64,000 nucleotides of DNA from Mumia quercus (GTDB taxonomy: Bacteria > Actinomycetota > Actinomycetes > Propionibacteriales > Nocardioidaceae), in NCBI RefSeq assembly GCF_025506335.1, contig NZ_JANZYO010000005.1, forward strand, positions 1 through 64,000, written 5' to 3'. The notes under the pieces are model-generated. The model made no database searches and was not told the origin of the DNA. It saw nothing but the letters and a program-made list of their open reading frames with translations. The position numbers were made by a program, and so were the translations under genes. Below, piece after piece: positions 1 through 64,000 of the stretch (position 1 is its first letter; each line of letters begins with the position of its first letter).

Positions 1-132
1 CACTCAAACGATGCTCGCGCGGCGACCTACGACACCTGGCTCCATCACTACAATCACCACCGACCCCACACCGGCATCGGAGGCCAAGTCCCCGCCGACC
101 GCGTTCACAACCTCACGGGGAACTACAGCTAG
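1..132 (+). CDS. C-terminal end of an IS481-type transposase (cut by window edge)
   Basis: The first 43 codons are open from base 1 and end in TAG at 130-132. They encode a tail with YDTWLHHYNHHRPHTGIGG, the typical end of the DDE/rve integrase core of IS481 and related IS3-like transposases, where the final helix carries the W-x-x-x-YN-x-x-RPH signature. The start and the catalytic DDE residues lie upstream of the window, so it cannot be told whether the gene is intact. A palindromic repeat block begins directly after the stop codon. Confidence 0.8.
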   Translation, partial: HSNDARAATYDTWLHHYNHHRPHTGIGGQVPADRVHNLTGNYS

Positions 133-416
133 GCGAGGGCGTATCGAGACCCGCTCGGTCTCGATACGGGCTCCGCTGGCGCTCCGCCCTACTCGACCAG
201 CCAGGTCCGGGTGGTCGAGTAGCCCGAGCCGCTAGGCGAGGGCGTATCGAGACCACTCAGCGCCACTTCGACACACTCAGCGACGCGGCGAAGCGTCGCC
301 GAGAGGTGCGAACTGGCGTCGAGTAGACCGCTCGGTCTCGATACGGGCTCCGCTGGCGCTCCGCGCTGCTCGGCCAGCCAGGTCCGGCTGCTCGACCAGC
401 GGGCTAGGGTCCTGGC
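133..416. repeat. Dispersed palindromic repeat block, copy 1
   Basis: No gene is supported here. The stretch is built from units whose ends read GGTCTCGATACG and CTACTCGACCA, in both orientations. Bases 157-206 match 15190-15239 over 50 bp without a difference, and 210-254 match 15244-15288 with one difference. Further degenerate copies lie at about 330-385. The inverted termini (GTATCGAGACC against GGTCTCGATAC) would form long hairpins. It behaves like a REP/BIME-type intergenic repeat family. Confidence 0.75.
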
Positions 417-1280
417 ATGGAACGTGACATCGCCGCAGAGCGTGCCGCCGACCGGGCCGAGGCACTGGCCGAGGGTGTCCGCATCGACGTCGCGCACGTC
501 GCCGACCTCGACGCCGACGGCGTGCCCGTACGCCTCTACCGCCCGGACGAGGACGTTCCGGTCCTCCTGTACGTCCACGGTGGCGGCTGGGTGTTCCACG
601 ACGTCGAGACCCACGACGCGTTCTGCCGCTACCTCGCCCACGCGACCGGCTGGGCGTTGCTGTCGGTCGACTACCGTCGCGCCCCGGAAGACCCCTACCC
701 GGCGCCGCTCGACGACGTCGCGACCGCCGCCGCGTGGCTGCGAGAGCACGGCGACGAGCACGCCCTCGACACCTCGTTGATCGCGGGCATCGGTGACTCC
801 TCCGGCGCCAACCTGGTGGCCGCCCTGTCCGTGCGCGAGCCGGACGCGTTGGCATACCAGGTCCTCGTCTACCCGCCGACGGACGCGCTCGCCGATACGG
901 AGTCGCGCCGCACCGAGGGTGGCGGGGCGTACGACTTCGTCGTGGCGGACATGGACTGGTACTGGGACCAGTACGCCCCCACGGAGGAGGCGAAGCGGCT
1001 CCCCGAGGTGTCGCCGCTGAGGGCGCCCGACCTCAGCGGCCTCCCGCCCACGCTGGTGATCACCGCCGAGCACGACCTGCTGCGCGACGAAGGCGAGGCG
1101 TACGCGGTGCGGCTCGCCGAGGCCGGCGTGTCGGCGGTCGCGTGGCGGGCGCTCGGGATGGAGCACGGCTTCTGGCGACGGCCGTGGGACTACGCCGAGT
1201 CGCGCTCGGCCGTACGGCTGGTTGCCGGCACCCTGCGCGACCTCGCCGCCACACCGAGCGAAGGAGTGCTGGGAGAATGA
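417..1280 (+). CDS. Alpha/beta hydrolase (hormone-sensitive lipase / fold-3 type)
   Basis: A 287-residue esterase-like protein. The oxyanion-hole motif HGGG is at residues 54-57, the nucleophile elbow GDSSG at 126-130 (Ser128), and the likely triad Asp220 (AEHD) and His250 (MEHGFW) follow at the usual spacing. These mark the HSL-like carboxylesterase family, which hydrolyses small acyl esters; the true substrate cannot be read from sequence. There is no signal peptide, so it is cytoplasmic. The ATG at 417 is the first in frame after the repeat block. The stop lies 4 bp before the rpiB start, so the two may be cotranscribed. Confidence 0.85.
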   Translation: MERDIAAERAADRAEALAEGVRIDVAHVADLDADGVPVRLYRPDEDVPVLLYVHGGGWVFHDVETHDAFCRYLAHATGWALLSVDYRRAPEDPYPAPLDDVATAAAWLREHGDEHALDTSLIAGIGDSSGANLVAALSVREPDALAYQVLVYPPTDALADTESRRTEGGGAYDFVVADMDWYWDQYAPTEEAKRLPEVSPLRAPDLSGLPPTLVITAEHDLLRDEGEAYAVRLAEAGVSAVAWRALGMEHGFWRRPWDYAESRSAVRLVAGTLRDLAATPSEGVLGE

Positions 1281-1284
1281 GCCC

Positions 1285-1767
1285 ATGCGCGTTCACATCG
1301 GTTGCGACCACGCCGGATTCGAGCTCAAGAACCACCTCCTGAACCACCTGCGCGAGCAGGGCCACGACGTCGTCGACCACGGGCCGTCGGAGTACGACGC
1401 CGAGGACGACTACCCGCCGTTCTGCTTCGCGACCGGTGAGGCCGTGGTCGCCGAGCCGGGCAGCCTCGGCATCGTGATCGGGGGCTCGGGCAACGGCGAG
1501 CAGATCGCGGCCAACAAGGTCGATGGCGTCCGCGCCGCCCTCGCGTGGTCGCTCGAGACCGCGCAGCTCGCGCGCGAGCACAACAACGCCAACGTCGTCG
1601 GCATCGGCGCCCGGATGCACTCCGCCGAGGAGGCGACCGCGATCGCCGAGGCGTTCCTCGCGACTCAGTTCAGCGGCGTCGAGCGCCACGCCCGCCGGAT
1701 CTCGCTGCTCACCGCGTACGAGGAGTCACGCGGCACCGACCTCGCCGAGCGACGCGAGGACTTCTGA
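1285..1767 (+). CDS. rpiB: Ribose-5-phosphate isomerase B
   Basis: Interconverts ribose 5-phosphate and ribulose 5-phosphate in the pentose phosphate pathway. The 160-residue length is normal for RpiB/LacAB proteins. The N-terminus reads MRVHIGCDHAGFELK (phosphate-binding Asp8-His9) and GGSGNGEQIAANK at about 66-78 is the actinobacterial active-site loop, in which Glu72 acts as base, as known for mycobacterial RpiB, rather than the cysteine of the E. coli type. The ATG at 1285 fits the start of the family; an in-frame upstream ATG at 1222 lies inside the hydrolase gene. The next gene starts 3 bp after the stop, suggesting an operon with nei. Confidence 0.95.
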   Translation: MRVHIGCDHAGFELKNHLLNHLREQGHDVVDHGPSEYDAEDDYPPFCFATGEAVVAEPGSLGIVIGGSGNGEQIAANKVDGVRAALAWSLETAQLAREHNNANVVGIGARMHSAEEATAIAEAFLATQFSGVERHARRISLLTAYEESRGTDLAERREDF

Positions 1768-1770
1768 GGC

Positions 1771-2640
1771 GTGCCCGAGGGACACACCCTCCACCGGCTC
1801 GCGCTCGACCTCGACGCGGCCTTCGGTGGCGACAGGACCTGGTCGTCGAGCCCGCAGGGCCGCTTCTCCGAGGGCGCCGCGCGGATCGGCTCGCGGGTCA
1901 TGGAGGGCGCGGAGGCGTACGGCAAGCAGCTCTTCGTCCGGTTCGCCGGGCTGGAGGAGCAGGTACGGATCCACCTCGGGCTGATCGGCGGGCTCGCGAT
2001 CCACACCGGGCCCGCCGCGCCCGACGCGGTCGGTGACCTCGACGCGCGGCCGGTGGTGGGCCAGGTGCGCTGGCGCCTGGAGTCCGTACGGGCGTGGGCC
2101 GACCTGCGGGGTGCGACGGTGTGCACGCTCATCACGCCGGACGAGAAGGTCGACTACCTCGCCAAGCTGGGGCCGGACCCGTTGCGCGACGACGCCGACC
2201 CCGAGCGGGCCTGGCGCCGGATCAACCGCTCCCGGATCACGATCGCCGCCCTCCTCATGGACCAGGCGGTGCTCGCCGGGGTGGGCAACGTGTACCGCGC
2301 GGAGGTCCTGTTCCGGCACAACCTCGACCCGTTCATGGAGGGACGCTTCCTCCGCCGTGCCGAGTGGGACGCGATCTGGGGCGACCTCGTCGGCCTCATG
2401 GCGTACGGGGTGACGCACAACCGGATCGACACGGTCCGGCCGGAGCACGAGCCGGAGGCGATGGGGCGGGCGCCGCGCAAGGACGACCACGGGGGAGAGG
2501 TGTACGTCTACCGACGGACGCACATGCCCTGTCTCGTGTGCGGGACGCCGGTCCGTACGGAGGTGCTCGCGGGACGCAACCTCTTCTGGTGCCCTCGGTG
2601 CCAGCCGCGCAGCCGGCGCCGCACGCCGGTGCGCGGCTGA
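1771..2640 (+). CDS. nei: Fpg/Nei family DNA glycosylase (endonuclease VIII-like)
   Basis: Base-excision repair glycosylase/AP lyase of 289 residues. After removal of the initiator Met the protein starts PEGHTLHR, giving the catalytic N-terminal proline and following glutamate of the family; PEGHTLHR is characteristic of actinobacterial Nei1. The helix-two-turn-helix appears as GVGNVYRAEVLF at about 170-181. A C-terminal zinc finger has four cysteines (CLVC at about 252-255 and CPRC at about 273-276). The GTG at 1771 encodes the catalytic N-terminus, so the start is certain. It follows rpiB by 3 bp and converges with a small gene, with only 3 bp between their stop codons. Confidence 0.92.
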   Translation: MPEGHTLHRLALDLDAAFGGDRTWSSSPQGRFSEGAARIGSRVMEGAEAYGKQLFVRFAGLEEQVRIHLGLIGGLAIHTGPAAPDAVGDLDARPVVGQVRWRLESVRAWADLRGATVCTLITPDEKVDYLAKLGPDPLRDDADPERAWRRINRSRITIAALLMDQAVLAGVGNVYRAEVLFRHNLDPFMEGRFLRRAEWDAIWGDLVGLMAYGVTHNRIDTVRPEHEPEAMGRAPRKDDHGGEVYVYRRTHMPCLVCGTPVRTEVLAGRNLFWCPRCQPRSRRRTPVRG

Positions 2641-2643
2641 GCG

Positions 2644-2820
2644 TCAGGTCAGCTCGGGCAGCGCACGCGCGGCGAGCATCGCGCTGATCTCCTCGCGCTC
2701 GCGACGGGCGGCGGTCATCTCGTTCACGGAGTGGAGGGCGTTGGCGCACGACACGTCGCTCGAGGCGAGGCGGGCCAGGCCGGTGGCAGCGACCTGCCAC
2801 GCGATGCTGAGCGGTCTCAT
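2644..2820 (-). CDS. Small hypothetical protein (58 aa)
   Basis: A 58-residue polypeptide starting MRPLSIAWQVAATG, with a hydrophobic N-terminal half and a basic/acidic helix (TAARREREE) in the second half. The ATG at 2820 is preceded by AGGGGG at a plausible ribosome-binding distance, which is why this start was preferred to the longer in-frame ATG at 2919; the longer version would run through the hairpin at 2841-2889. No family is recognised. The gene has its own long leader with a perfect 13-bp hairpin and a dyad further upstream, which supports it being real. Confidence 0.55.
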   Translation of the reverse strand: MRPLSIAWQVAATGLARLASSDVSCANALHSVNEMTAARREREEISAMLAARALPELT

Positions 2821-2840
2821 CGAACCCCCTAGGTGTGCCG

Positions 2841-2889
2841 ACGCGGCGCCTGGTCCGCCTTCCGTACCCAGACGGGCCAGGCGCCGCGT
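2841..2889 (-). promoter_or_regulatory. Hairpin in the leader of the 58-aa gene
   Basis: ACGCGGCGCCTGG at 2841-2853 is perfectly complementary to CCAGGCGCCGCGT at 2877-2889, with a 23-base loop. On the minus strand it ends about 20 bases before the ATG at 2820, inside the presumed 5' untranslated region. No U-run follows, so it is more likely a leader structure than an intrinsic terminator. Function is not known. Confidence 0.5.
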
Positions 2890-2962
2890 TGTGAGTGCGG
2901 CCCAGCGATGCGTGATCACCGACCGACGCTGCTCACGTTAGGCAGCCGACGAATCCGACGGG

Positions 2963-2988
2963 TTAGCCTCACATGACATGTGGGTTAA
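2963..2988. promoter_or_regulatory. Dyad-symmetric site in divergent intergenic region
   Basis: CACATGACATGTG at 2970-2982 is a perfect palindrome around one central base, extended outward to TTAGCC on the left and GGGTTAA on the right. It lies between the small minus-strand gene (start 2820) and the plus-strand methyltransferase (start 3086), the natural position for a shared operator. A TTGACA hexamer on the minus strand (about 2993-2998) just outside it may be a -35 element. The rest of 2821-3085 shows no gene. Confidence 0.45.
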
Positions 2989-3085
2989 CGGTGTCAATCC
3001 GGACATCGCGGGCCAACGGTTTCACGCGGCGTGAACGGCAATATTCGGTCGCAGCCACCCCGCCGTCGGCCGTAGCGTCGACTCC

Positions 3086-3871
3086 GTGAGCGACAGCGAC
3101 GGATACTTCGGTGCCGAGGTGGCGGCCCGCTACGACGACGTCCACTCACCGATGTTCGAGCTCACGACCGTGACCGCGACCGTCGACGTCCTCGCGCGGC
3201 TGGCGGGGGACTCCGCCGTGCTGGAGCTCGGGATCGGGACCGGCCGCATCGCCCTCCCGCTCGCGGAGCGAGGAGTGAGCGTCCACGGGATCGAGCTCTC
3301 GCAGGCGATGGTCGACCAGCTGCGTGCGAAGCCGGGTGGCGAGGCGATCCCCGTCACCGTCGGCGACTTCGCCACGACCCGCGTCGACGCACCCCCGGGC
3401 GGGTTCGGGCTGGCGTACCTGGTGTTCAACACGATCAACAACCTGACCTCGCAGGACGACCAGGTCGCGTGCTTCCGTACGACGGCGGAGCACCTCGCGC
3501 CCGGTGGCCGCTTCGTCGTCGAGGTCGGCGTGCCCGAGCTCCGGAGGCTGCCGTACGGGGAGACCACCGTGATGTGGGGCGAGGGGCCGCCGGTGTGGTC
3601 GTACGACGTGTACGACACGGCGACGCAGGCGCTGTCGTCGAACTACGTCAGGATCGACGACGGACACGCGACGTTCCGCTCGATCCCGTTCCGGTACGTG
3701 TGGCCGGCGGAGCTGGACTTGATGGCGCGGCTGGCGGGTCTTCGGCTGCGCAGCCGCTGGGAGGACTGGGACGAGAGGCCGTTCACCCACGAGAGCAGAC
3801 GGCACGTGTCGGTCTGGGAGAAGCCCACCGAGGGGCACGTGGAGCGGACGACGGGAATCGAACCCGCGTAA
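3086..3871 (+). CDS. Class I SAM-dependent methyltransferase
   Basis: A 261-residue protein with a Rossmann-type methyltransferase core: motif I is VLELGIGTGRIALPLAERG at about 45-63, followed by an acidic residue after strand 2 (GIELS) and the GDF motif at about 94. It should transfer a methyl group from SAM to an unidentified small molecule. The GTG at 3086 begins MSDSDGYFG. The last eleven codons run into sequence antisense to the tRNA-Gly 3' end (the left attachment repeat), giving the odd terminus VERTTGIEPA. Because the repeat is the chromosomal copy, the gene end should be the same in an uninterrupted chromosome. Confidence 0.85.
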   Translation: MSDSDGYFGAEVAARYDDVHSPMFELTTVTATVDVLARLAGDSAVLELGIGTGRIALPLAERGVSVHGIELSQAMVDQLRAKPGGEAIPVTVGDFATTRVDAPPGGFGLAYLVFNTINNLTSQDDQVACFRTTAEHLAPGGRFVVEVGVPELRRLPYGETTVMWGEGPPVWSYDVYDTATQALSSNYVRIDDGHATFRSIPFRYVWPAELDLMARLAGLRLRSRWEDWDERPFTHESRRHVSVWEKPTEGHVERTTGIEPA

Positions 3872-3886
3872 TCAGTTTGGAAGACT
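3838..3886. repeat. Left attachment site (attL) of the tRNA-Gly island
   Basis: These 49 bases are identical to 9977-10025. They match the 3' half of the minus-strand tRNA-Gly, from the anticodon loop to the encoded CCA end. The tRNA 5' half is absent here, so this is the displaced 3' end left by site-specific integration. It overlaps the methyltransferase 3' end. Confidence 0.92.
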
Positions 3887-4010
3887 CCGTGCCCGCGTTT
3901 GCAGTTCATGCAGGTCAGGTGCCAGGTTCTGGGCTCTGACCTGCGACGATGCTAGCAGGGTGAGGAGGCTACCCGGCGTTGCTGACTGTCGCTGGGGACT
4001 GCTCGTGCCC

Positions 4011-4036
4011 GACGATTGGGCACGATTGGGCACGGC
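4011..4036. repeat. Left-end tandem GATTGGGCACG repeat (possible integrase arm site)
   Basis: Two abutting copies of GATTGGGCACG lie about 125 bp inside the left repeat. A near-identical double copy is found at 9881-9905, about 72 bp inside the right repeat and in the same orientation. Paired short direct repeats near both attachment sites fit arm-type binding sites of tyrosine integrases. This role is inferred from position only. Confidence 0.5.
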
Positions 4037-4151
4037 CCGCCCCGTCACCACCTGCACAATCACCGACGGTCCGTGCGGTGCGGCGAACTCGGCAGCGAGG
4101 CTATCCCCGCCCGTGAATCCGCTCCCGTCGCGACGCTCGTACGCTGACCCC

Positions 4152-4463
4152 GTGACGACGCGTGCACCTGCCCCTTACCACTCGGCGCCGGACCCCCCGC
4201 CCGACCGATCGCATTGGCAGCAAGTGCGAAACGTGTCATGGCCGTTCGAGGATCGGGACGGCAACGGGCACGCCCGGGGCATCCCGTCCGAGTCTGAGCC
4301 TGTGCGTGTCATGGTGTGGCTCGACTTCGAGCGCGACGGGGTGTGTTGGCTCCCGGCGCGGGCGGTGCGGTGGCACGGGCGGCATGTGTGCGTGGCAGTC
4401 GCCGACGCGCGGTTGCAGGTGTCGTACGTGTGGGTCGACGCGACGGACGTGCAGAGGTTCTAG
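4152..4463 (+). CDS. Hypothetical island protein (103 aa)
   Basis: The open frame extends to 3960, but the likely start is the GTG at 4152, directly downstream of a TACGCT hexamer resembling a -10 box, as in leaderless actinobacterial genes. The product has a proline-rich N-terminus and then a compact segment of alternating valines and tryptophans (RVMVWLDFERDGVCWLPARA, then VCVAVADARLQVSYVWVDA), suggesting a small beta-rich domain. There is no signal peptide or membrane helix. It resembles short unnamed proteins carried by actinobacterial integrated elements, but no function can be given. It converges with the next gene, the stop codons overlapping by 4 bp. Confidence 0.6.
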   Translation: MTTRAPAPYHSAPDPPPDRSHWQQVRNVSWPFEDRDGNGHARGIPSESEPVRVMVWLDFERDGVCWLPARAVRWHGRHVCVAVADARLQVSYVWVDATDVQRF

Positions 4464-5230
4464 ATCGAACTCGGATCGACGTCGGCGGCGATATCACGTG
4501 TGATGTCGCGGACTGCCTCACGCGTCTCGTTCAGCAGGAGGCCCATGAAGCCACCGATGCTCACATGTCTCAGCGCAGGTATGTCGAGCCTGCACGCGAA
4601 GGAGAGAGACACGCGCTCGGGGGCGCAGGCGTCGGAGACGCTAGCTACGTACTCCTCATGGTCAAACTCGAAGTTTAGGTCGGCCTCTGGGCCGTTCCAG
4701 ATCGCTACGGTCGGAGACTTGTCCGTGACGATTATGACGTTCAGGCGGCGGTGCTTGTCACGGTTCGAGAGGTCGCGCAGATTCGGGAGCCATTGGGAGG
4801 TTGCTTGCACGTTCCAGATTCGTTCAATGAGCGCGGGGCCGACACTGCTGAGCGCTTCGCCCGGTTTCGCCAACCTGCCGAGGAAGGTTTCGAGCGATGT
4901 CGGCTTCTTGGGAATGGGAAAACCGAGGCGCTCTGTCTCCTCGTCGCTGAGGCGCCTTCCCTGCGAATAGTCTGCGAGCGCGACGACCAACAGGTCGAGC
5001 GCGGACCGGGTGTTGTGCAACGCGTCGCCAAGAACAAGCGCGGCATCCTGCGGTGGCTCTTCGAGAACGTGACGGCTGAACCAATAGCGGCCGTCGTGGT
5101 GGTCGTAGTTGACCTCCCACGGTGCACGTTCCTCGTAATCGTCGAGCATCTCCTGCAACGTCATCAGATGAGTTCGCGCCCACCGCAAGCGGCGCGCCAC
5201 CGGATCAAGTTCGAGCACTCGACCTGACAT
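4460..5230 (-). CDS. Hypothetical protein with HN-RSALD and NRDKHR motifs
   Basis: A 256-residue soluble protein. The start is the ATG at 5230, whose A is also the last base of the upstream gene's stop (TGATG), so translation is coupled. Visible landmarks are DALHNTRSALDLLVVALADY at about 78-97 and LRDLSNRDKHRRLNV at about 152-166. The pair 'LHN-RSALD ... DKHR' recurs in a group of uncharacterised actinobacterial proteins. The all-helical look of the first part and conserved polar residues are reminiscent of HEPN-like proteins, but the canonical R-x4-6-H motif is not evident. Its membrane-anchored partner (5230-5736) and island location make a defence or stress role conceivable but unproven. 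Confidence 0.7.
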   Translation of the reverse strand: MSGRVLELDPVARRLRWARTHLMTLQEMLDDYEERAPWEVNYDHHDGRYWFSRHVLEEPPQDAALVLGDALHNTRSALDLLVVALADYSQGRRLSDEETERLGFPIPKKPTSLETFLGRLAKPGEALSSVGPALIERIWNVQATSQWLPNLRDLSNRDKHRRLNVIIVTDKSPTVAIWNGPEADLNFEFDHEEYVASVSDACAPERVSLSFACRLDIPALRHVSIGGFMGLLLNETREAVRDITRDIAADVDPSSI

Positions 5231-5736
5231 CAAGTGCCGGTCTCGTACATCGCGCGGACCTCAACACCGAGAAGCTCTCGCGCGTCGATCATTGGTTGCT
5301 TGACCCGTTTCCACGTCGCGAGCACCTCCCGTTCGGTGTTGTCGCCGTTCATCTCAGCGCCAAGGTCCGCAACCCGTTGTAGAGCGTCCTTGACCGGCGA
5401 ACCGGGCGCTTCGAGCACCGCGAGTCGGCGCACTCGAAACGTGGCCGCACCGAGGGTTCGCACGTAAGGCTCCCGCTGGGACCACCGATTCTCTTCGCTC
5501 TCGTGCGTGCCGTCTGTGGCGAGCGCGTCGGTGTTGAGGGAAATATCGGCGGCAGCGTTGTAGACCTCGTCGAGGGCGGTCAGGGCGTCCGTCAGATACG
5601 CACGGCGCCATGCGCGCCACTCCGCGCGAGTCGCTTTCCGGTCGGTGCGGCGCTCGCGGAGGTACGCGGCGCCCTCGCCGAGTCCGAGTCCGAGTATCAG
5701 GGTCACGACGGGTAGCCACACATCCATGCTCCGCAT
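5230..5736 (-). CDS. Hypothetical membrane-anchored protein (168 aa)
   Basis: The product has one N-terminal membrane helix (VWLPVVTLILGLGLGEGAAYL), then a long, strongly basic helix (RERRTDRKATRAEWRAWRRAYL) and a mostly helical cytoplasmic part. The anchor is followed by arginine-rich sequence, so the bulk should be inside the cell. An ATG at 5727 (MDVWLP) is an alternative start three codons in. It is translationally coupled through TGATG to the 256-aa protein downstream, so the two probably work as a membrane-tethered pair. No family is recognised. Confidence 0.65.
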   Translation of the reverse strand: MRSMDVWLPVVTLILGLGLGEGAAYLRERRTDRKATRAEWRAWRRAYLTDALTALDEVYNAAADISLNTDALATDGTHESEENRWSQREPYVRTLGAATFRVRRLAVLEAPGSPVKDALQRVADLGAEMNGDNTEREVLATWKRVKQPMIDARELLGVEVRAMYETGT

Positions 5737-5987
5737 TCAACCCGAGGTCAGGGTCGGTCAGAGTGAGTCGTCGGTCAACACGCCGGTTGGTGCCGTCACG
5801 ACGCGCGCGGAGCGCAGCGGGTTGCCGAACCAAGCCCGCACGTCGTGACAGCAGCCGGAATGCTCGGCGCGAGGTTGTCGAACTCGTTGAGCCACCCAAC
5901 GCATGGTCGACGATTGTGCCCGTCCACCACGGCTCGGCGCGCCATTGACTCGGCGCTGTCGACGCGGCTCCATGTTCGGCGGCGGGA

Positions 5988-6428
5988 TCAATACGCCGAC
6001 ACGTCGCACTCGGCCAGGAACGGGCCGCCCTCACCCGCTGTGACTACTGCACCGATCATGCGCGCGCTCACCGACGATGACACCGACACAACAGCGTTGC
6101 AATAGCCCTGCGCCTCAGCCTGATTCTCGGCCTTGTCGGCGAGGTCGGTCACTACTGTCACCCTTGACCCGTTGTCGTTGGTGAACTTTGTGATGTGTTC
6201 CCAGGTCGGGTCCTTCGGCCAGCCGTAACTGTCTGAGAATGCCTTCTGCACCTGCTGTGCCAGGTCGGGTTCTTCCGGCGTCGGTGGAGTCGTCGGCGTG
6301 GTCGCGGTGGTCCATTCGGTCGTCTCAGTTGCGGCCGGCGATTTGTCCCCGCCATCATCGTCATCGTCCCCGCAGCCCGACACGACGAAGAGCGCGGCCA
6401 CGGTCAGTGCTGTCAGTGTTCGGGTCAT
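5988..6428 (-). CDS. Putative lipoprotein (146 aa)
   Basis: The ATG at 6428 gives MTRTLTALTVAALFVVSGCGDDDDD: basic N-region, hydrophobic core and lipobox VSGC with Cys19, followed by an acidic linker and a Thr/Pro-rich spacer. That is a standard actinobacterial lipoprotein signal, so the mature protein should be anchored outside the membrane. The folded part (about 60-146) contains DPTWEHITKFTNDNGSRVTV and resembles small extracellular domains of unnamed lipoproteins. A longer frame reaches 6512 but lacks the signal-peptide logic. It faces the DUF2510 gene divergently, sharing the 107-bp region 6429-6535. Bases 5737-5987 downstream hold no supported gene. Confidence 0.7.
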   Translation of the reverse strand: MTRTLTALTVAALFVVSGCGDDDDDGGDKSPAATETTEWTTATTPTTPPTPEEPDLAQQVQKAFSDSYGWPKDPTWEHITKFTNDNGSRVTVVTDLADKAENQAEAQGYCNAVVSVSSSVSARMIGAVVTAGEGGPFLAECDVSAY

Positions 6429-6535
6429 ATGGTCCAGTGCAAGCGCCGGGCGGCGTGTTCGCCACCCAGGAAACCGCAACCACGACGCCGGACAAACCGC
6501 AGCATCCGGCACCTGACCCGATCTACGCTCCCGTC

Positions 6536-6964
6536 ATGGCGGACCAGGGTTGGTATCCAGACCCGCAGAACCCGACCGCGCAACGGTACTGGGACGGCGA
6601 CAGTTGGACGGAGTACACCCGCGCCCTGCCGCCACCGGAACCGCGGAAGCGCAAACCGAACATCTTCGCGCTCATCCTCGCGTCCGTGCTCGGCCTCGCC
6701 GCGCTCGCTGGCGTCGTCAACCAGCTGGTGGAATCCACACCCAGTTCCAGCACCGACGAGTGCGTCATGAATGATCAGCCGACCAGCGCAACGAGCAGCA
6801 TGACGACCGTGGAGTGCGAGGACCCCCGCGCAGACTTCAAGGTCGGCGACCAGGTCGACAGCTCAGACGAATGCAACTCTGTCGCTGGGGCGTCGTCCGA
6901 CTTCTACATGACCAAGAAGACCGAGCTCACCGATCAGACGTACTGTCTGATGCCGGTTGACTGA
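6536..6964 (+). CDS. DUF2510 domain membrane protein (142 aa)
   Basis: The N-terminal QGWYPDPQNPTAQRYWDGDSWTEYTR is a DUF2510 module, a short W-rich motif common at the cytoplasmic N-terminus of actinobacterial membrane proteins. A membrane helix follows (IFALILASVLGLAALAGVVNQLV, about 42-64). The C-terminal part is Ser/Thr/Asp-rich with four cysteines (CVMN, VECED, DECNS, TYCLM), as expected for a disulfide-stabilised exported domain. The ATG at 6536 lies just after a TACGCT hexamer, suggesting a near-leaderless transcript. It is followed 3 bp later by the next gene, probably an operon. Confidence 0.75.
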   Translation: MADQGWYPDPQNPTAQRYWDGDSWTEYTRALPPPEPRKRKPNIFALILASVLGLAALAGVVNQLVESTPSSSTDECVMNDQPTSATSSMTTVECEDPRADFKVGDQVDSSDECNSVAGASSDFYMTKKTELTDQTYCLMPVD

Positions 6965-6967
6965 ACC

Positions 6968-7570
6968 ATGGCCGCCATCGTCATCGCCATCGCCGCCCTG
7001 ACCTTCACAATCGCGTCGTTCTGGTGGCTACATGCCCGCCGTGGGCGACTCATCTGTACCGAGCCGCACAGGTTCACCGCGATGGTCAACGAAGCGGTTG
7101 CCAGACTCCGCTTTCCGTTGGTGCTGGAGAACACTGGTCCACGTCCCGTCGTGATCCAGGACCTGCAACTCTCGTTCCCCAGTGACGAACAGACCGTTCT
7201 TCCTCTCCCATGGATGAGCGTCCACTCGACACTTTCCGCAGACCAAGCCGACGTCGTGGACCACCCGGTGCCCATCGTCGTGGACGGGTTCTCGGCGCAG
7301 CGCATCATCGTTCAGTTCGGTGCGCCCTTGCCAGGCGTAGTCCTGGTGGGGCGAAAGGTTGCCGTCCGCATTGACGCGCAGATGTCACTCAGCGACAAGT
7401 GGAAGGAGTTGGTCTCGTTCCCGCTACTTGCCCAGGGCATCGCCTACCCCGAGCGATACACGACCTACGCCAATCGAATCAACGACATCCCGCCCGACGC
7501 GTACAAGAAGGCATCAAAGGCGGCGAAGCGCCTTCTGGAAACAGTTCGCGACGAGTCGAATGGGGACTAG
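6968..7570 (+). CDS. Hypothetical membrane protein (200 aa)
   Basis: Begins MAAIVIAIAALTFTIASFWWLHARRGRL, one membrane helix with a positive stop-transfer end. The rest looks like a beta-sandwich of moderate length (for example FPLVLENTGPRPVVIQDLQL), ending in a Lys/Ala-rich helix (AYKKASKAAKRLL). The phrase 'ENTGPRPVVI' is common in unnamed proteins with an immunoglobulin-like domain behind a membrane anchor. It starts 3 bp after the DUF2510 gene stop, so the two are likely cotranscribed. Its function is not recognised. Confidence 0.65.
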   Translation: MAAIVIAIAALTFTIASFWWLHARRGRLICTEPHRFTAMVNEAVARLRFPLVLENTGPRPVVIQDLQLSFPSDEQTVLPLPWMSVHSTLSADQADVVDHPVPIVVDGFSAQRIIVQFGAPLPGVVLVGRKVAVRIDAQMSLSDKWKELVSFPLLAQGIAYPERYTTYANRINDIPPDAYKKASKAAKRLLETVRDESNGD

Positions 7571-8200
7571 TTGATTATTCGGATGTGGCATCTGAGAGTG
7601 CGCGTTTTGGCTCGGATGACGGATTCGGCGGGCGTGTTCGCGCAAGTCAAGCCAGCGCCGAAGCTCGACCGAATGTCCTGTGCGCCCCGACATGTACGGA
7701 CTCCGTGCTGTCGGGCCGTCGCGGTTTCACCTTCTCGCCACCGAATTCGCGCGGCGCCCGGAATATCTGCCTTCACCCCATGACCGCCGTAGGTCAAATG
7801 CCCAGTGCATCGACGGGGTGTACATTCACCGTCCGCGAAACTGTACCGGCCAGACGGTCCGGAACTTGTGGTCTTGCCCGGGGAGAAAACGGGGAGGTGC
7901 AGGGCTGCCCCACCAGGCATTTGTCAAAAAAAGACCTCAACCACACGCTGGGCTTCGGCGTCGTCAGGCTCCTTGAGCCGTTGCGGTCCACCGTCGCGGC
8001 CTCGCGCGCGCGGGTCCCCAGCCGGGGGCGCCAACGTCAAGCAGATGTGTCATCAATTTGTCCTCAATTGACTCCTTACTCCCTCCTCTTCTATAGGGAC
8101 GACGGTTACCGCCGGGCCAACCCGACGCCAAGCGTCCGGTCATGGGCGACGCTTACCGGCCGATGACCCCGACCGATACCGTCGGAATCACGCCGGACGA
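7571..8200. other. Gene-poor stretch of the island with degenerate repeats
   Basis: About 630 bases without a convincing gene. Open frames exist on both strands but show no coherent codon bias, signal or domain. There is a run of seven A at about 7927-7933, rare in this DNA. The right end (8101-8211) carries four degenerate repeats described separately. The stretch may be decayed coding sequence, or the replication or recombination control region of the element. Confidence 0.5.
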
Positions 8201-8211
8201 TTACCGTCGGG
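8101..8211. repeat. Four degenerate TTACCG repeats
   Basis: Copies of GACG-N-TTACCG-N-CGG are visible at 8101-8115, 8148-8160, 8171-8185 and 8197-8211, all in the same orientation, at intervals of 47, 23 and 26 bases. The last overlaps the 3' end of the winged-helix-like gene. Regular direct repeats of this size next to a DNA-binding protein gene fit iterons or accessory recombination sites. This is inference. Confidence 0.45.
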
Positions 8212-8638
8212 TCACCAGCTCGGCGCGACGCACCAGAGCCTCCTCGAACGCGATGTACCCGGCGGAGTCGCCGACCGATCGCAAGTGCTTGCGTACATGC
8301 TCCTCGTCGGACTCGCGAAGGACCACCATGTACGTAGCGCCCCTGCCCCGACCTCGGCCGGGGGGCGGTTCCGGATCCCGCACGATAAATGCCAGCTCGT
8401 GCAGCAGTCGCAGCGCGCGGTCGACGCTGCGGTGATCGTCGCGCCGTTCCCCAGTGGCGGTTGTCAGCTCATGGCCCAGTGCGGTGGCCAAGGCGGCATG
8501 TCCCCCAAACCACCGGGGCGGCGTGTCCTTATCGAGCGCGGTCAGACACATGACGGTTAACGCGGCGCGAGACGCATGGTGACGCCCAAGGTAGGGAAAG
8601 GCATGGGCGACCGCAGCGGACACCAACTCAGCGCCCAT
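8201..8638 (-). CDS. Putative winged-helix DNA-binding protein of the island
   Basis: A 145-residue protein from the ATG at 8638 (MGAELVSAAVAHAFPYLGR). It contains ALTVMCLTALDKDTPPRWFGGHAALATALGHEL, then SVDRALRLLHELAFIVRD and RGRGATYMVVL: helix, turn and wing arrangement as in small winged-helix regulators or initiators of actinobacterial integrative elements. No catalytic motif is present. The start lies inside the 3' end of the integrase frame (82-bp overlap), and the inferred integrase breakpoint is only a few bases upstream of this ATG, so this gene may also have lost some N-terminal codons. A role in replication or excision control is a guess. Confidence 0.6.
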   Translation of the reverse strand: MGAELVSAAVAHAFPYLGRHHASRAALTVMCLTALDKDTPPRWFGGHAALATALGHELTTATGERRDDHRSVDRALRLLHELAFIVRDPEPPPGRGRGRGATYMVVLRESDEEHVRKHLRSVGDSAGYIAFEEALVRRAELVTRR

Positions 8639-9837
8639 CGGTGGTCTGGGCCGGCGTAGGTGTCGGCGTGGGCTCGCATGATCGCGGTCACGTGCGGCGG
8701 CAGCGTCACCGTGCGCAGCGATGCCTGAGTCTTGGGCGGCCCGAAACCTGCCGGGCGACCCCGGCGCTCCAGCACCGCCCGCTCGACTCTCACCCGGCCG
8801 GTGTCCAGGTCGACGTGACGACGTGCGAGCGCGAACAGCTCTCCCGCGCGTAGCCCCGACCACGCGGCCACGTGCACGGCAGCGGCGTAGCGGGCGGGCA
8901 TCGCGTCAGCGATTTGTGCCACCTGCTCGGCCGTGGCGGGGATTCGCTCAGGGGCGCGGTGCACGCCTGCGCGCGGGATCTGGCACGGGTTGGCCGCCAC
9001 CTGGCCCTCGCGCACGGCTGCCTGCATGACTGTGCGCAGCAGCCGGTACGCCTGCGTCACCGGGGTCGGCACGCCGGGCGCGTGGTGGGGGGCCTCTGGG
9101 CCCGGCTCGGGCGCCGGGGGCACCGGGCTGCCGTGGGCCTGCCACGCGGCCAGCACGGCGGGGCTGAGACGGCCGGTGGGGGCGACGTGCAGCCCGTTCT
9201 CCCGCGCCCACGTGCGGGCTGCGTGCACGGCTCGGCGGCGGCGTCGCTCGTTGCCGCGCTCGGCGCGCTCAGCGGCTTCGGTTCGCCCGGTGTGGACGGC
9301 CGCGCTGTACCAGTCGCGCACCAGCGTCGTCGTCAGGTGGCGCAGCTCGACCTGGGCGAGCGTGATCGTGGACCCTCCCCGCGTGCCGTCGCGTCGGGTC
9401 AGCGGTCGGCTCAGCCACCGCGCAGTCACCTGCCCGTACAGGTCGACCGTGCGCGGCGCCAGATCTACACGCGAGTCCAGCCACGCCGCGAGGTAGTCGC
9501 CCAGCGATTCGGCGCCTGCCTCGGGGCTGCGCCACGCGCCGCGCACGATGTCGGTGCGGTTGCCCGCCAGCCAGTCCTGAGCCTCGGCGCGGGTGTCGAA
9601 GGTCTGCGGTGCGGTCCGGCGCTGACCGGTCGTGGGGTCGGTGTAGCGGACCTGGAACCGTCCGGACCCTGTGCGCCGAATCGAACCGTGGGCGCGCTTG
9701 CGAGCTCGGCGCGCTCGGGTAGCTGCTCGGGGAGGTTTCGTGGGCCGCGCTGCGGGGACCTCGGCGTCGGGCAACGTGCGTAGTTCGGCGTGCGTCGCGG
9801 CTCGGCCGGTGGTCGGCGTGGGGTGCTGGTCTGGCAT
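8557..9837 (-). pseudogene. int: Tyrosine integrase lacking its C-terminal catalytic residues, with Lsr2-like insert
   Basis: A 426-residue frame with an AP2-like N-terminal DNA-binding part (GSIRRTGSGRFQVRYTDPTTG), a SAM-like core-binding domain (about 110-290) and the start of the catalytic domain: Arg330 (WSGLRAGEL) and Lys369 (GPPKTQASLRTV). The normal HxLRH, H/W and nucleophilic Tyr that should follow over about 100 residues are missing; after GPD at about 398 the sequence turns into 28 unrelated codons and stops. No other frame nearby supplies them. Residues 203-236 (AVHAARTWARENGLHVAPTG and onward) resemble the Lsr2 C-terminal DNA-binding domain. The ATG at 9837 has AAGGA upstream. It cannot be catalytically competent by itself. 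Confidence 0.85.
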
Positions 9838-9880
9838 CGGGAGGTGTCCTTACGGATCCGTCGCAGCGGCCGGAGCCGAT

Positions 9881-9905
9881 GCGATTGGGCACGGTTGGGC
9901 ACGAA
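9881..9905. repeat. Right-end tandem GATTGGGCACG repeat (possible integrase arm site)
   Basis: GATTGGGCACG followed directly by GTTGGGCACG, the counterpart of 4011-4036 with one difference in the second copy. It lies between the integrase start (9837) and the right attachment repeat (9977), where arm-type sites are expected. Confidence 0.5.
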
Positions 9906-9976
9906 ACTGCCCAGGACCGCGCCGCTCTCCCAACGTCAGCAGGTGACGAAAACACTTGCTGACCGGCGGTGATGGT

Positions 9977-10025
9977 CGTGGAGCGGACGACGGGAATCGA
10001 ACCCGCGTAATCAGTTTGGAAGACT
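9977..10025. repeat. Right attachment site (attR) within tRNA-Gly
   Basis: Identical over 49 bases to 3838-3886. It covers the 3' half of the intact tRNA-Gly gene from the anticodon loop through the encoded CCA plus two downstream bases. The identity ends exactly in the anticodon stem-loop, a common crossover position for tyrosine integrases. Confidence 0.92.
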
Positions 10026-10052
10026 GAGGCTCTACCATTGAGCTACGTCCGC
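9979..10052 (-). tRNA. tRNA-Gly(TCC)
   Basis: A 74-base cloverleaf including an encoded CCA. The acceptor stem GCGGACG pairs with CGTCCGC and the discriminator base is T. The anticodon loop CTTCCAA reads TCC between CAGT/ACTG stem halves, and the T-arm has GGTTCGATTCC. Its 3' half is supplied by the integrated island yet its sequence is fully restored, so the tRNA should work. Confidence 0.95.
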
Positions 10053-10234
10053 GCGCTGCACCGCCTGGCCGTACGCCCTGCGGTCAACCGCGACCATGAT
10101 GCCACACCCGCCCCACCCGTCCACGAAGGGGGCGACAGCGTGGGGTCGACGGTCACGACGGCCGCGATTCGGGGTCGTACGCGCTTGTCTACTACAGTGG
10201 TTCGGGCGCCCGCACCGCCTGAAACGGTGCGTAC

Positions 10235-10308
10235 CGGGATGTAGCGCAGCTTGGTAGCGCATCCGCTTTGGGAGCGGAGGGTCGCAGGTTCAAATCCTGT
10301 CATCCCGA
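10235..10308 (+). tRNA. tRNA-Pro(TGG)
   Basis: Acceptor CGGGATG pairs with CATCCCG, the discriminator is A and no CCA is encoded. The anticodon loop TTTGGGA inside CCGC/GCGG arms reads TGG. The T-loop GTTCAAATC is canonical. A TACAGT hexamer at 10194-10199 is a plausible -10 box. The region 10053-10193 otherwise holds nothing recognisable. Confidence 0.95.
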
Positions 10309-10320
10309 CTGCCGACGACA

Positions 10321-10345
10321 CGTCGCCGCAGCGGCGACGATCTTT
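10321..10345 (+). terminator. Hairpin after tRNA-Pro
   Basis: CGTCGCCGC at 10321-10329 is complementary to GCGGCGACG at 10331-10339, followed by ATCTTT. It is a compact GC-rich stem with a short T-rich tail 12 bases after the tRNA, suitable for ending the tRNA transcript, and it also sits in the tig leader. Confidence 0.5.
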
Positions 10346-10371
10346 GCACGACGACCAAGGAGAACGTACTC

Positions 10372-11742
10372 GTGAAGAGTGCCCAGGAGACACTGAGCCC
10401 GACCCGGGTCAAGCTGACCATCGAGGTGCCCTTCGATGAGCTGAAGCCGGCTCTCGACAAGGCGTACAAGACCGTGGGGGCGCAGATCTCCGTGCCGGGC
10501 TTCCGCCGCGGCAAGGTCCCCGCGAAGGTCGTCGACCAGCGCGTGGGGCGCGGGACGATCCTCGACCAGGCCATCAACGACGCGCTTCCGGGCATCTACT
10601 CGCAGGCGGTCGCCGAGGCCGAGATCCAGCCGCTCGGCCAGCCCGAGGTCGACGTGACCCGCCTCGAGGACGGTGACCTCGTCGAGTTCAGCGTCGAGGT
10701 GGACGTCCGGCCGCAGTTCGAGACGCCCGACCTCAGCGACATCGAGGTCACGGTCCCCGACGTCAAGGTCGAGGACTCCGACGTCGACGAGCAGATCCAG
10801 GCGCTGCGCGAGCGCTTCGCCACCCTCACCGAGGTCGAGCGCCCGGCTGCCGACGGCGACTTCGTGACGATCGACCTGTCCGCCAGCAAGGACGGCGAGA
10901 AGCTCGACGTCGCGCAGGCCACCGGCATCGTCTACCAGGTCGGCAAGGACTCGATGCTCGACGGTCTCGACGACGCCGTCACCGGCATGTCCGCCGGCGA
11001 GTCCAAGACGTTCCAGACCCAGCTCGCCGGCGGTGAGCTCAAGGGCGAGGATGTCGACGTCGAGGTCACCGTGACCACGGTCAAGGAGCAGGAGCTTCCC
11101 GAGCTCGACGACGACTTCGCGCAGACCGCGTCGGAGTTCGACACCGTCGACGAGCTGCGCGCCGACATCGCCGAGAAGCTGACCCGCGGCAAGCGGCTGG
11201 AGCAGGCCGCCGACGCGCGCGACTCCGTGCTCGAGGCCGCCATCGAGAAGCTCGACGTGCCGCTCCCCGAGACGGTCGTCGAGGCCGAGATCGCGAACCG
11301 TCGCCAGCAGATCGAGCAGCAGCTCGCGTACGCCGGCATGACGATGGACGCCTACCTCGACAGCGAGGAGCAGACCATCGACGAGTTCGAGGCCGACCTT
11401 GAGAAGCGTGTCCGCGACTCCCTCGTCGCGCAGTTCCTCCTCGACCAGATCGCGACCGACTCTGAGGTCGGGATCGAGCAGGACGAGCTGACCGAGCACA
11501 TGCTGCGCCGCGCTCAGCAGTCCGGCGAGGACCCGCAGTCGTTCATGCAGCACATGGTCGAGCACAACCACATCCCCGAGCTGGTCGCGGAGGTCGTGCG
11601 CGGCAAGGCGCTGGCGTCGCTCGTCGAGGAGGCCACCGTCAAGGACGAGTCGGGCAACGTCCTCGACCTCAAGAACCTGCGTGGTGACGGCAGCATCGCC
11701 GAGGGCGACGAGGCCACCGAGGCCGAGTCCACCGAGTCCTGA
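10372..11742 (+). CDS. tig: Trigger factor, ribosome-associated chaperone/PPIase
   Basis: Folds nascent chains at the ribosome exit tunnel. The 456-residue protein has the N-terminal ribosome-binding domain with the signature GFRRGKVP at about 43-50, an FKBP-type prolyl isomerase domain (about 160-245, starting DGDFVTIDLSA) and a long helical C-terminal chaperone domain. An acidic tail (EGDEATEAESTES) ends it. The GTG at 10372 has AAGGAG at 10357-10362. It is followed by a strong hairpin and lies just upstream of the ClpP1P2-ClpX genes, the usual tig-clp neighbourhood linking folding with proteolysis. Confidence 0.97.
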   Translation: MKSAQETLSPTRVKLTIEVPFDELKPALDKAYKTVGAQISVPGFRRGKVPAKVVDQRVGRGTILDQAINDALPGIYSQAVAEAEIQPLGQPEVDVTRLEDGDLVEFSVEVDVRPQFETPDLSDIEVTVPDVKVEDSDVDEQIQALRERFATLTEVERPAADGDFVTIDLSASKDGEKLDVAQATGIVYQVGKDSMLDGLDDAVTGMSAGESKTFQTQLAGGELKGEDVDVEVTVTTVKEQELPELDDDFAQTASEFDTVDELRADIAEKLTRGKRLEQAADARDSVLEAAIEKLDVPLPETVVEAEIANRRQQIEQQLAYAGMTMDAYLDSEEQTIDEFEADLEKRVRDSLVAQFLLDQIATDSEVGIEQDELTEHMLRRAQQSGEDPQSFMQHMVEHNHIPELVAEVVRGKALASLVEEATVKDESGNVLDLKNLRGDGSIAEGDEATEAESTES

Positions 11743-11752
11743 CCTGCCTGAT

Positions 11753-11806
11753 CCCGTACGGAGGCCCCTGCTCGCTGCGGCGAGCGGGGGTCTTCGTCGT
11801 ACGGGG
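11753..11806 (+). terminator. Nested hairpin terminator after tig
   Basis: CCCCTGCTCGC (11765-11775) pairs with GCGAGCGGGGG (11780-11790) around TGCG, followed by TCTTCGT. An outer pair, CCCGTACG with CGTACGGGG, extends the stem on both sides. It falls 10 bases after the tig stop. Confidence 0.75.
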
Positions 11807-11895
11807 CCGCCGGGGGTGGCGTCGACGCGCCGGATACCGTCAGTATGTGGAGGTCGCCCGTCCCCGACCCCACCCCGTCCCCCGAAGGAACCGTG

Positions 11896-12372
11896 ATGAC
11901 GACAGCCGCCACCGACCCGTACCTTCTCGAGGTCAGCACCGAGATCGACGCCCCGCCGCCCGAGGTGTGGCAGCTCGTCTCAGACCTGCGCCGGATGCCG
12001 GAGTGGAGCCCGCAGACCCGCAAGATGATCGTCCGCGGTCCGATCGGCGTCGGGACGAGGTCGCTCAACCTCAACAAGTACGGCTGGAAGGTGTGGCCGA
12101 CGACGTCGGTCGTCGAGCGGTACGAGCCGCAGCGCGCGATCGCGTTCCGTGTCCCCGAGAACGGCATGGTGTGGACGTACGAGCTCGAGGACCTCGGCGA
12201 CGGTCGTACGCGTCTGATCGAGCGTCGTGAGTCGCCGCGCGGGTCGACCCCGTTCTCGCGCCTGCTCGTCAAGACGTTCCTCGGCGGCATCGACGAGTTC
12301 TCCGAGCAGATCGAGCGCGACATGGTGTCCACGCTGGCGCGCATGAAGGCGCTCGTGGAGCGCACCGGCTGA
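11896..12372 (+). CDS. SRPBCC (START-like) family protein
   Basis: A 158-residue protein of the polyketide cyclase/dehydrase-like SRPBCC fold: the N-terminal strand [21 protein letters not shown] leads into the first helix, then PEWSP and a long C-terminal helix ([20 protein letters not shown]). Such proteins hold a hydrophobic ligand in a deep cavity; no catalytic residues are evident and the ligand is unknown. The ATG at 11896 follows GAAGGAA; a GTG sits one codon upstream. It is bracketed by the tig terminator and the clpP promoter region, so it is probably its own unit. Bases 12373-12454 hold only the clpP1 leader. Confidence 0.82.
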
Positions 12373-12454
12373 CTCGCGGCGGCCTTGTGCGCCCGTAGCG
12401 AAATCGGCCGGGTTCCCCTCCGGTTCGTCCGCACGCCCCGCTAGGGTCGAGGAC

Positions 12455-13072
12455 GTGAACACAGAGATGACTCCTCGTATGGCGGGCGGCGACGTCGGCC
12501 CTAACGATCTCGACGGCCACATCTACCAGCGGCTCCTGCGTGAGCGCATCGTCTTCCTCGGCTCCGAGGTGCGCGACCAGAACGCCAACGCGATCTGCGC
12601 GCAGATGCTGCTCCTCAACGCCGAGGACCCGAAGGCCGACATCCGGCTCTACATCAACTCGCCCGGCGGGTCGGTGGACTCGGGCATGGCGATCTACGAC
12701 ACGATGCAGTTCATCTCCAACGACGTCGTCACGGTCGGCATGGGCCTCGCGGCATCGATGGGTCAGTTCCTGCTCGCCGCCGGCACCAAGGGCAAGCGGT
12801 ACGCCCTCCCGCACGCGCGGATCATGATGCACCAGCCCTCGGGCGGTCTCGGTGGCTCCGCCTCCGACATCCGCATCCAGGCCGAGCAGAGCCTGCTCCT
12901 CAAGCAGCAGCTCAACGAGCTCCAGGCGTTCCACACCGGTCAGCCGCTCGAGGCCATCGAGCGCGACTCCGACCGTGACCGCTGGTTCACCGCCGAGCAG
13001 GCCAAGGAGTACGGCTTCATCGACCACGTGATCGCCCGTGAGAACGACGTGACGCGAGGCGAGGCGTCGTGA
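12455..13072 (+). CDS. clpP1: ATP-dependent Clp protease proteolytic subunit ClpP1
   Basis: Serine peptidase subunit of 205 residues. The catalytic triad is visible as Ser101 (GLAASMGQ), His126 (MMHQP) and Asp175 (DSDRDRW), with the oxyanion motif [10 protein letters not shown] at 68-77. The start is GTG at 12455; the first 15-20 residues may be a propeptide, as in mycobacterial ClpP1. Actinobacteria assemble a mixed ClpP1P2 tetradecamer driven by ClpX or ClpC. Its stop overlaps the longest possible start of clpP2 (GTGA). Confidence 0.96.
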
Positions 13073-13131
13073 CCGCGACCCCGCTGCCGCTGTCCCGTAC
13101 GCCGCTGGGCGGCCCGACCCAAGGAGCCGAC

Positions 13132-13767
13132 ATGACCATGCCCCACCAGCAGTTCGCGCCCTCGATGAACTACTACATCCCCCAGTGGGAGGAGCGGACG
13201 TCGTACGGCTTCCGCCGCATCGACCCGTACGCGAAGCTCTTCGAGGACCGGATCATCTTTCTCGGCACGCCGATCTCTGACGACGTCGCCAACGCGGTCA
13301 TGGCCCAGATGCTGTGCCTGCAGTCGATGGATCCCGACCGCGACATCTCGCTCTACATCAACTCGCCCGGTGGCTCGTTCACGGCACTCACGGCGATCTA
13401 CGACACGATGCGCTACCTGAAGCCGGACGTGCAGACGGTGTGCCTCGGTCAGGCGGCCTCGGCTGCGGCGGTGCTGCTGGCGGCCGGGACACCGGGCAAG
13501 CGCCTCGCGCTCCCCAACAGCCGCATCCTCATCCACCAGCCGTACACCGAGGGCACGTACGGGCAGAGCTCCGACCTGGAGATCACCGCGAACGAGATCC
13601 TCCGCATGCGCGACCTGCTGGAGACGATGATCTCGGAGGCGTCCGGCAAGCCCAAGGAAGAGGTCAGCCGCGACGTCGAGCGCGACAAGATCCTGACGGC
13701 TGAGCAGGCCGTCGAGTACGGCCTGGTCGACCAGATCCTGGAGACCTTGAAGACCCCGGCGGTCTGA
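13132..13767 (+). CDS. clpP2: ATP-dependent Clp protease proteolytic subunit ClpP2
   Basis: The second ClpP paralogue. From the ATG at 13132 the protein has 211 residues with Ser110 (GQAASAAAV), His135 (LIHQPY) and Asp185 (VERDK). The frame is open from a GTG at 13069 overlapping the clpP1 stop, but AAGGAG at 13121-13126 stands 5 bases before ATG 13132, so that start is preferred; it also matches the usual length. Sequence differences from ClpP1 in the handle region (GQSSDLEITANEILRMR) are expected for the heteromeric ClpP1P2 complex. Confidence 0.95.
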   Translation: MTMPHQQFAPSMNYYIPQWEERTSYGFRRIDPYAKLFEDRIIFLGTPISDDVANAVMAQMLCLQSMDPDRDISLYINSPGGSFTALTAIYDTMRYLKPDVQTVCLGQAASAAAVLLAAGTPGKRLALPNSRILIHQPYTEGTYGQSSDLEITANEILRMRDLLETMISEASGKPKEEVSRDVERDKILTAEQAVEYGLVDQILETLKTPAV

Positions 13768-13785
13768 CCAGCTTTGACACGCCCG

Positions 13786-13816
13786 GTGCCGGGTCGGCCG
13801 CACGGCGGCCCGGCAC
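13786..13816 (+). promoter_or_regulatory. Hairpin between clpP2 and clpX
   Basis: GTGCCGGG (13786-13793) pairs with CCCGGCAC (13809-13816), with GGCCG/CGGCC as an inner stem. No T-run follows. It could partly terminate or stabilise the clpP transcript; a TACGGT hexamer just after (about 13821-13826) could be the clpX -10 box. Confidence 0.45.
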
Positions 13817-13879
13817 AGGGTACGGTCGAGGGAAACATCGAGCCGGGCGAGACCCGAGACGGCGGAGGGTGAGGAATCG

Positions 13880-15154
<1,275 letters not shown>

Positions 15155-15167
15155 CTCACGCAGGCAC

Positions 15168-15346
15168 AGGTGGTCGAGTAGGCCGAAGGGGTCTCGATAC
15201 GGGCTCCGCTGGCGCTCCGCCCTACTCGACCAGCCAGGTTCACGGTGGTCGAGTAGTCCGAGCCGCTAGGCGAGGGCGTATCGAGACCGGCTTGGTCTCG
15301 ATACGGGGTCTCGGCTAGCGCCTCGCCCCCTACTCGACCAGCGGAG
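15168..15346. repeat. Dispersed palindromic repeat block, copy 2
   Basis: The same element as at 133-416. Bases 15190-15239 are identical to 157-206, and 15244-15288 differ at one base from 210-254. A third unit at about 15292-15341 again runs from GGTCTCGATACG to CTACTCGACCA. The block fills the space between the convergent ends of clpX and the YeiH gene. Confidence 0.75.
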
Positions 15347-15361
15347 GGTTGGCTGGCTGCG

Positions 15362-16348
15362 TCAGACGACCAGGGCGGTGGTGAGGATCAGCGCCAGCGA
15401 GGTCGTCGCCGCCACGAGCGTGGACGCCGTCGCCAGCGCGACCGCTCGTACGGGGACGGGCCACAGCTCCCGCACCCGCAGGCCGAGTCCCAGGCCGAAC
15501 ATGCCGGCCGCCAGGAGCAGCGTCGCGAGCTGGTCGCCGACACCAAGGACGCTTCCACCGAGCACTCCGGAAGAGCGCAGAAGCACGGCCAGGAGGAACC
15601 CCACCACGAACCACGGCACGAGCGGAGCGCCCTTCGGGGCGACGTCGTCGGCTCCGTCGCGTCGGCCGGCCGCCACGTACACCCCGGCGAGGCTCACGAC
15701 CCGCCCGAGCTTGACCGTCGTCGCCAGCGCGACGACGACCGGTCCGCCGATGAGCGAGGCCGCCGCGACGACCTGAGCGACCTCGTGGATGCTCGCGCCC
15801 GCCCACACCGCTGCCTGCTCCTTCGTCAGGCCGAGGAGGTCGGCGGCAGGAGGGAGGAGGACGATCATCGCCGTCCCGTACAGCGTGACGAGGGCGACGG
15901 CGAGGGCGACGTTGCGCCGACCCGCGCGTACGCCGTCCTGCACCGCGGCGATCGCTGCGGCCCCGCACACCGAGAACCCGGCCGCGATCAGCGTGACGAG
16001 GCTGCGGTCGAGACCCATCGCGTCACCGATCCGGCACGTCGCCGCGTACGTGACGGCGACGGTGGCGATGACGACGAGCGCGGCGTCCCAGCCGACGGCG
16101 AGCAGGTCGCTCACCGAGAGGCGCAGGCCGAGCAGGACGATTCCCAGACGGAGGCAGGTACGGGAGACGTCGGCGAGTGCCGCGGTGGTCTCCGCTGCGA
16201 GCACGGGGAGGTTCGCCAGGACCGCTCCCAGCACCAGCGCGAGGAGGAGCGGCCCGAGGAGCGGGACGATGTCGCTGAGAGTGGTGGCCACGAGCGCCGC
16301 GAGCAGGGGCGCTGCCACGACGAGCGGCCGGACGGGTGAAGCTTCCAC
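15362..16348 (-). CDS. YeiH/UPF0324 family putative sulfate exporter
   Basis: A 328-residue integral membrane protein with about ten hydrophobic helices. Family markers include GIVLLGLRLSVSDLL (about 89-103), GFSVCGAAAIAAV and WAGASIHEVAQVVAA, all typical of UPF0324/Cons_hypoth698 proteins. Some family members have been linked to export of sulfonates or sulfate-like anions; the substrate here is not determinable. The GTG at 16348 is the first start consistent with the membrane protein; the frame upstream is antisense to the LysR gene. A LysR gene diverges from it, as yeiE does from yeiH in enterobacteria. Confidence 0.85.
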   Translation of the reverse strand: MEASPVRPLVVAAPLLAALVATTLSDIVPLLGPLLLALVLGAVLANLPVLAAETTAALADVSRTCLRLGIVLLGLRLSVSDLLAVGWDAALVVIATVAVTYAATCRIGDAMGLDRSLVTLIAAGFSVCGAAAIAAVQDGVRAGRRNVALAVALVTLYGTAMIVLLPPAADLLGLTKEQAAVWAGASIHEVAQVVAAASLIGGPVVVALATTVKLGRVVSLAGVYVAAGRRDGADDVAPKGAPLVPWFVVGFLLAVLLRSSGVLGGSVLGVGDQLATLLLAAGMFGLGLGLRVRELWPVPVRAVALATASTLVAATTSLALILTTALVV

Positions 16349-16418
16349 GTCTCCAGCGTCCGACGCGACCGCTGTCCCGGGTAGACCACAGAACCGAGGC
16401 AGGTCATAAGGTGAGGTG

Positions 16419-17321
16419 ATGACCCGAGACGTCGATGTGCAGACGCTCCGGCTCCTCGTCGCGGTGGCGGAGCGCGGCAGCATCGGGGCGGCGGCGCGCG
16501 AGAACGAGATGACCCAGCCCGCGGCCAGTGCGCGGCTGCGGGAGTTCGAAGCCCGCTGGAGGATCTCCGTTCTGGACCGCTCGCCCGGTGGGTCGCGCCT
16601 GACCGAGGACGGAGAGGCGGTCGTGTCGTGGGCGCGGACTCTGCTCCACGAGATCGACACCGTACGTTCGAGCCTGCTCGCGCTCGGTGAAGAGCGACGC
16701 GCCGGGGTCTCGGTGGCGGCGAGCCTCACGATCGCCGAGCTGATCCTGCCGCGGTGGTTGGCGGAGCTGCGTGCGCGCCGCCCGCAGGTCAGTCCGCGAC
16801 TGTTCGTCGTGAACAGCGACACGGTGGCGGCGAAGGTCCGCGGCGACGAGGTCGACCTCGGTTTCGTGGAGACCACCGACGTGCCGGGGGACCTCGCACG
16901 GCAGGTCGTGGGGCACGACACGCTCGCCGTCGTCGTCGCGCCCGGCCACCCGTGGGCCCGCCGGCGCACGCCGCTGACCCGCGCGGAGCTGCAGGCGGGG
17001 GCGTACGTCCTGCGAGAGCCCGGGAGCGGGACCCGCAGCACCTTCGAGGCGGCTCTGCGGCAGCAGCCGCGGGTCGTCCTCGAGGCGAGCTCGACGAGCG
17101 CACTCGTCGGCGCCGCCGCCGCCGGAGTGGGCCCTGCGGTCGTCTCACGGCGGGCGGTCGCGGCCGACGTCGAGCAGGGACGTCTCGTGATCGTCCCGGC
17201 TGCGCTCGACATGCGCAGGCCGCTGACGGCGATCTGGAGGAGGGGCCGACGCCTCCCTGATGCGGCGTCGGACCTGGTGCTGATCGCCACGGAGGCCTCA
17301 CGCCTAGACTCCCTCGGATGA
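16419..17321 (+). CDS. LysR-family transcriptional regulator (YeiE-like by context)
   Basis: A 300-residue regulator: N-terminal winged helix (TLRLLVAVAERGSIGAAARE, then QPAASARLREFEA), linker helix and a periplasmic-binding-protein-like effector domain (about 90-295). The ATG at 16419 was chosen over the GTG one codon upstream because of its spacing from AAGGTGAGG. It diverges from the YeiH-type exporter across a 70-bp gap, so that gene is its likely target. The stop overlaps the next start (ATGA), hence it may be cotranscribed with the saccharopine-dehydrogenase-like gene. Confidence 0.9.
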   Translation: MTRDVDVQTLRLLVAVAERGSIGAAARENEMTQPAASARLREFEARWRISVLDRSPGGSRLTEDGEAVVSWARTLLHEIDTVRSSLLALGEERRAGVSVAASLTIAELILPRWLAELRARRPQVSPRLFVVNSDTVAAKVRGDEVDLGFVETTDVPGDLARQVVGHDTLAVVVAPGHPWARRRTPLTRAELQAGAYVLREPGSGTRSTFEAALRQQPRVVLEASSTSALVGAAAAGVGPAVVSRRAVAADVEQGRLVIVPAALDMRRPLTAIWRRGRRLPDAASDLVLIATEASRLDSLG

Positions 17322-18457
17322 GCTATGACTTCGTCCTCCTGGGTGCCACGGGATTCACCGGTGGGCTGACCGCCGCGCACCTCTCGACGCACGCACCGGC
17401 CGGTGGCCGGTGGGCGATCGCGGGACGCGACCGCGCCAAGCTGGAGACGGTCGCCTCGAGGCTCGCCGACTCGGGCGGATCGGCGCCTGCGATCGAGGTC
17501 GTCGACGTCACCGACGCTGCCGCGTTGCGGAAGGTCGCCGAGTCCACGAAGGTCCTGGCGACCACCGTCGGGCCGTACGCACAGCACGGCGCGCCGGTCG
17601 TCGCGGCCTGCGCCGAGGCCGGCACGGCGTACTGCGACCTCACCGGGGAGCCGGAGTTCGTCGACCGGATGTGGCTCGAGCACCACGAGACGGCCGAGCG
17701 TACGGGCGCGCGGCTCGTCCACGCGTGCGGGTTCGACTCGATCCCGCACGACATCGGAGTCCTGCACACGGTGCGGCAGCTGCCGTCGGACGTGCCGATC
17801 ACCGTCCGTGGCTATGTGCAGGCGAGCGCGGACGTCTCGGCAGGCACCTACCACTCCGCGCTGGGCGCATTCGCCCAGTTCCGGTCCTCGCAGACGGCGG
17901 CGAAGGAGCGACGCCGCCGCGAGGGACGTCCAGCGGGCAGGCGCGTCCGCGGGCTCTCGCAGCGACCCGGGCGCGGTGAGTCGGGGACCGGCTGGGCCCT
18001 GCCGTTGCCGACGCTCGACCCGCAGGTCGTGCTCCGCTCCGCGCGGGCGCTGCCGTCGTACGGGCCCGACTTCTCGTACGGCCACTACGTGCAGTTCACT
18101 CGGCTCCCGGTGGCGGTCGGCGCCGCGATCGGCGTCGGTGCGCTCGTCGCCGGCGCCCAGGTGCCGCCCGTACGGAAGGCGCTGCTGCGGGTGAAGACGG
18201 CAGGGGAGGGGCCGAGCGAGGCCAAGCGGGCACGGTCGTGGTTCCGCGTGCGCTTCGAGGCCGAGGCCGACGGGAGGCGGCTGGTCACCGAGGCGGCGGG
18301 TGGCGATCCGGGATACACGGAGACGGCGCGGATGCTCGGCGAGTCGACGCTCGCGCTTGCGTACGACGACCTTCCCGACACCGCGGGGCAGGTCACCACG
18401 GCTGTCGCGATGGGCGACGCGCTGCTGGCCCGCCTCCCGTACTTCCGCACGCTCTGA
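17318..18457 (+). CDS. Saccharopine dehydrogenase-like NAD(P)-binding protein
   Basis: A 379-residue Rossmann protein starting MSYDFVLLGATGFTGGLTAAHL, the nucleotide-binding GATGFTG motif of the saccharopine dehydrogenase/trans-acting enoyl reductase family. It continues with YCDLTGEPEFV (about 105-115) and HACGFDSIPHDIG, both typical of that family. True saccharopine dehydrogenases of lysine metabolism differ in length and domain order, so lysine metabolism should not be assumed. Mycobacterial relatives act in lipid biosynthesis. The start overlaps the LysR stop. Confidence 0.85.
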   Translation: MSYDFVLLGATGFTGGLTAAHLSTHAPAGGRWAIAGRDRAKLETVASRLADSGGSAPAIEVVDVTDAAALRKVAESTKVLATTVGPYAQHGAPVVAACAEAGTAYCDLTGEPEFVDRMWLEHHETAERTGARLVHACGFDSIPHDIGVLHTVRQLPSDVPITVRGYVQASADVSAGTYHSALGAFAQFRSSQTAAKERRRREGRPAGRRVRGLSQRPGRGESGTGWALPLPTLDPQVVLRSARALPSYGPDFSYGHYVQFTRLPVAVGAAIGVGALVAGAQVPPVRKALLRVKTAGEGPSEAKRARSWFRVRFEAEADGRRLVTEAAGGDPGYTETARMLGESTLALAYDDLPDTAGQVTTAVAMGDALLARLPYFRTL

Positions 18458-18472
18458 CGTACGCGACGAACG

Positions 18473-18925
18473 TCAGAGGGCGAGCTTGAAGCCGACGTGG
18501 CTCGCCGTGAAGCCGAGGCGCTCGTAGAAGCGGTGCGCACCCTCGCGGCTCGCGTCGGACGTGAGCTGGACCAGCGAGCAGCCCTGGCGGCGCGCCTCCT
18601 CGACGGCCCAACGGATCAGCTCCGAGCCGAGCCCGTCGCCGCGCAGGTCCGAGCGGACCCGTACGGCCTCGATCTGCGCGCGCGACGCTCCGCGACGCCC
18701 GAGCCCGCGGATGTACGTGAGCTGCATCGTCGCGACGACCTCACCGTCGCGCTCGGCGACCAGCACGCGGTTGTGCGGGTCGGCCGAGATCGCCTCGACG
18801 GCCTCGCGGTACGGCGTGAGGTCGTCCGGCGACTCGCGCGTGACGCCCAGCGGATCGTCGACGAGCATCGCGACGATCGCCGGGACGTCCTCCGCGGTGA
18901 CGTCGCGGACGGCGAGGCCGCTCAC
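18473..18925 (-). CDS. GNAT family N-acetyltransferase
   Basis: A 150-residue protein with the GNAT fold: an N-terminal [16 protein letters not shown], motif A for acetyl-CoA binding at [20 protein letters not shown] (about 92-111) and the C-terminal [14 protein letters not shown]. The substrate is not predictable. The GTG start at 18925 overlaps the valS stop (GTGA), so it is translated as the second gene of a valS operon. Confidence 0.88.
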
Positions 18926-21546
18926 TCGGAGACGGTCTCTGCTGGCTTCTCCGCCGCGGGCTTCTTGGGCTCCGGCTCCGCGAGCTCGGCCTCGACCGCG
19001 ATCTCGCCGTCCTGCGACGGGTCGACCACGAACTCGACCTCGCCCGTGACGTTGCCGGCCGCACGGATGTCGCCGAGCGCGCGCTTGACGATCTCGAGCC
19101 GCTTCTCCGAGCCGCGCAGCACCAGACCGGTGACGGCCGTGCGCTGGCTCACCTTCGCGGTGGACTTGGCGCCGCGGATCCCGGCGAGCGCCTGACCAGC
19201 GGCGACGAGCACGGCCGGGTCCTGAGGCGTCGTCGTGATCTCGAGCTCGGCGCTCGGCCACTCCGCACGGTGGATCGAACCCTCCTGCCACCACGACCAG
19301 ACCTCTTCGGTGACGTAGGGGAGGAACGGCGCGAGCAGCCGCAGCTGCACCGACAGCGCGATCGCGAACGCTGCCTTGGCCGACTCGGCGGCCTCGCCCT
19401 CGCCACGCGCACGGTCCTTGACGAGCTCGAGGTAGTCGTCACAGAAGCCCCAGAAGAACCGCTCGGTGACCTCGAGGGCGGTCGTGTAGTCGTACGCCTC
19501 GAACGCCTCGGTGGCCTCGTTGGTGACCTGGCGCAGACGGCGCAGCATCGACAGGTCCAGGAGCTCGGTCACGCGGTGCGGCTCGACGTACGAGGCGTCG
19601 ACGCCCAGCCCGTACGCGTCGGGCGCGGCGAGGACGAACTTCGACGCGTTGAGCACCTTCATGGCGAGGCGGCGGCCGACCTTCATCTGCGCCTCGTCGA
19701 ACGGGGAGTCGGCACCGGGACGGGCGCCGGCTGCGCGCCACCGCACGGCGTCGGCGCCGAACTTCTCGAGGATCTCGGTCGGGACGACGACGTTGCCCTT
19801 GGACTTCGACATCTTCTTGCGATCGGGGTCGACGACGAAGCCCGAGATCAGGGCGTGAGACCACGGCGCCGCGTGGTTCTCGAGGTGGGCGCGCACGACG
19901 CTCGAGAACAGCCAGGTACGGATGATGTCGTGGGCCTGCGGGCGCAGATCCATGGGGAACGTCTTCTCGAAGAGCTCCGGGTCGCGCTCCCAGCCGCACA
20001 CGATCTGCGGCGTCAGCGACGAGGTCGCCCAGGTGTCGAAGATGTCGGGGTCGCCCATGAAGCCGCCCGGCTCCCCGCGCTGGCTCTCGTCGAAGCCCTT
20101 GGGCGCCTGCGCCTGCGGGTCGACCGGCAGATCGGCCTCGTCGGGCAGGATCGGGTTGTCGTAGTCGGGCTCGCCCTCGGCGTCGAGCGGGAACCACACG
20201 GGGATCGGCACGCCGAAGAAGCGCTGGCGGCTCACGAGCCAGTCGCTGTTGAGCCCGTCGATCCAGTTGGTGTAGCGCGACTGCATGTAGGGCGGGTACC
20301 AGGAGATCTCGTGGCCGCGGGCGACGAGCTGGCCGCGCAGCTCGGGCTCCTTGCCGCCGTTGGTGAGGTACCACTGGCGCGTGGACACGATCTCGAGGGG
20401 CTTGTCGCCCTTCTCGTAGAAGTTCGCGACACGGGTCGTCGGCTTCGGGTCGCCGTCGAGGTCGCCGGAGTCACGCAGCGCCTCGACGATCGCCTCTCGG
20501 GCGGAGAACACGGTCTTGCCGGCCAGCGCCTCGTACGCCGCGCGCCCCTCGTCGGAGGTGATCCACTCCGGGGTCTCGCGCAGGATCCGGCCGTCGCGGC
20601 CGACGACCGTACGGGTCGGCAGGTTGTACTCGCGCCACCACTGGACGTCGGTGAGATCACCGAACGTGCAGCAGTGGACGATGCCGGAGCCCTTCTCGGG
20701 ATCGGCGGCGGTGTCGGCGAGGACCGGCAGCTCGACCCCGAAGAGGGGAGAGGTGGCCGTCGTGCCGAACAGGTGCTGGTAGCGCGGGTCGTCGGGGTGC
20801 GCGATGAGCGCGACCGCCGCGGGCGTCAGCTCGGGCCGCGTCGTCTCGACGTGCACCTTCGTGCCGTCGGCGAGCGTGTAGCCCACGCGGTAGTAGTGGC
20901 CGGGGTAGTCGCGAGCCTCGAGCTCGGCCTGGGCGACCGCGGTCTGGAACGTGACGTCCCAGAGGGTCGGCGCATCGGAGGTGTACGCCTCGCCGCGGGC
21001 GAGGTTGCGCAGGAACGCGCGCTGCGAGGCCGTCCGGGAGACCTCGCCGATGGTCGTGTAGGTCTGCTCCCAGTCCACCGACAGGCCGAGCGTGCGCCAG
21101 AGGTCCTCGAAGGCCTTCTCGTCGAGCGCCACCAGCTGCTCGCACAGCTCGATGAAGTTGCGGCGGCTGATCGCGATCTGCTTCTTCGGGTCCGGCTTCT
21201 CCGGAGGAGTGAAGTCAGGGTCGTACGGCAGGGACGGGTCGCAGCGCACGCCGAAGTAGTTCTGGACGCGACGCTCGGTGGGCAGGCCGTTGTCGTCCCA
21301 GCCCATCGGGTAGAAGACCTCCATGCCGCGCATCCGCTGGAAGCGGGCGATGAGGTCGCAGTGCGTGTAGGAGAAGACGTGGCCTACGTGCAGGGAGCCT
21401 GAGACGGTCGGCGGCGGGGTGTCGATCGAGTACACCTGGGCGCGCGTCTTGGAACGGTCGAACGCGTAGGTGCCACGCTCTTGCCACAGCGCGGACCACT
21501 TCTGCTCGAGCCCTTCCAGGGCAGGCTTCTCCGGCACGTTGCTCAT
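18922..21546 (-). CDS. valS: Valyl-tRNA synthetase
   Basis: Class I synthetase of 874 residues that charges tRNA-Val. The HIGH-type motif is [11 protein letters not shown] at about 53-63 and the KMSKS loop is KKMSKSKGN at about 579-587. The large editing (CP1) domain lies between them, and an anticodon-binding helical domain and a short C-terminal arm follow, the last 20 residues being rich in Glu, Pro and Lys. The ATG at 21546 fits the family N-terminus ([18 protein letters not shown]). The acetyltransferase gene is coupled downstream. Confidence 0.97.
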
Positions 21547-21600
21547 GCGTCCAGTCTAGGAGGGGCCGCCCTCGTGCCGTGACCCGGTTATCGCCTGTCC

Positions 21601-23742
21601 TCACGGGCCGGGCGGGCCCGCGTCCGCCCCGGCCGGGACGACCTCCTCGTACGGGTCGCGAGGACCGGATCCGACGTCGACGTCCTCTTTGCGCCCGAGC
21701 GCGCTCGGCCACCACATGTGGCGTCCGACGTCGAGGTTCAGCGCGGTGACGAGCACCGACCGTACGACCAGGGTGTCGAGGAGCACACCGAACGCCACCG
21801 CGAACCCGATCTCGGCGAAGAACACCAGCGGCAGCGTGCCCAGCACCGCGAACGTGCCGGCCAGGACCAGCCCGGCGGAGGTGATCACCCCGCCGGTCGC
21901 GGCGAGGCCGATGAGCGCGCCACGGCGCGTGCCGAAGCGCTGCGCCTCCTCGCGCACACGGGTCATGAGGAAGATGTTGTAGTCGATCCCGAGGGCGACG
22001 AGGAACACGAACACGAACAGCGGGAACGACGTGTCCGTCCCGGCGAAGCCGAAGACGTGCCGGAACACCAGGGCGCTCACGCCCAGCGCGGCTCCGAACG
22101 ACAGCACGACCGTGCCGAGGAGGATCAACGGTGCGGCGACGGCGCGCAGCAGCACCATGAGGATCAGCAGCACGACCACGAGCACCGCCGGGATGATGAC
22201 GCGGTTGTCGCGCGCAGAGGCGTCCTGGATGTCGAGCGTGACCGCGGTCGTGCCTCCGACGAGAGCGTCGGGGTCGGCGGCGTCGAGCTCGCCGCGGAGG
22301 TCCTCGATCGTCGCGTACGCGGCGTCGCTGTCGGGCTCGCTCTCGAGCGTGCCCTCGAGGTAGGCCCAGTCACCCTTGACGCGGGGCTCGGTGACGCTCT
22401 GCGGGGCGATGCCGTCGTTCGCCTGGAACGTCGTACGCACCGCGTCGGCATTGTCCGGACGGGCGAGCACCACGACCGGTGCCCCTGCGCCGCCGGGGAA
22501 GTGCTCCGACAGGACCTGCTCGCCCTTGACCGAGTCGGGTGTGCCGAGGAACGCCTCCTCTGTGGTCAGGCCGGTCGCGTTCAGCTGGACGATGCCGATG
22601 CTGGCGATCGCCAAGATGAGCGACGTCGTGACCCAGACGCGCCGCGGCGCGCGGGCGATACGGCGCCCGACCCCGGCCCACAGGCCGTGCGTGGCCGGGT
22701 CCTCGTCGCCGTAGTGCGGGATGCGCGGCCAGAAGATCCAGCGTCCGAGGACGACCAGGAGCGCCGGGAGCAGCGTCAGCATGACGGCGAGGCCCGCCAC
22801 GATGCCGATCGCAGCGACGGGGCCGAGGCCGCGGGTGGAGGTCATCTGGGCGAGGAGCAGGCAGAGCATGCCGATCGCGACCGTGGCGCCGCTGGCGATG
22901 ATCGCGGGGCCCGCCCGGTGGAGGGCGACCGCCATCGCCTCCGGTCGGCGTTGGTGGCGCCGTAGCTCTTCCCGGTAGCGGGCGACCAGCAGCAGCGCGT
23001 AGTCCGTGCCCGCGCCGAAGACCAGGACGGTGAGGATGCTCGCGCTCTGGCCGTCGACCGTGAGGTTGGCGTGCTTGGCGAGCAGCACCACGACCGCCTG
23101 TGCGACCGTGAGCGCGACGCCCGCCGAGATCACCGGCAGAAGCCACAGGAGCGGACTGCGGTAGGTGAAGAGCAGCAGCACCGTGACCACGCCGGCGGCT
23201 GCGAGGAGCAGGGTGCTGTCGATGCCTTCGAAGACGGACGCCGAGTCCGCCGCCTGTCCGGCTGGTCCGGTGACGAACGCCTCGAGCCCGTCGGGACCGT
23301 CGCCCGCCTGGTCCTGGATCTCCTCCACGACGTCCGGCGCCTTGTTCCAGCCGTCTTCGCCGAGGTTGAGCGGGACGATGACCTCGAGCGCCTCGCCGTC
23401 CTCGGAGGGGATCGGGCCGACGACCTCGCCCTCGATGTCGTCACGCTGACCGAACGTCGCCACATCCTCCTGGGCCGCGGTCATGTCCGCGGGCCGCAGC
23501 CCGCCGTCGCGCTCGTACACGACCACGGCGGGGAGCATGTTGGGAGACGAGAACGTCTCGGCCGCCTCCAGCGCCTTCGTCGACTCCGCGCTGCTGGGGA
23601 GCCAGTTCTCGGCCTCGTTCTCCTGGACGTCCGTCAGCTGCCCGGCCGTCGAGCCGAGCAGCCCGATGACGACCACCCAGAAGACGATGGTGAGGACGGG
23701 CATGAAGCGGTGGTTGATCCAGCCGGCGATCGATCGGTGCAT
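21601..23742 (-). CDS. MMPL/RND-family transporter
   Basis: A 713-residue membrane transporter of the MMPL type. The first helix (FMPVLTIVFWVVVIGLLGS) is followed by an extracytoplasmic domain (about 40-170), then five helices including FGAGTDYALLLVARYREEL, which is the conserved GxxxDY signature. The second half repeats this as LGIDYNIFLMTRVREEA. In mycobacteria such proteins export lipids; smaller actinobacterial relatives export varied hydrophobic compounds. The C-terminus ends in a short polar tail. It faces folC divergently across 87 bases. Confidence 0.9.
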   Translation of the reverse strand: MHRSIAGWINHRFMPVLTIVFWVVVIGLLGSTAGQLTDVQENEAENWLPSSAESTKALEAAETFSSPNMLPAVVVYERDGGLRPADMTAAQEDVATFGQRDDIEGEVVGPIPSEDGEALEVIVPLNLGEDGWNKAPDVVEEIQDQAGDGPDGLEAFVTGPAGQAADSASVFEGIDSTLLLAAAGVVTVLLLFTYRSPLLWLLPVISAGVALTVAQAVVVLLAKHANLTVDGQSASILTVLVFGAGTDYALLLVARYREELRRHQRRPEAMAVALHRAGPAIIASGATVAIGMLCLLLAQMTSTRGLGPVAAIGIVAGLAVMLTLLPALLVVLGRWIFWPRIPHYGDEDPATHGLWAGVGRRIARAPRRVWVTTSLILAIASIGIVQLNATGLTTEEAFLGTPDSVKGEQVLSEHFPGGAGAPVVVLARPDNADAVRTTFQANDGIAPQSVTEPRVKGDWAYLEGTLESEPDSDAAYATIEDLRGELDAADPDALVGGTTAVTLDIQDASARDNRVIIPAVLVVVLLILMVLLRAVAAPLILLGTVVLSFGAALGVSALVFRHVFGFAGTDTSFPLFVFVFLVALGIDYNIFLMTRVREEAQRFGTRRGALIGLAATGGVITSAGLVLAGTFAVLGTLPLVFFAEIGFAVAFGVLLDTLVVRSVLVTALNLDVGRHMWWPSALGRKEDVDVGSGPRDPYEEVVPAGADAGPPGP

Positions 23743-23829
23743 GACAGTCTCCCTGCGAGCGTTCTTCGACCGTACGACCGCGAGGGCGTCGCGAAGTCAT
23801 CGCTTGCATCCCTGGAATACTGGACAGCG

Positions 23830-25173
23830 ATGACGAATCCCACGTACGTCGAGGTCGAGCGTGCCCTGCTGGCCCGCTGGCCCGAGACGAAGCTCGAGCC
23901 GTCGCTGGACCGCATCCGTGCGCTGTGCCGGCTGATGGGCGACCCCCAGAACGCCTACCCGGTGATCCAGCTGACCGGCACCAACGGCAAGAGCTCGACC
24001 GCGCGGATGATCGACGCCCTGCTGCGCGAGCTGGCCGTACGGACCGGACGGTTCACGAGCCCGCACCTCGTCTCGATGACGGAGCGGGTCAGCATCGACG
24101 GAGCGCCGTTGAGCGAGGAGCTCTTCGTCGAGGCGTACGCCGACGTCGCCGCGTACGCGCAGGTCGTCGACGACACCCAGCCCGTCCCGCTGTCGTACTT
24201 CGAGATGATGGTCGGTCTCGCCTACGCCGCGTTCGCCGACGCCCCGGTCGACGTCGCCGTCGTCGAGGTCGGGATGGGAGGCGCCTGGGACGCCACCAAC
24301 GTGGTGGACGCCGCCGTCGCGGTCCTCACCCCGATCGACGTCGACCACTCCCGCTACCTCGGAGACACACCGGGCGAGATCGCCGTCGAGAAGGCCGGGA
24401 TCATCAAGAGCGGAGCGCAGGTCGTCACTGCGGCCCAGCCCGAGGACGCCGCGGCCGAGATCGCCGCGCGCGCGGCGGAGGTCGGCGCCACGCTCCACCG
24501 CGAGGGTGTCGACTTCGGGGTCGTCGAGCGGACGCCCGCGATGGGAGGCCAGCTCCTGACCCTGCAGGGGCTCAGCGCGCGGTACGACGAGGTCTTCCTC
24601 CCGCTGTTCGGTGAGCACCAGGCGCGCAACGCCTCGTACGCGCTGGCGGCCGTCGAGGCGTTCACGGGCAAGCGCGAGCTGGACGCCGAGATCGTGCGTA
24701 CGGCGTTCGCGTCGGTGACCTCGCCCGGTCGGCTCGAGGTCGTACGCCGCAGCCCCACCGTCGTCCTCGACGCCGCGCACAACCCTGCAGGCGCCCGCGC
24801 GACGGCGGAGGCGGTGCAGGAGGCCTTCGCGTTCACGCCGCTCATCGGCGTCGTGGGTGTCATGGCCGACAAGGACGTCGACGAGATCCTGCTGGCCTTC
24901 GAGCCGGTGATGGCCGAGATCGTCTGCACCCAGAACGCGAGCGACCGTGCCATGCCGGCCGAGGAGCTGGCCGACGTCGCCGAGGGCATCTTCGGAGCGG
25001 ACCGGGTGCACGTCGCCCGTAGCCTCCCCGACGCCCTCGAGAAGGCCGTCGCGCTGTCGGAGAGCGACCGCTACGGCGAAGGCGTCGGCGGCGGAGGTGT
25101 GCTCGTCACCGGATCGGTCGTGACGGCAGGTGAGGCGCGGGTGCTGCTCGCGCGTGAGGAGTCGGTGGACTGA
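23830..25173 (+). CDS. folC: Bifunctional folylpolyglutamate synthase/dihydrofolate synthase
   Basis: Adds glutamate to folates (and to dihydropteroate). The 447-residue Mur-ligase-type enzyme has the P-loop TGTNGKSSTA at about 53-62, GRFTSPHL and ERVSIDG of the folate site, VVEVGMGGAWDATN (about 143-156), HQARNASYALAA and DAAHNPAGARAT. The start is the ATG at 23830, just after GAATACT, which may serve as a -10 box for a nearly leaderless transcript. The stop overlaps the next start (TGATG). Confidence 0.95.
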   Translation: MTNPTYVEVERALLARWPETKLEPSLDRIRALCRLMGDPQNAYPVIQLTGTNGKSSTARMIDALLRELAVRTGRFTSPHLVSMTERVSIDGAPLSEELFVEAYADVAAYAQVVDDTQPVPLSYFEMMVGLAYAAFADAPVDVAVVEVGMGGAWDATNVVDAAVAVLTPIDVDHSRYLGDTPGEIAVEKAGIIKSGAQVVTAAQPEDAAAEIAARAAEVGATLHREGVDFGVVERTPAMGGQLLTLQGLSARYDEVFLPLFGEHQARNASYALAAVEAFTGKRELDAEIVRTAFASVTSPGRLEVVRRSPTVVLDAAHNPAGARATAEAVQEAFAFTPLIGVVGVMADKDVDEILLAFEPVMAEIVCTQNASDRAMPAEELADVAEGIFGADRVHVARSLPDALEKAVALSESDRYGEGVGGGGVLVTGSVVTAGEARVLLAREESVD

Positions 25174-25511
25174 TGCGTGGCATGTGTGCCGGGGTGCTGT
25201 TCCTCGAGGCGATCGTGCTCGGGCTGGCGACGCCGGTGATGATCCAGGTCGAGGACGTGTCGCCGGCGCTCGCGCTGGTCGCCGGCCTCGGGCTCGCGTT
25301 CGTGGCCCTCGTGACGTCGGGCCTGCTGCGGCACTCCTGGGCCTACACGGTCGGATGGCTCGTCCAGGTCGGGGCGGTCGCGCTCGGGTTCCTGCTGCCG
25401 ATCGCGTTCTTCGTCGGCGGGATGTTCGCCGTCCTGTGGGCGGCGGCGTACTTCCTCGGACGCAAGATCGAGGCCGACCGCGCGGCCAACCCGGAGTTCT
25501 ACGCCCGCTGA
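25173..25511 (+). CDS. DUF4233 family membrane protein
   Basis: A 112-residue protein with four hydrophobic helices (about 5-25, 28-48, 53-75, 78-98) and a short charged tail. It matches the DUF4233 family, small actinobacterial membrane proteins almost always encoded between folC and ndk, exactly as here. Function unknown. The ATG overlaps the folC stop, so it is translationally coupled. Confidence 0.85.
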   Translation: MRGMCAGVLFLEAIVLGLATPVMIQVEDVSPALALVAGLGLAFVALVTSGLLRHSWAYTVGWLVQVGAVALGFLLPIAFFVGGMFAVLWAAAYFLGRKIEADRAANPEFYAR

Positions 25512-25547
25512 GCGGGGGTGCGCAGGCCTCTCGCTAGGCTTCGGCTC

Positions 25548-25958
25548 ATGTCCGAACGCACTCTGGTCCTGCTCAAGCCCGACGCCGTCCGCCGTGGACT
25601 GGTCGGTGAGATCCTCGGTCGTTACGAGGCCAAGGGCCTCTCGATCGTCGCGACCTGGTTCGGCACGATCGACGCTGCCCAGGCCGACGCGCACTACGCC
25701 GAGCACGTCGAGCGCGACTTCTACCCGCCGCTGCGCGCCTTCGTGACCTCCGGTCCGATGATGGCGCTGGTGCTCGAGGGCGACGCCGCGATCGACGTGG
25801 TGCGGCTGCTCAACGGCGCCACCGACGGCCGGATCGCCGCGCCGGGCACCATCCGTGGTGACCTGTCGCTCTCCAACCGGGAGAACCTCGTGCACGGGTC
25901 GGACTCGCCCGAGTCGGCCGCACGCGAGATCGCGCTCTGGTTCCCCGACCTGGGCTGA
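25548..25958 (+). CDS. ndk: Nucleoside diphosphate kinase
   Basis: Transfers the gamma-phosphate between nucleoside triphosphates and diphosphates via a phosphohistidine, here His116 in RENLVHGSDS. At 136 residues it has the standard length; ERTLVLLKPDAVRRG opens the protein and GATDGRIAAPGTIRGDLS forms the nucleotide site. The ATG at 25548 is the natural start; a short 36-bp gap separates it from DUF4233. Confidence 0.96.
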   Translation: MSERTLVLLKPDAVRRGLVGEILGRYEAKGLSIVATWFGTIDAAQADAHYAEHVERDFYPPLRAFVTSGPMMALVLEGDAAIDVVRLLNGATDGRIAAPGTIRGDLSLSNRENLVHGSDSPESAAREIALWFPDLG

Positions 25959-25971
25959 GTGCCCCGCTCCC

Positions 25972-26796
25972 GTGACGTACGACGAGCCCGATCCTTCGCT
26001 CCCCGAGACGCCGCTGGCCGGTGGGGACGTGACGGAGGGGCTCGTCCGCGTCGGTGAGACCGTCCGCCGGCCGACCGGTCCGCACAGCGCGCTGGTCGCC
26101 GACGTGCTGCGGCATCTCGAGGCCGTCGGATTCACCGGGGCACCGCGGTACCTCGGCGTCGACGCCGCCGGCCGGCAGGTCCTCTCGTACGTCCGCGGGG
26201 AGGTCGCCTCGCGTCCCCGCCCGGCCTGGATGGCCGACGATGACCGGATCGTCGGCGTCGCGCGGCTCCTGCGGGCGTACGACGACGCGGTGGCCCCGCT
26301 CGGCGTTCCTCCGTCGGTGATCGCGCAGCCGGAGCCGGACGGGTGCCCGGCGCGTGTCGCCGGGGCGCCGGAGCTGATCGGGCACCTCGACGTCACGCCC
26401 GACAACGTCGTGTTCGTCGACGGGCAGGCGCGTGCGCTGATCGACTTCGACCTGGCCCGCCCGGCGACCCGTACGGAGGAGGTCCAGAACCTCCTTCTGT
26501 GGTGGGCGCCGCTCGTCCCGCCCGCCGACCGGCCCGACGTGGTCCGCGACGTCGACGTCTTCGCGCGGGCGCGGCTGCTCGTCGACGCCTACGGCCTCGG
26601 CGCCACCGACCGGGCACGGCTGGTCGAGGTCGCCGAGAACACCGCCGCCCGGGCGTGGTTCCTCATGCGCGCGCGGGCCGAACGGCTCGGAGGCGGCTGG
26701 GCCCGGATGTGGGACGACGGAGTGGGCGAAGCCATCGAGCGTCGCCAGGCATGGCTCGCCGAGCACCGGGACGAGATCCGCCGCGCCGTCACCTGA
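25972..26796 (+). CDS. Aminoglycoside phosphotransferase (APH)-fold kinase-like protein
   Basis: A 274-residue protein with the APH/choline-kinase fold. The catalytic loop GHLDVTPDNVVFVDG (Asp and Asn of the H-x-D-x4-N motif) is near 139-153 and the metal-binding segment reads LIDFDLARP. A conserved N-terminal part GDVTEGLVRVGETVRRP is typical of actinobacterial 'phosphotransferase' proteins not involved in antibiotic resistance. The substrate is unknown, and resistance should not be inferred. Start GTG at 25972, 13 bp after ndk. Confidence 0.8.
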   Translation: MTYDEPDPSLPETPLAGGDVTEGLVRVGETVRRPTGPHSALVADVLRHLEAVGFTGAPRYLGVDAAGRQVLSYVRGEVASRPRPAWMADDDRIVGVARLLRAYDDAVAPLGVPPSVIAQPEPDGCPARVAGAPELIGHLDVTPDNVVFVDGQARALIDFDLARPATRTEEVQNLLLWWAPLVPPADRPDVVRDVDVFARARLLVDAYGLGATDRARLVEVAENTAARAWFLMRARAERLGGGWARMWDDGVGEAIERRQAWLAEHRDEIRRAVT

Positions 26797-26810
26797 GGGC
26801 CCGGCTGCGC

Positions 26811-27500
26811 TCAGCGCAGCAGCGAGCGGTCGGTCGGCACGAGCCGGAGCTCGTCGCGAACGCTCGCCCGCAGGGTGGCGAGGAGCTCGTCGGACGCCGC
26901 CGCCGCTTCCAGGCGGCGCCGGTGGGCGGCGTGCTCCTGCGCCGACGCGAACCGCGCGATCCGGACGTAGACGGCGGCGTCGTCTCGCACGGGCAGCACG
27001 GGGAACGTGTTGACGACGTCGGCAGACACGTACGCCGCGGTGCGCCGCGCTCCCAGCTCCGTGAGTGCCTCCTCGCCGGCCTCGGCCATCAGTGCGGTGA
27101 ACGCGTCGAGGTCGTCCGGCTGGTAGACGGTCGCCGCGACCAGGCCTCCCGACGGCGGGCCGCCGTCGGGGAGGGCGAGCGCGCCGTCCGGCGCCGGCCG
27201 CAGCAGGAGGACGTCGTCGAAGGCGGTCATCGTGGCGTTCGCCGCGTCACGGTGCTGCGCCCACGCCGGGCCCCCGTAGAACGCCTGCAGCGCCCTCCCG
27301 CGGCTCTCGGCGTCCTCGAAACCCCGCATCCACACGAACTGGTCGGGCCGGTCGAGGTCGCGGAACTGGCCGAGCACCGAGATGCCGACCGCCTCCTGCG
27401 TCTCGACGAGCTCGGCGTCGAACAACGAGATCAGCACCTCGCGCTGACCGGGGTGGAGGTCGTAACGGCGCAGCTCGACCAGCGCGGTGCGGGGAGTCAT
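26811..27500 (-). CDS. NIPSNAP-like family protein
   Basis: A 229-residue protein of two ferredoxin-like halves. The first begins LVELRRYDLHPGQREVLISLF and continues FVWMRGFEDAESRGRALQAFY, characteristic of the NIPSNAP family, dimeric alpha-beta barrel proteins of unclear biochemical role. The C-terminal half (about 120-229) is a diverged repeat (FPVLPVRDDAAVYVRIARFA). No catalytic residues are recognised. It diverges from mreB; bases 27501-27608 hold their promoters. Confidence 0.8.
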   Translation of the reverse strand: MTPRTALVELRRYDLHPGQREVLISLFDAELVETQEAVGISVLGQFRDLDRPDQFVWMRGFEDAESRGRALQAFYGGPAWAQHRDAANATMTAFDDVLLLRPAPDGALALPDGGPPSGGLVAATVYQPDDLDAFTALMAEAGEEALTELGARRTAAYVSADVVNTFPVLPVRDDAAVYVRIARFASAQEHAAHRRRLEAAAASDELLATLRASVRDELRLVPTDRSLLR

Positions 27501-27608
27501 CCGGACAACGTGGCACGTCCCGCCGACAGAATCATCGAACGTCCGGGCGGCGCCGCGCTCTGGCGTGTCCTGCCGGGGAGCAGGGCCCACTCCACCTAGC
27601 CTGAGCGC

Positions 27609-28643
<1,035 letters not shown>

Positions 28644-28647
28644 CCGC

Positions 28648-29499
28648 GTGGCCCGGACCCGTACCCGTCCCGACCCCGAGCCCCGCCGACCGCGCACGGT
28701 CCTGCTCGTCCTCCTGCTCGCCGCCGTCGCCCTGATCACCGTCGACCTGTCCGGTGCGGGATCCCCCGCCCGTACGGTCGCGTCCACCGTTCTCGGACCG
28801 CTGGAGTCTGGCGCCAACCGTCTGCTGAGCCCGTTCGGTGTCGACACATTCGCGACCCGCGACCGGCTCCGTGACGAGAACGCGGCCCTCGAGGAGGAGA
28901 ACGCGCGGCTGCGCGGCCTCGTCGCGTCCAGCGGTGTCGACCGGAAGCGGCTCGCGGAGTACGACGCGCTCGCGCAGTACGCGCAGGCGGCCGGGCTGGA
29001 GACGGTGGACGCGCACGTCGTGGCCGTCGGCTCTGCCCAGTCGTTCCGCCGGACGGTCACGCTCGACGCCGGGACCGCGCGAGGGGTTCGCCAGGACATG
29101 ACGGTGCTCGGGCCCGACGGCCTCGTCGGCCGCGTCCTCAGCGCGACGCGGACGAACGCCGTGGTCCTCCTGCTCGTCGACGCCGACTCCGTCGTCGGCG
29201 CCCGGGTCGGAGGTGACCACGAGCTCGGCATGGTCCGCGGCGACGGCAGCTTGTCCGGGTCGGGTCGGCTGACGCTCGACGTGCTCGACCGCGAGGCCGT
29301 CCCGAAAGAGGGCGACACCATCGTCTCGTGGGGCTCGCGCGACGGCGTCCCGTACATCGCCGGCGTCCCGATCGGGCGCGTGGAGAAGGTCGTGGAGTCC
29401 CCGCGCGACGAGACCGCCGAAGTGACCGTCGCGCCGTTCGTCGACTTCTCGGCGCTCGACGCGGTGTCCGTCGTGGTCGGCGCGCGGACGGGGTCGTGA
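28648..29499 (+). CDS. mreC: Rod shape-determining protein MreC
   Basis: A bitopic scaffold protein of 283 residues that links MreB filaments to PBP2 and RodA. A single membrane helix (TVLLVLLLAAVALITVDL, about 18-35) is followed by a coiled coil (RDRLRDENAALEEENARLRG) and two beta domains typical of MreC. The start is the GTG at 28648, 4 bp after mreB. Confidence 0.92.
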   Translation: MARTRTRPDPEPRRPRTVLLVLLLAAVALITVDLSGAGSPARTVASTVLGPLESGANRLLSPFGVDTFATRDRLRDENAALEEENARLRGLVASSGVDRKRLAEYDALAQYAQAAGLETVDAHVVAVGSAQSFRRTVTLDAGTARGVRQDMTVLGPDGLVGRVLSATRTNAVVLLLVDADSVVGARVGGDHELGMVRGDGSLSGSGRLTLDVLDREAVPKEGDTIVSWGSRDGVPYIAGVPIGRVEKVVESPRDETAEVTVAPFVDFSALDAVSVVVGARTGS

Positions 29500-29500
29500 C

Positions 29501-30016
29501 GTGAGCGTCGGACGCGCGGCGCTGGTCGGCGCGCTGCTGGTCGCGGCGGTGGTCGTCCAGGTCAGCGTGCTCACGCCGCTGGTCCCGACCGGCGTCGCTC
29601 CCGACGTCGTCCTCGTGGTCGTCGTCGCGGTGGGGCTGTGCGCCGGAGCGGCCGACGGGGCCGTGGCGGGGTTCGTCGGTGGGCTGCTGCTCGACGCCGC
29701 ACCGCCTTCCGACCACCTCCTCGGACAGTGGGCGCTGGCGTTGACGGTGGTCGGCTTCCTCGCCGGCACGGTGGACCGCGGGAGCAGGCCCTCGTGGTTC
29801 AGCGACGCGGTGACGGTCGCGGCCAGCGCGTTCGTCGGTACCTCGCTCTTCGCGCTGTCGGGACTGGCGCTCGACCAGCCGGGCGTCGCAGCCTCGTCGG
29901 TGCTCGGCGTGGTGGCGCTGGCGACCGTCTACGACGTCGTGCTCGGGCTCGCCGTGGTCCCGGCGGTCCGGGCCCTGCTGGCACGCCTCGAGCCCACGCC
30001 TCGGGTGAGGTGGTGA
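29501..30016 (+). CDS. mreD: Rod shape-determining protein MreD
   Basis: A 171-residue polytopic membrane protein with about five helices, the third component of the elongasome scaffold. The family is poorly conserved, but length, hydropathy and position between mreC and mrdA are diagnostic; GFVGGLLLDAAPPSDHLLGQ is a recognisable MreD-type segment. Start GTG at 29501, 1 bp after the mreC stop. Confidence 0.88.
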   Translation: MSVGRAALVGALLVAAVVVQVSVLTPLVPTGVAPDVVLVVVVAVGLCAGAADGAVAGFVGGLLLDAAPPSDHLLGQWALALTVVGFLAGTVDRGSRPSWFSDAVTVAASAFVGTSLFALSGLALDQPGVAASSVLGVVALATVYDVVLGLAVVPAVRALLARLEPTPRVRW

Positions 30017-30018
30017 CG

Positions 30019-32145
30019 ATGAAGCGCAGCCACGCCAGGCTCGTCGTCGTACAGGTGCTCGTGGTCGCCCTGTTCGCGACGCTCGTCGCCCGCCTCTGGT
30101 ACGTCCAGGTGGTCGGCGGCGAGGAGTACCAGGCACGCGCCGCGGACAACGCCACGCGTCAGGTCGTCGTCCAGCCGCAGCGCGGCCTCGTGCTCGACGC
30201 GATGGGCCGACCCCTGGTCGCCAACCGCTCGACGTGGATGGTGACCGTCGACCGGTCCCGGCTGACGCGGCTGGACGCCGCGGAGCAGGCCGACGTCCTG
30301 GGTCGCCTCGCCCGTCTGGTCGACCTCGACTACGACGCGCTGCTCGACCGCATCAAGCTGTGCGGGGAGGACGGGGCGCCCGAGCCGCCCGCCTGCTGGA
30401 ACGGCTCGCCGTACGAGCCGGTCCCGGTCGCGCAGGACGTCCCCCGCGACGTCGCCCTGACGATCTCCGAGCGCGCGGAAGAGTTCCCCGCCGTCGCGGC
30501 GCAGCAGCGCTACCTCCGCGCGTACCCCGCCCCGGAGGGGGTCAACGCCGCCGCGCTCCTCGGCTACGTCAGCCCGATCACCGCGGACGAGTACGCGGCC
30601 GCCCGCGAGTCCGACGACGACACCCGCAGCGCCGCGTCGATGGTCGGCCGCGCGGGGATCGAGCGCGGATACGACGCCGACCTGAGGGGCGTCCCGGGGA
30701 CCACGGGCAAGGCGGTGGACTCGCGAGGACGCGTGATCGCCGAGGGCACCGCGGTCGACCCTCAGGCAGGCAAGACGCTGGTGACCAGCATCGACGCGCG
30801 CGTCCAGGCCCTGGCCGAGACCCAGCTCGAGAAGGCGATCAAGAAGGCTCGCACGACGCACGACGACGTGACGGGGCGCACGTACGAGGCCACGGCGGGC
30901 GCCGTCGTCGTCCTCGACCCGGACGACGGGCGCGTGATCGCATCGGCGAGCTACCCGACGTACGACCCGGAGGTCTGGGTCGACGGCATCTCGGACCGCC
31001 GGCTCAAGGAGCTGTACGACGACGCGGCGGGCACCCCGCTGCTCTCGCGGGCGACGCAGGCGCAGCTGGCTCCCGGCTCGACCTGGAAGCCGTTCGTCGC
31101 CGCCGGTGCGCTCGAGGACCGCTGGGACACCGGGACGCGGCTCGACTGCTCGTCGGGCCTGCAGGTCGGCAACCGCTGGTTCAAGAACTACGAGTCCGCC
31201 TCGTACGGGCCGATCGGGTTCGACCGCGCGCTGTCCGTCTCCTGCGACACGTTCTTCTACCGGATCGCGTACGCGGCCTGGAGCGCTCAGGGCGGCGCAG
31301 ACGCCGACGAGGACGTGCACGACCCGCTCGTGGAGATGGCGCGCGCGTTCGGGTTCGGCGCGCGGACCGGATTCGATGTGCCCGGGGAAGCGGCCGGCCG
31401 TCTCGGCGACCGTCCGTGGCGCCGCGACTACTGGGAAGCGAACAAGGACCGCTACTGCAAGATCGCCGAGAAGCCCGAGAAGGTCGACGGCGCGTACCTG
31501 CGGCTGTTCGCCCGGGAGTTCTGCGCCGACGGGTACGTCTACCGCGCCGGTGACGCGGTGAACTTCTCGATCGGTCAGGGCGAGACGCTCGTGACGCCCT
31601 TGCAGCTCGCCGTCGCGTACGGGGCGCTCGCGAACGGAGGGACCCTCTACGAGCCGCGCGCCGGCAAGGCCGTGCTGGACGCCGACGGCAAGGTCGTCCG
31701 GAAGATCGCGCCGAAGGAGGCTGGCCGCGTCCCCGTCTCGAAGGCCCACCTGCGCTACATCGACAAGGCACTCCTGGAGACCGCCAGGACCGGGACGATG
31801 GCCTGGAAGATGGGCGGGTTCCCGCTCGACGAGGTGAAGATCCGCTCCAAGACCGGCACGGCCGAGGTCACGGGCCGCCAGACCACGGGCTGGGTCGCCT
31901 CGTACGACGAGAACTACGTGGTCGTGATGATGATGGAGCAGGGCGGCACCGGGTCCGGCTCTTCAGGCGACGCCGTGCGGGCGATCTGGGAGGGCCTGTA
32001 CGGGGTGAAGGGCGGGGAGGTTCGCCGGGACAAGGCCCTGCTGCCGCACGCGCGTCCGCCGAAGGACCTGCCCCGCGTCGCCGCCGACGGTCGGGTCCTG
32101 CCGCCGCGCAGTGCCGAGAAGGAAAAGAAGGGCGACGGCCGATGA
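30019..32145 (+). CDS. mrdA: Penicillin-binding protein 2 (elongation transpeptidase)
   Basis: Class B PBP of 708 residues that cross-links peptidoglycan during elongation. An N-terminal membrane helix (LVVVQVLVVALFATLVARL) precedes the dimerisation domain (about 50-250) and the transpeptidase domain with the active-site Ser354 in SxxK (STWK), the SCD motif (Ser408-Asp410) and KTG at 611-613. The ATG at 30019 is 2 bp after mreD; a GTG two codons upstream is an alternative. Its stop overlaps the rodA start (ATGA). Confidence 0.95.
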   Translation: MKRSHARLVVVQVLVVALFATLVARLWYVQVVGGEEYQARAADNATRQVVVQPQRGLVLDAMGRPLVANRSTWMVTVDRSRLTRLDAAEQADVLGRLARLVDLDYDALLDRIKLCGEDGAPEPPACWNGSPYEPVPVAQDVPRDVALTISERAEEFPAVAAQQRYLRAYPAPEGVNAAALLGYVSPITADEYAAARESDDDTRSAASMVGRAGIERGYDADLRGVPGTTGKAVDSRGRVIAEGTAVDPQAGKTLVTSIDARVQALAETQLEKAIKKARTTHDDVTGRTYEATAGAVVVLDPDDGRVIASASYPTYDPEVWVDGISDRRLKELYDDAAGTPLLSRATQAQLAPGSTWKPFVAAGALEDRWDTGTRLDCSSGLQVGNRWFKNYESASYGPIGFDRALSVSCDTFFYRIAYAAWSAQGGADADEDVHDPLVEMARAFGFGARTGFDVPGEAAGRLGDRPWRRDYWEANKDRYCKIAEKPEKVDGAYLRLFAREFCADGYVYRAGDAVNFSIGQGETLVTPLQLAVAYGALANGGTLYEPRAGKAVLDADGKVVRKIAPKEAGRVPVSKAHLRYIDKALLETARTGTMAWKMGGFPLDEVKIRSKTGTAEVTGRQTTGWVASYDENYVVVMMMEQGGTGSGSSGDAVRAIWEGLYGVKGGEVRRDKALLPHARPPKDLPRVAADGRVLPPRSAEKEKKGDGR

Positions 32146-33350
32146 GCATGCGTCCGACCGTCCGCCCTGCCCGACCGCCAGGTGCGCCCGTCCGCCGCTG
32201 GTGGGGAGACGTGGACCTCGCGCTCGTCGGCTCCGCGCTCGCGCTCGGGGTGATCGGCATGCTGCTCGTCTGGTCGGCGACCGCCTCGCGCGACGACCTG
32301 ACCGGTGGCGACCCGACCGCGTACCTCGTCAAGCAGGGCACCAACGTCCTCATCGCCCTCGGGCTCGGTGCGGTGATCGCCGTGACCGACCGGCGGTGGA
32401 TCCGGCTGTGGGCACCGGTCGTGTACGGGGCAGCGGTCATCGGGCTCGTCCTCGTCCTCGTCCCCGGGGTGGGGGCGGTCGTCAACGGGTCCCGCTCGTG
32501 GCTCCAGGTCGGCGGGCTCTCGTTCCAGCCCGCGGAGCTCGCGAAGCTCGGCGTGGTCCTCGTGATGGCGCTGCTCTTCGCCGAGCGGACCGAGGGGGCG
32601 ATGCGGCGGGTGGTCCGCTCGTCCGACGTCGTGCTCGCGCTCGCGTGCGCGGCGGTCCCTGCCGCGCTGATCCTCGCGCAGCCCGACCTCGGCACGCTGA
32701 TGGTGATGGTCGCGATCGTGCTCGGCGTCCTGGCGGTCGCCGGGGTCAGGCTCTCGTGGCTGGTCGGGCTCGTCGCCGCCGGGCTCGCCGCGGTCGTGCT
32801 GGCGGTGGCGATGGGCGTCATCGAGGAGTACCAGGTCCTGCGCTTCGAGGCGTTCACGAACCCCGACCTCGACCCGCGCGGCGCCGGCTACAACACCGTC
32901 CAGGCCAGGATCGCGATCGGCAACGGCGGGATCTGGGGGCAAGGGCTCTTCGACGGCACCCAGACCCAGGCGGGGTTCGTCCCAGAGCAGCACACCGACT
33001 TCGTGTTCACGGTGGCAGGGGAGGAGCTGGGTCTCCTGGGCGCCGGCCTGGTCGTCGTCCTCCTCGGGGTGGTCGTGTGGCGGTGCCTGAGGATCGCCCA
33101 GCGTGCCGACGACCTGTTCGACCGGCTGGCCGCGGCGGGGATCGCGTGCTGGTTCGGGTTCCAGGCGTTCCAGAACATCGGCATGTCGCTCGGCATCATG
33201 CCGGTGACCGGGGTGCCGCTGCCCTTCGTCTCGTACGGGGGGACGGCGATGTTCGCCTCGGCGATGGCCGTCGGGCTCCTCGTCGCGATCGACCGCCGCA
33301 GCGGCACGCCCGCCGTCGTCGTCCGCTCCCGCTCCGCCCGCTCCCGCTGA
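32142..33350 (+). CDS. rodA: RodA, SEDS-family peptidoglycan glycosyltransferase
   Basis: A 402-residue polytopic protein with about ten helices; it polymerises lipid II together with PBP2. SEDS signatures are present: GSRSWLQVGGLSFQPAELAKLG, AQPDLGTLMV, an extracellular WGQGLFDGTQTQ loop and EQHTDFVF followed by GVPLPFVSYGGTAM. Ends the mre operon. An ATG two codons downstream is an alternative start, but the overlap with mrdA favours 32142. Confidence 0.94.
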   Translation: MSMRPTVRPARPPGAPVRRWWGDVDLALVGSALALGVIGMLLVWSATASRDDLTGGDPTAYLVKQGTNVLIALGLGAVIAVTDRRWIRLWAPVVYGAAVIGLVLVLVPGVGAVVNGSRSWLQVGGLSFQPAELAKLGVVLVMALLFAERTEGAMRRVVRSSDVVLALACAAVPAALILAQPDLGTLMVMVAIVLGVLAVAGVRLSWLVGLVAAGLAAVVLAVAMGVIEEYQVLRFEAFTNPDLDPRGAGYNTVQARIAIGNGGIWGQGLFDGTQTQAGFVPEQHTDFVFTVAGEELGLLGAGLVVVLLGVVVWRCLRIAQRADDLFDRLAAAGIACWFGFQAFQNIGMSLGIMPVTGVPLPFVSYGGTAMFASAMAVGLLVAIDRRSGTPAVVVRSRSARSR

Positions 33351-33588
33351 CGGTTTGCCACGCTGGCGTGGCATACGCGGGTTGGCGTGGCGTGCTTGCC
33401 GCGCCAACCGGGGTTTGCTGCGTTGGCGTGGGAAACCCCAGGGCGGTACGTGGGAGGCGGTGGGAAGCCGTGGTCGGGTCGACGCGGGGCGCTTGAGTTT
33501 GCCACGCTGACTGGGCGTACGCGGGTTGGCGTGGCGTGCTTGCCGCGCCAACCACGACTCCCCACGCTGGCGTGGCAAACCGCGCAGG
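33351..33588. repeat. Repeat cluster between rodA and the radical-SAM gene
   Basis: No gene is supported in 33351-33638. A 36-bp unit containing GGTTGGCGTGGCGTGCTTGC occurs exactly twice, at 33374-33409 and 33518-33553. Around it are shorter copies of TTTGCCACGCTG and its inverse CTGGCGTGGCAAAC, so that 33355-33588 is largely made of direct and inverted versions of TTGGCGTGG. It differs from the GGTCTCGATACG family. It lies between an operon end and the next gene's promoter. Confidence 0.7.
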
Positions 33589-33638
33589 GAGCGGTGACGG
33601 ATTCGGCTGGTGGGGAGCGGCTCGTTACCCTGGGGAGC

Positions 33639-35594
33639 ATGTCCGTGCAGCACCTCGACGAGAGCAGCGTCGCGTCGGTCTTCGACCGCCTCGAGCCCCT
33701 CCTCCCGACCATCAGCAAGCCGATCCAGTACGTCGGCGGTGAGCTGAACTCGGTCGTGAAGGACTGGGACGCCGTCGACGTGCGCTGGGCACTGATGTAC
33801 CCCGACGCGTACGAGGTCGGGCTCCCCAACCAGGGCGTCCAGATCCTGTACGAGGTCCTCAACGAGCGTGACTGGCTCCTGGCCGAGCGGACGTACGCGG
33901 TCTTCCCAGACATGGAAGCCCTGATGCGCGAGCACGACATCCCGCAGTTCACCGTCGACAGCCACCGCCCGGTGCGGGCGTTCGACCTCTTCGGCATCTC
34001 GTTCTCGACCGAGCTCGGCTACACCAACCTGCTCACCGCCCTCGACCTGGCCGGCATCCCGCTGCACGCCGTCGACCGGACCGACGCCGATCCGATCGTC
34101 CTCGCCGGCGGGCACGCGGCCTTCAACCCCGAGCCGATCGCCGACTTCGTCGACGCCGCCGTCCTCGGCGACGGCGAGGAGATCGTCCTCAAGATCAGCG
34201 ACGTGGTCCGCGAGTGGAAGGCCGAGGGGCGTCCCGGCGGCCGCGACGAGGTGCTGATGCGTCTCGCCCGCTCGGGCAGCGTCTACGTGCCGAAGTTCTA
34301 CGACGTCGCCTACCTGCCCGACGGCCGCATCCAGCGCGTCGCGCCGAACCGTCCGGGCGTCCCGTGGCGGGTCACGAAGCACACGCTGATGGACCTCGAC
34401 CAGTGGCCGTACCCGAAGAACCCGCTCGTCCCGCTCGCCGAGACCGTCCACGAGCGCTACTCGGTCGAGATCTTCCGTGGCTGCACCCGCGGCTGCCGGT
34501 TCTGCCAGGCGGGCATGATCACCCGTCCCGTCCGTGAGCGCAGCCTGCAGACGATCGGCGAGATGGTCGACAACGGCCTGAAGAAGTCCGGCTTCGAGGA
34601 GGTCGGCCTCCTCTCGCTGTCGAGCGCCGACCACACCGAGATCGGCGAGGTCGCCAAGCAGCTCGGCGACCGGTACGAGGGCTCCAACACCTCGCTGTCG
34701 CTGCCGAGCACCCGTGTGGACGCCTTCAACATCACGTTGGCGAACGAGTTCAGCCGCAACGGCCGTCGTTCAGGCCTCACCTTCGCGCCGGAGGGCGGCT
34801 CAGAGCGGCTCCGCAAGGTGATCAACAAGATGGTCACCGAGGAGGACCTGATCCGTACGGTCTCGACCGCGTACTCGCACGGCTGGCGCCAGGTGAAGCT
34901 CTACTTCATGTGCGGCCTCCCGACGGAGACCGACGAGGACGTCCTCCAGATCGGCGAGCTCGCCAAGCGCGTCATCGAGACCGGTCGCGAGGTGTCCGGC
35001 CGCAAGGACATCCGCTGCACGGTGTCGATCGGCGGGTTCGTGCCCAAGCCGCACACGCCGTTCCAGTGGGCGGCGCAGCTCGACCACGAGACCACCGACG
35101 ACCGGCTGCGCAAGCTCCGCGAGTCGGTGCAGTCGGACAAGCGTTTCGGACGCGCGATCGGCTTCCGCTACCACGACGGCAAGCCCGGCACGATCGAGGG
35201 CCTGCTCTCGCGCGGCGACCGCCGGGTCGGGCGCGTCATCGAGGCGGTCTGGCGCGACGGCGGCCGCTTCGACGGCTGGAGCGAGCACTTCTCGTACGAC
35301 CGGTGGGAGCGCTGCACCGCCGAAGCCCTCGCGGACGAGCCCGTCGACCTCGACTGGTACACCACCCGCGAGCGCGAGTACGCCGAGGTCCTCCCGTGGG
35401 ACCACCTCGACTCCGGCCTCGACCGTGACTGGCTCTGGGAGGACTGGCAGGACGCGATCGACCCCGACGGCGCGATCGAGGTCGAGGACTGCCGCTGGAC
35501 GCCCTGCTTCGACTGCGGCGTCTGCCCTCAGATGGACACCGAGATCCAGATCGGCCCCACCGGCCAGAAGCTGCTGCCGCTCTCCGTCGTGTGA
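33639..35594 (+). CDS. Radical SAM protein, TIGR03960 family (B12-binding type)
   Basis: A 651-residue protein. The N-terminal half (about 40-260) is a cobalamin-binding-like Rossmann domain (WALMYPDAYEVGLPNQGVQI), followed by a radical SAM domain whose cluster cysteines are Cys282, Cys286 and Cys289 (CTRGCRFC). A C-terminal part carries CFDCGVC. This matches the TIGR03960 family, whose partner TIGR03936/DUF2344 is usually the adjacent gene and often fused. The reaction has not been established in the family. Here the partner lies 7.2 kb away at 42792. The ATG at 33639 follows TGGGGAG. Confidence 0.92.
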   Translation: MSVQHLDESSVASVFDRLEPLLPTISKPIQYVGGELNSVVKDWDAVDVRWALMYPDAYEVGLPNQGVQILYEVLNERDWLLAERTYAVFPDMEALMREHDIPQFTVDSHRPVRAFDLFGISFSTELGYTNLLTALDLAGIPLHAVDRTDADPIVLAGGHAAFNPEPIADFVDAAVLGDGEEIVLKISDVVREWKAEGRPGGRDEVLMRLARSGSVYVPKFYDVAYLPDGRIQRVAPNRPGVPWRVTKHTLMDLDQWPYPKNPLVPLAETVHERYSVEIFRGCTRGCRFCQAGMITRPVRERSLQTIGEMVDNGLKKSGFEEVGLLSLSSADHTEIGEVAKQLGDRYEGSNTSLSLPSTRVDAFNITLANEFSRNGRRSGLTFAPEGGSERLRKVINKMVTEEDLIRTVSTAYSHGWRQVKLYFMCGLPTETDEDVLQIGELAKRVIETGREVSGRKDIRCTVSIGGFVPKPHTPFQWAAQLDHETTDDRLRKLRESVQSDKRFGRAIGFRYHDGKPGTIEGLLSRGDRRVGRVIEAVWRDGGRFDGWSEHFSYDRWERCTAEALADEPVDLDWYTTREREYAEVLPWDHLDSGLDRDWLWEDWQDAIDPDGAIEVEDCRWTPCFDCGVCPQMDTEIQIGPTGQKLLPLSVV

Positions 35595-36055
35595 TGCACG
35601 TACGCCGTGCGGAGGCCGCGGACACGCGGGCGCTGGCAGCCCTGCGGGTGCGGTGGACCGAGGAGCTGCGCGGTCCGGTCGACGACCCGACCTTCGACGA
35701 CCGTTTCGCGGAGTGGTTCGCGCGGGAGTCGGCGCAGCGTGTCGCCTGGCTCGCGGAGACCGACGACGGCGCCCCGGTCGGCATGCTCAACGCGATGCTG
35801 TTCGAGCGGATGCCGCGGCCCGGTGCCTCGCCGAGCCGGTGGGGGTACGTCGCCAACGTCTACGTGGTCCCCGAGTGCCGCGACGCCGGTGTCGGGAGCC
35901 GGCTGATGGAGGCGCTGACGTCGTACGCGGACGAGGCCGGCCTCGTCAGGCTGGTGCTGAGCCCGACCGAACGGTCCGTCCCGTTCTACGAGCGGGCGGG
36001 GTTCACCGGGGACCACGACCTGCTGCTCCGCCGTCCAGCTGGTCCTCCAGCATGA
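35594..36055 (+). CDS. GNAT family N-acetyltransferase
   Basis: A 153-residue protein with GNAT features: RRAEAADTRALAALRVRW at the N-terminus, motif A YVVPECRDAGVGSRLMEAL (about 92-110) and VPFYERAGF near the end. The substrate is unknown. The ATG overlaps the radical-SAM stop (TGATG), indicating coupled translation. It converges with the MFS gene, the two coding regions overlapping by 53 bp tail to tail. Confidence 0.88.
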   Translation: MHVRRAEAADTRALAALRVRWTEELRGPVDDPTFDDRFAEWFARESAQRVAWLAETDDGAPVGMLNAMLFERMPRPGASPSRWGYVANVYVVPECRDAGVGSRLMEALTSYADEAGLVRLVLSPTERSVPFYERAGFTGDHDLLLRRPAGPPA

Positions 36056-37223
36056 TCGGGCGGACGAGGGAGGCGCCGAGCACGCCGATCAGCGTCGCGA
36101 GCACGACGAGCATCACGATCGGCGCTCCCCAGCCGCCCGTGATGTCGTGGAGGGCGCCGGTGCCGAACGGGCCCAACGCGGCGACGAGGTAGCCGAACCC
36201 CTGGACGAAGCCCGAGAGGGCCACGGTGCCCTCGTGGGTGCGTGAGCGCTTCGCGATCATCATGAGGACCCACGGGAACGCGGCGCCGCCGACGCCGAGA
36301 AGGATCGCCCAGAGCCACGGCGCCTGCACGGGCCACCACAGCAGCCCGAGCCATCCGGCGACGGTGACGACGGCGAAGCCCCACGGCAGCCAGGCGCGGT
36401 CGCCGGTCCGCGCGATGAGCAGCGGCAGCAGGAGCGCGGGGGGGATCCCGATCCCGGTGATGATCGCGAGCATGCTGCCGGCGTAGCCGCTGCTGAGACC
36501 GGCATCTTCGAGGATCGCCGGGAACCAGCCGAACTGCGCGTACGCCTGGGCCGCCTGAGCGCCGAAGCACACCGCCATGGTCCACGCCAGCGGCGCCCGG
36601 ACCAGCCTGCGGATCCCGACCCGACTCGCGTCGTCGGTCGTACGGACGTCGTGGCGCAGGAGGCGTAGCCACGGCACGACGGTGACGACCGCCAGCAGCG
36701 ACCACGCGAACAGTCCCCACCGCCAGTCACCGGCCGCCTCTGAGAGCGGGACGGTCAGCGCGGAGGAGAGCGTCGCCCCGCCGACGATGGCGGCGCCGGC
36801 GATCGACGAGACGAAGGCGATCCGGTCGGGGAAGTGGACCTTCACCAGCGGCGGCAGGATGACGTTCCCGACCGCGCAGCCGGCGAGGGAGACCGCGGAG
36901 GCGACCAGGAAGAGCGTCGCGTCGTCGACGAAGGCGCGCACCCCCAGCCCTGCGGCGACAGCCGCCATCGACACCACGGCGGTGGTGTGCAGGCCGATCG
37001 CGCGCACGATCGTGTTGGCCAGGGAGCCGACCACGGCGAAGCACACGACGGGAAGTGTCGTGAGCACGCCGGCCGCCGTCGCGGACATCCCGAGGTCCTC
37101 GCGCACGGGGGAGAGGACCACGCCGATGCTCCCGACCGAGGCGCGGAGATTGAGCGCGAGCAGGACGAGGCACGCGAGGACGAACGCGCGCTTGCCGGCG
37201 GACTCGAGGGAGGGGGACGTCAC
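36003..37223 (-). CDS. MFS transporter, CynX/NimT type
   Basis: A 406-residue protein with about 12 hydrophobic helices. The start RAFVLACLVLLALNLRASVGSIGVVLSP and GWFPAILEDAGLSSGYAGSM are characteristic of the CynX/NimT branch of the major facilitator superfamily (cyanate or nitroimidazole-related transporters by name only). The substrate cannot be read. The ATG at 37223 gives MTSPSLESAGKRAFVL. It ends inside the 3' end of the acetyltransferase gene, an unusual overlap that would generate antisense RNA for both. Confidence 0.86.
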   Translation of the reverse strand: MTSPSLESAGKRAFVLACLVLLALNLRASVGSIGVVLSPVREDLGMSATAAGVLTTLPVVCFAVVGSLANTIVRAIGLHTTAVVSMAAVAAGLGVRAFVDDATLFLVASAVSLAGCAVGNVILPPLVKVHFPDRIAFVSSIAGAAIVGGATLSSALTVPLSEAAGDWRWGLFAWSLLAVVTVVPWLRLLRHDVRTTDDASRVGIRRLVRAPLAWTMAVCFGAQAAQAYAQFGWFPAILEDAGLSSGYAGSMLAIITGIGIPPALLLPLLIARTGDRAWLPWGFAVVTVAGWLGLLWWPVQAPWLWAILLGVGGAAFPWVLMMIAKRSRTHEGTVALSGFVQGFGYLVAALGPFGTGALHDITGGWGAPIVMLVVLATLIGVLGASLVRPIMLEDQLDGGAAGRGPR

Positions 37224-37296
37224 CCGCCCAATGTTTCACGCACGTCACCGCAGGACGGTCGCGGGTGACGGGAGCGTGCCAGGTCTGAACGAGGCC

Positions 37297-37342
37297 TTGA
37301 CCGGGAACGGGCCACCTGGCTAGCGTCCCTATATCGTATAGG
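37297..37342 (+). promoter_or_regulatory. Promoter with palindromic operator before the peptide-transport operon
   Basis: TTGACC (37297-37302), an 18-base spacer and TAGCGT (37321-37326) form a reasonable sigma-70-type promoter. The perfect palindrome CCTATA-TCG-TATAGG (37328-37342) sits across the expected transcription start, the position of a repressor operator. The AT-rich core stands out strongly in this DNA. The right flank TATAGGTTAGCC resembles half of a DtxR/IdeR box, but the full box is not present. Confidence 0.6.
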
Positions 37343-37398
37343 TTAGCCGCTTCGGACCGCTGGGTCGTGGCGGCTTCGTCACGGAACGGTGGTACCCC

Positions 37399-38952
37399 AT
37401 GCGCCTCTTCCCCAAGGTCGACGTCTCCCGGGCAGCGAGCGGGATCCGACGGCGAAGGAGGACTGCGCTGGTCGGGGCCGCCGTCGCCGCCCTCGCGCTC
37501 ACCGCGTGCGGCGGCGGTGACGAGCCGGCCAGCGGAGAGGCCGTCGACGACGCGCACCTCACGCTTGCAAGCTCGGCGATCAGCAACAGCCTCGACCCGG
37601 CGGCGGCGCTCTCCTCGGTCGGCCGCACGTACACCAAGCAGGTCTTCGACCAGCTGGTGACGTTCGACGCCGACGGCGCGCTCCAGCCCGGTCTGGCCAC
37701 CGAGTGGAAGCGCGTCGACGACACGTCGGTCGACTTCACCCTCCGCGAGGACGTGACCTTCAGCAGCGGAGCCGCGCTCGACGCCGAGGCGGTCGTCGCC
37801 AACGTCGAGCGCGTCCTGTCCGGCGACCCCGCGTACGCGACCGTGGCCGGGCGCATCGGGACCGTCAAGGAAGCGAAGGCCGTCTCGCCGCAGGTCGTTC
37901 GCATCATCACCTCCGGGCCCGACGCCGTCCTGCTCAACCGGATGACGCTGCTCGACATCGTCGACCCCGCGACCTTCGGCGACGACCGCCCGTCCGGGAC
38001 CGGACCGTTCGAGGTGACCGCGTACGAGCCGGGCACCAAGATCGAGCTCACCCGCAACGACGACTCGTGGCGGGCGACGGAGACCGTCAAGGACATCACG
38101 ATCCAGGCCATCCCCAACCCGACCACGCTCGCGAGCGCGCTGCGCACGGGTGAGGCCGACGTGGTCTTCGGGTTGCCGTCCGACATCGCCAAGCAGCTCG
38201 GGGGCAGCGGCTTCACGAACGTCCACGAGCCCGCCGGCTCGTCGGCCATCACGAGCCTCATCGCCGACGTGGAGCCGAAGCTCGCCGACGTCCGCGTGCG
38301 CCAGGCGATCAACCTCGCGATCAACCGCGAGGAGTTCGTCGAGGCCGCCCTCGGGGGGTTCGGCGCGCCGAACGGCAGCCAGCTGCTCCAGGAGGGCTAC
38401 CTCGGCTACGACGAGTCCCTGCCCTCGTACGACTTCGACCTCGACCGCGCGAAGTCGCTCATCGCCGAGGCGGGTGCCGAGGGTCTGAAGCTCCCGATCG
38501 CGACCACGGCGATGTTCAAGTCGCAGGCAGAGGCGGTCGCGGGATACCTGAACACGATCGGCCTCGAGAGCGAGGTCGTCGTCCAGGACATCTCCGCGTT
38601 CATCCCGACGCTGCTCCAGAAGAGCGAGTACCCGCTGCTCTACTGGCAGACCGACTACTACGACCTGCGCGACATCTCGGCCGTCAGCCGCTTCGGGCCC
38701 ACGGCGCCGGGTCAGCAGGCCCACATCCCGGTGAACGACTACCAGAAGCTGTTCGTGCAGCAGGCCGGCCAGCTCGACGAGTCGGCCCGTGAGGCGGACA
38801 TCAAGCAGATGGCGAAGATCCTCAACGAGGAGGCGGGCATCCTCTTCCTCGCGTGGCCCGACAACCTCTACACGGTCGCGCCCCGGATCTCGGATCTCCC
38901 GCTGTCCGGTGACAGCCTGATCCAGGCCGAGGCGATCGTCGTCACCGAGTGA
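37399..38952 (+). CDS. ABC transporter substrate-binding lipoprotein, peptide/nickel type
   Basis: A 517-residue family-5 extracellular solute-binding protein. The signal has a basic region (RRRRRT), a hydrophobic core and lipobox LTACGGG with Cys37. Family marks include LDPAAALSSVGRTYTKQVFDQLVTFD (about 67-92) and GTGPFEVTAYEPGTKIELTRND. Members bind oligopeptides, nickel chelates or opines. As first gene of a five-gene operon with a dedicated operator, it defines the import specificity, which is unknown. Confidence 0.92.
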   Translation: MRLFPKVDVSRAASGIRRRRRTALVGAAVAALALTACGGGDEPASGEAVDDAHLTLASSAISNSLDPAAALSSVGRTYTKQVFDQLVTFDADGALQPGLATEWKRVDDTSVDFTLREDVTFSSGAALDAEAVVANVERVLSGDPAYATVAGRIGTVKEAKAVSPQVVRIITSGPDAVLLNRMTLLDIVDPATFGDDRPSGTGPFEVTAYEPGTKIELTRNDDSWRATETVKDITIQAIPNPTTLASALRTGEADVVFGLPSDIAKQLGGSGFTNVHEPAGSSAITSLIADVEPKLADVRVRQAINLAINREEFVEAALGGFGAPNGSQLLQEGYLGYDESLPSYDFDLDRAKSLIAEAGAEGLKLPIATTAMFKSQAEAVAGYLNTIGLESEVVVQDISAFIPTLLQKSEYPLLYWQTDYYDLRDISAVSRFGPTAPGQQAHIPVNDYQKLFVQQAGQLDESAREADIKQMAKILNEEAGILFLAWPDNLYTVAPRISDLPLSGDSLIQAEAIVVTE

Positions 38953-39947
38953 GCACGCACGGTCAAGGGGTGGCGACGGCTCCGGCCGTCGCCACCCCAC
39001 CCCCTCGCACCGGCCGCCGAGGCCGCCGGGCTCGACGGATCGCGGGCACCCTGGCGCGGCTGGTCTTGACGCTCCTGGGCCTGCTGACGCTGCTCTTCTT
39101 CCTCGTCCGGCTCAGCGGCGACCCGGCCGGCGTCCTCGCCGGACCGTCCGCGACACCTGCGCAGCTCGACGCCGTACGCGCGGGGCTGGGGCTCGACGAG
39201 CCGCTGCCCGTCCAGTACGCGCAGTTCCTCGGCGACGTCGTCCGGCTCGACTTCGGGACGTCGGTGTTCACCGGCGAGTCGGCACTCGGCACAGCGCTCG
39301 GTGCCCTCCCGGCGACCCTGCTCCTGATCGTGAGCACCATGCTCACCTCGATCCTGGTCGGCGTCCCGTGCGGCGTGCTCCTCGACCGCGGCAGCCGCGT
39401 GACCCGCGCCCTGATCGGGTCGACGATGACGCTGGCGCAGGCCGTCCCGACCTTCGTCCTGGGGGTCCTCCTGAGCTACCTCTTCGCCGTCCGGCTCGGC
39501 GTGCTTCCGGCATTCGGCAGCGGCACCCCGGCGACGTTGGTGATGCCGACCTTGGCGCTCGCGTCGTTCGCCGTCGCGCGGACGGCGCGCATGGTCGCCG
39601 CCGAGCTGGAGCAGGTCGAGGACCAGGACTTCCTGCGTACGGCGTCGGCGAAGGGCGCGTCCTCGCGGCGGGTCCTGTGGCGCCACGCGCTCCCCAACGC
39701 GTTCCCTGCGGTCGCCGCGGCGCTCGTCGTCGAGATGTCCTTCCTGATCTCGGGAGCCGTCGTCGTCGAGGTCCTGTTCGCCTACGACGGCATCGGCAAG
39801 GAGCTCGTCGACGCGATCTTCGCCCGCGACTACCCGCTCGTCCAGGCCGCCGTCTTCGTCATCGGAGTCTTCGTCGTGACCGTCAACATCCTCGGCGACG
39901 CGCTCCTCGCCGTGCTGGACCCTCGGACCGCGAGGGACCGCGCATGA
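38949..39947 (+). CDS. ABC transporter permease, DppB type
   Basis: A 332-residue permease of the DppB/OppB family with about six helices. The N-terminal tail is unusually proline/arginine-rich. GDPAGVLAGPSATPAQLDAVRAGLGLDEPL (about 56-85) is the family's extracellular segment and the EAA loop is AASAKGASSRRVLWRHALPNA. The GTG at 38949 overlaps the binding-protein stop (GTGA). Confidence 0.92.
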   Translation: MSTHGQGVATAPAVATPPPRTGRRGRRARRIAGTLARLVLTLLGLLTLLFFLVRLSGDPAGVLAGPSATPAQLDAVRAGLGLDEPLPVQYAQFLGDVVRLDFGTSVFTGESALGTALGALPATLLLIVSTMLTSILVGVPCGVLLDRGSRVTRALIGSTMTLAQAVPTFVLGVLLSYLFAVRLGVLPAFGSGTPATLVMPTLALASFAVARTARMVAAELEQVEDQDFLRTASAKGASSRRVLWRHALPNAFPAVAAALVVEMSFLISGAVVVEVLFAYDGIGKELVDAIFARDYPLVQAAVFVIGVFVVTVNILGDALLAVLDPRTARDRA

Positions 39948-40819
39948 GGCGCCGCCGTCTCGACCTGCGCCTCTGGGCCCCGCTCGGGGTGCTCCTCGTC
40001 GTCGTGGTCGCCTGCTTCGCCGGGCCGGGCCTGCTCGGCCCGGAGGGTGCGCAGCAGGCCCTGGGGGAGCGGCTCGCGCCACCGGCGTGGCTGTCGGGGG
40101 CCGTCGACGGCAAACCGCTCGGGACCGACGCCTTCGGGCGCGACATGCTCAGCCGTACGCTCGAGGGTGGCCGCGTGTCCCTCCAGGTCGGGTTCGGGGC
40201 CGCGACGGGTGCCGTCGTCATCGGCCTGGTCCTCGGACTCGTCGCCGGCTACCGGGGCGGCTGGTGGGACCGGGCGATCATGACCGTCGCCGACGTGTGG
40301 CTCGCCTTCCCGTTCCTCGTGATCGCCCTGGCGGCGGTCGCCGTCGTCGGCTCCGACATCCCAGTCCTCGTGGCCCTGCTGACGCTCGGCGGCTGGGTCC
40401 TCCCGACGCGCGTGACGCGCACGATCGTCCAGCGGGTACGCAGCGAGGACTACGTCGTCGCCGCCGCGGGGGCAGGCGCGAGCGACCTCTACCTCGTACG
40501 GCGGCACGTGCTGCCGCAGGTGCTCCCGGCGAACCTCGTCGTGTGGTCCTTCACGGTCGGCGCGCTGGTCGTGATCGAGGGCGCGCTGTCGTTCCTGGGG
40601 CTCGGGGTGAAGCCGCCGACGCCGTCGTGGGGCAACATCATCTCCGACGGCACCCCTTTCCTGGAGACCGCGTGGTGGGTCGTCGCGTGGCCCGCGCTGA
40701 TGATCGTCGTCACGGTCATGTGCGCCAACGCCCTCGGCACCGCGCTGCGCCGCCGGTGGCAGACCGGCTCCGGCGTCCTCGACACGTCCACGGCGCTCGA
40801 CACGAGGGTGGCTCCATGA
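39944..40819 (+). CDS. ABC transporter permease, DppC type
   Basis: A 291-residue permease of the DppC/OppC family. GTDAFGRDMLSRTLEGGRVSL (about 60-80) is the family signature and the EAA loop reads AAAGAGASDLYLVRRHVLPQV; GALSFLGLGVKPPTPSWG is also conserved. The ATG at 39944 overlaps the previous stop (ATGA). Confidence 0.93.
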   Translation: MRRRRLDLRLWAPLGVLLVVVVACFAGPGLLGPEGAQQALGERLAPPAWLSGAVDGKPLGTDAFGRDMLSRTLEGGRVSLQVGFGAATGAVVIGLVLGLVAGYRGGWWDRAIMTVADVWLAFPFLVIALAAVAVVGSDIPVLVALLTLGGWVLPTRVTRTIVQRVRSEDYVVAAAGAGASDLYLVRRHVLPQVLPANLVVWSFTVGALVVIEGALSFLGLGVKPPTPSWGNIISDGTPFLETAWWVVAWPALMIVVTVMCANALGTALRRRWQTGSGVLDTSTALDTRVAP

Positions 40820-41820
40820 CTGCGGCACTCCAGATCGAGAACCTCTGGATCGAGGCGGGGCCGGTGGACGACCCACTCGTCCTGGTCCGCGGCGTCGACC
40901 TGTCCGTCGAGCCGGGGACGGTCGTCGGTCTCGTCGGGGAGTCGGGATCGGGCAAGACCGTCACGTGCATGTCCGCGCTCGGCCTCGCGGGCGCGGGGGT
41001 GCGTATCACACGAGGCTCGGTCCGTGCTCAGGGCACGGAGCTGGTCGGAGCCGACGAGGCCACCATGCGGCGGGTCCGCGGTGGGGTGGTCGGCACCGTC
41101 TTCCAGGATCCGCTCAGCGCGCTGAACCCGCTCCAGCGCATCGGTGACCAGGTTGCCGAGGCGCTCGTCCTGCACCGTGGCGGACGACGTCGTGCACACC
41201 GCGAGCGCGTCGTCACCCTGCTCGCCCGGGTCGGCATCCCGGCGCCTGAGCAGCGGGCGCGAGCCTACCCGCACGAGCTCTCGGGCGGTCTGCGGCAGCG
41301 GGTGGCGATCGCGATGGCGCTGGCCAACGACCCGGCGGTCCTGGTGGCGGACGAGCCCACGACCGCCCTCGACGTCACCGTCCAGGCACAGGTGCTCGAC
41401 GTCATCCGCGCCGCCACGCGCGACGAGGGCAGAGCCGCGCTGATCGTGACCCACGACCTCGGGCTCGTCGCGGAGGTCGCTGACCGCGTCGCCGTCATGT
41501 ACGCCGGGGAGATCGTCGAAGAGGGTGCGGTGGGCTCCGTCTTCGCCGCGCCCCAGCACCCGTACACGCGGGGCCTGCTCGCCAGCCGTCCGCTTCTGGC
41601 ACCTGGACGCCGGCGGCTCAGCGCGATGGCCGGGCGGCCGCCGCTCCCCGGTGCGTGGCCCGGAGGGTGCGCCTTCGCGGCACGGTGCCCGGACGCCCAG
41701 ACCGCGTGTGCCGAGCCGCCGCCCGTGCGCCGCGGTGACGACGGCTGGTCCCGGTGCTGGTACCCGCCGACCGACGACCCGGGCCGTGACCCGGTCGAGC
41801 CTCAGGAGCGTGCTGGATGA
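40816..41820 (+). CDS. ABC transporter ATP-binding protein, DppD type
   Basis: A 334-residue ATPase with Walker A GESGSGKT (about 44-51), Q-loop FQDPLSALNP, signature LSGGLRQRVAIAMAL and Walker B VLVADEPTTALD. The C-terminal oligopeptide-transporter domain keeps Cys residues (GGCAFAARCPDAQTAC) that in relatives can bind an iron-sulfur cluster. It overlaps both neighbours by 4 bp. Confidence 0.94.
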   Translation: MTAALQIENLWIEAGPVDDPLVLVRGVDLSVEPGTVVGLVGESGSGKTVTCMSALGLAGAGVRITRGSVRAQGTELVGADEATMRRVRGGVVGTVFQDPLSALNPLQRIGDQVAEALVLHRGGRRRAHRERVVTLLARVGIPAPEQRARAYPHELSGGLRQRVAIAMALANDPAVLVADEPTTALDVTVQAQVLDVIRAATRDEGRAALIVTHDLGLVAEVADRVAVMYAGEIVEEGAVGSVFAAPQHPYTRGLLASRPLLAPGRRRLSAMAGRPPLPGAWPGGCAFAARCPDAQTACAEPPPVRRGDDGWSRCWYPPTDDPGRDPVEPQERAG

Positions 41821-42782
41821 CTCCCGTGATCGAGCTCTCCGAGCTGGCCAAGCAGTACGCCCTCCCTGGCGGCGCCGGCCGCCTGACTGCGGTGGACGGG
41901 GTCAGTCTGAGCGTCGGCGCCGGCGAGACGTACGCCCTGGTCGGCGAGAGCGGCTGCGGGAAGTCGACCCTGGCGCGGATGGCGGCGATGCTCGTCGCGC
42001 GCGACTCCGGGGAGGTGAGGTGGTCGGGACAGCCCGTCTCGGGGATGAGCCGTCGCGCCCTGCGCAAGGTGCGCGACCACACGCAGATCGTCTTTCAGGA
42101 CCCCGCTGCCGCGCTCTCGCCGCGACTGACGGTCACGCAGGCGATCGAGGAGCCTCTGCACATCCGTGGCCGTACGGGGTCGCGGTCCGTGGCCGAGCTC
42201 CTCGACGCCGTCGGGCTCGACGCGTCGATGGGCGCCCGCTACCCCCGTGAGCTGAGCGGCGGGCAGCGCCAGCGGGTCGTCGTCGCGCGGGCGCTGGCGC
42301 TCGACCCGAAGCTCCTGGTCCTCGACGAGCCGGTCGCGTCGCTCGACGTCTCCGTCCAGGCCCAGGTCCTGAACCTCCTCGCCGACCTGCAGGAGGCGCA
42401 CGGCCTGGCGTACCTCCTGATCGCCCACGACCTCGCGGTGGTCAGCAGCGTGGCCGACCGGATCGGGGTCATGTACCTCGGCCGGATCGTGGAGGAGGGG
42501 CCGGCCGAGGAGATCGTCACACGCCCCCGCCACCCGTACACGCAGATGCTGATCGCCTCCGTCCCCGCCTTCGCGCCGGGGCAACGGACCGTGCGGCGGA
42601 CGGTCCTGGGTGACCCACCGAGCCCCACAGAGCGTCTGGCGGGCTGCGCGTTCGCGTCCCGGTGCGCCTCGGCGACCGCGGTGTGCCGTGAGGAGGCGCC
42701 CGCCGCTCGCGCGGTGGGCAGCGTGGTCGTGCGCTGCCACCACCCGTCCGGTGCTGACGAGGCGGCTGAGCGCCTCGGTTAG
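41817..42782 (+). CDS. ABC transporter ATP-binding protein, DppF type
   Basis: A 321-residue ATPase and the second nucleotide-binding subunit of the importer. Walker A is GESGCGKST (about 43-51), signature LSGGQRQRVVVARAL and Walker B LLVLDEPVASLD. A C-terminal CAFASRCASATAVC motif parallels the DppD-type partner. It ends the operon 9 bp before the DUF2344 gene, so that gene may be read from the transporter promoter. Confidence 0.94.
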   Translation: MTPVIELSELAKQYALPGGAGRLTAVDGVSLSVGAGETYALVGESGCGKSTLARMAAMLVARDSGEVRWSGQPVSGMSRRALRKVRDHTQIVFQDPAAALSPRLTVTQAIEEPLHIRGRTGSRSVAELLDAVGLDASMGARYPRELSGGQRQRVVVARALALDPKLLVLDEPVASLDVSVQAQVLNLLADLQEAHGLAYLLIAHDLAVVSSVADRIGVMYLGRIVEEGPAEEIVTRPRHPYTQMLIASVPAFAPGQRTVRRTVLGDPPSPTERLAGCAFASRCASATAVCREEAPAARAVGSVVVRCHHPSGADEAAERLG

Positions 42783-42791
42783 GCTCGAAGG

Positions 42792-43565
42792 GTGACGATC
42801 CCCGACCCCGCGCCGGCGAATCCCGAGGCGCCCAACCCGCAGCTCCCGACGGTCCAGAAGCTCCGGATCCGGTACGCGAAGCGGGGCCGGCTGCGCTTCA
42901 CCAGCCACCGGGACTTCGGCCGGGCCTTCGAGCGCGCCGTACGCCGGGCGGGGGTCCCGATCGCCCATTCCTCCGGATTCACGCCGCACCCGAAGATCTC
43001 CTACGCCGGCGCCTCTCCGACGGGGGCCGCGAGCGAGGCCGAGTACCTGGAGATCGGGGTCGTGCGTCCGCTCGAGCCGCAGAAGGTCGCCGCCGTCCTC
43101 GACGCCGCGCTCCCGCCAGGTCTGGACATCCTCGAGGTGGTCGCCGTCCGCGAGGGGAGCGGGTCGTTCGCCGACCGGCTGGAGGCCAGCCGTTGGCGCC
43201 TCGAGCTGCCCGGCGTGACGCTGGAGGAGGCCCAGCGCGCGGTCGAGGCGTTCCTCGCCGCCGACGAGGTCCAGGTGGAGCGGATGACCAAGAAGGGGCT
43301 CCGTACGTTCGACACCAGGAGCGCCGTCGTCCGCCTGGAGAGCCGGATGTCACCGGATGTTCAGGCGTCGTGTGCGATACTGGACCTGGTCGTACGTCAC
43401 GGCACCCCGTCCGTACGACCCGACGATGTCCTCGCCGGACTCCGCGCCATCGCGGGTCTCGCGCCGTCGGGAGCCCCTGTGGCCACCCGGATGGCGCAGG
43501 GTCCACTTGATGCGCAGGCCGGCACGGTCGGCGATCCGTTCGCGCCCGACCGCGACGCGTCGTAG
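42792..43565 (+). CDS. TIGR03936/DUF2344 radical SAM-associated protein
   Basis: A 257-residue protein with KLRIRYAKRGRLRFTSHRDFGRAFERAVRRAG near the N-terminus (about 23-54) and GFTPHPKISYA, both diagnostic of DUF2344. The family is the constant partner of TIGR03960 radical SAM proteins and is often fused to them; it generally precedes the rne gene, as here. The partner lies at 33639-35594, on the far side of a 7.2-kb block. Function undetermined. Start GTG at 42792. Confidence 0.9.
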   Translation: MTIPDPAPANPEAPNPQLPTVQKLRIRYAKRGRLRFTSHRDFGRAFERAVRRAGVPIAHSSGFTPHPKISYAGASPTGAASEAEYLEIGVVRPLEPQKVAAVLDAALPPGLDILEVVAVREGSGSFADRLEASRWRLELPGVTLEEAQRAVEAFLAADEVQVERMTKKGLRTFDTRSAVVRLESRMSPDVQASCAILDLVVRHGTPSVRPDDVLAGLRAIAGLAPSGAPVATRMAQGPLDAQAGTVGDPFAPDRDAS

Positions 43566-43761
43566 GTCCACCAGACCTGCGGCGGCGACCGCGGCGGCGG
43601 ACGGGGCGCCAGTGACAGGCCGACAGCAACGGAGGGCGCCGTCGTAGCCCGGTCACCCGGGCCGACCGCAGGCTTGCGTCCGCGGTGCGACCGATGGTTG
43701 CACGCGGCGACGACATCGCCTCGCGCCAGCTTCGGCGGCCGCGAGGCCGAAGGAGCGCACC
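43566..43761 (+). promoter_or_regulatory. Long structured leader of the RNase E/G gene
   Basis: About 195 bases without a gene, with self-complementary segments such as GGGCGCC repeats and GCCCGGTCACCCGGGC (about 43647-43662), and AAGGAG 7 bases before the rne ATG. RNase E genes are known to be autoregulated through their 5' leader in other bacteria; a similar role here is inference from length and structure alone. Confidence 0.4.
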
Positions 43762-46644
43762 ATGCTCGACGAGCAGAACCCCTCGGCATCCTCATCAGAC
43801 GCTGAATCCAGCCCCGAGTCCGACGACGGCGCTGCGACGGTCACCACCCGTCGACGCCGCGCCGCCTCCAGGCCCGCCGGCCCGCCGACCGCCGCCGTCT
43901 TCTCCGAGGCCGCGCAGGCCGAGCCGACCAAGCCGGCCCGCGCCACCCGTACCCGCAAGGCGACCACGCGTACGGCGAAGGCCGACGAGGCGACCGAGAC
44001 CCCGCCCGCGACCCCGGCCGAGAGCGCGCCCGCCGCCCCGACGGTGACGAAGACCACCCGTACCCGCAAGAAGGCGGCCTCGCGCTCGGCCGGGCCGGCC
44101 ACGCCGGCCACGCCGGTCACCGAGCCCGCCGAGGACGCGGCGCCGGCCGAGGCCGTCGAGCCCGCTCCGGAGGCGACCCCGACCGACGAGGTGGCGCCCG
44201 AGGCCGAGGCTTCGACCGACGCCGTGACGCCCGAGGCGGACGAGGACGACGCCCAGGCTGTCGCCGACACCGCCCCGGCCCGCGCCCGTCGCGCCCCGAT
44301 CGCCACCCCGCTCTTCCAGGCCCCCGAGCCCACGACGGCCCAGCGCCGCAGGCGCCTGCCCGAGCCGGAGGTCGACGTCGAGGACGACGAGCAGGAGGAC
44401 GCTGCGGAGTCGGGGGACGAGAGCCCGCGCGGCCAGCGTGCCCGCAGCGACGCCGACGAGCGGGACGACGCCGAGCAGCGCGACGACTCCGACGAGCGCG
44501 ACGAGCGCGACGACGACACCGACGAGAGCGGCGCCCCGACGCGCCGCCGCCGTCGGCGCGGAGGCCGCCGTCGCCGCAAGCCGAGCGCCGGTGACGACGT
44601 CGAGACCGACGACGAGGACGACACGCGCGACGCGGTGCAGGCCACCACGGACGCCGAGGACACCGACGACGCAGCCGCGCCCGCCGAGGACACCGAGGAC
44701 GCCGACGACGACACCGATTCGACCAGCGGGTCGAGCCGTCGTCGCCGTCGCCGTCGCCGCCGTGGCGAGGACAGCGACACCGCCGCCGACGACCCCGAGA
44801 ACACGGTCGTGCGGGTGCGCGAGCGCCGCAGCCCCGAGGACGAGATCACGAGCGTCTCCGGCTCGACCCGTCTCGAGGCCAAGAAGCAGCGCCGTCGCGA
44901 GGGCCGCGAGGCCGGCCGGCGGCGTACGCCGATCGTCTCCGAGGCCGAGTTCCTGGCGCGCCGGGAGTCGGTCAAGCGCGAGATGGTGATCCGCCAGCGC
45001 GACGAGCTGACCCAGATCGCGGTGCTCGAGGACGACGTCCTGGTCGAGCACTACGTGTCGCGCGAGTCCCAGAACTCGATGATCGGCAACGTCTACATCG
45101 GCCGCGTCCAGAACGTGCTGCCCTCGATGGAGGCGGCGTTCGTCGACATCGGCAAGGGCCGCAACGCGGTGCTGTACGCCGGCGAGGTCGACTGGAGCAA
45201 GCTGGGCGACGGCAAGCCCCGCAAGATCGAAGAGGTGCTCAAGTCGGGCCAGACCGTCCTCGTGCAGGTGACGAAGGACCCGGTCGGCCACAAGGGCGCC
45301 CGCCTGACCAGCCAGATCAGCCTGCCGGGCCGCTTCCTCGTGTACGTGCCCGGCGGTCAGAGCAGCGGGATCTCCCGCAAGCTGCCCGACACCGAGCGCA
45401 ACCGCCTCAAGAACCTGCTCAAGGGCATCCTGCCCGAGGACGCGAGCGTCATCATCCGCACCGCGGCCGAGGGCGCGACCGAGGACCAGCTCACCCGTGA
45501 CGTCGAGGCCCTCGACGCGCGCTGGAAGGACATCGAGAAGAAGGCGTCGTCGGGGACCGCGCCGCAGCTGCTGTACGGCGAGCCGGACCTCACGATCAAG
45601 GTCGTTCGCGACCTGTTCAACGAGGACTTCTCGCGCCTGGTCGTCGAGGGCGCCGACGCGTCGGAGCTGATCGAGGGCTACGTGAGCCACGTCGCCCCCG
45701 ACCTCAAGGACCGCGTCGAGACGTGGAAGGGCTCGGAGTCCGGCGACGTCTTCTCCGCCTTCCGGATCGACGAGCAGATCGCGAAGGCCCTCGACCGCAA
45801 GGTCTGGCTGCCTTCGGGTGGCTCGCTCATCATCGACCGTACGGAAGCGATGACGGTCGTCGACGTGAACACCGGCAAGTTCACCGGTTCGGGCGGCAAC
45901 CTCGAGGAGACCGTCACCAAGAACAACCTCGAGGCGGCCGAGGAGATCGTGCGCCAGCTCCGGCTGCGCGACATCGGCGGCATCATCGTCATCGACTTCA
46001 TCGACATGGTGCTCGAGAGCAACCGTGACCTCGTCCTGCGCCGTCTGGTCGAGTGCCTCGGTCGCGACCGTACGCGCCACCAGGTCGCCGAGGTGACCTC
46101 GCTCGGCCTCGTGCAGATGACCCGCAAGCGCATCGGCACCGGGCTCCTCGAGGCGTTCAGCGAGCCCTGCGAGCACTGCTCCGGCCGCGGTCTGGTCCTC
46201 CACGAGCACCCGGTCGAGCCGAAGAAGTCCTCGGACGAGGGCCGGCGCGGGCGCGGCGGGCGAGGCAAGCGCAGCGACGCGGACCAGCAGAAGTCCGGCA
46301 AGGGCGGCGAGTCCCGGAACCGCTCCGGCCAGAAGGCGAAGGACGACAAGCCGGCGGCCGACGACGGCACCGAGGGCGGTGACACGGCCCCGGCCGAGGC
46401 CGCCCCGACCGAGGCGGCGACGACCGAGGCGGCGACGACCGAGCCGACGACCGACGCGACCGAGGCGGAGGCGAGCGGCCCCCGCAAGCGCCGCCGCCGG
46501 CGCTCGAGCGGGGGCGACAAGGCAGCGGACCAGCCGTCGCCGGAGTCCTCCGACACCGCCTCGCAGGCCGGTGTGGAGGCGCCCGGTACGCTTGACGGCG
46601 GAGTCCCCGACCCCGCTTTGACCGGCGACGGGGAGACTCCGTAG
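43762..46644 (+). CDS. rne: Ribonuclease E/G
   Basis: Endoribonuclease of 960 residues initiating mRNA decay and rRNA processing. The first 380 residues and the last 130 are low-complexity, Ala/Glu/Asp/Thr/Arg-rich and probably disordered, with basic clusters (RRRRRRGGRRRRK) suited to RNA or partner binding. The catalytic core starts at about 390: an S1 domain (NVYIGRVQNVLPSMEAAFVDIG), then TVVDVNTGKFTG and IIVIDFIDM with the metal-binding aspartates, and the zinc link Cys803-Cys806 (CEHCSGRG). Having the scaffold mainly at the N-terminus is the actinobacterial arrangement. Confidence 0.95.
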   Translation: MLDEQNPSASSSDAESSPESDDGAATVTTRRRRAASRPAGPPTAAVFSEAAQAEPTKPARATRTRKATTRTAKADEATETPPATPAESAPAAPTVTKTTRTRKKAASRSAGPATPATPVTEPAEDAAPAEAVEPAPEATPTDEVAPEAEASTDAVTPEADEDDAQAVADTAPARARRAPIATPLFQAPEPTTAQRRRRLPEPEVDVEDDEQEDAAESGDESPRGQRARSDADERDDAEQRDDSDERDERDDDTDESGAPTRRRRRRGGRRRRKPSAGDDVETDDEDDTRDAVQATTDAEDTDDAAAPAEDTEDADDDTDSTSGSSRRRRRRRRRGEDSDTAADDPENTVVRVRERRSPEDEITSVSGSTRLEAKKQRRREGREAGRRRTPIVSEAEFLARRESVKREMVIRQRDELTQIAVLEDDVLVEHYVSRESQNSMIGNVYIGRVQNVLPSMEAAFVDIGKGRNAVLYAGEVDWSKLGDGKPRKIEEVLKSGQTVLVQVTKDPVGHKGARLTSQISLPGRFLVYVPGGQSSGISRKLPDTERNRLKNLLKGILPEDASVIIRTAAEGATEDQLTRDVEALDARWKDIEKKASSGTAPQLLYGEPDLTIKVVRDLFNEDFSRLVVEGADASELIEGYVSHVAPDLKDRVETWKGSESGDVFSAFRIDEQIAKALDRKVWLPSGGSLIIDRTEAMTVVDVNTGKFTGSGGNLEETVTKNNLEAAEEIVRQLRLRDIGGIIVIDFIDMVLESNRDLVLRRLVECLGRDRTRHQVAEVTSLGLVQMTRKRIGTGLLEAFSEPCEHCSGRGLVLHEHPVEPKKSSDEGRRGRGGRGKRSDADQQKSGKGGESRNRSGQKAKDDKPAADDGTEGGDTAPAEAAPTEAATTEAATTEPTTDATEAEASGPRKRRRRRSSGGDKAADQPSPESSDTASQAGVEAPGTLDGGVPDPALTGDGETP

Positions 46645-46786
46645 ACTAGATGGTCGGCACGCCTCTGTGCGTGCCGGTCTGTGTGCCCGGGCACGTGCTT
46701 CGTGCCTGCCGGTGGCACCACCCCAGAGTTTTGGACAGCCCAGGCTCCGACAACGGAGCAGCAACGAGTGAGGATGTGAGTCGGCG
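46645..46786 (+). promoter_or_regulatory. Structured leader of rplU-rpmA
   Basis: CGGCACGC (46655-46662) pairs perfectly with GCGTGCCG (46669-46676). Next, GTGCCC/GGGCAC (46683-46694) and GGCACG/CGTGCC (46690-46695 with 46701-46706) are two hairpins that share bases and therefore exclude each other. Such alternatives are typical of ribosomal protein leaders, and L21 leaders are known in other phyla. Direct evidence for regulation is lacking. Confidence 0.5.
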
Positions 46787-47095
46787 GTGTACGCGATCGT
46801 GCGCAGTGGCGGCCAGCAGCAGAAGGTCGCGGTCGGCGACGTCATCGAGATCGACAAGGTCAAGAGCGCGGTCGGTGAGTCGGTCGAGCTCCCCGCCGTG
46901 CTGCTCGTCGACGGCGACGCCGTGACGGCGGACGCCGACTCGCTCGCGAAGGTCTCCGTGACCGCCGAGGTCGTCGGTGCGACCAAGGGTCCGAAGATCA
47001 TCATCCAGAAGTACAAGAACAAGACCGGATACAAGAAGCGCCAGGGTCACCGCCAGCACTACACGCAGGTCAAGATCACCGGCATCTCGAAGTGA
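46787..47095 (+). CDS. rplU: 50S ribosomal protein L21
   Basis: A 102-residue ribosomal protein starting (GTG)[17 protein letters not shown], the canonical L21 N-terminus, and ending [18 protein letters not shown], the rRNA-binding C-terminus. It binds 23S rRNA next to L20. It is followed 21 bp later by rpmA, the universal L21-L27 pair. Confidence 0.98.
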
Positions 47096-47116
47096 CGCGA
47101 AAGTAGGCTCGAGCAC

Positions 47117-47371
47117 ATGGCACACAAGAAGGGCGCCGCTTCTACCAAGAACGGCCGTGACTCCAACGCACAGCGCCTCGGTGTGAAGCGCTTCGGTGGT
47201 CAGCAGGTGAGCGCCGGCGAGATCATCGTCCGCCAGCGTGGCACCCACTTCCACCCCGGGACCAACGTCGGCCGTGGTGGCGACGACACGCTGTTCGCTC
47301 TCGCCGCCGGTGCGGTCGAGTTCGGCACGCGCCGTGGTCGTCGTGTGGTCAACATCGTCCCGTCGGAGTGA
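47117..47371 (+). CDS. rpmA: 50S ribosomal protein L27
   Basis: An 84-residue protein beginning [20 protein letters not shown], the classical L27 N-terminus reaching the peptidyl-transferase centre, with no processable extension as seen in Firmicutes. [17 protein letters not shown] is also conserved. It ends the ribosomal pair before a strong terminator. Confidence 0.98.
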
Positions 47372-47392
47372 TCTGACGGACTTCGACGACGA

Positions 47393-47430
47393 CGAGGGGC
47401 GGGTCCGCAGCACGCGGACCCGCCCCTCGT
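47393..47430 (+). terminator. Strong hairpin terminator after rpmA
   Basis: A perfect 16-bp stem: the arm at 47393-47408 (CGAGGGGCGGGTCCGC) pairs with 47414-47429 around the loop AGCAC, followed by TTCCGT. It lies 21 bases after the rpmA stop. Confidence 0.85.
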
Positions 47431-47433
47431 TCC

Positions 47434-47469
47434 GTCTCGTGAGGGTGCGCGCGCACCCGTACGAGAGAC
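47434..47469 (+). promoter_or_regulatory. Second hairpin in the obg leader
   Basis: GTCTCGT (47434-47440) pairs with ACGAGAGAC (47461-47469, two bases bulged), and GGGTGCGC pairs with GCGCACCC inside it. It ends 8 bases before the obg GAGGAGG ribosome-binding site, where folding could affect initiation. Confidence 0.5.
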
Positions 47470-47490
47470 AATCCTGAGGAGGTGGCACGG

Positions 47491-48984
47491 ATGGCAGTCC
47501 CGACGTTCGTCGACAAGGTGACCCTGCACGTCAAGGGCGGTGACGGCGGCAACGGCATCGCCTCGGTGCACCGAGAGAAGTTCAAGCCGCTCGGCGGGCC
47601 GGACGGCGGCAACGGAGGTCGCGGCGGCGACGTCGTCCTGAGGGTCGCTCCGGACGTGACGACGCTGGTCGACTACTACCACGAGCCGCACCGGCGCGGC
47701 GGCAAGGGCGCCCACGGCAGCGGCGGCAACCGCAACGGTTCCCAGGGTGCCGACCTCGTGCTCCCGGTGCCCGAAGGCACCGTCGTGCGCGACGCCGACG
47801 GTGAGCTGCTCGCCGACCTTGTCGGACCCGGCACCGAGCTCGTCGTCGCCCAGGGCGGCCGTGGCGGGCTCGGCAACGCGGCGCTGGCCTCGAGCAAGCG
47901 GAAGGCCCCCGGCTTCGCGCTCAAGGGTGAGCCGGGCGACGAGCGCTCGATCACGCTCGAGCTCAAGGTCGTGGCCGACATCGGCCTCGTCGGCTTCCCC
48001 AGTGCAGGCAAGTCCAGCCTGATCGCGGCGCTGTCGCGAGCCAGGCCCAAGATCGCTGACTACCCCTTCACCACGCTGGTCCCCAATCTCGGCGTGGTCG
48101 TCGCCGGCGACACCACGTACACGGTCGCGGACGTGCCCGGGCTCATCGAGGGTGCCGCTGACGGTCGCGGGCTCGGTCACGACTTCCTGCGGCACGTGGA
48201 GCGGTGCGCCGCGCTGGTGCACGTCATCGACTGCGCGACCATCGAGCCCGGTCGCGACCCCCTCACCGACCTCGACGTGATCGAGGGCGAGCTCAGCGCG
48301 TACGGCGGTCTGGAGGACCGCCCCCGGCTGGTGGCCCTCAACAAGGTCGATGTGCCGGACGCCAAGACGATCGCGGAGTTCGTCCGCGGTGAGCTCGAGG
48401 AGCGCGGCCTCGAGGTCTTCGAGATCTCGGCGGCCAGCCACGAGGGCCTGAAGGCGCTGTCGTACGCGATGGCGGAGGTCGTGGCCTCCTCGCGCAAGGC
48501 AGCTGCGCCTGCCCCGGCGACCCGGATCGTGCTGTCGCCGCGCTCGGTCGACGGCGGCGACGACTTCACCGTCACCCGTACCGGAGGTCAGTGGGTCGTG
48601 CGCGGCGAGAAGCCCGAGCGCTGGGTGCGCCAGACCGACTTCACCAACGACGAGGCCGTCGGCTTCCTCGCCGACCGCCTCAACCGGCTGGGAGTCGAGA
48701 ACCGGCTGCTCGCGATGGGTGCCGAGGCCGGGGACGACGTGGTCATCGGCAGCGTCGACGACGCGGTGGTCTTCGACTTCGACCCGCAGGTCCAGGCCGG
48801 CGCCGAGCTCCTCGGGTCCCGCCGCGGCGAGGACGACCGGCTCATCGAGAACCACCGCCGTACGAACAAGCAGCGCCGCGACGACCTCGCTCGCAAGCGG
48901 GAGTACGAGCGGACGGCACGGGAGGCACGCGCCGAAGGCAGGGTCGCGCCCGAGAGCCTGTGGTCGGAGGACGACGAGGAGTGA
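47491..48984 (+). CDS. obg: Obg GTPase
   Basis: Essential ribosome-assembly and stress GTPase of 497 residues. The N-terminal glycine-rich Obg domain ([17 protein letters not shown] ... [10 protein letters not shown]) is followed by the G domain with G1 GFPSAGKSS (about 168-176), G3 [10 protein letters not shown]4 NKVD and the C-terminal OCT domain (about 340-430). The ATG at 47491 has GAGGAGG at 47477-47483; a GTG three codons upstream overlaps that site and is rejected. The stop overlaps proB (GTGA). Confidence 0.97.
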
Positions 48985-50066
48985 GGATCGTCGTCAAGGT
49001 CGGCTCGTCGTCGCTCAGCTCGGCCGACGGCGGGCTGAACCTGTCCCGTCTGCACATGCTGGTCGACGCGCTGGCCGACGTGCGCGACCGGGGCGACGAG
49101 GTCGTCCTCGTGAGCTCCGGGGCGATCGCCACCGGGCTCTCTCCTCTGGGGCTCCCCGCCCGCCCGCGCGACCTGGCGACCCAGCAGGCGGCGGCCAGCG
49201 TGGGGCAGGGCCTCCTCGTGGCGCGCTACACCGAGCGGTTCGCACGCCACGACCTCGTGGTCGGCCAGGTGCTGCTGACCGTGGACGACGTGGTCCGCCG
49301 CACCCAGTACCGCAACGCGTACCGGACCCTCGCCCGCCTCCTCGACCTCGGTGTCGTCCCTGTCGTCAACGAGAACGACACCGTCGCGACGGGGGAGATC
49401 CGCTTCGGCGACAACGACCGGCTCGCGGCTCTCGTCGCCCACCTCGTGCACGCCGACCGGCTGGTGCTGCTGTCGGACGTCGACGGGTTGTACGACGGCA
49501 ACCCGATGCTTCCGGGCACGTCGCTGATCCCGGACGTCCACGGCGACGCCGACCTCGAAGGACTCGACCTCGCGAAGCCGAGCGCCTCCAAGGTCGGCAC
49601 GGGCGGGATGGTGACCAAGGTCGAGGCGGCCCGGATCGCCACCGGCGCCGGGATCCCCGTCCTGCTGACGAGCGCGGCGCAGGTCCGAGAGGCACTGGAG
49701 GGGCAGCCGGTCGGCACGACCTTCCACCCGACGGGTCGACGGCGGCCCACGCGTCTGCTGTGGCTCGCGCACGCGACCACCGGAAAGGGGACGCTCGTGC
49801 TCGACCCCGGGGCTGTGCGTGCCCTGGTCGAGCGGCGTGCATCGCTTCTCCCGGCGGGTGTCGTCGGGGTCGAGGGCATCTTCGAGTCCGGAGACCCGGT
49901 CGACCTCGCCGCCGAGGACGGGACAGTCGTGGCGCGGGGTCTGGTGAACTACGACGCCTCTGAGCTGCCGCGGATGATCGGGCGCTCGACCCACGACCTC
50001 GCGGCCGAGCTCGGTGCCGAGTACGAGCGCGAGCTGGTGCACCGCGACGACCTCGTGGTCCTCTGA
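48981..50066 (+). CDS. proB: Glutamate 5-kinase
   Basis: First enzyme of proline synthesis, phosphorylating L-glutamate. The 361-residue protein has the amino-acid-kinase domain ([47 protein letters not shown]) and a C-terminal PUA domain (about 275-361, [14 protein letters not shown]). The PUA domain is standard in full-length ProB and may sense product. The GTG start overlaps the obg stop. Confidence 0.96.
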
Positions 50067-50148
50067 TCCGATCCGCGGAACTCGCCCACGCGGCAGGGTC
50101 GCGGCGGATAGGGTGAGGCGCGGACACACAGTGCCGAGGGAGGGCTCC

Positions 50149-50514
50149 GTGGTAGGCCAGCAGAAGCTGTGGCACGTCGCACTGACCGTGGCGGGGGCAC
50201 CCCACGACGACGAGGCCGTCCGTACGGCGATGATGCGCCTGCGCGACGAGCACGCCTTCCTGCACTCCTTGCGGTACGCAACCGACCGCGCGGAGATCTG
50301 CTACTGGGAGCAGGCGCCGGAGATGCTCGACGCGGCGGCGATGGCGATGCGGGTCTGGGCGGAGCACCGCTGCTCGGCCGGGCTGCCACGCTGGGAGGTC
50401 GTCGGCCTCGAGGTCCTGGACCAGCCGACGTACCACCTCCGTACGCCCGCGGCCGACCCCTCCTCCTTCGACCCCGTTTCGAGCATGGTCGTCCCGACTC
50501 CGGTCCCCTTCTGA
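50149..50514 (+). CDS. Conserved hypothetical protein between proB and proA (121 aa)
   Basis: A 121-residue protein beginning (GTG)[20 protein letters not shown] and containing [44 protein letters not shown] element at 50137-50143 supports the GTG at 50149. The fold may be a small alpha-beta sandwich; no catalytic or binding motif is recognised. Similar proteins occur at this position in other actinobacteria, by recollection of the locus. It lies in the proB-proA interval, but there is no evidence for a role in proline synthesis. Confidence 0.7.
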
Positions 50515-50531
50515 GTCACTATCCTGGAGTC

Positions 50532-51791
50532 GTGACCCACGACCTCGAACCCCACGTCCACGACGCGGCCCGTGCGGCCCGTTCGGCAGCCCTCGACCTG
50601 CGGGCGGCACCGCGCGCGGCGAAGGACGCGGCGCTCCATGCGATGGCCGACGCCCTCGTCGCGCACACCGACGAGATCCTCGACGCCAACGCACGCGACG
50701 TGGAGGACGGGCGCGCCGCCGGGCTCGGCGACCACATCATCGACCGGTTGCGCCTGGACGCGGACCGCGTCGCGGCGATGGCGCAGGGGATCCGTGACGT
50801 GGCCGCGCTCCCGGATCCCGTCGGCGAGGTGGTCCGCGGGTCGACGCTGGCCAACGGGCTCGAGCTGCGTCAGGTGCGCGTGCCGATCGGCGTGATCGGG
50901 ATGATCTACGAGGGGCGCCCCAACGTGACGGCCGACGCGGCCGCGATCTGCCTCAAGGCGGGCAACGCGGTCCTCCTGCGCGGCTCCCGGTCGGCGAGCG
51001 CCTCCAACGCGGCGATCGCCGCGGTGCTGCGCGACGCGGTCGCGTCCACAGGGCTGCCGGCGGACGCGGTCCAGGCGATCGACCCCTCCGACCGGTCGAG
51101 CTCCACCGCGCTCCTGCGGGCCCGCGGCCTGGTCGACCTCGTGATCCCGCGCGGGGGAGCGGGTCTGATCCAGGCGGTCGTCCGCGACGCGCTCGTGCCG
51201 GTGATCGAGACGGGCACGGGCAACGTCCACGTGTACGTCGACGCCGACGCCGACCTCGACATGGCGCTCGACATCGTCGTCAACGCGAAGACGCAGCGCA
51301 CGAGCGTCTGCAACGCGGCCGAGTCGCTGCTGGTCCACAAGGCGGTCGCCGACGACTTCCTGCCGCGCGTCGTGGCCGCGCTGCGTGAGCGGGAGGTGAC
51401 GATCCACGGTGACGACGCGTTCCGCGCGACCGATGCCGAGGTCGTCGCCGCGACGGAGGAGGACTACTCGACCGAGTACCTCTCGCTCGACATCGCCGCG
51501 CGGGTCGTCGACTCCTTCGAGGACGCCGTCGCGCACATCCGGACGTACTCGTCGGGGCACACCGAGGCGATCGTGACCCGGTCCCTCCCGACCGCCCAGC
51601 GCTTCGTCGCATCCGTCGACGCAGCCGCGGTGATGATCAACGCCTCGACACGCTTCACCGACGGTGGCGAGCTCGGCATGGGTGCTGAGATCGGCATCTC
51701 CACCCAGAAGCTCCACGCCAGGGGGCCGATGGGCTTGCCCGAGATGACGACGACCACCTTCGTCGTCACCGGCGACGGCCACGTGCGTTGA
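50532..51791 (+). CDS. proA: Gamma-glutamyl phosphate reductase
   Basis: Second enzyme of proline synthesis, reducing glutamyl phosphate with NADPH. The 419 residues follow the aldehyde-dehydrogenase fold: [20 protein letters not shown], the nucleotide site [11 protein letters not shown], the catalytic Cys260 in [11 protein letters not shown] and the C-terminal [21 protein letters not shown] signature. The GTG at 50532 is 17 bp after the small gene. Confidence 0.97.
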
Positions 51792-51840
51792 GCCGGGGTC
51801 GTGCGCACCGCGATGAGGATCGGACGGTAGATTGGCCCCC

Positions 51841-51999
51841 ATGTCGTTGACTGGATCCGTCTTCACCGAGGTTCTCGCGCAGACCGCCGAGAACGAGGAA
51901 GCCCTGTCGCCGTACGTCGTCGCCGGCGCGGTGCTTCTCGTGTTCATGCTTCTCCTCATCGGGCTCTTCGCCTTCGGCAAGGGGCGCGAGCACTCCTGA
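51841..51999 (+). CDS. Small single-pass membrane protein (52 aa)
   Basis: An ATG at 51841 opens a 52-codon frame: a short polar N-terminus ([20 protein letters not shown]), one membrane helix ([21 protein letters not shown]) and a basic tail GKGREHS. Its stop overlaps the nadD start (TGATG), a strong sign that it is translated. It has no recognised family. Its consistent coupling with nadD suggests it is a functional small protein, perhaps accessory to a membrane complex. Confidence 0.7.
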
Positions 52000-52673
52000 T
52001 GAGCCTGCCGCTCGAGGTCGGCCGGCGCCCCCGTGTGGGGGTGATGGGCGGGACGTTCGACCCGATCCATCACGGTCACCTCGTGGCGGGCTCGGAGGTT
52101 CAGTCGTGGTTCGACCTCGACGAGGTCGTGTTCGTCCCCACGGGTGAGCCGTGGCAGAAGGCCGACCGGAAGGTCTCGCCGGGCGAGGACCGCTACCTCA
52201 TGACGGTCATCGCCACCGCGTCGAACCCGAAGTTCTGGGTGAGCCGGGTCGATCTGGACCGCTCCGGGCCGACGTACACGATCGACACCCTGCGCGACCT
52301 CCGTGCGCACTACGGCGGCGACGTCGACCTCTTCTTCATCACCGGAGCCGACGCGCTCGCGCAGATCCTCACCTGGCGCAACGCCGAGGAGATGTTCGAG
52401 CTCGCCCAGTTCGTGGGCTGCACCCGACCGGGGCACGACATCGACATGCAGACGCTCGACGCCCTGCCGAAGGACCGCGTCACCATCGTCGAGATCCCCG
52501 CTCTGGCGATCTCCTCGACAGACTGCCGCGAGCGCGTCAGCGCGGGGGAGCCCGTCTGGTACCTCGTCCCGGACGGGGTCGTCCAGTACATCGGCAAGCA
52601 CCGCCTCTACGTGGAGGCGTCCGGCTCGACCTCATCTCGCAAGCCACACCACCCGAACGGGAGACTGCCGTGA
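51999..52673 (+). CDS. nadD: Nicotinate-nucleotide adenylyltransferase
   Basis: Forms deamido-NAD from nicotinate mononucleotide and ATP. At 224 residues it is slightly long. The nucleotidyltransferase motif [12 protein letters not shown] is at about 17-28, [10 protein letters not shown] and the C-terminal [10 protein letters not shown] are present. A polar tail ([11 protein letters not shown]) extends it. The ATG overlaps the preceding small gene's stop; the stop overlaps rsfS. Confidence 0.96.
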
Positions 52674-53131
52674 CCGCATCGCCGCGGGCGCTGGAGCTGA
52701 CGCAGGTGGCCGCCACGGCCGCCGCCGACAAGCTCGCGCACCAGATCATCGCCTTCGACGTCTCCGAGCACCTCGTCATCACCGACGTGTTCGTGATCGC
52801 GTCGGCGTCCAACGACCGCCAGGTACGCGCGGTCGTCGACGCCGTCCAGGAGAAGCTCCTCGAGCAGGGCGCCAAGGTCGTGCGCCGCGAGGGCGAGCGA
52901 GAGGGCCGGTGGGTCCTGCTCGACTACGCCGACATCGTCGTCCACGTCCAGCACGACGAGGACCGTTCTTTCTACGCGCTCGAGCGGCTGTGGGGCGACT
53001 GCCCGGTCATCCCGCTGGACGGGATCGGGGACGCCGCCGGCAAGGCACCTGCGACCTCGCAGAGCGTACGGGAGGGTGAGGACACCGACGAGGTGCCGCT
53101 GGCCGGCGAGCCGCCGGTCGCCGACGCATGA
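52670..53131 (+). CDS. rsfS: Ribosomal silencing factor RsfS
   Basis: Binds L14 and prevents subunit joining when nutrients are short. The 153-residue protein shows the RsfS/Iojap core: [46 protein letters not shown] and a conserved FYALERLW. The C-terminal 35 residues are acidic and specific to this protein. The GTG overlaps the nadD stop. Confidence 0.95.
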
Positions 53132-53829
53132 GTCGGCGCGTCATCGTCTGGCGCCACGGCCAGACCGACTGGAACGTGGCGGGGCGTCTGCAGGGTCAGA
53201 CGGACACCATGCTCAACGCGACGGGGCGTGCACAGGCCGCCGAGATGGCTTCCCGGCTCGCCGTGCTCAACCCGACGCGCATCGTCAGCTCCGACCTCCA
53301 GAGGGCCAGCGCGACCGCGGGAGCGTTGTCGCGCATCGTCGACGTGCCCGTGGAGACCGACGTACGCCTGCGGGAGGTCGCGTTCGGGGAGCGCGAGGGG
53401 CTGACCCGCCACGAGATCCGCGAGCGCTACCCCGACCTGGAGGCGCGCTTCCGCCGGGGCGAGGAGGTCGTCTCGCCGGGTGGTGAGACGCACGTCGACG
53501 CTGCCGAGCGCTTCTGTGCCGTCCTTCGGGAGGTCGTGGCGGTCATGGACAAGGACGAGACTGCCGTCCTCGTGGCGCACGGCGCCGTGATCCGGGTCGG
53601 CATCTGTGCCTTCATCGGCCTGCCTCCGGAGCACTGGCGCTCGTTCGGCGGCTTCAGCAACGGCTGCTGGGCGGTGCTGCAGGAGGGCTTCGGGCGGTGG
53701 CAGGTCACCGAGTGGAACGCCGGCAACCTGCCGGTCCCGGAGATGAGCGACGACGCCGACGCCTCGGACGACGGGGCTCGGACGCGCGAAGGGGACCCCG
53801 ATTTCGGCTCCCGTGGAGCGACCCGCTAA
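53128..53829 (+). CDS. Histidine phosphatase family protein
   Basis: A 233-residue phosphatase of the phosphoglycerate-mutase-like family. The phosphohistidine is in VWRHGQTDWN (RHG at about 7-9), the second histidine in LVAHGAVIRVG. GAM/cobalamin phosphatase, glucosyl-3-phosphoglycerate phosphatase and others share these motifs, so the substrate is open; nadD-rsfS-phosphatase order is frequent in actinobacteria. An acidic, unstructured tail ends it. Confidence 0.88.
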   Translation: MSRRVIVWRHGQTDWNVAGRLQGQTDTMLNATGRAQAAEMASRLAVLNPTRIVSSDLQRASATAGALSRIVDVPVETDVRLREVAFGEREGLTRHEIRERYPDLEARFRRGEEVVSPGGETHVDAAERFCAVLREVVAVMDKDETAVLVAHGAVIRVGICAFIGLPPEHWRSFGGFSNGCWAVLQEGFGRWQVTEWNAGNLPVPEMSDDADASDDGARTREGDPDFGSRGATR

Positions 53830-53867
53830 GATCGAGTCTGCTCGCTGAGTGAGGAACTGCTCAGCAC

Positions 53868-53940
53868 GGGGCTATGGCGCAGTTGGTAGCGCGCTTCCAT
53901 GGCATGGAAGAGGTCCGGGGTTCGAATCCCCGTAGCTCCA
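53868..53940 (+). tRNA. tRNA-Ala(GGC)
   Basis: A 73-base cloverleaf. Acceptor GGGGCTA pairs with TAGCTCC (one G-T pair), the discriminator is A, and no CCA is encoded. The anticodon loop ATGGCAT between CTTCC and GGAAG reads GGC. The T-arm has GGTTCGAATCC. Confidence 0.95.
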
Positions 53941-53954
53941 CCGAAGACCCGCTC

Positions 53955-53986
53955 AAAACCCTGCTCCCACCTGGGAGCGGGGTTTT
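53955..53986 (+). terminator. Hairpin terminator after tRNA-Ala
   Basis: AAAACCC-T-GCTCCCA pairs with TGGGAGC-G-GGGTTTT around a two-base turn. The T-rich end gives an intrinsic terminator for tRNA-Ala; the A-rich start lets it work in the other direction for the convergent DHFR-family gene too. Confidence 0.85.
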
Positions 53987-54001
53987 GTCGTCTTCCGATG
54001 G

Positions 54002-54562
54002 TCAGGCGCCGATGCGGTAGCGGAGCTGGAGGACGCCGTTCGCGAACCTGCGCTCCTCGAGGAGCGTGAGCTCGGTGCGCAGGCCGCTGGGCAGCGCCGA
54101 CTTGCCGCCGCCGATGATCCAGGGCCAGACGAACAGGTGGCACTCGTCGACCAGCCCGGCTGCGAACGCCTGTGCGGCCAGGTCGGCCCCACCGACGGTC
54201 AGGTCGTTGGTCGCGGAGGCCACGATCTCGCGTACGGACGCCGCGTCGAAGCGTCGTTCGACCCGTGTCCGGGCGGTGGCCACCTCGGACAGGGTCGTGG
54301 AGTACACGACCTTGTCCGTGTCCTGCCAGACGGTCGCGAACTCGGCGGTGAGAGGTGACTGCGCGGCGAGGGAGGCGTCGGTCTCCCACGGCGCCATCGT
54401 CTCGTACAGGCGCCGCCCGTACAGGAACGTGCCCACCGACCCGACGAGGTCGGTGTAGGTCATGAAGACCTCGTCGTCGTGCGGGTAGAGGGCGAAGTCA
54501 CCGTTCTCGTCCTCGATGTAGCCGTCGAGGGACATGTTCGTGACGTAGATCAGCGCGGCCAT
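54002..54562 (-). CDS. Dihydrofolate reductase/RibD C-terminal family protein
   Basis: A 186-residue protein of the RibD C-terminal/DHFR-like fold: it begins AALIYVTNMSLDGYIEDENGD and has NDLTVGGADLAAQAFAAGLVDECHLFVWP. Family proteins bind NADPH; most relatives next to ArsR/SRPBCC genes have no assigned substrate, and it is unlikely to be the housekeeping DHFR. It starts 1 bp after the SRPBCC gene stop, as third gene of the ArsR operon. Confidence 0.85.
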   Translation of the reverse strand: MAALIYVTNMSLDGYIEDENGDFALYPHDDEVFMTYTDLVGSVGTFLYGRRLYETMAPWETDASLAAQSPLTAEFATVWQDTDKVVYSTTLSEVATARTRVERRFDAASVREIVASATNDLTVGGADLAAQAFAAGLVDECHLFVWPWIIGGGKSALPSGLRTELTLLEERRFANGVLQLRYRIGA

Positions 54563-54563
54563 C

Positions 54564-55019
54564 TCACTCCACCTCCTTGCTCAGGGCGGTCAACGCCTCG
54601 TGCCACCCCTGCTCGGCGTTGCCCGTCTGCTCCGGCGGGAGCCACTGGCGGATCTCGAGCCTCGTCCGCCCGTCGGCCTCGTCGAAGAACTCGACCCGCA
54701 GCCGCGTCCGGAACGGCGCGATGCCGAGCGGGAGGCGGCCGGTGACGTGCATGAGGCCGTCGATGAGCTCGCCCTCGGTCACGTCGGTGAGGTCGACGTC
54801 GACCTGGACCTGTACGTCGGGATCCGCCGCGGAGACCTCGGTCCATCGCTGGTGTCCGCCCGGTCGGACGTCGAACTCGATCTCGGTCCGCGGCAGCGAG
54901 CTGCCGACCGGGCCCCACCAGGCCACGAAGTGGTCCGGATCGGTGAAGGCGCGGTAGACGAGCGCCCGTGGCGCGTCGACCACGCGCGAGATCTCGATCT
55001 GCGGGGCTTCTGCCTGCAT
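54564..55019 (-). CDS. SRPBCC/AHSA1-type protein
   Basis: A 151-residue START-like protein of the AHSA1 (Aha1 C-terminal) group. EISRVVDAPRALVYRAFTDPDHFVAWWGP opens the domain and GWHEALTALSKEVE forms the closing helix. Such proteins are commonly coupled with an ArsR repressor, as here (TGATG). The ligand is unknown. Confidence 0.87.
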   Translation of the reverse strand: MQAEAPQIEISRVVDAPRALVYRAFTDPDHFVAWWGPVGSSLPRTEIEFDVRPGGHQRWTEVSAADPDVQVQVDVDLTDVTEGELIDGLMHVTGRLPLGIAPFRTRLRVEFFDEADGRTRLEIRQWLPPEQTGNAEQGWHEALTALSKEVE

Positions 55020-55369
55020 CAGGGCTCCTTGTCGTCGGTGGCAGCGGCCTGCACCGCGGCGAGGTGGGTGTCGAGGCGCGTGAGGGAGGCGTCCCAGAAC
55101 TCTCGGTAGCGGGCGATCCAGTCGGCGGCCTCGCGCAACGGGGCAGCCTCGAGGTGGCTCGCCCGCCACTTGCCTGAGCGCGCCCTCGAGATGAGCCCGG
55201 CGCGTTCGAGCACCTTCAGGTGTCGCGACACCGCCGGCATCGACACGGGGAGGGGCTCGGCGAGTGCGGTCACGGTGGCGTCGCCCTCTGCCAGGTCGGC
55301 CAGGATCGCGCGCCGTGTGGGGTCGGCGAGTGCCGAGAAGACGACGCTGAGCTGATCCGTGCCGGCCAT
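55019..55369 (-). CDS. ArsR-family transcriptional repressor
   Basis: A 116-residue winged-helix regulator. VFSALADPTRRAILADLAEGDATVTALAEPL is the standard opening and MPAVSRHLKVLERAGLI the recognition helix region. No cysteine cluster for metal is seen, so it is of the non-metal subtype frequently linked to AHSA1 partners. The ATG at 55369 follows GGAAGG; a longer frame would cross the operator and is rejected. It heads a three-gene operon with a well-formed autoregulatory promoter. Confidence 0.9.
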   Translation of the reverse strand: MAGTDQLSVVFSALADPTRRAILADLAEGDATVTALAEPLPVSMPAVSRHLKVLERAGLISRARSGKWRASHLEAAPLREAADWIARYREFWDASLTRLDTHLAAVQAAATDDKEP

Positions 55370-55384
55370 GGCCACCTTCCTATA

Positions 55385-55429
55385 TTTAACGAACTCGTTA
55401 AACGTACGGGAGCGTGCGAGCTCCGTCAA
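55385..55429 (-). promoter_or_regulatory. Promoter and ArsR operator
   Basis: On the minus strand TTGACG (55424-55429) and TACGTT (55401-55406) are separated by 17 bases, an excellent sigma-70-type promoter. The perfect palindrome TTTAACGA-AC-TCGTTAAA (55385-55402) overlaps the downstream edge of the -10 element, 16 bases before the arsR ATG. This is the expected architecture for autorepression. Confidence 0.8.
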
Positions 55430-55488
55430 CGGCTCGTGTCTCGACAAACTCCGTCGCCGCGGTCCCGGGCGCCACTAGCGTCGGACGC

Positions 55489-56292
55489 ATGTCCGAGTCC
55501 GCTGCCGTGACCACCGCTGTCCCTCCGCGATCGAGCCTCCCGGCGGCCCCGCCCTCGTACGGTGCTGCGCTGGGGGAGACCCTCCGCGTGATCCTGCTCG
55601 CCGGGGCCTTCAGCGGCGTCGTGGTCGCCGGTGTCGGTGGCCGGCTGATCATGTTCGTGCTGCGCCTGACCTCGCCCGACGGCATCCGCGGGCTCCTGAC
55701 CGACGACGGGTTCAGGATCGGCGAGTTCTCGTTCCTCGACACGCTCGGACTGGTCACGATCGGCGCCACGGCCGGCGTGATCGGCGCTGGCGCGTACCTC
55801 CTCGTCCGACCATGGCTGATCGGGCCGGTCTGGCTCCGCAGGGCCACGGTCACGCTCGCCGGCGGGGCGATCGGCGGAGCGCTGCTCGTGCAACCCGACG
55901 GTAACGACTTCCGGCTCCTGGAGCCGCGTTGGCTGGCCGTCGCGCTCTGCGTGGCTCTGGGCGCCACCTTCGCGTACGTCGTGGGTGTCGTCGCCGACCG
56001 CGTCGCCGCGCCCGGCTCGTGGACCCGGCGCGGGTGGTGGAGGTGGGTCCTCCCGGTCCTCGCCCTCGGCTCGTTGACCCTGGGCGTCGCCTTCTTCGCC
56101 GTCGTCGCCGTGGTGGCGGCCGTGGTCGTGGCGCTGAGGCCGTGGTACCCCGTGGTCAGGGGATCGGCTGCCGCGACGACCCTCGTACGCGCTGGCTTCC
56201 TCGCCGTCGCGATCGCGGGCGTCGTGGGCCTCGTCGTCGACATCGGCGCCGTCTCCGACCTCGATCCGTCACCGTTCTCCGAAGGCGGATGA
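55489..56292 (+). CDS. Hypothetical polytopic membrane protein (267 aa)
   Basis: A 267-residue protein with about seven hydrophobic segments, from LRVILLAGAFSGVVVAGVGGRLIMFVLRL to the C-terminal LVRAGFLAVAIAGVVGLVVDIG. No transport or enzyme motif is recognised. The ATG at 55489 (MSESAAVTT) was preferred to a longer frame from 55414, as its N-terminus is polar and 55414-55488 has the base composition of an upstream region. It is followed 16 bp later by the metallo-hydrolase gene. Confidence 0.72.
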   Translation: MSESAAVTTAVPPRSSLPAAPPSYGAALGETLRVILLAGAFSGVVVAGVGGRLIMFVLRLTSPDGIRGLLTDDGFRIGEFSFLDTLGLVTIGATAGVIGAGAYLLVRPWLIGPVWLRRATVTLAGGAIGGALLVQPDGNDFRLLEPRWLAVALCVALGATFAYVVGVVADRVAAPGSWTRRGWWRWVLPVLALGSLTLGVAFFAVVAVVAAVVVALRPWYPVVRGSAAATTLVRAGFLAVAIAGVVGLVVDIGAVSDLDPSPFSEGG

Positions 56293-56308
56293 GCCGTAGG
56301 GTGCTGGC

Positions 56309-57070
56309 GTGAGCACCCTGGCGGTCACGTGGTGGGGCCACTCGACCGCGACCGTCGAGCTGGGACCCACGCGCGTGCTCACTGATCCCGTGCTCGTCGA
56401 CCGGTTCGTCCATCTCCGTCGGCACGCGACGTCACCGACGGCGGAGGCGGCGAACGCCGATCTCGTGCTGGTCTCCCACCTGCACATGGACCACTTCCAC
56501 CTCCCGTCGCTGCGTCGCCTCCCGCGCGGGACCCACGTGGTCGTGCCTGCCGGCAGCCGGGACCTGCTGGCACGCGCCGACCTCGAGGTGCACGAGGCGA
56601 ACCCAGGGGAGCGGCTCAGTGTCGCCCACGTCACCGTCGAGGTGCTGGCCGCAGACCATCCTGCGACGCGCCACCGCTGGTCGCGCCGAGAGGCGCAGCC
56701 GCTCGGCTTCCGCGTCGTCGGGGACGGCGCCTCCTTCTGGTACCCCGGCGACACCGGACCGGCCGCCGACGTCTCAGGGGTGGGGCCGGTCGACCTCGCC
56801 CTCGTCCCGGTCGGCGGCTGGGGGCCGACGCTCGGCGACGACCACCTCGGGCCTGGCGAGGCGGCCGCCCTCGTACGCCGGGTGGGGGCGCGCTGGGCGG
56901 TTCCCGTGCACTGGGGCACGTTCTGGCCGCTCGGCATGGGACGGGTTGCGCCGGGGGTGCGGCACCACCTGCTCGAGACGCCTGGCGAGCGCTTCCTCGA
57001 CGCCGTCGAGAGCGACGACGTACGCGGGGTCCTCGCCGATCCTGGTCGGCGGATCGAGCTCGTCAGCTGA
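56309..57070 (+). CDS. Metallo-beta-lactamase-fold hydrolase (UlaG/L-ascorbate-lactonase-like)
   Basis: A 253-residue MBL-fold protein. The metal ligands are in SHLHMDHFHLPSLR (HxHxDH at about 50-56), GDTG and VHWGTF. The compact form without an insertion resembles the UlaG-like group. The substrate is unknown. Start GTG at 56309. It converges with a second, unrelated MBL gene, the two overlapping by 8 bp. Confidence 0.85.
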   Translation: MSTLAVTWWGHSTATVELGPTRVLTDPVLVDRFVHLRRHATSPTAEAANADLVLVSHLHMDHFHLPSLRRLPRGTHVVVPAGSRDLLARADLEVHEANPGERLSVAHVTVEVLAADHPATRHRWSRREAQPLGFRVVGDGASFWYPGDTGPAADVSGVGPVDLALVPVGGWGPTLGDDHLGPGEAAALVRRVGARWAVPVHWGTFWPLGMGRVAPGVRHHLLETPGERFLDAVESDDVRGVLADPGRRIELVS

Positions 57071-57845
57071 GGCCGGGCTCGATCCTGCGGACGGCAGCCT
57101 CGTGCTCGTCTCGCAGCCAGTCCTCGGCGTCGGTGAGACGCGGGTCGCCAGAGGCCGTCCCGTCGCGCAGGCCGCCGAGGTAGGCCCGATCGGCCGCGAG
57201 CCTGCGGACGAGCTCGTCGTGGTCGCCGACGCGTCCGTGCCCGGGGACGAGGACCGACACCTCGGGTGCGACGGTCTCGAACAGCGCGAGCGCGTCGGAG
57301 TAGTCGTCCCACGGGGTGTCCGCGTCGAGGTCGAGCAAGGGTGGCTCAACGTCCGACAGCATGTCGCCCGCCACGAGCACGCCGACGTCGTCGACGAGCA
57401 GCGCGGCGTGGCCGACGGCGTGCGCGCGGTGCTCCAGCACGCGGCAGGAGCGGCCGGGCCAGGGAAGCGTGTGCGTGCCCGGCGGGAGCGCGGTGACGCG
57501 GTCGAGCCACCTGCCGTCGACGCCGGGGAGCGCCTCGCGCGCTTTGCGAGCGTTGTCGTCAGCGACGACCCGGGCGCGCTGGGCCGCGGCGGCGGTCGCC
57601 CACCGCGGGGCGTCCCCCAACGCCGGCCGCCACAGCAGGTGGTCCCAGTGCGGATGGGTCGAGAACGCTCCCGTCACCGTCAGGCCGCGCGACGCCAGGT
57701 CAGCGGCGAGCGCGTCGATCTCGGCTGCCGTCACTGCGGGGTCGACGACCAGGCACTCGCGCCCGTCCGCGCCGACGACCACGGTCGTCGTGGTGGCGCA
57801 GAACGGGTGCGTCGCGACGAGGACGCCAGGGGCGACCTCGATCAT
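57063..57845 (-). CDS. Metallo-beta-lactamase-fold hydrolase
   Basis: A 260-residue MBL-fold protein with [11 protein letters not shown] (HxHxDH at about 63-68), [19 protein letters not shown] (second histidine and the bridging Asp) and PGHGRVGD. It is closer to glyoxalase II/lactonase-like hydrolases than its convergent neighbour. The ATG overlaps the trpB2 stop (ATGA), so it is translated as the second gene of that operon. Whether it acts on a product of the TrpB2-type enzyme is not known. Confidence 0.85.
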
Positions 57846-59200
57846 CGGACCGTCGGCACCGCCGCCAGCGAGCGGGTGAGCGCCTCGTCGCTGAGGGGGT
57901 CGTCCTCCAACCGCCCGTGCAGGTACGAGTCGTACGCGCCGAGCTCGAGGAGCCCGTGACCCGACAGGCCGATGACGATGACGGGCGCGTCACCCGTCCG
58001 CGCCGCCTCCACCGCGGCGCGCCGGGCCTGCGCCAACGCGTGCGAGGACTCCGGCGCGGCGACGATGCCCTCCGTACGCGCGAACTCCGTCGCCGTCTCG
58101 AAGCACTCGCTCTGGTGGAGGGCGACCGCCTCGATCAACCCCTCGTGCGCGACGTGGGAGACCAGCGGCGCCATCGCGTGGTAGCGCAGACCGCCCGCGT
58201 GGATCGTCGAGGGTACGAAGTCGTGTCCGAGGGTGTACATCTTCATCAGCGGCGTCATGCCGCCGGTGTCGCCGAAGTCGTACCGGTACTCGCCGCGGGT
58301 CAGCGTCGGGCACGACGACGGCTCGACGGCGACGATCCGCGGCTGCTGGCGCCCCGCGAGCTTCTCACGCAGGAAGGGGAACGCCAGCCCGGCGAAGTTG
58401 GAGCCGCCACCGGCGCAGCCCACGACCAGGTCGGCACCGGACTCGCCGGCCTTCGCGAGCTGGAGGAGCGACTCCTCGCCGATCACCGTCTGGTGCAGGA
58501 GGACGTGGTTGAGGACCGAGCCGAGGGCGTACTTCGTCGTCTCGTCCTGGGCGGCGAGCTCGACGGCCTCGGTGATCGCGATGCCGAGCGAGCCCGGGTG
58601 GTCGGCGTCGAACCCCTTGCCGAACTCCGTCAGCGTGCTGGGCGAGCGGTGGACCTTGCCGCCGAACACCTCGATGAGCGTGCGGCGCTGCGGCTTGGTG
58701 TCGTACGAGGCACCGACCTGCCACACCTCGCACTCGAGCCCGAAGAGCGCGCACGCGTACGCCAGCGCGGTGCCCCACTGCCCGGCGCCGGTCTCGGTCG
58801 TCAGCCGCGTGATGCCGTTCTGCGCGTTGTAGTAGACCTGAGGCACCGAGGTGTTGGTCTTGTGGGAGCCGGCCGGCGAGACGCCCTCGTACTTGTAGTA
58901 GATCCGCGCGGACGTGCCGAGCTTCTTCTCCCAGCGCCGCGCGCGTACCAGCGGCGAGGGACGGTACTGGCGGTAGACGTCACGGACCGCCTCGGGGATC
59001 TCGACGTACCGCTCGGTCGTGACCTCCTGGGCGATGAGCTCTGGGGGGAAGAGCGGCGCGAGGTCGTCAGGTCCCACCGGCTCGTGCGTGGCCGGGTGCA
59101 GCGGCGGAGGGGGCGGCGTCGGGAGGTCCGCGACGACGTTGTACCAGTGGGTCGGCATCTCGGACTCGTCGAGCGTGATGCGGATGCGGTCGTCGGTCAT
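57842..59200 (-). CDS. trpB2: Tryptophan synthase beta-like protein, TrpB2 type
   Basis: A PLP enzyme of 452 residues joining indole to serine to give tryptophan. The PLP lysine is Lys114 in [13 protein letters not shown], and [11 protein letters not shown] binds the phosphate. The long N-terminus ([20 protein letters not shown]) and insertions mark the TrpB2 (TIGR01415) group, which typically acts without TrpA and may salvage free indole. No trpA is nearby. The ATG at 59200 follows AGGAGGAA. Confidence 0.92.
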
Positions 59201-59241
59201 CGTTCCTCCTGCATCGGTGTGTGGCACGAGCCGGGGCGGAC

Positions 59242-59499
59242 TCAGTCGAAGAGGTCCGAGAGCCAGCTCTCCTTCTTCTTGCGCTTGGAGGAGCGGTCGT
59301 CGTAGCGGCGGTCGTCGTAGCGCTGCTGGGGGCGATCCTGGTAGGTCGGCGCCGGGGTCGCCTGCGTCCCCGCGCGGTCGATGATCTTGTCCAGCTCGCC
59401 ACGGTCGAGCCAGACTCCGCGGCACTCGGGGCAGTAGTCGATCTCGATCCCGCTGCGCTCGCTCATCACGAGGGTGGTGTCGTCGTTGGGGCATCTCAT
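59242..59499 (-). CDS. Zinc-ribbon (zf-TFIIB) protein (85 aa)
   Basis: From the ATG at 59499 the protein starts [40 protein letters not shown], the zf-TFIIB motif with Cys3 and CPEC plus the WLDRGELD signature. The second half is a polar, Arg/Asp/Tyr-rich tail ending [12 protein letters not shown]. The family's role is unknown; they are single-domain zinc proteins. The first cysteine pair lacks its second cysteine (CPND), so zinc may be bound by three cysteines plus another ligand. Confidence 0.82.
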
Positions 59500-59503
59500 G
59501 GGT

Positions 59504-59725
59504 TCATCCTGGGGGGTCCGAGGGGCACGGCCAAGCGGTCTGGGCCGCGGACTGCTCCTCAACGTGGGCGACGAACGCCGGATCGGTGGACGTCACCCGA
59601 TCTACCTCCTCGCCACCGTCGCAGCGGCACAGCGCGACTGTGACACGGGCCTGCGAGCGGCTGACCACGTTCCACGTCCCTCCCGCACGTATCCAGCGCT
59701 CCAGGATCTCGAGATCGTCGGCCAT
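59504..59725 (-). CDS. Small conserved hypothetical protein (73 aa)
   Basis: A 73-residue protein MADDLEILERWIRAGGTWNVV, then VTVALCRCDGGEEVDRVTSTDP. The segment 'VTVALCRCDGGEEVDR' with its paired cysteines recurs in small actinobacterial proteins of unknown function, which is the main reason to call it. The ATG at 59725 has no strong ribosome-binding site. It ends 4 bp before the zinc-ribbon gene start, suggesting one transcript. Confidence 0.62.
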   Translation of the reverse strand: MADDLEILERWIRAGGTWNVVSRSQARVTVALCRCDGGEEVDRVTSTDPAFVAHVEEQSAAQTAWPCPSDPPG

Positions 59726-59812
59726 CTCCCCATGATGGCGCGCGAGCGCGCGCGAGGGCGGTTAGCGTGCAGGGAGACCGGTCACGGGGGGCGCCGAGCG
59801 CGGGAGGTCTGC

Positions 59813-60388
59813 ATGCATCGACTGACACCACTGAGTCGCGGGGCAGGTGCGGCTCTCCTGGCGTGCGCTGCCGTCCTTGCCGCCTGCGGAGAGGCAGGCG
59901 ACGTCGATCCCGAGCCCACGGTGTCGACCACCGGCGAGATCTCTCCGGGGACGGACGGCTCCGCCACGCCGACCGACGGCGGCACCGGCACCGCGAGCCC
60001 GGGACCGGTGACGGTCGGCAAGGGGCAGGAGCACCGCGTGACCGAGGCGGGGACGGCTGTCGTCGTGTGCGAGAGCGGAGGCGACGTGACCGTCGAGGCG
60101 GCGGCGACCGTGACGGTGTCCGGCCCCTGCGACGACGTCGACGTCGACGGCAGCGGCGCCACGGTCACTTTCGAGACTGCCCGTGACCTGGGCGTCGACG
60201 GCTCCGACAACACCGTCACGGGCGTCCGGGTCCTCGAGCTCGACGTCGGCGGCGATCGCAACGAGATCACGGTCAAGCAGCTGCGCGCGGTCGACCTCGA
60301 GGGCGCGGACAACGTCATCACCCACGGCACGACGTTGACGCCGCAGGTCGACGACGAGGGCAAGGGCAACACCGTCGTCGAAGGGTGA
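59813..60388 (+). CDS. DUF3060-type lipoprotein
   Basis: A 191-residue exported protein. The signal peptide GAGAALLACAAVLAACGE contains the lipobox LAAC (Cys at about 25). After a Thr/Gly/Pro-rich linker, the domain (about 70-191) is a series of short repeats such as VTVEAAATVTVSGPCDDVDVDG and VDLEGADNVITHG, a beta-solenoid-like pattern typical of DUF3060. Function unknown; it should be anchored on the outer face of the membrane. Start ATG at 59813. It converges with the lysG gene. Confidence 0.78.
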   Translation: MHRLTPLSRGAGAALLACAAVLAACGEAGDVDPEPTVSTTGEISPGTDGSATPTDGGTGTASPGPVTVGKGQEHRVTEAGTAVVVCESGGDVTVEAAATVTVSGPCDDVDVDGSGATVTFETARDLGVDGSDNTVTGVRVLELDVGGDRNEITVKQLRAVDLEGADNVITHGTTLTPQVDDEGKGNTVVEG

Positions 60389-60392
60389 GGGT

Positions 60393-61271
60393 TCAGCGCA
60401 GGTGGCGCCGTGCGCCCTCGCGTACCGCGTCCGACAGGAGCGCCAGCGCGGGGGAGTCGAGCTGGTACTGGTGCCAGTGGAGCCGTACGTCGATGCGCGC
60501 GCGGTCCCCGATCTCGCGCACCTCGCCCGAGGCGGCGAGCGACGTCGACTGCAGGTCGGGGAGCATGCCCCAGCCGAGTCCGAGACGGATCGCCTCGCGG
60601 AACGCCTCCGAGCCGGGCACGTAGTGGCGAGGGGGGTCGGCGTGCGGAGCGCCGAGGCGGGCGAGGAGCTGCCGCTGGAGCTCGTCGTCGCGGTCGAAGT
60701 CGACGACCGGCGCCTCGGCGAGCGCCTGGGCGGTCAGGCCGCCACGGAACCAGCGCGCCGCGAAGGCCGGGGCGGCCATCGCCCGGTAGCGCATCACGCC
60801 GAGGGTGCTCACCGAGCAGCCGGGAACCCGGTCCGCCACGGCGCTGACCGCAGCCAGCGCCGAGCCGTCACGCAGGCGCGCGAGGGCTTGGCGCTCGTCC
60901 TCACGCTGCACGTCGAGGAGCACGCGGTCGGTCACGCCGGCGACCGAGGGCAGGAACCAGGTCGCCAGGGAGTCGGCGTTGACGACGACCGGGACGACGA
61001 CCCGTGCGACGTCCCCGTCGGACGGGGCGAGGTCGCGGACGAGGAGGTCGACCTGACGAGCGAGGCGCAGGATCTCGGCGCCGTGGCCGGTGACCGTCAC
61101 CGGGCGGGTCCGTCGTACGAGGACGCGGCCGGTCGTGGCCTCGAGCGCCTTCATGCGCTGGCTGACCGCGGACGGCGTCACCTGGAGCCGGGCTGCGGCC
61201 GCTTCGAAGCTGCCCTCGGTCACCACGGCGACGAGCGTGCGGAGCTGGTCGAGAGCTAGGTCACCCTTCAT
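60393..61271 (-). CDS. lysG: LysR-family regulator LysG/ArgP
   Basis: A 292-residue regulator of basic amino acid export. LDQLRTLVAVVTEGSFEAAAARLQVTPSAVSQRMKALE is the LysG/ArgP-type DNA-binding domain, and TWFLPSVAGV and the effector domain follow. The inner ATG at 61271 is preceded by AAGGAG at 6 bases; the upstream ATG at 61286 lies within the likely operator and is rejected. It diverges from lysE, its known target in Corynebacterium. Confidence 0.92.
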   Translation of the reverse strand: MKGDLALDQLRTLVAVVTEGSFEAAAARLQVTPSAVSQRMKALEATTGRVLVRRTRPVTVTGHGAEILRLARQVDLLVRDLAPSDGDVARVVVPVVVNADSLATWFLPSVAGVTDRVLLDVQREDERQALARLRDGSALAAVSAVADRVPGCSVSTLGVMRYRAMAAPAFAARWFRGGLTAQALAEAPVVDFDRDDELQRQLLARLGAPHADPPRHYVPGSEAFREAIRLGLGWGMLPDLQSTSLAASGEVREIGDRARIDVRLHWHQYQLDSPALALLSDAVREGARRHLR

Positions 61272-61280
61272 GAAGCACTC

Positions 61281-61295
61281 CTTCATCTGCTGAAG
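61281..61295. promoter_or_regulatory. LysG-type operator between lysG and lysE
   Basis: CTTCA-TCTGC-TGAAG is a perfect inverted repeat and contains the LysR consensus T-N11-A. It lies in the 70-bp divergent gap, nearer to lysG, where LysR regulators bind to control both genes. Confidence 0.65.
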
Positions 61296-61341
61296 AAACT
61301 TTAGCTGGATTCATGCCTGCGATCCGCTTACCGTCGTCGGT

Positions 61342-61962
61342 GTGAGCGACTCGCAGGTGGTGGCCGCCCTTCTGGCAGGGCTCGGGACGGGGCTGTCCCT
61401 GATCGTGGCGATCGGGGCGCAGAACGCCTTCGTCCTGCGCCAAGGCCTGCGCAGGGAGGCCGTCGGTCCGGTCGTGCTCGTCTGTGCGCTCTCCGACACC
61501 GTCCTGATCCTGGCGGGGGTCGGAGGCGTCGGGGCCCTTCTCGCGCGTGCGCCTGTGCTGGTCGAGGTGGTGCGGTGGGCAGGCGCGTTGTTCCTGGCGG
61601 TCTACGGGCTGCTGGCCGCACGGAGGGCCGTGGTCGGTGGGCGGCTCGACGTCGACGAGCGCGGGGGACGGACGTCGGTCTGGCCGGTGGTCGCCACGGC
61701 GCTCGCGCTGACGTGGCTCAACCCGCACGTCTACCTCGACACGGTGCTGCTGCTCGGCTCGGTGGCGACCTCGTACGGCGACGCGCGCGGGGCGTTCGCG
61801 GTCGGTGCTGTCGTCGGGAGCTGGATCTGGTTCGCCGGGTTGGGCTACGGGGCGCGCGCCCTGCGGCCGGTCTTCGCGCGGCCCGCGGCATGGCGGGTGC
61901 TCGACGCCGCGGTCGCGGTGGTGATGCTCGCCCTTGCGGTGCGGCTCACGCTCGGCGGGTGA
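61342..61962 (+). CDS. lysE: LysE/ArgO family amino acid exporter
   Basis: A 206-residue exporter of lysine/arginine with about six helices. The N-terminal GLGTGLSLIVAIGAQNAFVLRQGLRREAV is the classical LysE/ArgO signature and LTWLNPHVYLDTVLLLG is the second. It protects against excess basic amino acids from peptide uptake, a function that would fit the peptide importer in this window. Start GTG at 61342. Confidence 0.93.
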   Translation: MSDSQVVAALLAGLGTGLSLIVAIGAQNAFVLRQGLRREAVGPVVLVCALSDTVLILAGVGGVGALLARAPVLVEVVRWAGALFLAVYGLLAARRAVVGGRLDVDERGGRTSVWPVVATALALTWLNPHVYLDTVLLLGSVATSYGDARGAFAVGAVVGSWIWFAGLGYGARALRPVFARPAAWRVLDAAVAVVMLALAVRLTLGG

Positions 61963-62041
61963 GCGCGGGCCGCGTCGCCGGTGTCGCGGGCCCCTCGTTG
62001 TTAGGCTTCCCGGACGACCAGTTCTCCCGGAAGGGGCCTCC

Positions 62042-63685
62042 GTGGCGGCATCAGACGGCGCATCGCCGACGCGTGCGCTCCCGCTCGCGCGCCCGGACAT
62101 CCCTCGCGTGGGGCCGTACACGTTGCACACGCTGCTGGGATCCGGGGGATTCGGGGCCGTCTACGTCGCGAGCACGCGCGGGGGCCCGCGCGTCGCGGTC
62201 AAGGTCCTCACGTTCGAGGGTCGCGGGGCGCGCGAGCGCTTCGCTGCCGAGGCCCGGCTGCTGGACGAGCTCGGCGGCCGCGGGTTCCCGGCGTACGTCA
62301 CCGGGGACCTCGACGCGGCGCGCCCCTGGTTCGCGATGGAGCTGCTCGAGGGCATCACGGTCGACGAGGCCGTCTGTCACGCGGGCCCGATCGCGGTCCC
62401 GACGGTCGCAGCGGTCGCGCTCGACATCGGGCGGTCCCTCCACCGGCTGCACGGGCTCGGCTTCGTCCACCGCGACATCAAGCCCGCCAACGCCGTCCTC
62501 GCCGGCCGCCGCGCCACGCTCATCGACGTCGGCATCGCCAAGGGGGAGCACGGCCTCGACCTCACCAGGACCGGAGAGATGATCGGCTCGGCCGCGTGGG
62601 CGGCGCCCGAGCGTCTGCTGGGTGACCGGGCGACCGCGGCCAGCGACGTGTACGGGCTCGGTCTGCTGGTCGCGTACGCCTCCGCCGGCCAGCGTCCGCT
62701 TCCCAGCGGTGACGACGCCCGCACGGTGGCCGCCGTCGTCGACGGGCGACTCGACCTCTCGGGCGTTCCCGACCCGCTGCGCGACCTCGTCGTCGAGATG
62801 ACCGCCCTCGATCCCGCCGACCGGCCGGAGATGCCTCGCGTGGCGTCTGCGCTGGTCGACCTGGCGCGTGAGGCGCCGAGGACGCCGTCGGCGGCACGGA
62901 GCGAGGCTTCACCCCGCCCTGTGCCGGTCCCGCCGCCCGTCCCGCCGGCGCCGCGACCTGCCCCGCCCGCTCCGCCCGCTCCAGCGATGCCGTCTGCCTC
63001 GGACACCGCGCCCACGCAGCCTGCGCCCGTGTCTCGGCCGCAACCGGCGCCGACCGGCGCCGAGGACGCCGTGCGGCGGCTGGCCGACAACCCCCGGGTC
63101 ACGGCGTCGCTGAGGGCCGCGCACGAGCGCGGCTACGACCTCGCGGCGGTCGGGATCGTCGCCCGTGCCCAGCGGCGCTCGCACCGCCGGGCGGTGAAGG
63201 CGCTCGACCCCGCCCGCGTCAAGGCGACCGTGTGGCGGGCTCGCGGGTGGTACGACGGCCAGCACGCGTCGCGTCGCCGCTTCGCCGACACCGACGAAGG
63301 GTGGGCCAAGGAGCGTGCGCTCATCCGGCGCGGCTGGTGGCTCGACAAGGCGGGCGGCTTCGCGGCGATGCTCGCGATCCTGCTCGTCGTGGCGGCGGCC
63401 GCGAGCCCCAGCGGGTCAGGCGCCAGGGCGCCGTTCGCCTGGCTCGACGCGATCCTCCCGTTCGTCGCCGTGCGCGACGGGCGTGGGCTCGCGTGGGACC
63501 TGCTGGCGCTGCTCCTCGCGGTGGGGGCGCTGCTGTTCCTCGGCGTCAGATGGTCGGGAGAGGCGCGGATCGCACGTGGCGAGGGCCCGCCTCAGAGCAT
63601 CCGGATCGGGCCTGGGCTGCTGGCGACGGCGTACGTGGTGGTGGCCGGCGCGCTCGTGCTCACCGTGCTCGGCGTCTTGAGCTGA
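62042..63685 (+). CDS. Membrane-associated Ser/Thr protein kinase
   Basis: A 547-residue protein with an N-terminal Hanks-type kinase: glycine loop GSGGFGAVY (33-41), Lys54, catalytic HRDIKPAN (143-150, Asp145) and a DVG motif (162-164) in place of DFG. After a proline-rich linker (about 297-350) comes a basic helical region (RVKATVWRARGWYD) and three membrane segments at about 435-455, 480-505 and 525-547. No PASTA or other extracellular sensor is present, unlike PknB. Start GTG at 62042. Substrates unknown. Confidence 0.85.
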   Translation: MAASDGASPTRALPLARPDIPRVGPYTLHTLLGSGGFGAVYVASTRGGPRVAVKVLTFEGRGARERFAAEARLLDELGGRGFPAYVTGDLDAARPWFAMELLEGITVDEAVCHAGPIAVPTVAAVALDIGRSLHRLHGLGFVHRDIKPANAVLAGRRATLIDVGIAKGEHGLDLTRTGEMIGSAAWAAPERLLGDRATAASDVYGLGLLVAYASAGQRPLPSGDDARTVAAVVDGRLDLSGVPDPLRDLVVEMTALDPADRPEMPRVASALVDLAREAPRTPSAARSEASPRPVPVPPPVPPAPRPAPPAPPAPAMPSASDTAPTQPAPVSRPQPAPTGAEDAVRRLADNPRVTASLRAAHERGYDLAAVGIVARAQRRSHRRAVKALDPARVKATVWRARGWYDGQHASRRRFADTDEGWAKERALIRRGWWLDKAGGFAAMLAILLVVAAAASPSGSGARAPFAWLDAILPFVAVRDGRGLAWDLLALLLAVGALLFLGVRWSGEARIARGEGPPQSIRIGPGLLATAYVVVAGALVLTVLGVLS

Positions 63686-63697
63686 GGACTCGCCCGC

Positions 63698-64000
<303 letters not shown>

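Follow-up and report, generated by a model that had tools for sequence, protein, structure and literature searches.

A decayed integrative island at tRNA-Gly(TCC) in Mumia quercus, most likely stranded with a truncated, Lsr2-domain integrase

In Mumia quercus, a 6.1-kb block of foreign DNA lies in the tRNA-Gly(TCC) gene, bounded by an exact 49-bp direct repeat. We read it, with considerable confidence, as a decayed integrative island, most likely a stranded remnant whose integrase was truncated by a deletion. The insertion itself is confirmed, and both the deletion and the loss of mobility are what we infer. Throughout, "the window" is the whole stretch of DNA that was analysed (64,000 nucleotides of contig NZ_JANZYO010000005.1).

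Results

The direct repeat that the initial annotation had placed at the two ends of the island proved to be exact. The left-hand copy is the 3' part of tRNA-Gly(TCC) alone and ARAGORN finds the intact gene at the right-hand copy, which agrees with the earlier description of an intact tRNA on one side and a displaced 3' part on the other (Table 1). Between positions 3000 and 10400, the direct repeats next in rank are imperfect and no longer than 31 nt. Across the 4.1-Mb genome, the 49-bp sequence occurs in these two places, its other matches being two tRNA genes at 81-82% identity, and there is a single tRNA-Gly(TCC) gene in the whole genome. The lower GC content described for the island was also borne out (66.4% within it, 71.5% across the remaining window), and third-position GC is 75-83% in the cargo genes versus 92-96% in the neighbouring host genes. 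Furthermore, all five same-genus genomes carry the order nei, short ORF, single tRNA-Gly(TCC), tRNA-Pro and tig, with no island. Thus, the exact repeat, the intact tRNA, the GC contrast and the island-free site in the congeners establish that the segment is an insertion, and with an integrase gene adjoining attachment repeats at the 3' end of the tRNA, its classification as an integrative element stands.

Table 1. Features of the island and its integration site (positions in the window)
Feature	Position	Strand	Basis or remark
Left-hand attachment repeat, displaced tRNA 3' part	3838..3886		exact 49-bp repeat
TTGGGCACGATTGGGCACG, putative paired integrase arm-type sites, left end	4016..4034	+	
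Cargo, 255-aa, widely scattered uncharacterised family	4460..5227	-	homologues in other genomes
Cargo, 168-aa, single N-terminal membrane segment	5230..5736	-	ORF; third-position GC 76%
Cargo, lipoprotein-like secreted protein	5988..6437	-	weak similarity to actinobacterial lipoprotein models, far under cut-offs
Cargo, DUF2510, membrane segment and LppU/SCO3897-type domain	6536..6964	+	PF10708 1.6e-10, NF049863 2.9e-10
Cargo, 200-aa, N-terminal membrane segment	6968..7570	+	rare homologues elsewhere in family
No convincing gene, 630 bp	7571..8200		ORF list
Small winged-helix-like gene of element family	8201..8638	-	start codon adjoins putative deletion joint
Tyrosine integrase, 3'-truncated	8557..9837	-	phrog_1 match 3.2e-36
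Lsr2-type DNA-binding domain in integrase core-binding region, residues 201-234	9136..9237	-	PF23359 2.7e-07
TTGGGCACGGTTGGGCACG, putative paired integrase arm-type sites, right end	9885..9903	+	
Right-hand attachment repeat, anticodon loop to tRNA 3' end	9977..10025		exact 49-bp repeat
Intact tRNA-Gly(TCC), integration target	9979..10052	-	ARAGORN; 3' part regenerated by right-hand repeat

An empty site had been predicted to have one tRNA copy joined directly to the methyltransferase gene that flanks the island on the left. The five congeners do have the single tRNA copy and no island, but this junction is not seen because the methyltransferase (3086-3871) is also missing from the locus in all five. 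Its position is taken by a secreted-protein gene in three of them and by other sequence in the rest, so the methyltransferase flank appears to be variable itself; we looked for the secreted-protein gene in the M. quercus genome and did not find it. The methyltransferase was considered as an island gene and rejected on its position outside the repeat. Its homologues end near residues 246-248, and here the ORF runs on into the attachment repeat and has its stop codon within it, which suggests that the left flank was rearranged too. Just within the left end, GGCTCTGACCTGCGACGATGC (3932-3952) resembles GCTCTGACCTGCGACCACGC, to the left of the empty tRNA site of one congener (L027), and also CTCTGACCTGC in island L062; these likenesses are possibly the trace of earlier elements at these sites.

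There is indeed an integrase gene beside the tRNA, as the initial annotation had it, but the gene is not intact. Its match to the phrog_1 integrases spans residues 39-399, and in every comparison with full-length relatives the similarity breaks off at residues 397-399 of about 500; the alignment to 23 relatives ends at about residue 398. What the island encodes is thus a site-specific recombinase truncated at about residue 398, with the C-terminal ~100 residues missing, and without the HxxR, the second His and the nucleophilic Tyr. The relatives' WHDLRH, LGH/GHST and YQH motifs, which contain these three catalytic residues, have no counterpart in the alignment, and a remnant of the C-terminus was sought throughout the island and not found. 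The integrase part of the ORF comprises residues 1-398 (8644-9837); the remaining 29 codons (8557-8643) are out of frame and extend across the beginning of the next gene. In the AlphaFold model, confidence is high for most of residues 51-395, and the chain is unstructured, with pLDDT <50, beyond residue 399. The next gene encodes the small winged-helix-like protein, whose alignment begins at its homologues' Met-Gly; this would put the deletion joint at most a few bases from the start codon, to which we infer that the deletion extends. As no genome with an intact form of the same element was found, this deletion is deduced from relatives at about 50% identity.

The initial annotation implied a working integrase, which the absence of the catalytic C-terminus does not support; the island is best read as a stranded remnant and not as a carrier mobile by its own integrase. 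In the same clade, the integrase of Myceligenerans indicum (L087:9908-11349) has a frame that ends early, with its C-terminal half in another frame, and decay may therefore be recurrent among these integrases.

It might be argued that the integrase is in fact intact and appears truncated through a mistake in sequencing or assembly. GC-rich regions do collapse and there is a single assembly, yet such an error would have to remove some 100 codons together with the leader of the next gene, for which a short indel is insufficient. As the homologous gene continues uninterrupted after the joint, and the genome is 99.98% complete in 13 contigs, we regard this as the least probable of the explanations considered. 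An explanation with somewhat more in its favour, although still unlikely, is that the island remains mobile, with the truncated protein acting as a regulator or accessory arm-binding protein while the complete integrase of another element excises it in trans. Both attachment cores and both pairs of arm-type repeats (described below) are perfectly preserved, and helper-dependent elements are common (PMC11389934). Moreover, the actinobacterial AICE Faln1739 was still seen to excise despite a stop-truncated integrase (PMC3218068), so truncation is no proof of immobility. However, no other integrase of this clade is found in the M. quercus genome at E ≤ 1e-20, the left copy of the repeat spans 49 bp only, and the identity of the repeats may reflect a recent insertion or constraint on the tRNA copy. 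Loss of mobility thus seems most likely.

Although the gene had rightly been called an integrase, a domain inside it was overlooked, namely a DNA-binding domain of the type found in Lsr2, a protein that carries an R-G-R motif. The PF23359 match to this region exceeds the curated cut-off, and the domain is present in 23 of 24 aligned family members. The family profile finds the solved Lsr2 structures 2kng, 6qkp and 6qkq and also the Tn1549 and lambda integrases; both the alignment and the structure model place the insert between the two halves of the core-binding domain. Since a first tree that included the Lsr2 columns might have grouped the proteins by the insert alone, the analysis was repeated with those columns removed. 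The clade persisted, the 24 proteins that bear the insert lying together on one side of a branch supported at 100/99 (98/98 with the insert retained). The insert is missing in related integrases from viral contigs and from other actinomycetes, and we found no description of this architecture in the openly accessible literature.

The initial annotation had the boundaries of the island right and missed a set of paired repeats close to them. TTGGGCACGnTTGGGCACG lies just within both island ends and occurs nowhere else in the 4.1-Mb genome. At each end there are two copies of TTGGGCACG, 10 bp apart and in one orientation, the pairs lying 130 bp (left) and 73 bp (right) inward of the 49-bp repeats. 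With two mismatches permitted, a genome-wide search returned these two pairs only, and a control pattern returned none. We surveyed 14 delimited family elements for exact common pairs and found a common 7-mer with a 10-bp period at both ends in eight (this island and seven others) and none in the remaining six; as a control, 300 random internal pairs per element yielded no common 10-bp-period 7-mer. The repeated word varies by subgroup (CGTGCCC, CGTGCCA, CGTGACC or TGCACCC), as one would expect if such sites evolve together with the integrase's arm-binding domain. From their position and repetition, these pairs look like integrase arm sites.

Roughly five unexplained genes had been counted, and we list five cargo genes; the small winged-helix-like gene beside the integrase had been overlooked. 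Its product shares 41% identity, across 81 residues, with a protein encoded by island L064; the family profile of this gene has matches in L063/L067, L064 (two) and L065, and the homologues in L064 and L065 are situated ~1.5-2 kb past the integrase gene. The five cargo genes encode mostly membrane or secreted proteins, and their role may lie at the cell envelope. Homologues of the 255-aa protein occur in 11 of 295 other genomes sampled across the phylum, at about 29-42% identity. This protein has no family or PDB match, and its single-sequence structure model (mean pLDDT 40) is unusable. The 168-aa protein has no family match in profile searches; the 200-aa protein is 33% identical to a homologue in G107 and has no Pfam, NCBIfam or PADLOC match. 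Searches of the 255-aa and winged-helix-like proteins against plasmids, and of two cargo proteins against viral contigs, gave no match, and the 630-bp stretch without a convincing gene has no similarity to proteins of the relatives' islands. A defence role for this cargo was considered and is not claimed, since there is no PADLOC match even at E ≤ 1.

The view that the element is neither a phage nor a conjugative element holds, as genes of both kinds were not found. A degenerate prophage or phage satellite would be in keeping with the existence of Actinobacteria satellites of comparable size (PMC11389934), and integrases from viral contigs are among the more distant relatives of the protein. 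However, none of these viral-contig relatives carries the Lsr2 insert or belongs to the clade. A search of 50,697 phage records with the integrase gave no hit at 1e-10, and no structural, terminase or lysis family gave a convincing score (PHROGs). On these grounds, a phage origin is highly improbable. The host group, the tRNA site and the tyrosine integrase would all fit a former AICE from which the rep and tra genes have disappeared, the typical AICE order being att-tra-rep-int-att (PMC3218068). We nevertheless consider an AICE origin distinctly unlikely. Among the scanned island genes, FtsK/TraB, RepSA/RepAM/Prim-Pol and Xis were not found, and domain and family scans of the same genes found no relaxase. 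No such gene appears either among the best family matches for the larger cargo proteins of the relatives, where one TrwC relaxase is seen, and the clade is defined by an Lsr2-type domain that the AICE literature consulted does not mention. A decayed island of another family remains our preferred reading.

The relatives occur in Nocardioidaceae, Gordonia, Cellulomonas, Actinotalea, Georgenia, Isoptericola, Promicromonospora, Myceligenerans and others, and nearly all integrases of the clade are encoded immediately downstream of a tRNA gene, which is tRNA-Gly(TCC or CCC), tRNA-Ala or, once, tRNA-Thr. Their delimited elements measure 6.2-16.3 kb, with repeats of 26-47 bp, and the M. quercus island is the smallest and most decayed member of the family found. 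Pfam matches among 42 cargo proteins of the relatives include GmrSD restriction (three), MmeI-type restriction-modification (two) and one each of ISP-type restriction, a TIR effector (CAP12/Pycsar), AbiTii and a TrwC relaxase; PADLOC agrees with Pfam on the restriction-type genes. The cargo is not common to the M. quercus island and its relatives, with one weak match between them (E 0.003). Island L064 (7969-13566) carries metabolic rather than defence genes, encoding a permease, a metallo-beta-lactamase fold, an acyl-CoA-ligase-like protein and an amidohydrolase. The element of Actinotalea fermentans encodes a large protein (L075:6938-9934) that resembles the counted TrwC relaxase, and some family members may therefore be mobilizable.

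Discussion

The history that we propose begins with a circular element, probably larger than the present island, which would have integrated at the 3' end of tRNA-Gly(TCC) when its integrase recombined the 49-bp core of its attachment site with the tRNA gene. The element would have brought a replacement 3' half, by which the only tRNA-Gly(TCC) of the cell stayed functional. In the intact integrase, the core was presumably held by the core-binding and catalytic domains, and the TTGGGCACG pairs near the two ends by the N-terminal arm-binding domain; the Lsr2-type domain, set within the core-binding region, probably provided an additional DNA contact. A later deletion appears to have taken the final ~100 codons of the integrase, with the catalytic His-x-x-Arg, second His and Tyr, and all of the DNA that followed as far as the start codon of the winged-helix-like gene. 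The island would now be fixed unless a related integrase acts in trans.

A small fossil in itself, the island is of value mainly because it leads to a family of tRNA islands found in several actinomycete families; many of these islands carry restriction or abortive-infection genes. The integrase clade is a clean marker for finding such islands, and it poses the question of why a recombinase needs an Lsr2-type domain. It is conceivable, although we think it doubtful, that the insert renders these integrases responsive to nucleoid or silencing proteins; by binding AT-rich or Lsr2-coated DNA, it would then link xenogeneic silencing to the integration or excision of islands with defence genes. If so, the clade would consist of recombinases that contain a silencer domain of their own, and its islands would form a separate class.

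Several features of the island are those of known systems. Like other tRNA-targeted islands of tyrosine integrases (Williams-type tRNA sites), it is inserted in the 3' part of a tRNA gene, with variable cargo, a perfect attachment repeat that begins in the anticodon loop and reaches the tRNA 3' end, and an adjoining integrase that reads away from the tRNA; it differs from them in its unusually small size and in the truncation and Lsr2-type insert of its integrase. With the AICEs pSAM2, SLP1 and related elements (PMC3218068), it has in common an actinomycete host, a tyrosine integrase and a tRNA site, whereas the replication initiator, FtsK-type translocase and excisionase of those elements were not found here. 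The integrase has the order of arm-binding, core-binding and catalytic domains of lambda Int and Tn1549 Int (PDB 1z1b, 6emz), with Foldseek and profile matches to them, and putative arm-type direct repeats at both ends, but identity is low, an insert of ~70 residues contains the Lsr2-type domain, and the C-terminal catalytic half is missing. The insert belongs to the same sequence family (PF23359) as the C-terminal DNA-binding domain of Lsr2 (PDB 2kng, 6qkp) and retains an xGR motif; unlike in Lsr2, it lies inside a recombinase and has Thr or Ser at the first R-G-R position in the clade. The M. quercus island thus adds a decayed member to this island family, which is in turn one variant of the tRNA-targeted integrative islands.
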